Origin: an uncultured Acidobacteriota bacterium
Lineage (GTDB): Bacteria; Acidobacteriota; Vicinamibacteria; Vicinamibacterales; UBA2999
DNA length: 40,816 bases
NCBI GenBank assembly: GCA_902826515.1
Contig: CADEFD010000037.1
Location: 1 to 40,816 of the forward strand
Direction of reading: 5' to 3'
Shown: positions 1 through 40,816 of the stretch, in pieces
Layout of the letters: each line of letters opens with the position of its first letter
Position numbering within the stretch: position 1 is the stretch's first letter
The notes under the pieces: generated by a model
What the model saw: the letters and a program-made list of their open reading frames with translations, nothing else
Database searches by the model: none
What the model was told of the DNA's origin: nothing
Program-made: the position numbers and the translations under genes

Positions 1-1747
<1,747 letters not shown>

Positions 1748-1754
1748 GCGGCGG

Positions 1755-1760
1755 AGTGTA
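1755..1760 (-). promoter_or_regulatory. -10-like hexamer TACACT upstream of the esterase gene
   Basis: On the minus strand TACACT is followed by CCGCCGC and then the ATG at 1747. A -10 box this close puts the transcription start at or next to the start codon. The same layout recurs before several other genes here. No convincing -35 was found. Confidence 0.4.
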
Positions 1761-1786
1761 CCATCCGGGCCGTGGTCGATTCCGTG

Positions 1787-1844
1787 GCCACACCTGTGGT
1801 CTGTCAGACACACTGTGGCTGGAATACCTCAGGTGAAAATCACC
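1787..1844. promoter_or_regulatory. Cluster of inverted repeats between divergent genes (possible operators)
   Basis: GCCACA at 1787-1792 is matched by TGTGGC at 1814-1819. Inside them GTCTG-T-CAGAC occupies 1799-1809. A separate perfect inverted repeat GGTGA-AAA-TCACC lies at 1832-1844. They sit in the 238-bp gap between the divergent esterase and FN3-protein genes, where operators would be expected. No regulator gene is adjacent. Confidence 0.35.
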
Positions 1845-1985
1845 ACGGACACCTCGCGCGGCGCCCCTGCGTCCGCCAAGAGGTTGGCTCGATTCGGATT
1901 GCGGGTGCAGCACGAGCGGGCACACCCGGGTACCGCGTTTGCATGCCGTGTGAGTGCGTCTTCGCCCCCTCCGAGGAGTTGTCGC

Positions 1986-3245
1986 TTGAACATCCCGCCG
2001 AAAGTAGCTCGCTTCGCGCCGCCGATGATCGTCGCGGCCGCCCTCGCCCTCGCCGCCCCAATGTCCGTCGTTGCGCAAGATCTGCTGGCCGCCGACGACC
2101 GCATCGTCGGTGCCATCGGCGGTTTCGGCGCCGACCTGGGGCCTGCGCCTGCGGAGGTGGGTCGGCCGCTCGCCGGCGGCGGGCGTTTCAGCGTGACCGA
2201 GTCTGCGATCACCGACCTGCGTACCGGGCAGGTACGTCTTGTCGAGCCCGGGCAGGTCATCGGCGTCGACCCGGTACGGCCGCGCGTCTTTGTACGCTAC
2301 CCAGGTGCCACCGTTGCCACGATTGCCGAGTTCGACGCCGTGACCGGCGCGAGCCGCGCGCTCGTGACCATCGATGCCACGAGGGTGCCGAGTCCGGGCG
2401 CTTTGCGCTACGCGGAGGGTGTCGATCGTTTGTATCTCGACGTCTCGAGCGAGCTCTTCGCCCGCTCGACAACGTCGATCGTGCGGGATGTCCGAGTGTT
2501 CGACGGCACGACGGGAGCGGCACTGCCCGGAGACTTCTCGTTCACCGCGCCGCCGGCCACCTGGTCGGAGCCGGCCGGATCAGGCGCGTGGCTCGTCACA
2601 CCCGAGGGAGACTACGCGTACGCGGCCGAGACGGGAGGGCTCGTCATCATCGAACTGGCCACCGGTACACGCCGGACCCTGCGTGAACCCGTGACGGCGC
2701 TGCGGTGGGATGCTCTGAACGAACGCGTGTTTGCCAACGTGGGCGCCAGTCTCTTCGTGCTGAACCGCCGTGGCGACGTGCTCGGTTCAGCGGCGATGGG
2801 CGACTGCCACGCGTCGGTCGTCAGTCCGCACACCGGCCGCCTGTATGTCCGTCGGCGAACGCCTCTCTCACGGGAGTTCACCCTCGACGACCTGCGCGTC
2901 TTCGACAGTCGCACCTACCAGCTGATCGATCGCGCCTTTCTCCCGTCGCGGCCCGTGCAGTGCTCGGTGGCGCTCGTGACCGCCCCTGGTCCCCCCCGCG
3001 CCTTTGCGGCGACCGTCGATCGCAACACCGTGTCGCTATCCTGGCAGAACGTCGGTGCCGCCTCGCACTTCGTGCTCGATGTCGGGCTGGCGCCGGGACG
3101 CACCGATCTCTCCATTCCGCTCGGCGTTGAACCCCACGCCTCTTTCAGCGGGGTGCCGCCGGGCCGCTACTATCTGCGCCTGCGCGGCGGGAACGAGTTC
3201 GGCGGTGGACGCGCCTCCGACGAACTGCGTCTGGTCGTCCCGTAG
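1986..3245 (+). CDS. Secreted beta-propeller-like protein with C-terminal fibronectin type III domain
   Basis: The frame is open upstream, but the best start is TTG at 1986, preceded by GAGGAG at 1973-1978 with 7-nt spacing. It gives a signal peptide with a basic n-region (KVAR), a hydrophobic core (IVAAALALAA) and a VVAQ cleavage region. An ATG at 2025 would remove the basic n-region. The mature part (about 390 aa) has repeated beta-strand units of the YVTN/WD kind, such as VRVFDGTTGAALPG and LRVFDSRTYQLIDR. A C-terminal FN3-like domain of about 85 residues ends exactly at LRLVVP. Function is unknown; a secreted or surface binding role is plausible. A paralogue with the same order of domains lies at 20837-22171. 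Confidence 0.8.
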   Translation: MNIPPKVARFAPPMIVAAALALAAPMSVVAQDLLAADDRIVGAIGGFGADLGPAPAEVGRPLAGGGRFSVTESAITDLRTGQVRLVEPGQVIGVDPVRPRVFVRYPGATVATIAEFDAVTGASRALVTIDATRVPSPGALRYAEGVDRLYLDVSSELFARSTTSIVRDVRVFDGTTGAALPGDFSFTAPPATWSEPAGSGAWLVTPEGDYAYAAETGGLVIIELATGTRRTLREPVTALRWDALNERVFANVGASLFVLNRRGDVLGSAAMGDCHASVVSPHTGRLYVRRRTPLSREFTLDDLRVFDSRTYQLIDRAFLPSRPVQCSVALVTAPGPPRAFAATVDRNTVSLSWQNVGAASHFVLDVGLAPGRTDLSIPLGVEPHASFSGVPPGRYYLRLRGGNEFGGGRASDELRLVVP

Positions 3246-3270
3246 CTCGTCCCAGCGTGCGACGCGGGCG

Positions 3271-3276
3271 TAGACT
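3271..3276 (+). promoter_or_regulatory. -10-like hexamer TAGACT upstream of the DUF2785 gene
   Basis: TAGACT followed by CTCCGC leads straight into the ATG at 3283, a 6-nt gap. It matches TATAAT at four of six positions. With no ribosome-binding site in between, it fits a leaderless start. Confidence 0.4.
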
Positions 3277-3282
3277 CTCCGC

Positions 3283-4191
3283 ATGATGCGGTCCCGGCTT
3301 GCAGTGTCGCTCGTGCTGGCGCTTGCGTGTGCCACCTCGGCCAGCGCGCAGACCCGCACGCGCGAGCAGTGGGTAGCGATGGCGCGCGGTGGATTCGCCG
3401 TCCCGGCAGGCGAGACGCCGTACGGCCTGCTCGTCGAGATGAACGCGCTGCTCGGGTCACGCGACCCGGTGCTGCGTGACGAGGTCGCGTACTCGGCAGC
3501 CGCGGCGTGGATTCTGAGAAAGCACCTCGTCCGTCCGGACGACCTGCGGCGTCTGCTCTCGTTGTGGTCTGCGAATCTCGACGACGGGCTCGGGAGGTCG
3601 GGCGACGACCGCGTGCTCAAACGCTCGTTCTCGGCACTGTGTCTCTCGCTCGTCGCCGCCAATGACGTGGCGACGCGGTTCCTGACGGCGGATGAGGTCG
3701 AGGCGTTCACGGCGAAACTGCTCGACTACTTCGCCCGTGAGCGCGACACGCGCGGCTTCGTGCCAAGGCGCGGCTGGATCCACAGCGTGGCGCACACGGC
3801 GGACGCCCTCAAGTTCCTCGCTCGTGGTCCGCGCTGGACGCCGTCACAGTCTGCGCGCCTGCTCGATGCGTTCGCGCAGAAGCTGGACGCCGTAGACACG
3901 GTGTTCGTGTGGGGCGAGCCCGAGCGGCTCGGCGCCGCGCTGCACGCCGCGGTCCGCCGCGCCGATGCCGACCCTGCCGCGTTCGAGGCGTGGACGACGC
4001 GCTGGGTGGAACGCCACACCGCGCTCTGGGCCGGCGGGCCCGCCGTCGACCCGGCCCGTTTTGCCGTAGTCGAGAACGCCAAGCAGACGCTGCGGGCGCT
4101 GGCGGCGCTGCTGGCGATGGAAGCCGCGCCCACGCCGACGGGTGAGGCCGCTCGTCGCGCCGCGCTCGCCGCCCTCGCGCGCATGCGCTGA
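3283..4191 (+). CDS. Secreted DUF2785-family protein
   Basis: The protein has 302 aa with a signal peptide (MMRSRLAVSLVLALACATSASAQ). The mature part is almost wholly alpha-helical. It carries the segment RGFVPRRGWIHSVAH followed by TADAL, which resembles the DUF2785 signature (D-RG-V-GKGW-H-xAH). A further DDRVLKRSFSAL segment also fits that family. The biochemical role of DUF2785 is unknown to me; the His-rich helical core could bind metal, but that is speculation. The start at 3283 is the first Met of the frame and is placed directly behind a -10-like box. ATG 3286 is an equally possible start. Confidence 0.7.
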   Translation: MMRSRLAVSLVLALACATSASAQTRTREQWVAMARGGFAVPAGETPYGLLVEMNALLGSRDPVLRDEVAYSAAAAWILRKHLVRPDDLRRLLSLWSANLDDGLGRSGDDRVLKRSFSALCLSLVAANDVATRFLTADEVEAFTAKLLDYFARERDTRGFVPRRGWIHSVAHTADALKFLARGPRWTPSQSARLLDAFAQKLDAVDTVFVWGEPERLGAALHAAVRRADADPAAFEAWTTRWVERHTALWAGGPAVDPARFAVVENAKQTLRALAALLAMEAAPTPTGEAARRAALAALARMR

Positions 4192-4220
4192 CAGGTCCGC
4201 CCGGGCGTCGCGCCGGCCTG

Positions 4221-4226
4221 TATAAT
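4221..4226 (+). promoter_or_regulatory. Consensus -10 box TATAAT for the RidA-cupin operon
   Basis: A perfect TATAAT lies 29 nt before the ridA-like ATG. A strong Shine-Dalgarno (GAGGAGG, 4241-4247) stands 8 nt before that ATG. No good -35 hexamer is seen at 17 nt. Unlike several other promoters here it would give a normal leader. Confidence 0.55.
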
Positions 4227-4255
4227 CCGCCGCAATCGAAGAGGAGGCTCGACCC

Positions 4256-4714
4256 ATGCGACTTGTCGGATTTCTCGCACTCGCTGCGCTCGTGCTCGCG
4301 GCGCCGTCGTTCCGCTCCGCTCTGGCGCAGGCGCCGGCGAAGTCGGCCTACAAGGGCGTGGTGACGCCGATCGGCCCGTATTCGCCCGGCGTCGGCGCCG
4401 GCGGCACGGTCTATCTGTCGGGGCAGATCGGGATCGACCCGGCCACCAACCAGATCGTCGAGGGCGGCACGGAGGCCCAGACGAAGCGCGTCATGGAGAA
4501 CCTCGGCGCGGTACTCAAGGAAGCCGGCCTCGGCTACGCCAACGTCGTGAAGACCACGATCTACATGGTGGACCTGGCGGAGTTCACGAAGGTGAACGAG
4601 ATCTACGGCGGTTACTTCCCGGCCGGCGGCGTGCCCCCGGCCCGCTCGACCGTGCAGGTGGCGGCGCTGCCGCGCGGCGCGCGGATCGAAATCGACTTCG
4701 TGGCCGTGCGATAG
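4256..4714 (+). CDS. Exported RidA (YjgF/YER057c/UK114) family protein
   Basis: The 152-aa protein has a clear signal peptide (LVGFLALAALVLAAPSFRSALAQ) followed by a complete RidA domain of about 125 residues. Family features include PIGPYSPGV, VYLSGQIGIDP and PARSTVQV; the Arg in the last is the residue that binds the substrate carboxylate in RidA deaminases. Cytosolic RidA hydrolyses reactive enamine/imine intermediates such as 2-aminoacrylate. An exported version implies a different substrate or a role in the cell envelope, which is inference. It has its own TATAAT promoter and strong ribosome-binding site. The next gene (exported cupin) starts 6 nt after the stop, so the two form an operon. 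Confidence 0.9.
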   Translation: MRLVGFLALAALVLAAPSFRSALAQAPAKSAYKGVVTPIGPYSPGVGAGGTVYLSGQIGIDPATNQIVEGGTEAQTKRVMENLGAVLKEAGLGYANVVKTTIYMVDLAEFTKVNEIYGGYFPAGGVPPARSTVQVAALPRGARIEIDFVAVR

Positions 4715-4720
4715 GAGCGA

Positions 4721-5101
4721 ATGATGCGAATCCTGAAGACGATGGGTGTGCTGGTTGTGGGCGGCGTGCTCGGCGTGGCCGCGACGCTCGCCGCGCAGAC
4801 GGCGCAGAGCGGCACGCGCCGCGAGCCGCAGTTCGAGAACGAACACGTGCGCGCGTGGAAGAGCATCATCATGCCGAAGCAGCCGCTGACGATGCATCGC
4901 CACGAACATCCCCGCGCGCTCATCGCGATCAAGGGCGGCACGGTGGACATCGTGCAGAAGAGCGGCGAGTCGCAGAAGGTGGTCTGGGAATCCGGCAAGG
5001 CCTACTGGCTCACCGAAGACAAGCCCGGCACGACCCACGCCGACGTCAACAACGGCACCGAGCCGATTGAAGTGATCGTCGTCGAGCTGCAGAAGCACTG
5101 A
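4721..5101 (+). CDS. Exported small cupin-domain protein
   Basis: The 126-aa protein begins with a signal peptide or N-terminal anchor (LKTMGVLVVGGVLGVAATLAAQ). A single cupin barrel follows. The first cupin motif appears as PLTMHRHEHPRALIAIKGG (His-x-His with a following His), and the second as KPGTTHADVNNGTEP. The His residues suggest metal binding. Two ATGs in tandem (4721 and 4724) are possible; GGAG at 4714-4717 has better spacing to 4724. It follows the exported RidA gene by 6 nt and is probably co-transcribed, so the two may act on the same small molecule. The substrate is unknown. Confidence 0.85.
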   Translation: MMRILKTMGVLVVGGVLGVAATLAAQTAQSGTRREPQFENEHVRAWKSIIMPKQPLTMHRHEHPRALIAIKGGTVDIVQKSGESQKVVWESGKAYWLTEDKPGTTHADVNNGTEPIEVIVVELQKH

Positions 5102-5135
5102 GTCCGCCGCCCAGGCCGCGCCTTGCCCGACCGGC

Positions 5136-6827
5136 TCAGTCGAGGCGGACGCGGGCGGCCCAGCGGGCGTGGGCGGCCGGCGTCGTGCAGAACGACACGC
5201 CGCCGATGGCGCCGCACGTCACGCGGCCCTCGCCCATGCGCGTCAGCACGCCGGCAGCGTCTGGCGTGACCACGTACAGCGTGTCGTCGCGCAGGCGCAC
5301 GGCGTCGATGTCGGCATCGAGCGCGCGGCAATAACCCTCGCGCGCGCGTTCGTCGCGCCGCGCCACGACGCCGGCATTGATCGTCAGTCCGTGCCGCGCA
5401 GTGAGGGCGATGGCGCCTTCGTAGGGCAGCGGCGATGCGCCGCACTGCGGCGGCGGCACGAGCGCCAGGTGCGTGTAGGCGGGCACCACCTCGTGCCAGC
5501 GCGCGTCGGCGAACGGATCGGTCCACGCATGGAACGCCGGGTCATGTGCCACCTGCCGGCGGAACGTGTGCGCGCCGCGCAGATCCACGAGCTGCAGCAC
5601 GACCGCCACGGCGAGGACGGCCACACCCGTCTGGCCGCGGCCACGCCGCGCCACCGTCACGATCGCACTCGTGAGCATCAGGTAGACGAGCGGCCACACG
5701 AAACGTCCCGACGATCGGAAGAGGGCGAGCGGCGCCGTCCACGGCCCGTCGAGGTTCAGGATGGTGCGGCTGCCCAGCGTGACCACCGGGCTCACGGCGA
5801 TGGCGGTCATCACGAGACACGCGGCGATGAGCCACGGCGACCAGAGGCGCGGCGCGGAGGCCCGGGCCTCGGTCCCGCGTCCGCGCGCGACGAGCACGAG
5901 GGCGATCGCCAGCACCAGCAGGATGCCGAGCCCGAGGTAGTGGAATCCTTCGTACGCCTGACCGTCGACCGCGATTGGCAGCGAAGGCAGGAACGTGGAC
6001 CAGTCACCCGGCGAGACGAGCGCCAGCAGGTTCATCGAGTAGTAGCCGAGACCGCCGGCGGTGAGGGAACTGCCGCCGCTCAACAGGAACAGTCCCGAGA
6101 TCCACCAGCCGGTCACCGTGGCGGCGAGTGCGGCGCCCAGTGCGGCGAAACGCCGTGGCAACGGCGCCTGGTCGGGTGTCACCGCCGTGGCGCCGAGCAC
6201 CGCGAGCACCATCGCCGCCAGATACGGCTGCACCATCCCGGCCGTGAGTCCGAGCACCGCCCAGGCGGCGGGCCGGAACCGCGCCGCGGGTGCGCGCGTG
6301 GCGAGGAGCAGCGCCCACAGGATCAGCCAGTGGGCGCAGAGGGCCGCGTGCCCCACGCGGACGAGGAGCGTCGGCAGCAGCACGAAGAGCGCCGCGCCGA
6401 GCACCTGCGCGGGCAGCGCGTCCACCCGGCGGGCGATGAGCCGCGCGCCGAGGGCGCCCTGGAGGGCGAAGCTCGCGAGCAGGAACGGGCCGAGGTACTG
6501 GAACGGCGTGGGGAGCCACGCCGCCAGCGGTTTGAGCGCGTAGCCGACGAGCGGAATCGAATCCGTGAGGCCGATGGACGTGCCGAGCGGCGCGTAGTAG
6601 CCATGCACCGCGCCGGGCGGCCAGTGCCACGGCTCGTGACGGAAGTAGTGCCAGCCGAAGTAGTGCGGCACCCAGTCGCCCTTCATGAGCCAGTCGATCG
6701 ACGTCGGATCGAGCACGCGCGTGCCGGCGATCCAGGCGAAGAACGCGGCGCCGATCGCGGCGCCAGCGAGCGGGCCCCACGGGCCGCGAGCGTCTCGTGC
6801 GCCGTCGATCGTCACGGCCGTCAGCAT
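5136..6827 (-). CDS. DUF6311-family polytopic membrane protein (GT-C-like)
   Basis: The 563-aa protein has many hydrophobic segments (roughly ten or more) and a soluble C-terminal domain of about 130 residues. The N-terminal periplasmic-type segment GDWVPHYFGWHYFRHEPWHW, then LTDSIPLVGYALKPL and FQYLGPFLLASF, match the DUF6311 pattern I know from membrane proteins resembling GT-C glycosyltransferases. The frame is open upstream to 7124, but that part is the antisense of the neighbouring gene. The ATG at 6827 precedes the first credible residues. It is divergent from the sigma-like gene at 6883 and ends 34 nt from the convergent cupin gene. A role in surface polysaccharide assembly is a family-level guess. 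Confidence 0.75.
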   Translation of the reverse strand: MLTAVTIDGARDARGPWGPLAGAAIGAAFFAWIAGTRVLDPTSIDWLMKGDWVPHYFGWHYFRHEPWHWPPGAVHGYYAPLGTSIGLTDSIPLVGYALKPLAAWLPTPFQYLGPFLLASFALQGALGARLIARRVDALPAQVLGAALFVLLPTLLVRVGHAALCAHWLILWALLLATRAPAARFRPAAWAVLGLTAGMVQPYLAAMVLAVLGATAVTPDQAPLPRRFAALGAALAATVTGWWISGLFLLSGGSSLTAGGLGYYSMNLLALVSPGDWSTFLPSLPIAVDGQAYEGFHYLGLGILLVLAIALVLVARGRGTEARASAPRLWSPWLIAACLVMTAIAVSPVVTLGSRTILNLDGPWTAPLALFRSSGRFVWPLVYLMLTSAIVTVARRGRGQTGVAVLAVAVVLQLVDLRGAHTFRRQVAHDPAFHAWTDPFADARWHEVVPAYTHLALVPPPQCGASPLPYEGAIALTARHGLTINAGVVARRDERAREGYCRALDADIDAVRLRDDTLYVVTPDAAGVLTRMGEGRVTCGAIGGVSFCTTPAAHARWAARVRLD

Positions 6828-6868
6828 ATCAGCCGACGCTTCGCGCCAGCAGCGTGCCGCGCGCGTGA

Positions 6869-6874
6869 TAGATT
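6869..6874 (+). promoter_or_regulatory. -10-like hexamer TAGATT upstream of the sigma-like gene
   Basis: TAGATT lies 8 nt before the GTG at 6883. No Shine-Dalgarno separates them, so this again resembles a leaderless start. Confidence 0.35.
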
Positions 6875-6882
6875 CAAACGCC

Positions 6883-7920
6883 GTGGCCGTTGACGCACTG
6901 CAGCAGGAGTGGGACCCGCGCCTCAAGGCGCTCATCGGCGATGCGAGTCCGCGCGCCAGCGAACGCCTGGCGGCGCTCGCGCTGCGCGCGATCGATCCCG
7001 CCGTGCGCCACGCCACCACGACACAACTCGCGCACCTGACCGCCGCCGATCGCGCCGATGTGGCGACGATGTGCCGCGATCGCCTCACCGCGCTCCTGCG
7101 CGCCGTGCAGAAGGGCGAGCGCACGGTGCCGGTGGCCGACCTCGAAGACTTCGCGCGGGCCTCGGCCGAGGCGATGTGCCGCGACTACCTGCGCCGCACA
7201 CGGCCGGCGCTGGCAAAACTCGCCAACCGCGTGCGCCTCATCGCCACCCGCGGCGTCGGCATCGTCGGCTGGACCACGCCAAAAGGGCAGCCGGTGCTGG
7301 GCCTGCCGGCGTGGACGGATCAGCTGCCGCTCGAGGCGCCCTTCCCGTGGCACGGCCGCGTGAAAGACTGGTGGGGCAAGGGCCATGCGGCGGTGGACGG
7401 CCCCGCGCTCACCCCGACCGTCGTGCGCGTGCTCGAGCTGGCCGGTGCGCCGGTGCCCTCGGAAGCGGTGGCGGCGGTCATCTTCGAGGTGACGGGCAGC
7501 GCAGACACGGGGCCGCGCGTCGATGCCAGCCCTGAAGGCGACGAGCCCGAGCTGGCCGTGCTCGATGCCGGCGTGGGCCCCGACCATCTGGCCATCGCGC
7601 GCCGCTACCTGGAACGGGCCTGGAAGGAACTCATCGCCATGCCGCCGCAGATGCGGGCGTCGCTGCTGCTCAGCCTGCGCGACCATCACGGCTCGGCGCT
7701 GCTGCCGGTGTTTCACTGCGCCGGCGTGACGCCGCTCAGGCTCGTGGCCGAGGCGCTCGGCATGAAGGCGGATGAAACGGCCGCCATCTGGGCGCACCTG
7801 CCGTGGGACGACAAGGCCATCGGCCGCCGCCTCGGGCTCACCGGCCTGCAGGTGCTGAACGCCCGTACCGTGGCGCGTTCGCGCCTGCTGAAGCACATGG
7901 CGCTCGGAGACCGGGAATGA
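6883..7920 (+). CDS. Divergent sigma-70-like regulatory protein, coupled to an anti-sigma-like gene
   Basis: The start chosen is GTG at 6883 (product MAVDALQQEWDPRLKALIG), giving 345 aa; the open frame further upstream is antisense to DUF6311. Residues of about 40-125 are helical, with VADLEDFARASAEAMCRDYL and RTRPALAKLANRVRLIATR, reminiscent of sigma region 2. The C-terminal 110 residues (ARRYLERAWKELIAMPPQMR, then IWAHLPWDDKAIGRRLGLTG) read like region 4 with a helix-turn-helix. Similarity is weak and I infer it from pattern, not from a search. The downstream gene overlaps by ATGA and encodes a zinc-motif membrane protein, the usual sigma/anti-sigma arrangement. The two probably control a transcriptional response whose signal is unknown. 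Confidence 0.6.
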   Translation: MAVDALQQEWDPRLKALIGDASPRASERLAALALRAIDPAVRHATTTQLAHLTAADRADVATMCRDRLTALLRAVQKGERTVPVADLEDFARASAEAMCRDYLRRTRPALAKLANRVRLIATRGVGIVGWTTPKGQPVLGLPAWTDQLPLEAPFPWHGRVKDWWGKGHAAVDGPALTPTVVRVLELAGAPVPSEAVAAVIFEVTGSADTGPRVDASPEGDEPELAVLDAGVGPDHLAIARRYLERAWKELIAMPPQMRASLLLSLRDHHGSALLPVFHCAGVTPLRLVAEALGMKADETAAIWAHLPWDDKAIGRRLGLTGLQVLNARTVARSRLLKHMALGDRE

Positions 7921-8501
7921 CCGCCGCCGATCACCTGTCGCTCGAGCAGGTGCGCGCCTACGTGCGCGGCGCGCTCCATCCCTCGACCCTCGTCGCCACC
8001 GACGACCATCTCGAAGCGTGCGCGGCCTGCCGGGCGGCGCTCGCCCGCGAGTCTGATGCCTCGTTCGGCGCCGAGGCCTTCGGCCGGGCGCTGGCGGCGC
8101 CCGAAGCGCGGCCCGAGTCGCCGCACGCGAGCTTCGAGCTGCTGCGCGGCGCCGTGGACGGCACGCTCTCGTCGATCGACCGGCAGTGGGTGGAAGCGCA
8201 CGTGCGGCTGTGCATGATGTGCGCCGAGGAACTGACCGACCTGGAGCGCTTCGCCACCGTGCTGCCGGTGCGTCCGGCGGCGGCAGCACCGAGCGCGTCG
8301 GTGGCGGCCGACGCCGGCACGCCGCCGCCCGTCTCGTCGCACGACGTGCTCAGGCCGGCCCGCCCGCGTCTGCCGCGGCTCGACGAGGGCGACGAACCAC
8401 CGGCGCGTTACGGCGAAACGGCGCCGCCCACGCTGCCGATCTGGATCAAGTTGGCGGCCGGCGCGTCGCTCGTCGCGATCCTGCAGCTCTGGGCCTGCTG
8501 A
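7917..8501 (+). CDS. Anti-sigma-factor-like protein with two HxxxCxxC zinc motifs and a C-terminal membrane anchor
   Basis: The ATG at 7917 overlaps the upstream stop as ATGA, implying translational coupling. The product has 194 aa. An HxxxCxxC motif of the ZAS/zf-HC2 type occurs twice: HLEACAAC (His31, Cys35, Cys38) and HVRLCMMC (His95, Cys99, Cys102). Each lies at the end of a helical segment of similar pattern, so the domain looks duplicated. A Pro/Ala-rich linker follows, then one hydrophobic segment near the C-terminus (IWIKLAAGASLVAILQLWAC). The expected role is to hold the sigma-like partner at the membrane until a signal releases it. It ends 7 nt from the convergent M20 gene. Confidence 0.75.
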   Translation: MTAADHLSLEQVRAYVRGALHPSTLVATDDHLEACAACRAALARESDASFGAEAFGRALAAPEARPESPHASFELLRGAVDGTLSSIDRQWVEAHVRLCMMCAEELTDLERFATVLPVRPAAAAPSASVAADAGTPPPVSSHDVLRPARPRLPRLDEGDEPPARYGETAPPTLPIWIKLAAGASLVAILQLWAC

Positions 8502-8508
8502 GGCGCGC

Positions 8509-9843
8509 TCACGCCAGACGCGCCCAGCGGTCGGCGCACAACATCACCACCGCGACCAGCCGGACGAGGTCGTCGATGTCCACCCATTCGTCGGCGCCGT
8601 AGAACCCGCCGGCGAGCGATCCCATGCCGAACGACGGCACGCCCGCCAGTCGGATCGGATACCGGATGTCGCCCGCGAAGTGGGTGGGATACGAGGCCGG
8701 CGCCGTGCCGGTGACGTCCGCAATCGACGTGCGCAGTGCCTGGCACGCCGGCGAGTCCCACGGCACCGCGGCGTGATTGGCGCCGAGTCCGTCGCGTTCG
8801 AGCGTCACGGTGATACGCCGATCGCCGCGGCCGCGCGCGGCCGCCACCCGTTCCGCATCGCGGCGGGCCGCCGCCAGGATCTCGCCGAACGATCTGGCGT
8901 CGTCGAAGAGCACGCGCACGCGGGCCCGCGCCGAGGCCGGCACCGAGCCCACGCGATCGCCGGCGCCGAGCTCGCCGACGTTCACCTCGCAACCCTTGAG
9001 CGTGCCGCCGCGCCAGTCGTCGATGATGGCGAGCGCTGCCTGCAGGGCATCGCCGCCCTCCGAGAACGACGCGCTGTCCGGGCTGCCGAGCTCGCGCGCG
9101 TTGCCGCGCCAGCCGGTGACCGTGAGGCGCATGTCGAGCACGCCGCGCACGATGTGCTTGATGTCGGCAAAGCCGCGGCCGGTTTCGGCCGGGTGCACGT
9201 ACAGCACCTGCGAGAAGTCCTTGAGGCGGGCGAACGTCGGCAGACTGCCGCGGCTGCCGCCGCCCTTGCCGTGCAGGCTCATCACGATGGGCGCGGGCCG
9301 TCCCTGCGCCTGCAGGATCGTGGCCGCCACGGCCATCGCCGCCACGCCGCCCTTGTCGTCGGCCGCGCCGAGCCCATAGAGGCGGCCGTCGCGGACGCGC
9401 GCCTCGAGCGGCGGCGTCGTCCAGCCGCTGCCGGCGCGTTCGGTGTCGATGTGCGCGAAGAGGCCGACGCGCGAGGGCCGGGCCGCGGCCCGCGCGACGA
9501 GATTCATGGCCGGCGCCGGGTAAGGTGTGGCGGGCGCCATGTAGTCGGGATGTGACGTGTAGGCCGTGGGATCGTCGGTCACGAGGTCGCTCGTGTAGCC
9601 GCGGGCGTCGAGGTAGGCGGCCACGGCGCGCTGCGCCGGCTCGGCGGATTCGCCGAGCGGACTCGAGACCGCGATGAGCTGCGAGAGCAACGCCACGAGT
9701 TCGTCGCGTTTCTCGCGCGCCAGGCGGAGGGCGGCCGGGCCGTCGAGGGCGGCAGCCGGGCGCGTCTGCGCGGCGGCGCGTGTCGCCGGCGTCAGGGAGG
9801 CTACGGCGGCGGCACCGGTCGTGAGGAAGTCGCGGCGGTTCAT
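8509..9843 (-). CDS. Tat-exported M20-family hydrolase-like protein with altered active site
   Basis: The start at 9843 gives a twin-arginine signal (MNRRDFLTTGAAAVASL) ending near RAAAQ; the longer frame from 9903 adds nothing plausible. The product has 444 aa. M20 landmarks are present: FAHIDTERAG (His131, Asp133) and LYGLGAADDKGG (Asp162 region), then GDIRYPI (Asp392) near the end. The usual EE pair (general base and metal ligand, in a context like DEExGSxG) is replaced by HGKGGGSRGS, where the two positions read Lys-Gly. The terminal metal-ligand His is Tyr415 in FYGADEWVDI. It may therefore be a divergent enzyme or a non-catalytic member. It is 64 nt upstream of the DUF1295 gene. Confidence 0.8.
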   Translation of the reverse strand: MNRRDFLTTGAAAVASLTPATRAAAQTRPAAALDGPAALRLAREKRDELVALLSQLIAVSSPLGESAEPAQRAVAAYLDARGYTSDLVTDDPTAYTSHPDYMAPATPYPAPAMNLVARAAARPSRVGLFAHIDTERAGSGWTTPPLEARVRDGRLYGLGAADDKGGVAAMAVAATILQAQGRPAPIVMSLHGKGGGSRGSLPTFARLKDFSQVLYVHPAETGRGFADIKHIVRGVLDMRLTVTGWRGNARELGSPDSASFSEGGDALQAALAIIDDWRGGTLKGCEVNVGELGAGDRVGSVPASARARVRVLFDDARSFGEILAAARRDAERVAAARGRGDRRITVTLERDGLGANHAAVPWDSPACQALRTSIADVTGTAPASYPTHFAGDIRYPIRLAGVPSFGMGSLAGGFYGADEWVDIDDLVRLVAVVMLCADRWARLA

Positions 9844-9907
9844 GGATGAGGAATCCCGTTGGAGGTACCGGATGGCCCGGCCGGGTGAGGATACTGCAGC
9901 CACGTCG

Positions 9908-10708
9908 TCAGGCGCGCGGGGGCCGTGGCACGAACGCCGACGTGCGTCGCACGTATTCGGCGTATCCCGGTTTCGTGGACGTGAGCCCCTTCTCGAGCAG
10001 CGCCACGCCCGACACCTTCAGCAGCAGCCACGTCATGATGAGCGGACTGACGAACGTCGTCCAGCCGCCCGGCGTGCCGGCCGCCACCAGATAGAGGCCC
10101 CACCACACGACCGATTCCCCGAAGTAGTTGGGGTGCCGCGAGTAGCGCCACAGCCCGACGTCGCAGATGGCGCCTTTCGGCGCCGTCTGCTTGAACCGCC
10201 GGAGCTGCGCGTCGGCCACGGCTTCGAAGACGAGTCCGGCCAGGGCGATCGTGAGGCCGGCGACATCGAAGATCGAGGGGAAGGCGGGTGAGGGCGCGAC
10301 GGCCGCGCCGATCGGCCACGACACGATCCACGCGATCGTGGCCTGCAGGAAGAAGACCTTGACCCAGCTGAACCACCACCACGAGGCGCCGTTCTGCTGA
10401 CGCCATACGGCGTAGCGCGGATCCTCGCCGTGGCCCACGTTGCGCCGGCCGATGTGCCAGGCCAGGCGCAGGGCCCAGGCCGTCACCACCGCCAGCACGG
10501 CGATGCCGCGCGGGCCCGGGTCTGGCCGGGCCGAGGCGTAGACGGCGCCGGCCAGCACGAATGCCGGCCCCCACCACATATCCACGATGCTGGCGTTCCT
10601 GAGCGGCAGCGAGACGAGCCACAACACCGTGAAGGCGCCGACAAGCGCCAGCCACGCGAGCGTGGCCCCCGGCACGAGGGCATCAGCAGACGGCGTCAGC
10701 AGATCCAC
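9908..10708 (-). CDS. DUF1295 / steroid 5-alpha-reductase-like integral membrane protein
   Basis: The 266-aa protein has about six hydrophobic segments. The conserved C-terminal region LWRYSRHPNYFGE, followed by WWGLYLVAAG and a late ALLEKGLTSTKPGYAEYVRR, is typical of the DUF1295 family, which shares its fold with 3-oxo-5-alpha-steroid 4-dehydrogenases and ICMT-like methyltransferases. N-terminal NASIVDMWWGPAFV is also characteristic. The family's substrate in bacteria is unclear; NAD(P)H-linked reduction of a lipid-like molecule is the general expectation. The start codon is GTG at 10708 with no clear ribosome-binding site; GTG at 10675 is an alternative. Confidence 0.85.
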   Translation of the reverse strand: MDLLTPSADALVPGATLAWLALVGAFTVLWLVSLPLRNASIVDMWWGPAFVLAGAVYASARPDPGPRGIAVLAVVTAWALRLAWHIGRRNVGHGEDPRYAVWRQQNGASWWWFSWVKVFFLQATIAWIVSWPIGAAVAPSPAFPSIFDVAGLTIALAGLVFEAVADAQLRRFKQTAPKGAICDVGLWRYSRHPNYFGESVVWWGLYLVAAGTPGGWTTFVSPLIMTWLLLKVSGVALLEKGLTSTKPGYAEYVRRTSAFVPRPPRA

Positions 10709-10741
10709 GAAAGGAACGACGCTCCCAGCCTCGACGGCGGT

Positions 10742-11242
10742 TCAGGCCCCCCAGCGCGACGTCAGGTAGGCCACGAGCGCCGGTTTCTCCTCCGCGGACA
10801 CCTTCGCGCCCCAGCGCACCATCTTGTCCACCTCGCGGCCCCACGCCGCGGCCGACAGCCGCTGCTGTTCCGAGAGGTCGTCGTCGTGGCACATCCGGCA
10901 GGCTTCCTTGAACACCGCTTCGCCAGCCGCCACCGCCGCCGCGTCGTGCGACACGGCGGGCCGCAGGCCGAATTGCCGCGTGAGGTAGCCGACGAGGCGC
11001 GGCCGCTCGTCGGCGGGGAGCGTGGCGCCCCAGCGTTCCATCTTCGCGACCTCGCGTTCCCAGCCGGTCTGCGACAGGCGCTGCGACACGATGAGATCCG
11101 CCTCGTGACAGCCGATGCACTTCGCCTGGGCCACCTCGACGCCGGCGCTCGCCGGCAGCACCGGCCCCTGCGCCAGCAGCAGCGGCGCGGCGCGCAGCAC
11201 GAAGGCGAGTGCGGCCATCGCGGTCAGGCCGCGGGCCGTCAC
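10742..11242 (-). CDS. Periplasmic dihaem cytochrome c, electron acceptor of the adjacent sulfite oxidase-type enzyme
   Basis: The GTG at 11242 overlaps the stop of the upstream molybdoenzyme gene (GTGA), giving 166 aa; ATG at 11218 is an alternative start. A signal peptide (LTAMAALAFVLRAAPLLLAQG) is followed by two CxxCH haem sites, CIGCH and CRMCH. Each is at the head of a module of about 50 residues with the same plan: a DL, QRLS, W-REV-KM-RWGA, a P-LV-YLT and a final aromatic-Gly. This is an internal tandem duplication. In SorAB systems the SorB cytochrome takes electrons from the Mo/haem subunit; SorB itself is usually monohaem. Coupling and order strongly suggest that role here. Confidence 0.85.
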   Translation of the reverse strand: MTARGLTAMAALAFVLRAAPLLLAQGPVLPASAGVEVAQAKCIGCHEADLIVSQRLSQTGWEREVAKMERWGATLPADERPRLVGYLTRQFGLRPAVSHDAAAVAAGEAVFKEACRMCHDDDLSEQQRLSAAAWGREVDKMVRWGAKVSAEEKPALVAYLTSRWGA

Positions 11243-12420
11243 GCCTTCACCTCGATGCGAATCGTGTCGGGCGCGTTCCACAGGTAGCCCGACGGATTCC
11301 ACTGGGGCACGACCGGCTGCGCCTGGCCCTTCGCGTCGGTGGCGCGCGAGAGGATCGTGCGCGTCTCGGGCGTCGTCGCCGTGAACGTGAACTCGAAGCG
11401 CCGCCACGCGTACGGCACGGCGGCGCCGACAAGGCGCGCCGGCTCCCACGTGGCGCCGTTGTCCACCGAGACGTCGACCTTCGCGATGGCCGTCTCGCCA
11501 GCCCATGCAAAGCCGCCCACGGTGATCGTGCCAGGCGCCACGGTGGCGCCGTCGAGTGGTGTCGTGATGAGTGACTTCACGACCAGGCCGGTGAGCGGCG
11601 CCAGATCCTTCGCATCCACGGCGGCGCCAGGCGCGACCCGCTTCGTGGGGTAGCGATAACCGGTCGCCACCCAGAAGCCGTCGTGTTCCTTCGTGGCCAC
11701 GGTGATCTTGTTGAGCCACTTGATGGCGTAGGCGCCCTCCCACCCGGGCACGACGAGGCGCAGCGGCGCGCCGTGCGCGGCGGGAATCGGCTGGTCGTTC
11801 ATCGCCCACGCGATGATCGTGTCGGCGTGGATCGCCTTCGCCATCGGCACCTGCCGCACGAACGGCGGCTGCGTGCCGAATGGCCGGTCGGCGCCGGCTA
11901 CCCACAGATGCGTGACGCCGGGCTTGAGCCCGGCCTGCTTCAGCACGTCAGCCACGCGGACGCCGGTCCACTTCGCGGTGCCGACGGCCCCCTTCTTCCA
12001 CTGGATGCCGGCCACCGGCGGATCGAAGAACGCGCGGCCGTTGCCGGCACATTCCAGCGTGACCGTGACCGAGGCCTGCGGCAGACGTCTCAGATCGGCC
12101 ACGGTGAGTGCGGCAGGCGTGGTCACCTCGCCATCGATCGCCAGCGTCCAGCCCGCCTCAGCGGTGTTCGCCGGCATCGGCATGTGACAGCGCACGTAGA
12201 ACGCCTCCACCGGCGTGAGCAGCTGATCGAGCAGCGCCACCGGCGTTTCGTAGTCGGGCGGCCGCGTCGAGAGCGCCGTGAGCTGCGGGTGTTTGCCGGC
12301 GAGCGCCTGCGCGGAAAGCTCCGCCGGCCAGAGGGCGGCGACGGCGGCGCTGGCGCCGAGCTCCGCCGCGAGGGCGAGGACCTCGCGACGCGAGAGCGAA
12401 CGACGGTCGGTGCGTGACAT
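11239..12420 (-). CDS. sorA: Tat-exported sulfite oxidase-family molybdoenzyme (SorA-like)
   Basis: The 393-aa protein starts with a twin-arginine signal (SLSRREVLALAAELGASAAV). The oxidoreductase molybdopterin-binding domain carries the Mo-ligand Cys in VTLECAGNGR. Further family segments are GTAKWTGVRVADVLKQAG, GYRYPTKR and PWEG-like PGWEGAYAIKWL. A C-terminal Mo-co dimerisation (Ig-like) domain follows from about residue 280. The enzyme is expected to oxidise sulfite, or a related sulfur oxyanion, in the periplasm and to pass electrons to the cytochrome encoded next. There is no b-type haem domain, which fits SorA or SoxC. Substrate specificity is inferred, so the gene name is provisional. 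A perfect TATAAT lies 6 nt before the ATG. Confidence 0.85.
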   Translation of the reverse strand: MSRTDRRSLSRREVLALAAELGASAAVAALWPAELSAQALAGKHPQLTALSTRPPDYETPVALLDQLLTPVEAFYVRCHMPMPANTAEAGWTLAIDGEVTTPAALTVADLRRLPQASVTVTLECAGNGRAFFDPPVAGIQWKKGAVGTAKWTGVRVADVLKQAGLKPGVTHLWVAGADRPFGTQPPFVRQVPMAKAIHADTIIAWAMNDQPIPAAHGAPLRLVVPGWEGAYAIKWLNKITVATKEHDGFWVATGYRYPTKRVAPGAAVDAKDLAPLTGLVVKSLITTPLDGATVAPGTITVGGFAWAGETAIAKVDVSVDNGATWEPARLVGAAVPYAWRRFEFTFTATTPETRTILSRATDAKGQAQPVVPQWNPSGYLWNAPDTIRIEVKA

Positions 12421-12426
12421 CGGGGG

Positions 12427-12432
12427 ATTATA
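12427..12432 (-). promoter_or_regulatory. Consensus -10 box TATAAT directly before the sorA-like start codon
   Basis: On the minus strand TATAAT-CCCCCG-ATG is read, a gap of only 6 nt. Transcription would begin at or within the start codon. This is the clearest leaderless-type promoter in the window. Confidence 0.6.
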
Positions 12433-12476
12433 GGCCCCTCCGCATGGATGGGCTTGTGAACCCCTCGCCGGGCGCG

Positions 12477-14504
12477 CTACTGGCGCACGCGCGGGTAGCT
12501 GCCCGTGGCGGCGCGCAGGAGTTTCACGAAGACGTCGGTGTTCTCGTAGACGCCCGTGAACTGCCAGGCGCCGGGTCCGTCGGCTGAGAGCGGCACGTCG
12601 CTCGCCGTGTGGCCGGCGATGTCCACCGGATTGGCGCGCGTGTCATCGGGGCAGCCGTCGGCGGCGGGACAGCCGGTGGCGTTGTTCTCGATGGCGCCGG
12701 TGATGAGGAACCCGGGATAGACCTTGCGATCGACGCCGATGTTGTCGGTCTGGCCCGACGGGCCGTCGCGCCGCGGATTGGCGACCGCGATCCGGCTGGC
12801 CGGATCGGCGATCGTGGCTTTCTGCGCGAGGCGGTTCGAGAGCCAGTTCTCGTAGCGATCGGGCCCGGCGGCAAAGCCGATGAGCAGCTTGCGCGTGGGA
12901 TCGGGATCGGTCGGGAACCCTTTGGCGTCCACCGTGTAGTTCGTGAAGAAGTTGAGCGTCTGCGCCGGCTCGAAACGGAAGGTCGCCGCGTAGTCGCGCA
13001 CCGACTTGCCGATGACGGTGGGCGCGTAGCGTTCGTTGCCGACGCCGATGATGCCGAAGCCGCCGCTCTCGTGGTCCGCGGTGACGATGACGAGTGTGTC
13101 GTTGGCCGGATCGGCATCCGTGTTGGTGCCGCGCGCGAAGTCGAGCGCCACCTGCACGGCGTTGTCGAACTCGATCGTGTCCCAGATGGAGCGGTCGGCG
13201 TCCGACTCGTGCGCCTGTTTGTCGATCGAGGCGCCCTCGACCATCAGGTAGAAGCCGCGCGGCGACGTGGCGCTCAGTGACTTGAGCGCGAGCGACGTCA
13301 TCTCTTCGAGCATCGGCTGGTCGCGCACGTCCTTGTTGCGTTCGAGGGCGAGCTCGTCGCTGTAACGTCCGGCGCCCACCTTGTCGAAGGCCACGCTCAT
13401 GTGCCGCGGGTGGAACAACCCGACGACCGCCTTCGGCGCCGGGCCGGCCAGCGACGCGGCGAGTTCAGCGCGGGTGCGCAGCACCTGATACCCGTCGGCC
13501 GCGTAGGCGGCCACCAGATCGCGCGAGTCTTTCCGGGTGCCGCCCTGACTCGCCGGCGAGAAGTAGGTGGCGCCGCCCCCCATGAGCACGGTGACGCCGT
13601 TGGCAGCGCGTTCGTCGAACATCCGCGCGGCGATGTCGTAGTAGGCATCGCGGAACGACGTGTGCACGGCGTTGCCGGCCGGCGTGGCGTCGATGACCGA
13701 GGCGGTCGTGACGAGGCCCACGTTGAAGCCGCGGCCGCGTGTGCGCTTCAGCATCTCGCCGATGTACTCGACGCGCGGGTTGTCGAAGTGGTCGGGCGTG
13801 TTGTCGGGATAGACGCCCACGTGGTTGTTGTTGGCCTTGTGGCCGGTGGCGTACGACGACATGCCGGGCGCCGAATCGGTGACCGTGGCGTTCAGCGACG
13901 AGGTCATGACGAGGCCGGTCACGCCGAGCGTGTCCATGGCGAGCGGCCCGTTGGTCTTGCCGTAGGTCTGGCCGCGCGAGACGATCCGCGCCGCCGTGCG
14001 GTGCTGGATGCCCATGCCGTCGCCGACGAGCATGATGATGTTCCTGGCCGGACGGGTGCCGGCGCGCGGCGTCTGCCATGCCGCCACTTCGTAGGCCGCG
14101 GTCAGCGTGGCGCCATCGCCCGTGCGTACGACCACCTCGTGGCGGCCGGGCGCCGTGAAGCGCTGATCGCGCACGAGGAAGTTCGAACTCGTGGCGCCGG
14201 CCGGCGCGGTAGCGCGGGCACTGGCGTCGGGCGCCGTGCCGGTGCCACCCACGCCGAGTTCGCCGTTCAGGCCGGGCGCGAGCACGTTGCGCGTCGTGAT
14301 GTCGCGGCCATCGAGCGTCACGCTCAATCCGCGCGGCGCCGTGCCGTCACCTTCGGCTTCCACCCGCAGATCGAAGCGCTGGCCCACGGCCATCGTCGCG
14401 CCCGAGGGCGGCATGATGCGCAGCCGCGTGGCGGCCTGGGCAGGGGCCGCAGCGGCCGACAGGAACGAGGTCAGAACGAGGGCGGAGACGGCGAACACGC
14501 GCAT
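12477..14504 (-). CDS. phoA: Secreted alkaline phosphatase (PhoA family) with extra N-terminal beta domain
   Basis: The 675-aa protein has a signal peptide (MRVFAVSALVLTSFLSAAAAPAQA). An Ig-like domain of about 120 residues follows. The PhoA-type catalytic core begins near IIMLVGDGMG. Active-site landmarks are all present: VTDSAPGMSSYATGH with the nucleophile Ser (about residue 210), VEGASIDKQAH, VTADHESGG and the late GHTASDVPLSADGPGAW that carries the last metal-ligand His. A long insertion between VTADHESGG and the final His makes it larger than the E. coli enzyme (about 470 aa). It should hydrolyse phosphomonoesters outside the cytoplasm. A -10-like box and an 18-bp inverted repeat lie just upstream. 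Confidence 0.92.
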   Translation of the reverse strand: MRVFAVSALVLTSFLSAAAAPAQAATRLRIMPPSGATMAVGQRFDLRVEAEGDGTAPRGLSVTLDGRDITTRNVLAPGLNGELGVGGTGTAPDASARATAPAGATSSNFLVRDQRFTAPGRHEVVVRTGDGATLTAAYEVAAWQTPRAGTRPARNIIMLVGDGMGIQHRTAARIVSRGQTYGKTNGPLAMDTLGVTGLVMTSSLNATVTDSAPGMSSYATGHKANNNHVGVYPDNTPDHFDNPRVEYIGEMLKRTRGRGFNVGLVTTASVIDATPAGNAVHTSFRDAYYDIAARMFDERAANGVTVLMGGGATYFSPASQGGTRKDSRDLVAAYAADGYQVLRTRAELAASLAGPAPKAVVGLFHPRHMSVAFDKVGAGRYSDELALERNKDVRDQPMLEEMTSLALKSLSATSPRGFYLMVEGASIDKQAHESDADRSIWDTIEFDNAVQVALDFARGTNTDADPANDTLVIVTADHESGGFGIIGVGNERYAPTVIGKSVRDYAATFRFEPAQTLNFFTNYTVDAKGFPTDPDPTRKLLIGFAAGPDRYENWLSNRLAQKATIADPASRIAVANPRRDGPSGQTDNIGVDRKVYPGFLITGAIENNATGCPAADGCPDDTRANPVDIAGHTASDVPLSADGPGAWQFTGVYENTDVFVKLLRAATGSYPRVRQ

Positions 14505-14510
14505 CCGGCG

Positions 14511-14516
14511 ATGCTA
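14511..14516 (-). promoter_or_regulatory. -10-like hexamer TAGCAT upstream of the alkaline phosphatase gene
   Basis: On the minus strand TAGCAT-CGCCGG-ATG gives a 6-nt gap to the start codon. It matches TATAAT at four of six positions. The inverted repeat at 14539-14556 would lie just upstream of the -35 region. Confidence 0.35.
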
Positions 14517-14538
14517 GCACGCAGCTCCGCGCCGGCCG

Positions 14539-14556
14539 TGTCACGTCGCCGTGACA
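14539..14556. promoter_or_regulatory. 18-bp inverted repeat TGTCAC-N6-GTGACA
   Basis: The arms are perfect and separated by GTCGCC. The element starts a few bases after the stop of the LytTR regulator gene and lies 35 nt before the alkaline phosphatase ATG. It could be a hairpin ending the signalling operon (no T-tract follows) or an operator for the phosphatase promoter. Its size and N6 centre resemble sites of CRP/FNR-type dimers. Confidence 0.45.
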
Positions 14557-14560
14557 TCGC

Positions 14561-15346
14561 CTACGCTTCGAGCTGGTCGAGCAGCGGCCGCCAGCGGCGC
14601 CGCGAGACTTCCACCATGGTGCCGTTCGAGAGCACGAGCTGCCCGGTGCCGTCGGTGTGCGGCTTTGCTTCCCGCACGGCGTCGAGATGTACGACGACCG
14701 AGCGCGAGATCTGGAAGAACCGCGCGCCATCGAGCCGCCGCAGGAGCTGCGCGAGCGTGGGCTGCATCAGCAACTGCTCACCGGCGGTGTGCAGGCGCGT
14801 CTGGCCGTCGTCGAAGCTAAAGGCGATGACGTCAGCCACCGGCACCACCAGGTACCGGGCGCCGCGGCGGGCAAGAAAGCGCGTGGGCGGCCCGCCGGGC
14901 AGCGGGGCCTCGCCGGCGGCAGCGTCGTCCGCGCCGTCGTCACCGGACGGCTCGGCGGCCGGGGCCGGGGCGGACGCGAGCGGAGGTGCCGCGGGCCGTG
15001 TGACGCGCGCGATCGCGGCATCGAGGCGGGCCCGCGTCACCGGCTTCAGCAGATAGTCCACCGCCTGCAGTTCGAAGGCGTCCACGGCGTGCTGGTCGAA
15101 CGCCGTGCAGAAGATGATGGCCGGCCGCGGCTGGCCGAGCGAGGCCGCCACTTCGAGGCCGCTGCAGCCGGGCATCTGGATGTCGAGGAAGACCACGTCG
15201 GGCGCGAGCGCCTGAATGCGTTCCACGGCCTGCACGCCGTCTTCGGCCTCGCCCACGATGGTGAGGTCCGCGCGCTCCGCGAGGAGCTGGCGCAGGCGCG
15301 CTCGGGCCGGGGCTTCGTCGTCCACGAGCAGGGCAGTGAGGGTCAT
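14561..15346 (-). CDS. LytTR-family response regulator
   Basis: The 261-aa product starts at ATG 15346, which overlaps the upstream stop (ATGA). Residues 1-120 form a receiver domain: LLVDDEAPARARL supplies the acidic pocket, DVVFLDIQMP the phospho-acceptor Asp, and DYLLKPV the conserved Lys. An Ala/Pro/Asp-rich linker of about 40 residues follows. The last 100 residues are a LytTR DNA-binding domain (RGARYLVVPVADVIAF, FFQISRSVVVHLDAV, VEVSRRRWRPL). It should bind promoter DNA when phosphorylated by the kinase encoded two genes upstream. Its receiver closely resembles that of the neighbouring PP2C regulator. Confidence 0.92.
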   Translation of the reverse strand: MTLTALLVDDEAPARARLRQLLAERADLTIVGEAEDGVQAVERIQALAPDVVFLDIQMPGCSGLEVAASLGQPRPAIIFCTAFDQHAVDAFELQAVDYLLKPVTRARLDAAIARVTRPAAPPLASAPAPAAEPSGDDGADDAAAGEAPLPGGPPTRFLARRGARYLVVPVADVIAFSFDDGQTRLHTAGEQLLMQPTLAQLLRRLDGARFFQISRSVVVHLDAVREAKPHTDGTGQLVLSNGTMVEVSRRRWRPLLDQLEA

Positions 15347-16434
15347 GCGCTTCTCCGCAGGACGAACACGGTGACGTCGTCCTGTGTCTGATCGTGGCCG
15401 CGATGTGCACACACCGCGGCGACGATGGCCGCGGCCAGGGCCTCGCAGTCACCGGCGTGCCGGGCGACGAGTGTGGGGATGTGCGCGAGATCCCAGTCGA
15501 GTCCGGCGGCGTCGCGCGCTTCGGTCACCCCGTCGCTCACGACGACCAGCGTGTCGCCGGGCGCGAGCACATGTGCGGCATCGGCGAACTCCGGCGCGTC
15601 GAGCAGGCCGACCGCCGGCGCGGTGACGTCGAGGCCGAACGGCGCGCCGCCGGTGCCGATGACGAGCGGGGCGGGATGCCCCGCGTTCACGTAGCGCACG
15701 GCGCCGCTTGCCGGCTCGAGCAGCGCATGCACGAGGGTGGCGTAGCGCGAGCCTTCGGTGGAGGCGAGGATATCGCGGTTGAGCGCCGTCATCATCTCGA
15801 CGGCCGTGAGATCGCGCTGCCGCATCGCCGCCTGCCAGCGTGCCTGCACGCTCGAGGCGATGAGCCCGGCGGCCATGCCCTTGCCGGAGACGTCCCCGAG
15901 GACGAATGCCAGGCGGCCCTCGACGATCGTGGCGTCGTAGAAGTCGCCGCCCACGGCGCGGGCCGGCAGCGTGCGCGCGGCCATCGTGTAGCCGGGCAGA
16001 TCGGGCAGCGAGCGCGGCAGCAGATGCGCCTGGGCGCGGGCGGCGGCACTCCATTCCCGCTCGGTGTCGCGGCGGGCCGCGATCTTCGCGCGCAGCCGAT
16101 CGAGCGTCTGCGCCAGGCGCTGCCGGTTCACCGGCTTCAGCAGGTAGTCGGCCGGGTCGTACTGGAAGGCATCCACCGCGAAGCGTTCGTAGGCGGTGGC
16201 GAAGACCACGAACGGACGCGGCTCCGGCAGCGACGCGGCGAGATCCGTGCCGCGTTCGGCCGGCATCTCGATGTCGAGGAAGACAGCGTCCGGCGTGGCC
16301 TGCGCGATGACCGCGCGGGCATCGTCCGCATTGGCCGCTTCGCCCACCACCGTCACGCCACCGGCTTCGGCGAGGAGTGCGGTGAGACGCGCGCGCGCCG
16401 GGGCTTCGTCGTCCACGAGCACGACGCGCATCAT
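15343..16434 (-). CDS. Response regulator with PP2C/SpoIIE-type serine phosphatase output (RsbU-like)
   Basis: The 363-aa product starts at ATG 16434, overlapping the kinase stop as ATGA; ATG 16431 is the next codon. The N-terminal receiver (VVLVDDEAPARARL, DAVFLDIEMP, DYLLKPV) is followed by a short helical linker. A SpoIIE-type PP2C domain follows, with VGGDFYD, LGDVSGKGMAAGL, NAGHPAPLV, SDGVTEARD and DDVTVFVLR, which include the Asp residues that bind the two metals. Such proteins dephosphorylate anti-anti-sigma (STAS) proteins in partner-switching pathways. No STAS or RsbW-like gene is seen in this window, so the target must be elsewhere. Confidence 0.92.
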   Translation of the reverse strand: MMRVVLVDDEAPARARLTALLAEAGGVTVVGEAANADDARAVIAQATPDAVFLDIEMPAERGTDLAASLPEPRPFVVFATAYERFAVDAFQYDPADYLLKPVNRQRLAQTLDRLRAKIAARRDTEREWSAAARAQAHLLPRSLPDLPGYTMAARTLPARAVGGDFYDATIVEGRLAFVLGDVSGKGMAAGLIASSVQARWQAAMRQRDLTAVEMMTALNRDILASTEGSRYATLVHALLEPASGAVRYVNAGHPAPLVIGTGGAPFGLDVTAPAVGLLDAPEFADAAHVLAPGDTLVVVSDGVTEARDAAGLDWDLAHIPTLVARHAGDCEALAAAIVAAVCAHRGHDQTQDDVTVFVLRRSA

Positions 16435-18410
16435 GCCGTGGCCTCGGCCGCGGCCACGGGCCGCTCGTCGGCGCCTACGAACGGCATGTCGATGCGCGCG
16501 ATGGTGATGTTGCGCAGCGGATCGCGCATGAGCGTGAAGGTGGCGGCCTCGCCGAAGTGGCCGCGCAGGCGGTCGCGCACGCTGCGCAGGCCGAACTGCT
16601 CGCCGGCGCGACGCGCGAAGGCCGCACGTTCGGGGGTCATGTCGAGGCCGGGACCGTTGTCTGCCACGTCGATGGTCAGCCGGTCGCCGGCCGCCGTCGC
16701 CATGACGGCCAGCGTGCCGTGGCCGCGCACCTGCGCGATGCCGTGTTTCACGGCGTTCTCGACCAGGGTGTGCACGAGCATCGCCGGCACGTGGGCGCGG
16801 CGCGCGGCGGCATCCGCGTCGATCGTGTAGCGCAGGCGATCGCCGAAACGTGCCTCCTCGACGTCGAGATACGCGGCCGCGAAGGCCAGTTCCTGATCGA
16901 GCGGCGCCCACTCGCTGTCGGACCGCCGCAACGTGTGGCGGAACACTTCCGAAAGCTGCTCGACGGCGCGGTCGGCGCGCGCCGGGTCGCTGTGGATGAG
17001 CGAGGCCACCGTGTTGAGCGCGTTGAAGAGGAAATGCGGATTGATTTGCGCGCGCAGCGCCTTCAGTTCCGACTGGCTCGATTGCAGGCGCAGCTCCTGC
17101 GCGAGCAGGTCCTGCTCCTGCCGGCGCTGCTGCAGGCGCACGTTCTCGACCAGATAGGTGATGACCGTGCCGAGCGAACGCAGCAGCGTGAGGTCTTCGC
17201 TGAGCAGCACACGTTCGCCCTGCATCGCCGGCACGATTACCCACAGACTGGGGTCGGCGGCGCTGCCGTCGATCTTGAAGGCCGTGCGCACGTCAGCCGG
17301 GGCCTCGTCCACCGTGCTGAGGCGCACCGTGACGCCGAGCACTTCCTTGAGGCTGCTTTCCGAGGCCGCGATGAGGCTCGCTTCGTCGGTGGCGGTCTGC
17401 AGCGAGGCGAGCACGGTCGTGACCGCGCTCACCGGTGTGTAGTGCCGCCCGAACCACGCGCGATCGAGCTGCTGGCTGAGCCGGCGCGAGAGCCGCGGCG
17501 CCGCCATCATGAGCGGCACGGCGGCCAGCGCGAAGAGCCACGGCCGGGCGCCGTCGCGCGGCAGCCCGTCGAGGAGCGGCAGCACCACGACGAAGAACCC
17601 GCCCAGGGCGAGCAGTGTCGCCAGCAGCATCGCGCCGCGCTTCACGAGCAGGTCGTAGAACTCGAAACGGTTCTCGTAGTAGGTCGTGGCCGACAGGAAG
17701 AGCAGCGGCGTGACGCTCATCAGCTTGCCGAGCGTGCCGAAGGAGAACGCCGAGGTCGACGACAGCACCGGCAGGAAGTTCATGAGGGCCAGCACCATGA
17801 ACAGCCCGTTCAGCACCTTGCGCAGCTTGTCGCCTTCGGGCGTGCGCGACGCGCGCGGGTTCCGGTGCAGCACCACGCCGGAGAAGACCCCCGACATCGT
17901 GAACAGGCCGGCAATGGCGAGACCGATGGCGATGTCGGCGTTCGGCACCCGCCACAACTGCAGCGCGACGCCGATGGCCACCACGGCCGCTCCGCCGGCC
18001 AGCAGGTAGCCCGCCGCGAGCGCGCGCCGTGCCCACGAGCGCGAGGGTTCCGGCCACTCGGGCACGTGCGCCTCGCGCTGGGTCGTGTGCATGATGAGCG
18101 GCGGGAAGCCGAACACCAGCGCGAGCTGCAGCAGGTCGAGCCAGCTCCGGCGGGTGGCGCCGGTGGCCATGTCGATGAACTGATCGAGCGTGAGCACCAC
18201 GAACCACACGGCCGACCAGGCGAAGAGCATGACGCCGGCCGGATCGATCCGGCCCGTGGAGCTGCCGCCATGCGTGTGGTGCGGCGCCCACACGGGCGCC
18301 GCCTGGCGCACCGAGAGGGTGAGCGCAGAACCGTACGCGAAGGCGCCCAGCACGTAGACGAGCAGGAACGCGATGTCGATGGCGGTGGACATGGCCGGCA
18401 TCAGGAGCAT
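16431..18410 (-). CDS. LytS-type membrane histidine kinase
   Basis: The 659-aa product has about eight to ten hydrophobic segments in residues 1-300. A GAF-like stretch of about 110 residues and a short coiled coil follow. The His_kinase (PF06580) block LRAQINPHFLFNALNTVASL has its phospho-accepting His near residue 458. An HATPase domain follows, with LVHTLVENAVKHGI (N box), VADNGPGLD (G1) and QFGLRSVRDRL (G2). The start is uncertain among Met at 18410, 18398 and 18392. It is the first gene of a three-gene operon whose members overlap by ATGA, so it very likely phosphorylates both downstream receivers. The signal is unknown. Confidence 0.9.
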   Translation of the reverse strand: MLLMPAMSTAIDIAFLLVYVLGAFAYGSALTLSVRQAAPVWAPHHTHGGSSTGRIDPAGVMLFAWSAVWFVVLTLDQFIDMATGATRRSWLDLLQLALVFGFPPLIMHTTQREAHVPEWPEPSRSWARRALAAGYLLAGGAAVVAIGVALQLWRVPNADIAIGLAIAGLFTMSGVFSGVVLHRNPRASRTPEGDKLRKVLNGLFMVLALMNFLPVLSSTSAFSFGTLGKLMSVTPLLFLSATTYYENRFEFYDLLVKRGAMLLATLLALGGFFVVVLPLLDGLPRDGARPWLFALAAVPLMMAAPRLSRRLSQQLDRAWFGRHYTPVSAVTTVLASLQTATDEASLIAASESSLKEVLGVTVRLSTVDEAPADVRTAFKIDGSAADPSLWVIVPAMQGERVLLSEDLTLLRSLGTVITYLVENVRLQQRRQEQDLLAQELRLQSSQSELKALRAQINPHFLFNALNTVASLIHSDPARADRAVEQLSEVFRHTLRRSDSEWAPLDQELAFAAAYLDVEEARFGDRLRYTIDADAAARRAHVPAMLVHTLVENAVKHGIAQVRGHGTLAVMATAAGDRLTIDVADNGPGLDMTPERAAFARRAGEQFGLRSVRDRLRGHFGEAATFTLMRDPLRNITIARIDMPFVGADERPVAAAEATA

Positions 18411-18503
18411 ACGACGCCGGGGCGCCGGCGGGGCGAAGGTGCGCGACGGGTGGTGGGCGGCCGTGATCGAGCGGCAGCAGGCGGCGGTTGACCGGCCGGG
18501 CGA

Positions 18504-20765
18504 TCAGGGCACGGACAGGGTCATGCCGAGCGGTCGCATCGACGCACGCACGCGTGCGGACGTGGCGGCCTCCTCGCCCGGCAGCCAGAGAGCGGTGGGG
18601 TGCAGCCCCGGGATCTGCGTGGACCCGAACCCCGATCGTGTCGCGATTCGCCAGTGTGTGCCAGCCGGCCAGAGCGCGAGACGGGCACGGAGCGCCTCCA
18701 CACCGCGTGCCAGTATCGCGCCGGGGAGAAAGAAGGTCGGCGGTTCATCGGGCCGGCGCGGTGGCCAGACGTCGATGTCCAGCGTCTCGTCATACGCCGA
18801 CGCGTTTCCCTGGAATCGACTCCGCTCCCGTTCGTTGAAGAGTCTGGACGCGATGTGTTCGATGTCGGCCGCCGTCAGGCGCCAGGCGTTCGCCTCCGCA
18901 AGTGCACGGGCCAGCCGCGGCCCCGCCGAGGCGGCCCAGTCCAGCTCGAACGGCAGGTTCCCGCCTTGCAGCATGGCGGCGCGCGGCGCCCACGCAGCGT
19001 GCCAGGCGTCGAGCGCTGCCAGGAGTGCCGGCTTGCCGGCTGGTCCACCTTCTTTGGCCAGAGCCTCTGCCGCGTCGACGGCGACCCATGGGCGCGGGTC
19101 ACGGAGGCGCTTCAGGGCGGCCGCCTCCACGGCCGGCAGGGTTCGCCGCTTCGCCACCGCGGGCAACAGGCCGTCATCCGCGCACCGCTCGCGCGTCGTG
19201 TCGAGCACACGGCCTATGCGGTCCAGTTGCGTTTCTGCGTAGGCCGGATCGACGCGGAAGAAGTACGCCAGCAGCACCGGCCCCTGTGGACAGGCCGTGG
19301 CACGCGGCGCACGTTCGAACACCTGCGCCACGTTCGCACGCAGACGGCCGGTCGCGAACCGTTCGATGAGCGAGGCGACGCGGAGGAACTCGGCGTCGGT
19401 CGTGGCGGCTTCGAGGCGTGCCACGAGCGGGGCGTCGAGCGATGGTCGCAGAGAATCGCCAAGTCCCGGCAGGCCGCTCGTGCCCAGCACCGCCCCGGGC
19501 GCGGCGATCTCCCGCAGCGCGAACGTGCGCGCCGCAGCTGGCTCGAGGCGATGCCACATCGCCCACGCGACATCCTGCGCGCCGCCTGGACGCCGGTCCT
19601 GCGCGATCCGGCGGAACATGGGCAGGAACGCCGGGTCCGCGAAGTCCCGCCAACCGAGCGACTCCGCGAGCACCACACGTTGCTCGGTCGGAGGCAGGGC
19701 GAGGAGTGCCCGAGACACGGCGTCCGGCACCGCGGAGAAGCCCGCCGCCGGCACCTGCCACATCACACGGTCGCCGAAACCGCGAGCCGCAGCCGCATGG
19801 AACATGGCGGCGCCGAGGGCGCTCTCGAGCTGACCGTGCGTCTCGAGCGCGCCAAGCCGGCGCGCCGAGTGTGCGCGCAGCCGCGCTTCGACCGCCTCGG
19901 GTGGCACCGGCGCTGTGCCGTGCATGGTCGCGTCCAGGGCAGCGAGCGTCCAGATGAAGCGCCAGTCCACCGGGCGCGTCACGTCGTCCAGGTGCTCGAA
20001 CATCCGCCTGATGGCGTGGGGGCGGTTTGCGGCGGACGGGGCCACGTTCGTCAGTGCATCGCTGGAATCCTTCGCCGCGACATCAACGGCGCCATCGGTG
20101 CCGAGCAGGCCGAGGTCACCGAACGCATTCCAGCGTTGCTTCAGATCCCCGGACGCGAGATCCGCTGCCGCCTTCGTGAGTGCCGCCGCCTCCCATTCGG
20201 CATCCCGCGCGGCGATGTCGATCGTGAGGATGTTCGACAAGCGCGGTGGCGTGCCGTAGGCCTGCGGCGTATCGAACCGGCTGCGGACGTAGAAGCGATA
20301 GCGCCCGGGTGTCGTGAACTGTACGTCCGCCGTGAGCTCCATCGCCTCATGCACGCGGGGCGGAACCGCCGGGATGTCGTAGAACACGTCGCTGCCACTC
20401 ACCGCGAGCTGGGGCGCCAGTGCCCCGTAGATGCCGCCAATGACACCGCAGGTCACGTCCTGCGCGTCAGGAATACCGCGGCTGGACGTATCGACGTCCG
20501 TGCGGTCGAGTACTACTTGCAGACCGGCTCCCGGACACCCCTGGTACACGACGCCGGCCTGCCCGATGGGCGTGAACTCGACGCGCAACGAGATGCGTTC
20601 GCCGATGCGATAGGTGGACCGGCCGTTCTCGAACGTCAGGTAGATCGGGTCGACGCCGCGCATGCGGGCGAGTGCAGCGGCGCGCTGCTGCTCGAAGGCA
20701 TCCTGCGCGGCGGCAGGCCGCGTCACCACCAGCAGCAACAGGAGCAGACCCGTGAGGCAGCGCAT
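18504..20765 (-). CDS. Secreted helical-repeat protein of unknown function
   Basis: The 753-aa protein has a signal peptide (MRCLTGLLLLLLVVTRPAAAQ). An N-terminal beta domain (about residues 40-185) includes YLTFENGRSTYRIGERISLR and VQFTTPGRYRFYVRSRFDTP; its few Cys (such as GCPG and VTCGVIGG) could form a disulfide. The remainder is Ala/Leu/Arg-rich helix with a HEAT-like rhythm, for example LPAVEAAALKRLRDPRPWVA then VDAAEALAKEG. No catalytic motif stands out and I do not recognise a family. It is on the same strand as the FN3 protein at 20837 (71-nt gap). A TCTAAT hexamer 11 nt before the ATG may be its own -10. Confidence 0.7.
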   Translation of the reverse strand: MRCLTGLLLLLLVVTRPAAAQDAFEQQRAAALARMRGVDPIYLTFENGRSTYRIGERISLRVEFTPIGQAGVVYQGCPGAGLQVVLDRTDVDTSSRGIPDAQDVTCGVIGGIYGALAPQLAVSGSDVFYDIPAVPPRVHEAMELTADVQFTTPGRYRFYVRSRFDTPQAYGTPPRLSNILTIDIAARDAEWEAAALTKAAADLASGDLKQRWNAFGDLGLLGTDGAVDVAAKDSSDALTNVAPSAANRPHAIRRMFEHLDDVTRPVDWRFIWTLAALDATMHGTAPVPPEAVEARLRAHSARRLGALETHGQLESALGAAMFHAAAARGFGDRVMWQVPAAGFSAVPDAVSRALLALPPTEQRVVLAESLGWRDFADPAFLPMFRRIAQDRRPGGAQDVAWAMWHRLEPAAARTFALREIAAPGAVLGTSGLPGLGDSLRPSLDAPLVARLEAATTDAEFLRVASLIERFATGRLRANVAQVFERAPRATACPQGPVLLAYFFRVDPAYAETQLDRIGRVLDTTRERCADDGLLPAVAKRRTLPAVEAAALKRLRDPRPWVAVDAAEALAKEGGPAGKPALLAALDAWHAAWAPRAAMLQGGNLPFELDWAASAGPRLARALAEANAWRLTAADIEHIASRLFNERERSRFQGNASAYDETLDIDVWPPRRPDEPPTFFLPGAILARGVEALRARLALWPAGTHWRIATRSGFGSTQIPGLHPTALWLPGEEAATSARVRASMRPLGMTLSVP

Positions 20766-20836
20766 GCGAGTGAACGATTAGACACCGGCGACGCGTCCGC
20801 GGGCGTGCGGCGGGCGAATCCGCGCAGACGTGTGCG

Positions 20837-22171
20837 CTAGGGCACGACGACCGTCAGCTCGTTCGACACGCCACCGGCGCCCACCGTGTTCACGGCGCGG
20901 AGTCGCACCACGTAGGTGCCCGGGGGTGCGCCCGGCACACTGAGCGCGAGTCCGGGTCCCAGCGGGACCCTGCCGAGATCCGAACGCCCCGGCGCGGTGC
21001 CGATCTCGAGCACGTAGCCCGTGGCGGCGGGCGAGTGCGCGGGCAGCGACCATTGCAGGGTGGCGGTGGTTCCGGTCACGCTGGCCGTGAGCGTCGGCGC
21101 CAGCGGGGCGAAGGCGACCGCCAGGCCCAGGGCCGCTGACGGGGCGAGTACTCCGGTGGTGGTTGCGGCCGGCAGCGCGATGCGCTCGAACACGCTGAAC
21201 CCGCGCGGATGTGTGCTGAGCGTGAAGGCCTGCGTGTTGTCCGGGCTGATGGCGACTGCGGACGGATAGTACCTGACACCAAGGTCGGGACCCCAGCCAA
21301 GCGTGCCGGCGTCGAGCAGGCGCGAGATCGCAGTAAAGGTAAGCGGCCCGCCAAACGGGTCCCTGTAGATCCACGAGCAGGCGATCACGATCTGGCTGCG
21401 ATCCGGTGAGACCCCAGCGAGTGCACCCGACACGCAGTCGCCGGGGATCGGCGGAGTGGAGGCACCCGGGAACACGGTGGTCGCGAGGGCCGAGCCCGTC
21501 ACCGTATCGATCACGGCGATGTCTCCGGACGAGGCGTGGGGGCCTCGGATGACGACCGCGCGCGATCCGTCGTGATTCGACGCCACCTGCCGGGCCTGCC
21601 CGGTCGCGGCCACCGATACGCGACGCATCTCGGTGCCAGACAGCGCGTCGAGCACGACCAGCTCTCCTGACGCGCACACCACGAGCAGCTGCCGGCCGTC
21701 GACCGCGACATCCAGGTATTGCGCCGTGCCGGCCGCGCACCCCCCGTAGACGGTCAATCCGCCGCCGTCGATCCGGGCCACATCCGCGCCGGCCGCGTCA
21801 CGCATCAGGCCGAAAACGGCCGTGGCGCGCGGATGCGCGACCATCGGCGTAAACCCCAGGGGCACGGTGAACGTGGCGCCGGAGACGGCGTCGGTCACCG
21901 TGAACGCGGGAGGTCCACCGGTAGCGACCTGGGCGACGAAGTAGTGCCCGTCCGACGTGAAGACCGGCTGGCCGGCGAGCAGACCCGGCCGCTGCCACTC
22001 GCGCGTGCCGGTGCTCAGATTCCACGACTCGGTGACCGGCGGCGCCACGAACAGCAAAGGTGTGTAGCTGATGACCACGCGCTGCGCAGCCGCTGGGAGG
22101 GGCAGCGCGCACAGAGCGACAACGGCCATCACGAGGCGGTTCAGGCGAACCGGCCGGGGGTGATGTGACAT
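20837..22171 (-). CDS. Secreted beta-propeller-like protein with C-terminal fibronectin type III domain (paralogue of 1986-3245)
   Basis: The ATG at 22171 has GAGGAG 8 nt upstream and yields 444 aa with a signal peptide (LNRLVMAVVALCALPLPAAAQ); the frame to 22234 adds an implausible leader. Beta-propeller-like repeats follow (GELVVLDALSGTEMRRVSVA, IAVIDTVTGSALATT, VAISPDNTQAFTL), as in YVTN/PQQ-like proteins. The last 90 residues are an FN3 domain whose APGRSDLGRVPLGPG, GAPPGTYVVRLRAVN and SNELTVVVP closely track the other copy. Function is unknown. A TATACT box lies upstream. Confidence 0.8.
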   Translation of the reverse strand: MSHHPRPVRLNRLVMAVVALCALPLPAAAQRVVISYTPLLFVAPPVTESWNLSTGTREWQRPGLLAGQPVFTSDGHYFVAQVATGGPPAFTVTDAVSGATFTVPLGFTPMVAHPRATAVFGLMRDAAGADVARIDGGGLTVYGGCAAGTAQYLDVAVDGRQLLVVCASGELVVLDALSGTEMRRVSVAATGQARQVASNHDGSRAVVIRGPHASSGDIAVIDTVTGSALATTVFPGASTPPIPGDCVSGALAGVSPDRSQIVIACSWIYRDPFGGPLTFTAISRLLDAGTLGWGPDLGVRYYPSAVAISPDNTQAFTLSTHPRGFSVFERIALPAATTTGVLAPSAALGLAVAFAPLAPTLTASVTGTTATLQWSLPAHSPAATGYVLEIGTAPGRSDLGRVPLGPGLALSVPGAPPGTYVVRLRAVNTVGAGGVSNELTVVVP

Positions 22172-22191
22172 CGTGTCGTCTCCTCGGGCGG

Positions 22192-22197
22192 AGTATA
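22192..22197 (-). promoter_or_regulatory. -10-like hexamer TATACT upstream of the FN3-propeller gene
   Basis: On the minus strand TATACT is followed by CCGCCC, GAGGAG and the ATG at 22171. It matches the consensus at five of six positions. It leaves about 14 nt for a short leader with a good ribosome-binding site. Confidence 0.5.
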
Positions 22198-22218
22198 CGC
22201 CTGAGGCACAATGCGGGC

Positions 22219-23109
22219 GTGCCGCCGCTGACACGTTTCGCCCCCGCGCCCACGGGTTACCTGCACCTGGGCCACGTGGTGAACGCGCTGCACGTCTGGG
22301 GCCTGGCCCGCGCGCGCGGCGGACGCGTGCTGCTGCGCGTCGAAGACCACGACCGTCAGCGGTGCCGGCCGGAATATGAAGGGGCGCTGCTCGACGACCT
22401 CGACTGGCTCGGCTTCGCGCCGGACGTCTTCCCGACGAGCGCCTTCCGCGCGGGCCCCTGCGACGGGCGCCAGTCAGACCGCGACGCGCACTACGCCCGT
22501 GCCGTCGAGATCGTCGCCGCGCGCGGCCTTGTCTACGCCTGCGCCTGCACCCGGCGTGAGATTGAAGAGGTCACCGCGGGTGCGCCTGACGCAGGCGAGC
22601 TCCGCTACCCGGGTACGTGCCGGCATCGCGGCCTGCCGCTCACGGACGGCGTGGGTTGGCGGCTCGTGCTGCCCGACGACAGCATCACGTTCGGCGATCT
22701 GGCGCATGGACCGACCACGCAGACGCCGTCGGCGCAGTGCGGCGACCTGCTGCTGCGCGATCGCCTCGGCAACTGGACGTATCAGCTCGCGGTAGTCGTC
22801 GATGACATGCTGCACGGCATCGACCTCGTCGTGCGCGGCGACGACCTCTTCGCGTCCACCGGCCGCCAGATCCTGCTCGCGCAGCTGCTCGGCCGAGAGT
22901 CACCGCCCGCATTCTTCCACCACGGCCTCGTGATGCAGACGCCCACGCAGAAGCTGAGCAAGTCGGATGGCGCAAGCGGTGTGCGCGATCTGCGCGCGGC
23001 CGGCTGGACACCCGCCCGCGTACTCGGCCACGCCGCGCACATCGGTGGCCTCATCCCTGGACCGCGCGACCTCACGATCGCGGACCTGCCGGACCTCTTC
23101 GTTCGCTAA
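22219..23109 (+). CDS. gluQ: Glutamyl-Q tRNA(Asp) synthetase
   Basis: The start chosen is GTG at 22219 (protein MPPLTRFAPAPTGYLHLGH), giving 296 aa, the usual length for GluQ and far shorter than GltX. Class I signatures are present: HLGH (HIGH-type) and KLSKSDG (KMSKS-type). The zinc site reads ACACTRREIEE followed by YPGTCRH. There is no anticodon-binding domain, as expected. The enzyme activates glutamate without tRNA and attaches it to the queuosine base of tRNA(Asp). The stop overlaps the convergent amidohydrolase stop by 4 bp (CTAA). No other queuosine gene is nearby. Confidence 0.92.
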   Translation: MPPLTRFAPAPTGYLHLGHVVNALHVWGLARARGGRVLLRVEDHDRQRCRPEYEGALLDDLDWLGFAPDVFPTSAFRAGPCDGRQSDRDAHYARAVEIVAARGLVYACACTRREIEEVTAGAPDAGELRYPGTCRHRGLPLTDGVGWRLVLPDDSITFGDLAHGPTTQTPSAQCGDLLLRDRLGNWTYQLAVVVDDMLHGIDLVVRGDDLFASTGRQILLAQLLGRESPPAFFHHGLVMQTPTQKLSKSDGASGVRDLRAAGWTPARVLGHAAHIGGLIPGPRDLTIADLPDLFVR

Positions 23110-24713
23110 CGCGCGGCCCGCACGATCTGGCCTGGCCGCGCCTGCGTGTGCGCGCCCTTTGCCACGACCGCCACGCCGTTCACGAGCACGGACGTGAGAC
23201 CGGCCGGATACTGGTGCGGCTTGTCGTAGGTGGCGCGGTCGCTTACGGTGGCCTCGTCGAAGACCACGAGGTCCGCCGCCTTGCCGGTTGCGATGGTGCC
23301 GCGGTCGGCGAAGCCGAACTGCGCGGCCGGCAGGGACGTCATCTTGCGCACGGCGTCCTCGAGGGTGATGACCTTCAGCTCGCGCACGTAGCGGCCGAGG
23401 GCGCGCACGGCATTGCCGTAGCCGCGCGGATGCGGCACGCCGCGGCCGAGTGTGTTGAGGCCGCTGTCGCTGGCAATCGCCACCATCGGATGGCGCAGGA
23501 TGCGCGTGATGTCGTCTTCGGCCATGAACTGATAGACCATGGACGCGCCGCCGGCGCGCAGCATCAGTCGCATCGTCTCGAACTGCGCGTCCAGATCCTT
23601 CGAGCCCTTGAGCTTCTGCGCCACCTCGGGGATGGTCAGCCCGTTGAGCGACGTATCGGCCGGGTAGTTGGCGATGCGCGCAAACGAGTAGTTCTCGAGG
23701 CCGCGCTCGCGAATCAGCTTCCGCATCTCTTCCTTGATGCGCGCCCACGTGGCCGGATCGTCGAGCCGGGTGTTGGTGGCCGGCTGACCGCCTTCGAGCG
23801 CCCACGAGGGGAAGCGGATGCCGAGGTTCGAGCTGGCGGCATCGTAGAGATATTGGTCGGCGAGCACCTGCATGCCGCTCGCGCGCGCCTCGTCGATCAT
23901 CGCCAGCGCCTTCGCGCTGGCGCCCCAGCGGCTCGGCGCGTCCACCTTGAGGTGCGACACCTGCACGGCCAGGCCGGCCTGGCGGCCGATAGCAATCGTC
24001 TCGGCCACCGCGGCTTCGAGTTCGGTGCCCTCGTTGCGCATGTGCGAGGCGTAGACGCCGCGGGATTTCGCGGCCACCTTCGCCAGCGTCACGATCTCGT
24101 CGGTGGCGGCGTAGGTGCCGGGCACGTACTGCAGACCGGTCGAGAAGCCCACGGCGCCGTCGGCCATGGCTTTCGCCACGAGCGCTTCCATCTTCGCGAG
24201 TTCGTCGGCGGTGGGCGCCCGGCGGGCGGTGCCCATCACGGCCTCGCGCACGGAGTTATGGCCCACGAAGGTCGCGAAGTTGACGGATGCGCCGGTGCCC
24301 GTGATCTTCCCGAAAGCCGTGGCCACATCCACGGGCGAGCTGCCGCAGTTGCCGGCAATCACGGTGGTGACGCCCATCAGCGCGAAGTGTTCGGCGAAGG
24401 GATGGTCGGCGAGGTCGTCGGCGTGCGTGTGGACGTCGATGAAGCCGGGCGCCACGATCTGACCGGTGGCGTCGATGACGGTCGCCGCCGTGGCGCCTGC
24501 GAGCGTGCCCACCTCCGCGATACGGCCGGCGCGGATGCCCACGTCGGCGCGCCGGCGTGGCCCGCCCGTGCCGTCCACCACCGTGCCGCCGCGCACGAGC
24601 ACATCGAACCGCGCCGCCTGCGCCGCCACGGGCGTCGGGCGGCTCAGCGCGGCTGAGCCGGCGAGGAAGAACAGCACGCCGAGCAGGGACGACCACACGC
24701 GAGAAAGACGCAT
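23106..24713 (-). CDS. Exported D-aminoacylase / N-acyl-D-amino-acid deacylase family amidohydrolase
   Basis: The 535-aa protein has a signal peptide (LLGVLFFLAGSAALSRPTPV, ending near AAQA). Amidohydrolase landmarks are in order: PGFIDVHTHADD (HxH metal ligands), IAGNCGSSP (the Cys ligand typical of D-aminoacylases), LQYVPGTYAATDEI, YASHMRNEG, VQVSHLK and AIASDSG (catalytic Asp). A late HPRGYGNAVRALGRYVRE is also characteristic. A C-terminal beta strand region completes the composite barrel. It should hydrolyse N-acyl-D-amino acids or D-dipeptide-like substrates in the periplasm. A TATACT box 7 nt before the ATG suggests a leaderless mRNA. Confidence 0.9.
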   Translation of the reverse strand: MRLSRVWSSLLGVLFFLAGSAALSRPTPVAAQAARFDVLVRGGTVVDGTGGPRRRADVGIRAGRIAEVGTLAGATAATVIDATGQIVAPGFIDVHTHADDLADHPFAEHFALMGVTTVIAGNCGSSPVDVATAFGKITGTGASVNFATFVGHNSVREAVMGTARRAPTADELAKMEALVAKAMADGAVGFSTGLQYVPGTYAATDEIVTLAKVAAKSRGVYASHMRNEGTELEAAVAETIAIGRQAGLAVQVSHLKVDAPSRWGASAKALAMIDEARASGMQVLADQYLYDAASSNLGIRFPSWALEGGQPATNTRLDDPATWARIKEEMRKLIRERGLENYSFARIANYPADTSLNGLTIPEVAQKLKGSKDLDAQFETMRLMLRAGGASMVYQFMAEDDITRILRHPMVAIASDSGLNTLGRGVPHPRGYGNAVRALGRYVRELKVITLEDAVRKMTSLPAAQFGFADRGTIATGKAADLVVFDEATVSDRATYDKPHQYPAGLTSVLVNGVAVVAKGAHTQARPGQIVRAAR

Positions 24714-24720
24714 GGGCCGG

Positions 24721-24726
24721 AGTATA
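24721..24726 (-). promoter_or_regulatory. -10-like hexamer TATACT directly before the amidohydrolase start
   Basis: The minus strand reads TATACT-CCGGCCC-ATG, a 7-nt gap. It matches TATAAT at five of six positions. The GTGAC repeat cluster overlaps its -35 region. Confidence 0.5.
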
Positions 24727-24735
24727 TCTGCGCGT

Positions 24736-24783
24736 CTCGTGACCGTGACAGACCCCGTGACAACTCGTGACCGTGACAGACCC
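24736..24783. repeat. Perfect 20-bp direct repeat made of GTGAC units, between two divergent promoters
   Basis: CTCGTGACCGTGACAGACCC occurs at 24736-24755 and again at 24764-24783, 28 bp apart (start to start). The 8-bp spacer contains a fifth GTGAC. In total GTGAC occurs five times in the same orientation. The array fills the region upstream of the TATACT box of the amidohydrolase (minus) and of the TACAAT box of the small membrane protein (plus). It is therefore a candidate operator controlling both, although recent duplication without function is possible. Confidence 0.6.
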
Positions 24784-24786
24784 GTT

Positions 24787-24792
24787 TACAAT
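24787..24792 (+). promoter_or_regulatory. -10-like hexamer TACAAT upstream of the small membrane protein gene
   Basis: TACAAT is followed by TGAGGGGTT and the GTG at 24802, a 9-nt gap. It matches TATAAT at five of six positions. The GAGGGG looks like a Shine-Dalgarno but is only 2 nt from the start, too close to act in the usual way. Confidence 0.45.
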
Positions 24793-24801
24793 TGAGGGGT
24801 T

Positions 24802-25233
24802 GTGACTTTCGCGATCTCACCGCCCGCGTGGCGCCTGCCGCTCCTCCGGCGCAAGGCGCCCGCCGACGGCGATGCCGGCGCCGATCTCGGCGTGATCGTG
24901 AAGGACGTCGAGGCGCCGCAGGGGCCGGCGATGCTCACCGTGCGCCGCACGGCCAAAGACGACGTGCAGGACCGCCAGGTCTACCTGACGCTCGACGGCG
25001 AAGACTGGGCCACGATCTTCTACGGCAAGGAGATCACGCGTGAGCTTGCGCCCGGCCGTCACACGCTCAAAGCCAACAACACCCTCGTCCGCAAGACCGT
25101 GGTGTTCGATGTGAAGCCCGGCGAACACGTGCGCTACCAGTGCATCAACAAGGCGCACTGGACGGCCATGATGTTCATGGCGTTCCTCGGCGCGGCGTTC
25201 CTCACCGTCAAGCTCGTCCGCGAAAAAGACTAA
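24802..25233 (+). CDS. Small protein with beta-sandwich (PEGA-like) domain and C-terminal membrane anchor
   Basis: The 143-aa product begins at GTG 24802. Residues of about 25-110 are beta-rich, with VYLTLDGEDWATIFYGKEIT then LAPGRHTLKANNTL and VVFDVKPGEHVRYQC. This resembles PEGA-type or carrier domains in which a strand pair is followed by G-H-L. A single hydrophobic segment near the C-terminus (AMMFMAFLGAAFLTVKLV) should anchor it. There is no N-terminal signal. The family is not one I can name with certainty. The MATE gene starts 12 nt after its stop, so the two are probably co-transcribed. Confidence 0.7.
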   Translation: MTFAISPPAWRLPLLRRKAPADGDAGADLGVIVKDVEAPQGPAMLTVRRTAKDDVQDRQVYLTLDGEDWATIFYGKEITRELAPGRHTLKANNTLVRKTVVFDVKPGEHVRYQCINKAHWTAMMFMAFLGAAFLTVKLVREKD

Positions 25234-25245
25234 GCTGGCCCGGCG

Positions 25246-26622
25246 ATGAACGACCTCACCACCGGGTCGCTGGCGCGGCACCTCTTCGCCACCGCCGGCT
25301 TCATGCTCTTCACGATGGTCTTCCAGACGCTGTATTTCCTGGCGGACCTGTACTGGATGGGCCGGCTCGGCAAGGAAGCGGTCGCCGCCGTCGGCGTGGC
25401 CGGCAACCTCACCTTCGTGGTGCTGGCGCTCACGCAGATGCTCGGCGTGGGCACGACGACGCTCGTCTCGCACGCCGTGGGCCGCAAGGATCCGGACGGC
25501 GCGCGCCGGGTCTTCAACCAGTCGCAGTCGCTGTCGCTCCTCGCCGGCGCCGGGTTCCTCGTGGTGGGCCTCGCGCTCACGCCGGCCTACGCCTCGGCGT
25601 TCAGTGCGGATGCCGCGACGGCCGCCCTCGTGCGGCAGTTCCTCTGGTGGTTCGTGCCGGCGATGGCGCTGCAGTTCGCGCTCGTCGCGGTGTCGTCGGC
25701 GCTGCGCGGCATGGGCGACTTCAAGCCCGGCATGATCGTGGGCAGCACGACGGTCGTCATCAACATCGCGCTCGCGCCGGTGCTCATCTTCGGCTGGGGC
25801 ACGGGCGTGGCGATGGGCGTGGCGGGTGCCGCCGTGGCGTCGCTGGTCGCGATTGCCATCGGTGTCACCTGGCTCTACTGGTACGCGGAGCGTCCGGCCT
25901 CGATCCTGCGCCTGCGGCGCGACGAGATGGCGCCCGACGCCGCGGCGTGGAAGCGGCTGCTCGGCATCGGCCTGCCGGCCGGCGTCGAGTTCGCGCTCAT
26001 CGCCGTCTACCTGGCGGTCGTCTACGTGGTGAGCCAGCCGTTCGGCGCCGCCGCGCAGGCCGGGTTCGGCATCGGCCAGCGGGTGGGCCAGGCCGGCTTC
26101 ATGCCGATCGTGGCGCTCGGCTTCGCCGTGGCGCCGGTGGCCGGCCAGAACTTCGGCGCCCGCCTGCCGCACCGCGTGCGGGCCACCTTCCGGATTGCCG
26201 CGATGCTCTCGGTGGGCGGCATGGGCCTCTTCGTCGCCCTCTGTCAGCTTTTTCCCGCCGCGCTCATCCGCGTCTTCTCGACCGATCCGGCGGTGGTGGC
26301 GGTGGGCGAGGAATATCTGCGCATCGTGTCCTGGAACTACATCGCCGCCGGCCTCGTGTTCGTCACCTCGAGCATGTTCCAGGCGATGGGGAACACGAAG
26401 CCGTCGCTCGTCACCTCGCTCATCCGGGCGGTGGTCGTGGCCATTCCGTCGCTGCTCCTGTCACGCGTGCCGGGTTTCCACCTGACATGGGTCTGGTACC
26501 TGACGGTGGTCTCCGTCACGCTCCAGATGGCGCTCGGGCTGTGGCTCCTGCGGCGAGAGTTCCAGACCCGGCTGGGTCCGACCGAGGCGTCCGTGACGGC
26601 CTGCACTTCGTCAAGTTTCTGA
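25246..26622 (+). CDS. MATE-family efflux transporter
   Basis: The 458-aa integral membrane protein has the length and two-lobed arrangement of about twelve helices of MATE antiporters. Typical segments are FFLADLYWMGRLG-like LYFLADLYWMGRLGKEAVAA, LGVGTTTLVSHAVGRKD, then SALRGMGDFKPGMIVGSTTV in the first half. In the second half, GFAVAPVAGQNFGAR and SSMFQAMGNTKPSLVTSLIR mirror these. It should export organic cations or drugs in exchange for Na+ or H+; the substrate is not predictable. It follows the small membrane protein gene by 12 nt. Confidence 0.92.
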   Translation: MNDLTTGSLARHLFATAGFMLFTMVFQTLYFLADLYWMGRLGKEAVAAVGVAGNLTFVVLALTQMLGVGTTTLVSHAVGRKDPDGARRVFNQSQSLSLLAGAGFLVVGLALTPAYASAFSADAATAALVRQFLWWFVPAMALQFALVAVSSALRGMGDFKPGMIVGSTTVVINIALAPVLIFGWGTGVAMGVAGAAVASLVAIAIGVTWLYWYAERPASILRLRRDEMAPDAAAWKRLLGIGLPAGVEFALIAVYLAVVYVVSQPFGAAAQAGFGIGQRVGQAGFMPIVALGFAVAPVAGQNFGARLPHRVRATFRIAAMLSVGGMGLFVALCQLFPAALIRVFSTDPAVVAVGEEYLRIVSWNYIAAGLVFVTSSMFQAMGNTKPSLVTSLIRAVVVAIPSLLLSRVPGFHLTWVWYLTVVSVTLQMALGLWLLRREFQTRLGPTEASVTACTSSSF

Positions 26623-26641
26623 CGCTCGGGCTCGCCGGCTG

Positions 26642-26655
26642 GTGCGAATTCGCAC
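26642..26655. promoter_or_regulatory. Perfect 14-bp palindrome GTGCGAATTCGCAC
   Basis: The sequence is its own reverse complement. It lies 20 nt after the MATE stop and about 120-130 bp upstream of the sigma-54-type promoter of the pilin operon, a normal distance for an enhancer-binding protein site. With no loop it is a poor terminator. The rest of the 26623-26803 gap holds no ORF. Confidence 0.4.
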
Positions 26656-26774
26656 GGAGCCTGACAAGAAACGTAATCGGCCTGTGTCGTTTTTGGGCAC
26701 GCCAGACCCCGCCTCGCCGCTGGTTTTCCGAGTAATTCGGCCCCGAACAACAAGTTACGGCCATCCCCGCCGGA

Positions 26775-26791
26775 CTGGCTCGTCCCTTGCT
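26775..26791 (+). promoter_or_regulatory. Sigma-54 (-24/-12) promoter for the minor pilin operon
   Basis: CTGGCTCGTCCCTTGCT matches the sigma-54 consensus YTGGCACGNNNNTTGCW at every fixed position except one (A to T). The GG and GC dinucleotides are 12 bp apart as required. The predicted transcription start is near 26801-26803. This favours ATG 26819 over ATG 26804 as the start of the first pilin gene. Pilin genes of other bacteria are often sigma-54 dependent through PilR-type activators. Confidence 0.7.
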
Positions 26792-26818
26792 ATTCGGACG
26801 GGCATGGCAAGTCTTCAC

Positions 26819-27370
26819 ATGCGGGATGGCGAACGCGGGTACTCCCTGGTCGAGGTCCTGGTCGTGGCCTCGCTCTCGATGGTGCTGATGGCGATGGCCC
26901 TCGTCCAGATCAACACCTCGCGGGCGGTCATGAACGCCGACAACGCGATGCGGCTCGTGATGGGCGAGATGGCGCGAGCGCGCGACATGGCCGTGCAGCA
27001 GCGGCGCAACATCCAGGTCACCTTCCACAACGGCAACGAGATGCGCATGACGCGCCTCGAGATTCCGATGGGCTCCACCCTGATGCGCCGCACGATCATG
27101 GAGGGCAACCTCCGCTTCGCGCTGCCCTCCGGAACGCCTGACACCACCGACGGCTTCGGCGCCGGCAGCGCCCTCGACTTCGACGGCAACGGCACCGTCA
27201 TCTTCAACAGCGACGGCATGCTCGTGGACAGTTCGGGCACGGCAATCAACGGCACGGTGTTCCTGGCCGCGCCCAACGATCCGTACGCCACGCGCGCGGT
27301 CACGATTCTCGGCTCGACCGGCCGCGTCCGCGGCTTCCGCCGGCTCAACACCACATGGGGACGAGTGTAG
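26819..27370 (+). CDS. GspH/FimT-like type IV minor prepilin
   Basis: The start at 26819 gives the short prepilin leader MRDGERG, with the PilD cleavage site G|YSLVEVLVVASLSM (aromatic +1, Glu +5) and a 20-residue hydrophobic helix. ATG 26804 would lengthen the leader and would lie almost at the predicted transcription start. The 183-aa product has the GspH/FimT plan: helix (ARARDMAVQQRRNIQVTF), then beta strands with LDFDGNGTVIFNSDGML and a C-terminal VTILGSTGRVRGFR. It is a minor subunit that helps initiate type IV pilus or pseudopilus assembly. The next gene begins 2 nt after its stop. Confidence 0.85.
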   Translation: MRDGERGYSLVEVLVVASLSMVLMAMALVQINTSRAVMNADNAMRLVMGEMARARDMAVQQRRNIQVTFHNGNEMRMTRLEIPMGSTLMRRTIMEGNLRFALPSGTPDTTDGFGAGSALDFDGNGTVIFNSDGMLVDSSGTAINGTVFLAAPNDPYATRAVTILGSTGRVRGFRRLNTTWGRV

Positions 27371-27372
27371 TC

Positions 27373-27897
27373 ATGCAGACGTCAATCCGTTCGGAATCAG
27401 GGTTTTCGCTCATCGAGACGATGGTCTCGATGCTGGTGCTCAGCGTTGGCGTGCTCGGGCTCTCGCAGGCCTTCATCAGCGGCGTGCAGAAGTCGTCGAG
27501 TTCGCCCTACGAAGTGCTGGCCACGCAGAAGGCCGCCGAGGCGGTCGAGAGCGTGTTCGCGGCCCGCGACTCGCACACCATCAGCTGGGCGCTCATGAAG
27601 AACCAGAACGACGGCGGCGTCTTCCTCGACGCGGCGACGCCGATGAAGCTCTCCGGCAACGACGGCATCGTCAACACCGCCGACGACGGCGCCGTCGAGT
27701 CGTTCATCTATCCCGGTCCCGACGGCTACGTCGGCACCCCGGACGACAAGACCCTCACGCTCGACGGCTTTACCCGAAAAATCCATATCGTCGAGCTGTC
27801 GGGATTCCTGCGGGAGATCACGGTGACCATCACCTACCCCGCCAACGGCCAGACCAAGACCTACGAGGTCACGGCCCTCATCTCGCAGTACGCCTGA
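27373..27897 (+). CDS. pilV: PilV-like type IV minor prepilin
   Basis: The 174-aa product from ATG 27373 has the leader MQTSIRSESG and the cleavage site G|FSLIETMVSMLVLSVGVLG, typical of PilV. The gene is second in the operon. The body contains two Asp/Gly-rich loops, GNDGIVNTADDG and GPDGYVGTPDD, of a kind that often binds calcium. A C-terminal strand pattern (REITVTITYPANG) fits a pilin beta sheet. It should enter the tip complex of minor pilins with the neighbouring products. The earlier ATG at 27355 lies inside the previous gene and is not needed. Confidence 0.85.
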   Translation: MQTSIRSESGFSLIETMVSMLVLSVGVLGLSQAFISGVQKSSSSPYEVLATQKAAEAVESVFAARDSHTISWALMKNQNDGGVFLDAATPMKLSGNDGIVNTADDGAVESFIYPGPDGYVGTPDDKTLTLDGFTRKIHIVELSGFLREITVTITYPANGQTKTYEVTALISQYA

Positions 27898-27907
27898 GGA
27901 CGTGGTC

Positions 27908-29008
27908 ATGACCTCCATGCGCTCGGAACGCGGCTTCGCCCTTTCTGAATTCCTCGTCGCCTCCGTCATCACGCTGGCCGTGATCGGCGTCGCCATCCGG
28001 ACCTTCGACGACGCGCTCAAGCTGAACGACGCGACGCTGAAACTCACCGACGCCGGCCAGAACATGCGGTCCGGCGTGAACCTGCTGGTGCGCGATCTGC
28101 TGCAGGCCGGCCGCGACATTCCCACGGGCGGCATCCCGATTCCGAGCGGGCCGGGCGCGATCAACGTGCAGCGGCCCAGTCCGTCCGGCTGGTCGTATGC
28201 GTTCGACAACACCACGCTCACGACCCTGGGCGCCGTTACCACCGGCAACACCCTCGGCTCGGTGGTGTCGGGCCGGCAGACGGACATGGTCACCGTCCTC
28301 ATGGGCGATCCGTTCCTGCCGAATTCGAGCGTGCCGAGCGCCTACACCACCCCGACGACCGCTGGGTTTCTGGTGAGGCCCAGCAGCGTGAGCACGACCG
28401 GACCGAAGCTCGCCTCCGACGGGTCGAGCATGACGATCGGCAACCAGGGGGCCTGGTTCGGCGGCGACCTGGCCAACGGCGTCGCGCCGATCAAGACCGG
28501 CGACATCATCCTGTTCAAATCGCAGACCGGGTCGGCGATGCAGGTGGTCACCGCCGTGAATTCCGGCACCATCTCGTTCGCCTCGGGCGACCCCTTCAAC
28601 CTCAATCAGCGCAGCGCCGCCAACGGCGCCATCACCGACATCCTCGGCAGCGACATGTCGGTGCAGCGCATCCTGATGATCAGCTACTTCGTCGAGGAAA
28701 CCACCCCCGGCGAGCCGCGTCTCATGCGGGCGCTCAACATGCATCCGGCGCAGGCACTCGCCGGCGTGGTCGAAGACCTGCAGTTCAGCTACGACCTCGT
28801 GGACGGCTCGACCAACCCGTCGAACGTCGATGACGTGCCCTTCACCGCCGGCTCCGACACGTTCACCTCCAGTCAGATCCGCAAGGTCAACCTGAAGGTC
28901 GGCGTGCGCTCGGAAGAGAAGTCGCGCTCGACCGGCGACTACATGCGCCACTACATCACCACCGTCGCGAGTCTTCGCAACCTGGCCTACGTGGCCGAAT
29001 ACAAGTAG
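27908..29008 (+). CDS. pilW: PilW-like type IV minor prepilin
   Basis: The ATG at 27908 is preceded by GAGGA with 7-nt spacing, better than the GTG at 27902. The 366-aa product has the leader MTSMRSERG and the site G|FALSEFLVASVITLAVIG; the +5 residue is Glu as required. Residues of about 40-60 continue the helix (NMRSGVNLLVRDLLQAGRDI), a stretch typical of PilW. The beta-rich body ends with RHYITTVASLRNLAYV, which also fits PilW-type proteins (ending in TTV-LRN). It is the third gene of the operon, 10 nt after pilV. Confidence 0.88.
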   Translation: MTSMRSERGFALSEFLVASVITLAVIGVAIRTFDDALKLNDATLKLTDAGQNMRSGVNLLVRDLLQAGRDIPTGGIPIPSGPGAINVQRPSPSGWSYAFDNTTLTTLGAVTTGNTLGSVVSGRQTDMVTVLMGDPFLPNSSVPSAYTTPTTAGFLVRPSSVSTTGPKLASDGSSMTIGNQGAWFGGDLANGVAPIKTGDIILFKSQTGSAMQVVTAVNSGTISFASGDPFNLNQRSAANGAITDILGSDMSVQRILMISYFVEETTPGEPRLMRALNMHPAQALAGVVEDLQFSYDLVDGSTNPSNVDDVPFTAGSDTFTSSQIRKVNLKVGVRSEEKSRSTGDYMRHYITTVASLRNLAYVAEYK

Positions 29009-29027
29009 TCCGATGAGGTCCCACGTC

Positions 29028-32000
29028 ATGTCCGCCCATCGTTCCTCACCCATGTCCGCTGCCGGAGAGCGCGGGATCGCGCTCCTGACCACCATCCTGA
29101 TGATGGTGCTGATGTCGGCCCTCCTCGTCGGCTTCACGACGGCCGTCATGAGCGACCAGGGCTACCGCGCCATCGACCGTGACCGGGCCCGCGCCTTCTA
29201 CGGCGCCCAGTCGGGCATCGAAAAGCTGAACGCCGATCTGGCGCGGCTCTTCGTCAACCAGGTCGGCCCGAACGATGCGGCCGTCACGGCGCTCGGCGCG
29301 GCCGCGAATCGCCCGACCATTCCGAACGTGTCGTTCGTGGATGTCGGCACCAGCCCCGCCTACGCGGTCACGCCCCTCGGCCCGGCCACGTCGGGCATCG
29401 TGTCGTCCGGCCCCTATGAGGGGCTCATGGCCCTCAAGCGCCAGTTCCAGCTCGACGCCACGGCGCGGGCGGCTGATGGCGGTGAAGTGCACCTGAAGCG
29501 CGTGGTCGAAGCCGTGGCCATCCCGGTGTTCCAGTTCGGCATCTTCTCGGATGTCGACCTGGCCTTCAACGCCGCCGACAACTTCGACTTCGGCGGCCGC
29601 GTGCACACCAACCGCAACCTGTATCTCGCCGAAGGCTCCGGCTCCACGCTCTACCTGCGCGACAAGGTAACGGCCGTGGGCGAAGTCGTGCGCAAGTTCC
29701 TCTCGAACGGTGTGGCCATCGGCTCGGCCGGTCAGACCGGCACGGTCAACATGACGCGCGGCAATTCGAGCGGGCCGTTCCGGGCGCTCGGCACCTCGGA
29801 AGGCAGCGTGACCGACGGACCCACGTCGTCGCTCAACAACAGCTGGCCGACGATCTCACTCAGCACCTACGTGGGAAACATCCGCAACAGCCGCACCGGC
29901 GTGAAGCCGCTGAACCTGGACCTGGTTGCAGCCAACGGCGTGAACATCGACCTCATCCGCCGTCCGCCCTCCACGGAGCCGGTCACCTCCGGCATCTACG
30001 CCGAACGCTACTTCAAGAAGGTCAGCGTGCGCGTGCTGCTGTCGGACGAAGCGAATGACATCATGTCGCTGCCCACCGTCTCGGCCGGGCAGCCCGTGCG
30101 ACTCGAAGACTGGAATAGCGCCGTGCCCGCGGGTTACGGACCGATTGCGACCAACATGCCGCCGGTGGCGCGGTCGGCGGGCCAGTACCCCGACGCGCCG
30201 GCGGGCGCCATCAACGCGCGGGTCAACAGCACGGCGGTGACGGCCGGTTCCAACCGCACCATCAACCTCGACACCAACTCGTCGCGCCCGATGCCGGACT
30301 ATTTCCAGATGCCTTCCACGATGACGGTCAGCTGGGCGGCGACGTCGATGACGATCAGCTGCACGGGCAAGAACAACTACCAGTTCCTCGGCTGCACGAA
30401 GCAAACTGGCGCCGGCAACCTGCCCGTGCCGATCGGCGCCACGGTGTCGGCCCTGAAACCGACCCTCGACAATCCGCTTCACACGCCAACGGCGACGACC
30501 ACCGTGGTGTGGAGCAGCGGCACGACCATCACGGTGGGGCCGTCCACGGGCTTCCCGACGGAGGAGTTCGCCGTCAACACGTTCTTCATCCGCGACAAGA
30601 ACATCCTGGTGTTCTGCACCGGCTACGACAACACCGGGGCGCTGCGCCGCTTCACGGGATGTGAGGTGCCGGCGACCATCGCCGCCAACGACCGGTTCGA
30701 GACGGGGTACCTCTCGAACCCCGGCACCGGCCTCATCGGTGGCTTCCTCAAGGTGGAAATCCAGACGTCCGAGAACAACTGGCAGGACGTCACGATGGAG
30801 TGGCTGCGCTACGGCATCAGCGGGCCGAACGTCGCGGGGAAGGGGTGCGGCGACCCGACGCCCGACGCGATCATCCGCCTGCAGCGCCTTCGCGACAACA
30901 GCGAGCCGGGTGCGGGCGTGTGCTCCTACACCGGCTCCTCGCTCTCGACGGACCACTGGCCCAACACGCTCTTCGACGTGCGCGAGGCGCTGTCGCGTGA
31001 TGCCGCGCCGGCGTCGCACAGCAACCGCGTGATGCTCGGCGGGGTGATGCACTACGTCGAGATCGACGCCAGGAACCTCTCGCTCTGGTTCCAGCGGCAG
31101 GGCGCCTACGCCGCCGGCACCGGCAACCAGGCCATGCGCGAAGGCGGCTCGGCCACCGGCGGCTACTCGGTCTATTTCTCCGACCGGCGCAACAACCGCA
31201 ACGCCTCCAACCAGGAGACCGGTGAGTACGGCTTCGAAGACATCATCAATCCGGCGAGCGGCACGGGTGCCCCGAACGGTGTGCTCGATGCCGGCGAAGA
31301 CGTGAACGCCAACGGCCTGCTCGACGACTATGGCGCCGAGCCGAACTACCAGGGTGTGGCCGGCAACGTGCCGCCCGGGGCGATTGCGCCGCTGAACGGC
31401 TCCGCGAATCCGCTGACGCTCCTGTCGGGCGGCCAGGCCAAGACGAACCGGGCCATCATCTACCGCCATGCGCTGAAGCTCACGAATGGCGATCTGGGCA
31501 ACCTGGTCGCGCCCGGGCTGACCATCGCCGCGGAGAACGCCGTGTATCTGCAGGGCAACTGGAACGCCAGCGGCGGCTGGACCGGCGCGAGCGTGGCCAC
31601 CTCGATTGCCGCCGATACGGTCGTGGCGCTTTCCAACTCCTGGCTCGACACGAACTCCTACGGGCCGCCCACCAACCTCAACCCGTACGACATGACGGGC
31701 CGCCGTCGCAGCTCCGCTACCTACTACCGCGTCGCGCTCATCTCGGGCAAGGGCATGATCTTCCCGGCCGGCGCGGTGGGCGGCACCTACGGCACCGATG
31801 GTGGCGCGCACAACTTCATCCGTTACATCGAGGGCGACGCGACGTCCGGCGACACCGTGTGGTATCGCGGCTCGCTCGTGACGTTCTACTACACGCGCCA
31901 GAACCTGATGCCGCACAAATGCTGCAACGGCATCATCTACGGCGTGCCCACCCGGCAGTTCTCGTTCGACACGAACTTCCTGGATCCCGCGAAGCTGCCG

Positions 32001-32069
32001 CCGCTCACGCCGGCCTTCCGCGACATCAACGCCCTCGGCTTCTCGCAGGAGACGCGGCCGGGCAAGTAG
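29028..32069 (+). CDS. Giant PilX-like minor pilin / tip protein
   Basis: The ATG at 29028 has TGAGG 9 nt upstream and gives 1013 aa; ATG 29013 is an alternative. The N-terminus is PilX-like: [20 protein letters not shown], then [20 protein letters not shown] and [11 protein letters not shown]. PilX proteins are normally about 200 aa, so most of this one is an added beta-rich region. It contains two similar Cys-pair modules ([14 protein letters not shown] and [18 protein letters not shown]) and an EF-hand-like loop [18 protein letters not shown]-terminal block has [13 protein letters not shown] and [17 protein letters not shown]. It may combine the PilX role with a PilY1-like tip adhesin; no separate PilY1 is present here. 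Confidence 0.8.
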
Positions 32070-32087
32070 TTCGACTTCCGTGCCTCG

Positions 32088-32140
32088 GTACGGACGACGG
32101 GCCGGGCCTCCGTGGGGGAGACTCGGCCCGTTGCTCGTAC
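32088..32140. terminator. Long hairpin between convergent genes (probable bidirectional terminator)
   Basis: ACGGGCCG (32097-32104) pairs perfectly with CGGCCCGT (32124-32131). Inside, CTCC and GGAG pair further around a small loop. Outside, GTACG (32088-32092) and CGTAC (32136-32140) can also pair. There is no long T-tract on either side. It lies in the 88-bp gap between the ends of the giant PilX gene and the IorB-like gene, where a shared terminator is expected. Confidence 0.55.
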
Positions 32141-32157
32141 GGGGGCGGTGGTGATCG

Positions 32158-34362
32158 TTATGCCCAGCGATACCCGTGGTTCGCAAGCGGCAGCGAGCGC
32201 ACGCGGTTGCCGGTGGCGGTGAAGATCGCGTTGCACACCGCCGGGAGGATCGGCGGCAGGGCCGGCTCGCCGAGGCCCGTGGGCGAGTGGTCGCTCAGCA
32301 CGAAGTGCACGTCCACCGCCGGCGGCGCCTGGCGGATGCGCAGCAACTGGTAGTTGGAGAAGTTCGACTGCACGGTGCGGCCCTTCTCGATCGTGATGGC
32401 CTGGCTCATCATCTGGCTCAGGCCGTCGATGACGCAGCCCTGCGCCTGGTTCTCCGCGTTGCTCGGGTTGATCACCTGGCGGCCGATGTCGCCGACGACC
32501 CACACCTTGTGCACGCGCACGGCCTTGTCGGCGTCCACGCTCACTTCGGCGACGTGGGCGAAGTAGCCGCGGTGGCTGTAGTAGAAGGCCACGCCGAGGG
32601 CGCTGCCCTTCGGCAGCGTCCGCGTGCCCCAGCCCGCCCGTTCGGCCACGGTCTCGAGCACGCGCGCCATGCGCGGGCCGTCGAAGCCGTCGTTCGTGAC
32701 CCCGGCCGGCAGGCTGCGCGGCACGCGCAGCAGGTCGAGGCGGAACTGCACCGGGTCTTTGCCCGCGGCGTGCGCGAGTTCGTCGAGGAACGACTGGTAG
32801 ACGAACGCCACGGCGTTGCTGCGCGGCGCCCGCATGGCGCCGGTGGGCACGCCGCACGGCTGCGTCGTGGCGCCGAGGTGCCACGTGGGCACGAAGCCGG
32901 CCGGGAACTCCGTGCCGGGCATGTTGGCCGACTGGATGAACCGCTCGCCTTCGCCGTAGCTCACGAAGTGGCCGCTCCACGCGGCGATCCGTCCGTTCGC
33001 GTCGAGACCGCCCTTGAGCCGATGGAAGCCGCCGGGGCGATAGAAGTCGTGGCGCATGTCGTCTTCACGCGTCCACTGCAACTTCACGGGCGCGCCGATG
33101 ACCTTCGAAATCCACGCCGCTTCCACCGCGAAGTCGTTGGTGAGGCGGCGCCCGAAGCCGCCGCCGGCGCGCAGCAGGTGCGTCGTGATCTTCTCGGGCG
33201 CGATGCCGAGCGTCTGCGCCACGGCCTGGCGTCCGCGCTCGGGCGTCTGGCTTGGGGACCACAGCTCCACCGCGCCGTCCCTGAACGAGGCGAGGCAGTT
33301 CTGCGGCTCGAGCGGCGCGTGTGAGATGAAGGGGTAGGCGTAGGTGGCCTCGACCGTCTTCGTGGCCCCGGCGAGGGCGGCGTCGCTGTCGCCCAGGCGG
33401 CTCAGCGTGAAGGCCGGCCCCTTCGCGAAGAACTCGTCGGCCCTGGCGGCGAAGCCCGCCGAGCTCTGCGCCGCGGTCGGGCCTTCGTTCCAGGTGACCA
33501 CGAGTGTGTCGCGCGCCGTCTTCGCCTGCCACCACGTGTCCGCCACGATGGCCACGCCGCCGGCAAGCGCCGTGAGGTCGCCGCGCGGCTCCACCGTGAA
33601 CGCGTGCCGCACGCCGGGCATGGCCTTCACCACGTCGAGATTGGCGGAGGCGACCTTGCCGCCGTGCACCGGGCACTTCTCGAACACCGCCCAGAGCATG
33701 CCGGGGAGCGTGAAGTCGATGCTGAAGACGGGCTTGCCGACGACGATGTCGGGCACACCCACGGCCTTGATGGGCTGTCCGATGATCTTGTAGTTTTTCG
33801 GGTCCTTCAGTGCGACCGTGTTCGGATCGGGCACGGGCAGCGTGGCCGCTCTGGCGGCCAGCTCGCCGTAGCCGAGTGAGCGGTTCGACGCTTTGTGATG
33901 CACGCGGCCGGAGGCAGTGGTGCATTCGCTGGCAGCGACGTTCCACGTCTGCGCCGCGGCCTGCACCATGAGGTGCCGCGCGACCGCGCCCGCCTTGCGC
34001 AGTGGATCCCAGTTGGTGGGCGTGGCGGTGCTGCCGCCGGCGTTCTGGCGGCCGTAGACAGCTTCGTTCAGATCGGCCTGTTCGAGGCGGATGGCCGTCC
34101 AGTCCACGTCGAACTCGTCGGCGAGGATCATCGGCAGCATCGTCTTGATGCCCTGGCCCACCTCGGGGTTCTTCGCCACGATCGTGACGAGCCCGTCAGC
34201 CGTGACCTTGATGAAGGCGTTCGGCATGAACTCGCCGGCCGCCTCGAGCGCGGGCGTCAGCGCGCCGGTGAGGGGGTCGAGATACGTCGCGAGCAGCAGT
34301 CCGCCGCCGGCGAGCGACGAGACGCGGAGGAACGAACGGCGGTCGAGCGTGTGCGGCGCCAT
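32158..34362 (-). CDS. Tat-exported molybdenum hydroxylase large subunit (IorB / isoquinoline 1-oxidoreductase beta-type)
   Basis: The 734-aa protein begins with a twin-arginine signal ([20 protein letters not shown]). It has the two-part Mo-binding arrangement of xanthine dehydrogenase-family subunits of the IorB kind: [20 protein letters not shown] near the N-terminus, [34 protein letters not shown] and the late [14 protein letters not shown] with the catalytic Glu. Members oxidise aldehydes or N-heterocycles with water as oxygen donor. There is no FAD subunit; electrons leave through the 2Fe-2S subunit encoded 3 nt upstream, normally to a cytochrome c, which is not adjacent. The substrate is unknown. 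Confidence 0.9.
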
Positions 34363-34365
34363 CGG

Positions 34366-34860
34366 CTACTCCTGGTCCTGCGCCTGGGGCGCGGCGGTAG
34401 CCGTGGCGGTGAGTGCCGCGGCCTTGTGGATCGCCTGGCGGATGCGGATGTAGGTGGCGCAGCGGCACAGGTTGCCGTTCATCGCCTGGTCGATATCCGC
34501 GTCGGTGGGGGCGGGCTTCTGCGCGAGCAGCGCCGCCGCCGACATGATCTGGCCGGCCTGGCAGTAGCCGCACTGCGGCACGTCCACGTCCACCCACGCG
34601 CGCTGGAGCGGATGCGAGCCGTCGGGCGACAGGCCTTCGATGGTCTTCACCTGCGCGCCGGCGAGCGACGAGGCGCGCGTCTGGCAGGCGCGGACCGCGC
34701 GGCCGTTGACGTGCACCGTGCAGGCGCCGCAGGCGCCCACGCCGCAGCCGTACTTGGTGCCGCGCAGTTCGAGCACGTCGCGCAGCACCCACAGAAGAGG
34801 CATGTCGGACGGGACGTCCACCGTGCGGGACGTGCCGTTGACCGTGAATGTGATGGCCAT
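34366..34860 (-). CDS. 2Fe-2S small subunit of the molybdenum hydroxylase (IorA-type)
   Basis: The 164-aa product contains the two iron-sulfur domains of this family. The N-terminal plant-type cluster uses CGVGACGAC and a later Cys in RACQTR. The C-terminal helical domain uses [10 protein letters not shown] and NLCRC. A short Ala/Thr-rich tail follows. It carries no signal peptide, so it is probably exported folded together with its Tat-tagged partner. The stop is 3 nt from the large-subunit ATG, a tight two-gene operon. The divergent permease starts about 80 nt away. Only a partial ribosome-binding site (GAAGG) is visible. Confidence 0.9.
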
Positions 34861-34938
34861 GACCTTCGATTTGACCGGAAGTGCGGCCCCTCGTGCAAGC
34901 AGCGCCGTAGCGATTTCCCACGGAGGCGTGAAACAAAC

Positions 34939-37542
34939 ATGGCCGGGCTGCCGTCTCTCCCCCTGTCCCGCCTGGCGGCGGGCGGGGGAGGCTGCGTGCT
35001 GCACGACTTGCTCGGAGACGTCAGGACATCACTGCGGCAACTCGGCCGCACGCCCGGCTTCACGGCCGCCGCCATCGCCGTGCTGGCGCTCGGCATCGCG
35101 CTCAACGCCGCGGTGTTCGGCGTGTTCCACGCACTGGTCTTCGCCGGCCGTCCGCTGGCCGACCCCGACCGGCTCGTGCAGATCTACTCGCGGCACACGC
35201 AGGAAGTGGAGTCGTACCGCGCGTTTTCGCACGGCGCCTTCGACGTGCTGGCGGCCCGCCGCGACGTCTTCACCGGCGTCACCGCCCATACCCTCGGCAC
35301 CGTCGGCGTGCGCGAGACGGCAGCAGGCGACGCGCGGCGCACGTTCGCCGGCTTCGTGGCCACCAGCTTCTTCGACGTGCTCGGTGTGCCGGTCGTGCAC
35401 GGGCGGCCGTTCACGGCCGAGGAAGGCCGGCCCGGTTCCGGCGCCACCGTGGCCGTGGCCACGCATGCCTACTGGCAGCGCGCCGGACGTCGCGCCGATC
35501 TCGTGGGCTCGACCGTGTTCGTGAACGAACGGCCGGTGACGATCGTCGGCATCACGCCGCCAGGATTCACCGGCACGATGATGGTCATCGGCCCCGAACT
35601 GCTGCTGCCGCTCGGCGCCTTCGACCTGCTGCGCACCGAGTCGTTCGAGGCCGACACGCGCGCGCTGAGCGCGCCCGATACGTTCCCGCTGTTCCTCGTG
35701 GGGCGCCTCGCCCCCGGCGTGACGCCGGCGGCCGCGGCCACGCGGCTTGCGCCGGCCGACGCCGCGCTCGCCGAGGCCTATCCGGCGCAGTACCGCGGGC
35801 GGGCGCTGTCGGTCGCGCCGCTGCCGCGCTTCGGCACCAGCACGAGCCCGATGGACGAACGTGTGCTGACCACGGTGGCGATCGTGTTCCTCGGGCTCAC
35901 GAGCGCGGTGCTGCTCATCGTGTGCCTGAATCTGGCGTCGGTGCTCGTGGCCCGCGGCGAAGCGCGCCGGCGCGAGTTCGCCATCCGCCTGGCCCTCGGC
36001 GGCGGACGCGGACGCATCATCCGGCAACTGCTCGTCGAAGCGCTGCTCATCGGCGGCGCCGCCGCGGTGGGCGGCATGCTCGTGGCCGTGCCGGCGATCG
36101 ACACGTTCTTCGGCACGCTGCTGGCGCGCCTGCCGATTTCCCTGGCCGTCGATGCCGGCACCTCGGGCGCGGCCACGGTGGCCGCGTTCGCCTTCGGCGT
36201 CGTGGCGGCGGTCGTGTTCGCCCTCGGCCCGGCGCTCATCCATTCGCGCGACCGCCAGTTCGCGGATCTGAAACATCAGCTCGGTGACACCGCGCCCACG
36301 AAGCGGCGCTGGATCCGGTCGCCGCTCGTGGCCGCGCAGGTCGCTTTGTCGCTCGCCCTGCTCGTGGCGGCCGGGCTCTTCGTGCGGCTGGCGCGGGATG
36401 GCACCGCCGTGGATGCCGCGATGGCGGCCGAGGCCACGGTGATCGCGGACCTCGACGCCGCGCTCGCGGGGCTCGATCAGGCGCGCGCGCTGCCCCTGTA
36501 TGCGGCGATCGAGTCGGAACTGGCGGCGCTGCCCGGCGTGGAAACGGCCGCCATCGGCGTCACCGTGCCCTTCGGAGCCGTCAACCTCGGTCGCGAGGTG
36601 CGGCGCGCGGGCACCCGGCCGGCACCCGGCGATCGCCCGGCCACACCCGCCGAGGGCCGCGCCTTCGAGGCGAAATGGAATGCCGTGGGTGCGGGGTATC
36701 CGCGCGCCATGGGGCTCACGCTTCGCCGCGGACGCACGTTCACCGAGGCCGAGGCCCAGCGCCCGGGCGCGCCGCCGGTTGCGATCGTCGACGAGATCGT
36801 GGCGCGCCAGCTCTGGCCCGATGGCGACGCGCTCGGCCAGTCCATCCACCTCGGCGACGATGCGCCCGCCGCGGCCGACGGCCCGGCGCCCGTGGCGGTG
36901 CAGATCGTGGGCATCGTGTCGCCGCAGGTCACGAACGTCTTCCCGACGCAGAACGAAGGCACGGTCTTCGTGCCGTTCGCGCAGGGCTACCGGAGCGGCG
37001 TCCACTTCCACGTGCGTCCGCGGGCCGGTGCGGACGCGGCGCTGCCGGGAGCGGTGCGGCGCGTCATCCAGGCCACCGCGCCCGGCGTGCCGCTCTTCGG
37101 TGTGACCACGTTCGGCGCGCACCTCGTGTCGTCGATCGAGTTCTGGGGGCTGCGCACGCTCGCCACCGCCATGACCGGGATGGGTCTCTTCGCGGCGTTC
37201 ATCGCCGTCGTCGGCGTCTACGGCGCCAAGTCGTATGCGGTGGCGCGGCGGTCGCGCGAGATCGGCGTGCGGCTGGCGGTCGGCGCGTCGCCAGCGCGCG
37301 TGCTGGTGCAGATCGTGGGCGAAGCGCTGTGGATCGGCGGCGTGGGCGTGGGGGTGGGGATGCTGCTCGGCTTCGGCGTGGGCCGCGCCCTCGACAGCGT
37401 GTTCGTGGACATGGTGCCCTTCGACGTCGGCGTGTTCACGCTGGCGCCCCTGGCCCTGCTTGCCGCCTGTGCGGCCGCCGCGTGGCTGCCCGCCCGGCGG
37501 GCGTCGCGCCTCGACCCGGCGCAGGTGCTGCGGTCCGAGTAG
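34939..37542 (+). CDS. ADOP-type duplicated orphan permease (MacB/FtsX family)
   Basis: The 867-aa protein has two MacB-PCD plus FtsX repeats in one chain. The first begins with [20 protein letters not shown], then [20 protein letters not shown], a large periplasmic loop and an FtsX block ([20 protein letters not shown]). The second half ends with [20 protein letters not shown] and [17 protein letters not shown]. This is the acidobacterial duplicated orphan permease plan; no ABC ATPase gene is adjacent. ATG 34939 (GGAGG 12 nt upstream) is used. GTG 34996, behind GGGGGAGG, begins right at the family's usual N-terminus and is a serious alternative. Transport or mechanotransmission substrate is unknown. 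Confidence 0.88.
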
Positions 37543-37546
37543 GCTC

Positions 37547-37613
37547 TTGATCTTTCGCCTTTTGTTCGCATAGGCTTCGTGACGCACCCGGCGCCGGCGG
37601 CCTTTGCGCCGCC
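37547..37613 (+). promoter_or_regulatory. Possible promoter and hairpin between the permease and DinB genes
   Basis: TTGATC (37547-37552) and TAGGCT (37571-37576) are spaced 18 nt and weakly resemble -35 and -10 boxes. A perfect GGCGGC/GCCGCC stem with a 6-nt loop lies at 37596-37613. The hairpin could end the permease transcript or sit in the dinB leader. Evidence is weak for both. Confidence 0.25.
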
Positions 37614-37642
37614 TTCACGATCTATTTCCCTGGAGATTGCCC

Positions 37643-38158
37643 ATGACGCCCGATAACGCCCAGTTCCTCGCCCAGCAGTTCACGCAGCTCATGCACGGCG
37701 AGTTTGCCGCCACCCGCAAGGTGCTCGCCGCCGTGAAGGACGACACCCGCGACTACCGCCCCGACGAGAAGTCGCGCACGGCGTGGGAAGTGGCCACCCA
37801 CATCGCCACCTCCGACGTGTGGTTCCTCGACAGCATCCTGACCGGCCAGTTCGTGTGGGATCCGGCGAAGGTGAAGGAAGTCGAAGGCCAGTTCTCGACC
37901 GTCGCCGAAGTCGTGGCCTTCTACGAGAAGACGTTCCCCGAGAAGCTCAAGGCGATTACCGCGATGTCGCCGGAGTCGCTGGCGAAGCCGATCTCGTTCT
38001 TCGGGATGATGGAGATGCCGGCCGCGTCGTTCCTCGGCATGGCGAACAACCACGGCATCCACCACCGCGGCCAGCTCGCCGCCTACCTGCGCGCGATGGG
38101 CTCGAAGGTGCCGGCCATCTACGGCGGCAGCGCCGACGAACCGATGCAGGGCGCGTAA
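37643..38158 (+). CDS. DinB-family (YfiT-like) four-helix metal-binding protein
   Basis: The ATG at 37643 follows GGAGA with 6-nt spacing and gives 171 aa, normal for DinB. The His triad that binds a divalent metal is present: WEVATHIATSD on one helix and NHGIHHRGQLAAYLRAMG (HxxxH-like) on another, the latter being the most conserved DinB signature. Members include thiol-dependent S-transferases and many proteins of unknown role. The alpha/beta hydrolase gene starts 13 nt after its stop, so the two are probably in one operon. Confidence 0.9.
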   Translation: MTPDNAQFLAQQFTQLMHGEFAATRKVLAAVKDDTRDYRPDEKSRTAWEVATHIATSDVWFLDSILTGQFVWDPAKVKEVEGQFSTVAEVVAFYEKTFPEKLKAITAMSPESLAKPISFFGMMEMPAASFLGMANNHGIHHRGQLAAYLRAMGSKVPAIYGGSADEPMQGA

Positions 38159-38171
38159 TACGCCCGATCGG

Positions 38172-39002
38172 ATGCCCTCCGCCCTCGCCGCCGCCCTGCC
38201 TCGCCTGCTCGCGCAGGCGCCGTTCGTGCCGCTTGGCACGAGCGGTGGCGGCGTGCGGTGCGTGGGGCGCGGCCCGGCGCGCCTCGTGGTGCTGCCGGGT
38301 CTCGTGGGCACCGCCGATGCCCTCGCGGGCCTCGGTGAGGCGCTGGCCGACACCCACCACACGGCGCTCGTGACCTGGCCGCGTGTGGATGGCCTCGACG
38401 CCCTGCTCGCGTGGCTCGAGACGGTGCGCCGCCATCTTGGCGGCGGGCCGCTTGCCGCGTACGGCGGGTCGTTCGGCGGGCTCGTCGCACAGGCATGGCT
38501 GCGACACACGCCGGCGCAGTTCGATGAACTCGTGGTCTCGGGCGTGGGCCCGCCCGACGCCGCGCGTGCCACGAAGAACCAGCGCCTGCTGCCATGGCTG
38601 GCCCGCCTGCCCATGCCCGCGTGGCGCAGTCTGCTCGGGCTGGCGGTGCGCCTGAGCACGAGGCGCGTGGCAGACCGCGACGTGTGGCGCGCCCACTACG
38701 GCCGCGACGTCCGCGCCCTCACCTGGCCGGATCTCGAGTCGCGGTATCTCGTCAGCATCGGCATCGATGCCGCCGGCCCGCCGGCTGACGCGCATCTGCA
38801 GAGCTGGCGCGGCCGCATGCTCGTGCTCGAAGGCACACGCGACGGCGTGGCCCGCGGACCGCAGCGCGCGGCGTTACGCGCCGTCTATCCACGCGCCACG
38901 TTCCATGTGTTCGACGGCGCCGGTCATGGCATGGCGCTCGAGCAGCCCGATGACTGGCTGCGCGTGGTCACGGCGTTCCTGCGCGAGGCTCCGGCGCGCT
39001 GA
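38172..39002 (+). CDS. Alpha/beta hydrolase
   Basis: The 276-aa protein has no signal peptide. It shows LVVLPGLVGTADAL near the oxyanion position, and the nucleophile elbow AAYGGSFGGLVAQ with Ser in GxSxG. Acid-bearing LVLEGTRDGVA and the late DGAGHGMALEQPDDW complete a Ser-Asp-His triad. The cap region (about residues 130-190) is helical and Arg-rich. The substrate cannot be told; this class includes esterases, lipases and C-C hydrolases. It is cytoplasmic and follows dinB by 13 nt. Confidence 0.88.
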   Translation: MPSALAAALPRLLAQAPFVPLGTSGGGVRCVGRGPARLVVLPGLVGTADALAGLGEALADTHHTALVTWPRVDGLDALLAWLETVRRHLGGGPLAAYGGSFGGLVAQAWLRHTPAQFDELVVSGVGPPDAARATKNQRLLPWLARLPMPAWRSLLGLAVRLSTRRVADRDVWRAHYGRDVRALTWPDLESRYLVSIGIDAAGPPADAHLQSWRGRMLVLEGTRDGVARGPQRAALRAVYPRATFHVFDGAGHGMALEQPDDWLRVVTAFLREAPAR

Positions 39003-39116
39003 ACCTGGCGGGGCGCCTGGCCCGGCAGAAATGTACGCGCATGTCACGGAACGTACGGTAATGTCCGGCCGTCGGACGGAGTGGTTGCATGCGAGCCAGG
39101 CCTGACGAGCCAGGTT
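39002..39116 (+). promoter_or_regulatory. Nested inverted repeats: possible structured leader RNA upstream of the DsrE-like gene
   Basis: AACCTGGC (39002-39009) pairs with GCCAGGTT (39109-39116). Inside it GCCTGGC (39015-39021) pairs with GCCAGGC (39095-39101). Enclosed are two small hairpins: GTACG/CGTAC (39033-39056) and GTCCG-GCCGT-CGGAC (39063-39077). Because CCTGGC and GCCAGG each occur twice, alternative pairings are possible. The element ends 24 nt before the AGGAGG of the next gene. It could be a cis-regulatory RNA or merely the terminator of the upstream hydrolase. It matches no riboswitch I recognise. Confidence 0.4.
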
Positions 39117-39150
39117 CGCGCGTGCGAATGTCTGCTCACAGGAGGCCACC

Positions 39151-39855
39151 ATGCGGAGCATGCGGAGCGTTCACCCCTCACCACGCCGCGGATTCCTGGG
39201 AAGAGTTCTGGGCGCGGCGGCCGCGTTGACCACCGCCGGCATCGCGGGGTCGCCGCCCGCCGAAGCGCAGGCGGACACCGGCTGGATCAAGGAGGTGCCC
39301 GGCAAGGCCCGGTGCTTCTTCGACTGCCCGCAGCACCTGAACGGCGTCGGCCTGCTCCACATCCTCAACTACCTGGGCGCGTATCCGGCCGGACAGGCCG
39401 GCGTGGCGAGTTCGTTCTACGGCGTGGGACCCGCCTCGTCGCTGGCCCTCGGGTTTAATGACGCGATGTGGGCCAAGTACGCACTTGGTGAGCTGCTCGG
39501 CCTGAAGGACGCCAGCGGCAAGCCGTACACGCGGAACCTGTTTGCCAGCATGACGAAGGACGAGGCACACGTCGTGGCCGCGCGCATGGGCATCCCGCCC
39601 ACGATCGGCATGCTCGGTCAGGCGGCGCCCGCCCTTTCGATCCCGAGCCTGCAGAAGATGGGCACGAAGTTCCTCATCTGCAACAACGCTCTGGGCCTGT
39701 GGACGCTGGAACTCGAAGCGCGCGGCAAGGGCGCGGCCGCCGCGATCGACAAGGACCTCCGGGCCAACGTGTTGCCCGGGGTCACCATCATCCCGGCGAT
39801 GGTGCAGGCGATCGAGCAGGCACAGACGGCCGGGTTCAGCTACAACCGGCAATAG
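39151..39855 (+). CDS. Exported DsrE-like protein
   Basis: The ATG at 39151 has AGGAGG with 5-nt spacing. The 234-aa product carries a Tat-like signal (SPRRGFLGRVLGAAAALTTA, ending near AEAQA). The mature part resembles DsrE/DsrF-like proteins: SFYGVGPASSLALGFNDAMW, then KYALGELLGLKD and RNLF. The C-terminus has FLICNNALGLWTLELEARG and VLPGVTIIPAMVQAIEQAQT followed by AGFSY. The conserved Cys of the family lies in ICNNAL. Classical DsrE proteins carry sulfur in the cytoplasm; the exported relatives have no firmly known function. A structured leader candidate precedes it. It ends 16 nt from the convergent DUF3179 gene. Confidence 0.75.
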   Translation: MRSMRSVHPSPRRGFLGRVLGAAAALTTAGIAGSPPAEAQADTGWIKEVPGKARCFFDCPQHLNGVGLLHILNYLGAYPAGQAGVASSFYGVGPASSLALGFNDAMWAKYALGELLGLKDASGKPYTRNLFASMTKDEAHVVAARMGIPPTIGMLGQAAPALSIPSLQKMGTKFLICNNALGLWTLELEARGKGAAAAIDKDLRANVLPGVTIIPAMVQAIEQAQTAGFSYNRQ

Positions 39856-39871
39856 GCCGGATGCCGGCGCC

Positions 39872-40816
39872 TCAGGGCCGCGCTGCCCGCGGCTGCCACG
39901 CCGCGTGGATCGTCGTGTCGGGATGGTACTCGTGCCAGTCGAACCAGTAGTCCGACAGGTGCGGCACGCGGGTCAGCCGCCGGCCGGCGAGTGGCCCCGT
40001 CACGGCGCGTCCCATGAAGTCGAACTCGGAGCCGGTGCGCTCGTCGATGAAGCGCACCGGCGACGTGTCCACCTTCCGCAGCAGCTCCACGGTCTGCTCG
40101 TCCACGCGCCGCGAGAACACCCGCACGGAATGGCCGTCATCGGCCTCGAGGATGGCGATCGGCGTGCCGGCCAGGTCGTCCAGAATCACGCGTGAGGCGG
40201 CCAGACTCTCGCGCGGATAGGCGCGGGATGCGCCGTCGATCGTCACGCCGATGACGAGGGTGCGCGGGGGCATCGGGTCGTCGCCGCGCACCGGCGTCAC
40301 GACGCGCGCCTTCGCCGTGCTGTCTTCCCACGTGGCCTTGATCTGTGAGGCGTCGCCGTCCAGCCCGAGCACGCGCGTGCCTGGATGTTCCGCACGCCAC
40401 AAGCCGAAGGTCACTTCGTCGTGCAGCACCGGCGTGAGCGCGCGGCCGGTGAGCGGCCCGGAAATCGCGCGGCCGGTGACCTGCTGCCACCACGAGCCGG
40501 TCTCCAGATCCTCCATCAGGAAGTTCTGGTTGTTGATGCCGATGAGACGGAACCGGAGCGTCCGGCCATCGAGCGCACGTTCCCACACCAGACCGGTGTG
40601 ACAGAGCGTTCAATAGGTGGCGACGATCGGCACGTCGCCGAGCGTCGCGTTCACCAGGTGGTGATAGCCGATGCGGGTGATGGGGAAGGCGAGGGCCGCG
40701 GCGGCATTCGCCACGCCGAGCACCGGCGCGTCGGCGGGCACGTCGGTGGCCTCCGCGGCGGCGACGAAGCGCGGATCGGGGAACGGCCGGAACATCCACT
40801 CGAAGTGGTTCTGGCG
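39872..40816 (-). CDS. DUF3179-domain selenoprotein (in-frame TGA read as selenocysteine), 5' end beyond the window
   Basis: One frame runs from the right edge to the TGA at 39872, interrupted only by TGA at 40612-40610. Before it the protein reads LGVANAAAALAFPITRIGYH then LVNATLGDVPIVATY; after it, TLCHTGLVWERALDGRTLRF. In DUF3179 proteins this junction is the conserved TYCxxC segment, so the TGA replaces the first Cys and gives a UxxC motif. A hairpin suitable as a SECIS follows 9 nt later. The downstream part has the family's DGASRAYPRESL, VFSRRV, DERTGSEFDFMGRAVTGPLA and YWFDWHEYHPDTTIH. If the TGA were a true stop, the C-terminal 238 residues would have no credible start. No start codon for the whole protein lies in the window. 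The family's function is unknown; UxxC suggests redox chemistry. Confidence 0.8.
40584..40600 (-). promoter_or_regulatory. Candidate bacterial SECIS hairpin
   Basis: On the minus strand CACACC-GGTCT-GGTGTG forms a perfect 6-bp stem with a 5-nt loop; a U-G wobble can extend it. It begins 9 nt after the TGA, so the loop lies 16-20 nt downstream, within the range of bacterial SECIS elements. The loop GGUCU equals the core of the E. coli fdhF SECIS loop recognised by SelB. The bulged U of the E. coli stem is not seen. The region also encodes conserved residues (HTGLVW), so coding constraint is a caveat. Confidence 0.65.

Follow-up and report, generated by a model that had tools for sequence, protein, structure and literature searches.

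An in-frame UGA probably decoded as selenocysteine in a membrane-anchored DUF3179 protein of an uncultured Acidobacteriota bacterium

Does the single TGA inside a DUF3179 gene at the end of an Acidobacteriota contig end the protein, or is it read as selenocysteine (Sec)? The window analysed here, 40,816 nucleotides long, is the entire contig C37 of an assembly of 418 contigs (5.85 Mb, 94% complete). The TGA lies on the minus strand at 40612-40610 (TCA at 40610-40612 of the plus strand), in frame inside the DUF3179 domain (PF11376). A first-pass annotation of the window had called it a probable selenocysteine codon, a view with which the sel genes of the genome, the codons of the homologues and a conserved SECIS-like hairpin agree. 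The three conditions named there as refuting it were each checked, and none of them held. On these comparisons, the reading of the UGA as selenocysteine is well supported. As a whole, the locus is very probably best explained as a membrane-anchored DUF3179 selenoprotein with a recoded UGA and selenol/thiol redox activity.

The 3' part of the gene occupies 39872..40816 (-) and comprises 314 codons when read through the TGA, which is the only internal stop. PF11376 matches residues 14-301 of the read-through, spanning both sides of the TGA (E 3.5e-60; 204 bits against a curated Pfam cut-off of 27; profile positions 9-292 of 292). The frame is open on either side of a single TGA, as first annotated. 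PF11376 is the sole Pfam match of the domain; an NCBIfam search and a PDB sequence search gave no match. The residues around the TGA are TY-U-TL-C-HTG, and the TGA takes the first position of the CxxC, flanks and position being as originally described. The codon (40610..40612, -) corresponds to residue 69 of the fragment and to about residue 169 of the full protein. A conventional gene call yields, as anticipated, a separate C-terminal ORF (39872..40588, -; 238 aa, GTG start), and the N-terminal part of the gene runs past the window end, which is the contig end. The last 20 bases of the window have one other occurrence, near the start of contig C321; the two contigs overlap by exactly 55 identical bases, and C321 supplies the gene start. 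The joined C37+C321 frame starts with MRRSVMPW and gains 100 residues (the 5' part, on C321), for a total of ~414 aa, in which three membrane helices precede a DUF3179 domain duplicated in tandem. Three hydrophobic segments precede the domain in the window gene and in most relatives checked.

Homologues carry either TGA or Cys at this codon. Among 106 aligned rows from relatives and public genomes (the collections overlap, and a few records are counted twice), TGA is present in 84 and Cys, encoded by TGC or TGT, in 22, with no other codon. The clade with the TY-U-TLCHTG motif and three membrane helices is composed of Acidobacteriota and two Gemmatimonadota records; its 76 rows in the first collection were all chosen as TGA rows. 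No Cys row of this motif was seen in that collection, and such rows were found later in family f22. A nonsense mutation, a sequencing error or a pseudogene, leaving a truncated protein, would fit a TGA that interrupts a frame in a gene at a contig end. Against this stand the occurrence of TGA at the same codon in dozens of independent genomes, purifying selection that persists downstream of the TGA (within-genus dN/dS of 0.10-0.29 both before and after it) and frozen synonymous sites right after it. The same TGA in 84 of the 106 rows excludes chance, and recurrence together with downstream constraint refutes the reading as a defect, to which we assign next to no probability.

The source genome encodes the full set of selenocysteine genes for which a search had been suggested: selA (474 bits), selB (320 bits, above the curated cut-off), selC, i.e. 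a tRNA-Sec of 64.8 bits with anticodon TCA, and selD (354 bits; G000:C45:3195-4109, L130). In the latter the frame holds one TGA, which makes SelD a probable selenoprotein in its own right. These genes also bear on a selenium-free reading, in which UGA is reassigned throughout the genome (e.g. to Trp) or read through non-specifically, and with which the continuation of the frame past the TGA is compatible. The DUF3179 gene, however, terminates with a TGA of its own (39874-39872, -), so UGA is not reassigned everywhere; conserved Trp residues are encoded by TGG, homologues have Cys and not Trp at the site, and the genome holds a tRNA-Sec with anticodon TCA alongside the complete Sec pathway. 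A selenium-free reading is extremely improbable.

A SECIS-like hairpin (40583..40601, -), composed of the stem UCACACC / GGUGUGG and the apical loop GGUCU, follows the TGA. In a test of synonymous variation over 57 unique sequences and 197 codon columns, the seven lowest columns lie downstream of the TGA at codons +1, +2 and +4 to +8; their observed/expected ratios are 0.01-0.32, against a median of 1.0 for 8-codon windows. These frozen codons encode the hairpin UCACACC-GGUCU-GGUGUGG. Across 69 sequences, 99% of the stem cells are paired, compared to 28-60% for slid controls, and two stem pairs possess double changes; with so little variation in the stem, the covariation is thin. The loop GGUCU, the 7-bp stem and an energy of -10.4 kcal/mol (first 33 nt) are as in bacterial SECIS elements, and the spacing is one nucleotide short: the loop is 15 nt from the UGA, just below the 16-37 nt that the published bacterial model gives for most elements. 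Taken by itself, the sequence has no better folding energy than its synonymous shuffles (p 0.49), and the SECIS argument therefore rests on the comparative evidence; an Rfam search of a 161-nt stretch returned chance matches only. The SECIS of E. coli formate dehydrogenase H (fdhF) is likewise located directly 3' of the Sec UGA and shares the GGUCU apical core, but its GGUCU starts 18 nt after the UGA (15 nt here), its stem sequence is different, and its host protein is unrelated to DUF3179.

The TGA form of the gene co-occurs with selB. Of 199 Acidobacteriota genomes, 32 contain a DUF3179 gene with one in-frame TGA. SelB scores above the cut-off in 31 of these 32, compared to 102 of the 167 others (Fisher p 2e-5, which is only indicative as the genomes are related). 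The one of the 32 without selB above the cut-off is a 75% complete assembly; G114 (75% complete) contains fragments only. In G003, from the genus of the window and 93% complete as an assembly, the TGA form and selA are present, but no selB exceeds the cut-off and a clear selC is absent. In family f22, five genomes that are selB-negative and have no full selA (G185 with selA matches below the cut-off only) have the same motif with TGC, in the form TYCTLCHTGLVW, and G118 of the same family combines selA, selB, TGA and an intact hairpin. The hairpin loop codon of the five Cys forms is changed from GGT to GGG in four and to GGA in the fifth, and stem codons are altered in most of them as well; the Cys form of G201 retains a stem of the same shape, so the element is degraded and not wholly lost in every Cys form. 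The five form one clade in the tree (100/96), hence one event, beside a long-branched Algoriphagus; this placement is uncertain, and the tree is compatible with either direction of the change, gain or loss of Sec.

Two reviews of prokaryotic selenoproteins (PMC9312934, PMC13188914) include DUF3179, with the motif UxxC/T, among the selenoprotein families, so the precedent given in the first-pass annotation exists; the former credits DUF3179 selenoproteins to Zhang and Gladyshev 2007 (Olavius algarvensis symbiont). The listed proteins share the Pfam family, the UxxC motif and the Sec position with the window gene, which is therefore a new member of an already listed selenoprotein family, with better decoding evidence than usual. 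This analysis adds a conserved SECIS-like element, the Cys form linked to the machinery and a confident model of two Rieske-like beta-barrels without cluster ligands. The locus provides a clean case of Sec decoding in an uncultured Acidobacteriota bacterium, with a SECIS-like element linked to selB, in a gene that standard gene callers would report as two. It further offers a structural hypothesis for a family of selenoproteins whose function has not been described since its listing in 2007.

The structure model built from a 52-sequence alignment (pLDDT 92.7, pTM 0.91) contains two homologous repeats (hhalign probability 99.7, E 3.6e-26). Repeat 1 (residues 25-150; 40367..40744, -) is predicted to be a Rieske-like beta fold that includes His52, Sec69 and Cys72, with structural matches over residues 38-140; repeat 2 (residues 182-305; 39902..40273, -) has the same predicted fold without these three residues, with structural matches over 193-296 and Z up to 10.0. 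Among the VIA matches listed for the predicted model, nearly all are Rieske-type and fall on repeat 1 or 2, with Z of 7.5-10.0 over about 80-100 residues; Foldseek gives Rieske folds a probability of 1.00, with a best E of only about 6e-3, also on the predicted model. His52 (codon 40661..40663, -; invariant in 52/52), 17 residues upstream of Sec69, and Cys72 (codon 40601..40603, -), which holds the second Cys position of the UxxC, is the only Cys of the domain and is invariant in alignment A2, are confined with Sec69 to repeat 1, and all three are invariant when Sec is counted as Cys. Asp103 is invariant too and is likely structural, since it is matched by Asp258 in repeat 2.

Both repeats thus match the folds of Rieske [2Fe-2S] proteins (PF00355) in the predicted model, whereas the cluster ligands C-x-H...C-x-x-H are absent from the DUF3179 domain, because it contains just a single Cys and a single Sec. 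Sequence similarity to PF00355 is not significant for repeat 1 and weak for repeat 2. We also considered the Rieske cluster loops as the site of the UxxC and rejected this: the alignment of repeat 2 with Rieske, carried over to repeat 1, gives another hairpin turn, and the UxxC accordingly appears in a turn other than the cluster loops, in a register that is weak (hhalign probability 6%).

From these features a mechanism can be proposed. The UGA is very probably recoded to Sec, which yields the UxxC, by the joint action of SelB, charged Sec-tRNA(Sec) and the hairpin that immediately follows it; the comparisons support well both this decoding and the genes it needs. The protein would be membrane-anchored and probably periplasm-facing: an extracytoplasmic position of the domain is suggested by the three helices and the basic residues that separate the second from the third. 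This domain duplicates in tandem what is modelled as a Rieske-like beta-barrel without iron-sulfur ligands, with the Sec and Cys of repeat 1 in a beta-hairpin turn and the invariant His upstream. The UxxC, in a domain lacking any other Cys, points to a selenenylsulfide redox couple, in which Sec would attack an oxidised substrate and Cys72 would resolve the intermediate through a selenenylsulfide. The most likely role is that of a periplasm-facing selenol/thiol oxidoreductase, for which we infer redox chemistry, orientation and substrate. More tentatively, and with somewhat less than even confidence, we suggest that a duplicated Rieske-fold scaffold lacking an Fe-S site, with a His/Sec/Cys centre in the beta-hairpin turn of one repeat, serves as an extracytoplasmic selenothiol oxidoreductase; we know of no use of the Rieske fold for such chemistry.

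Sec69, Cys72 and His52 might instead form a metal site in a selenoprotein without a redox pair, as a CxxC knuckle in the beta-hairpin. The CPLCG/CTLCG motif, placed in a tight beta-hairpin, looks like a metal-binding knuckle, and His52 is invariant. A second knuckle is lacking, however, as repeat 2 does not contain the residues, and some distant Sec forms replace the second Cys by Thr (UPLT; L149, G064) or Ala (UPLA; L153 of G102, L155 of G109), at the cost of a ligand. We regard the metal site as unlikely and favour the selenol/thiol oxidoreductase. In every Cys form seen, the CxxC is complete, whereas these three cases suggest that some Sec forms can do without the second Cys, though they are too few for a claim. 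The UxxA of G102 and G109 departs from the UxxC/T motif given by the selenoprotein reviews.

Upstream of the DUF3179 gene lies an FGE-sulfatase (SUMF1-like) gene (L003 355-1059, -), whose TGA overlaps the DUF3179 ATG as ATGA. FGE homologues are also located upstream of the DUF3179 gene in G002, G003 and G004, and none was found beside it outside the genus of the window. No neighbour is conserved across the clade, so the neighbourhood gives no pointer to the substrate. Downstream, at 39151-39855 (+) of the window, a 234-aa ORF possesses a twin-arginine-like N-terminus (RRGFLG) without a Pfam match.

A second, longer DUF3179 protein is encoded in the same genome (G000:C2:59759-60661, L032); it is a Cys form (VYCTLCGT) from a distinct clade in which all members have Cys. 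Genome G008 contains a divergent DUF3179-like gene with an in-frame TGA (TFUVVCN; L140 4879-5511, -); a relative is present in G037 (L144). A tRNA-Sec is located at L140 4270-4361, ~500 bases from this divergent gene.
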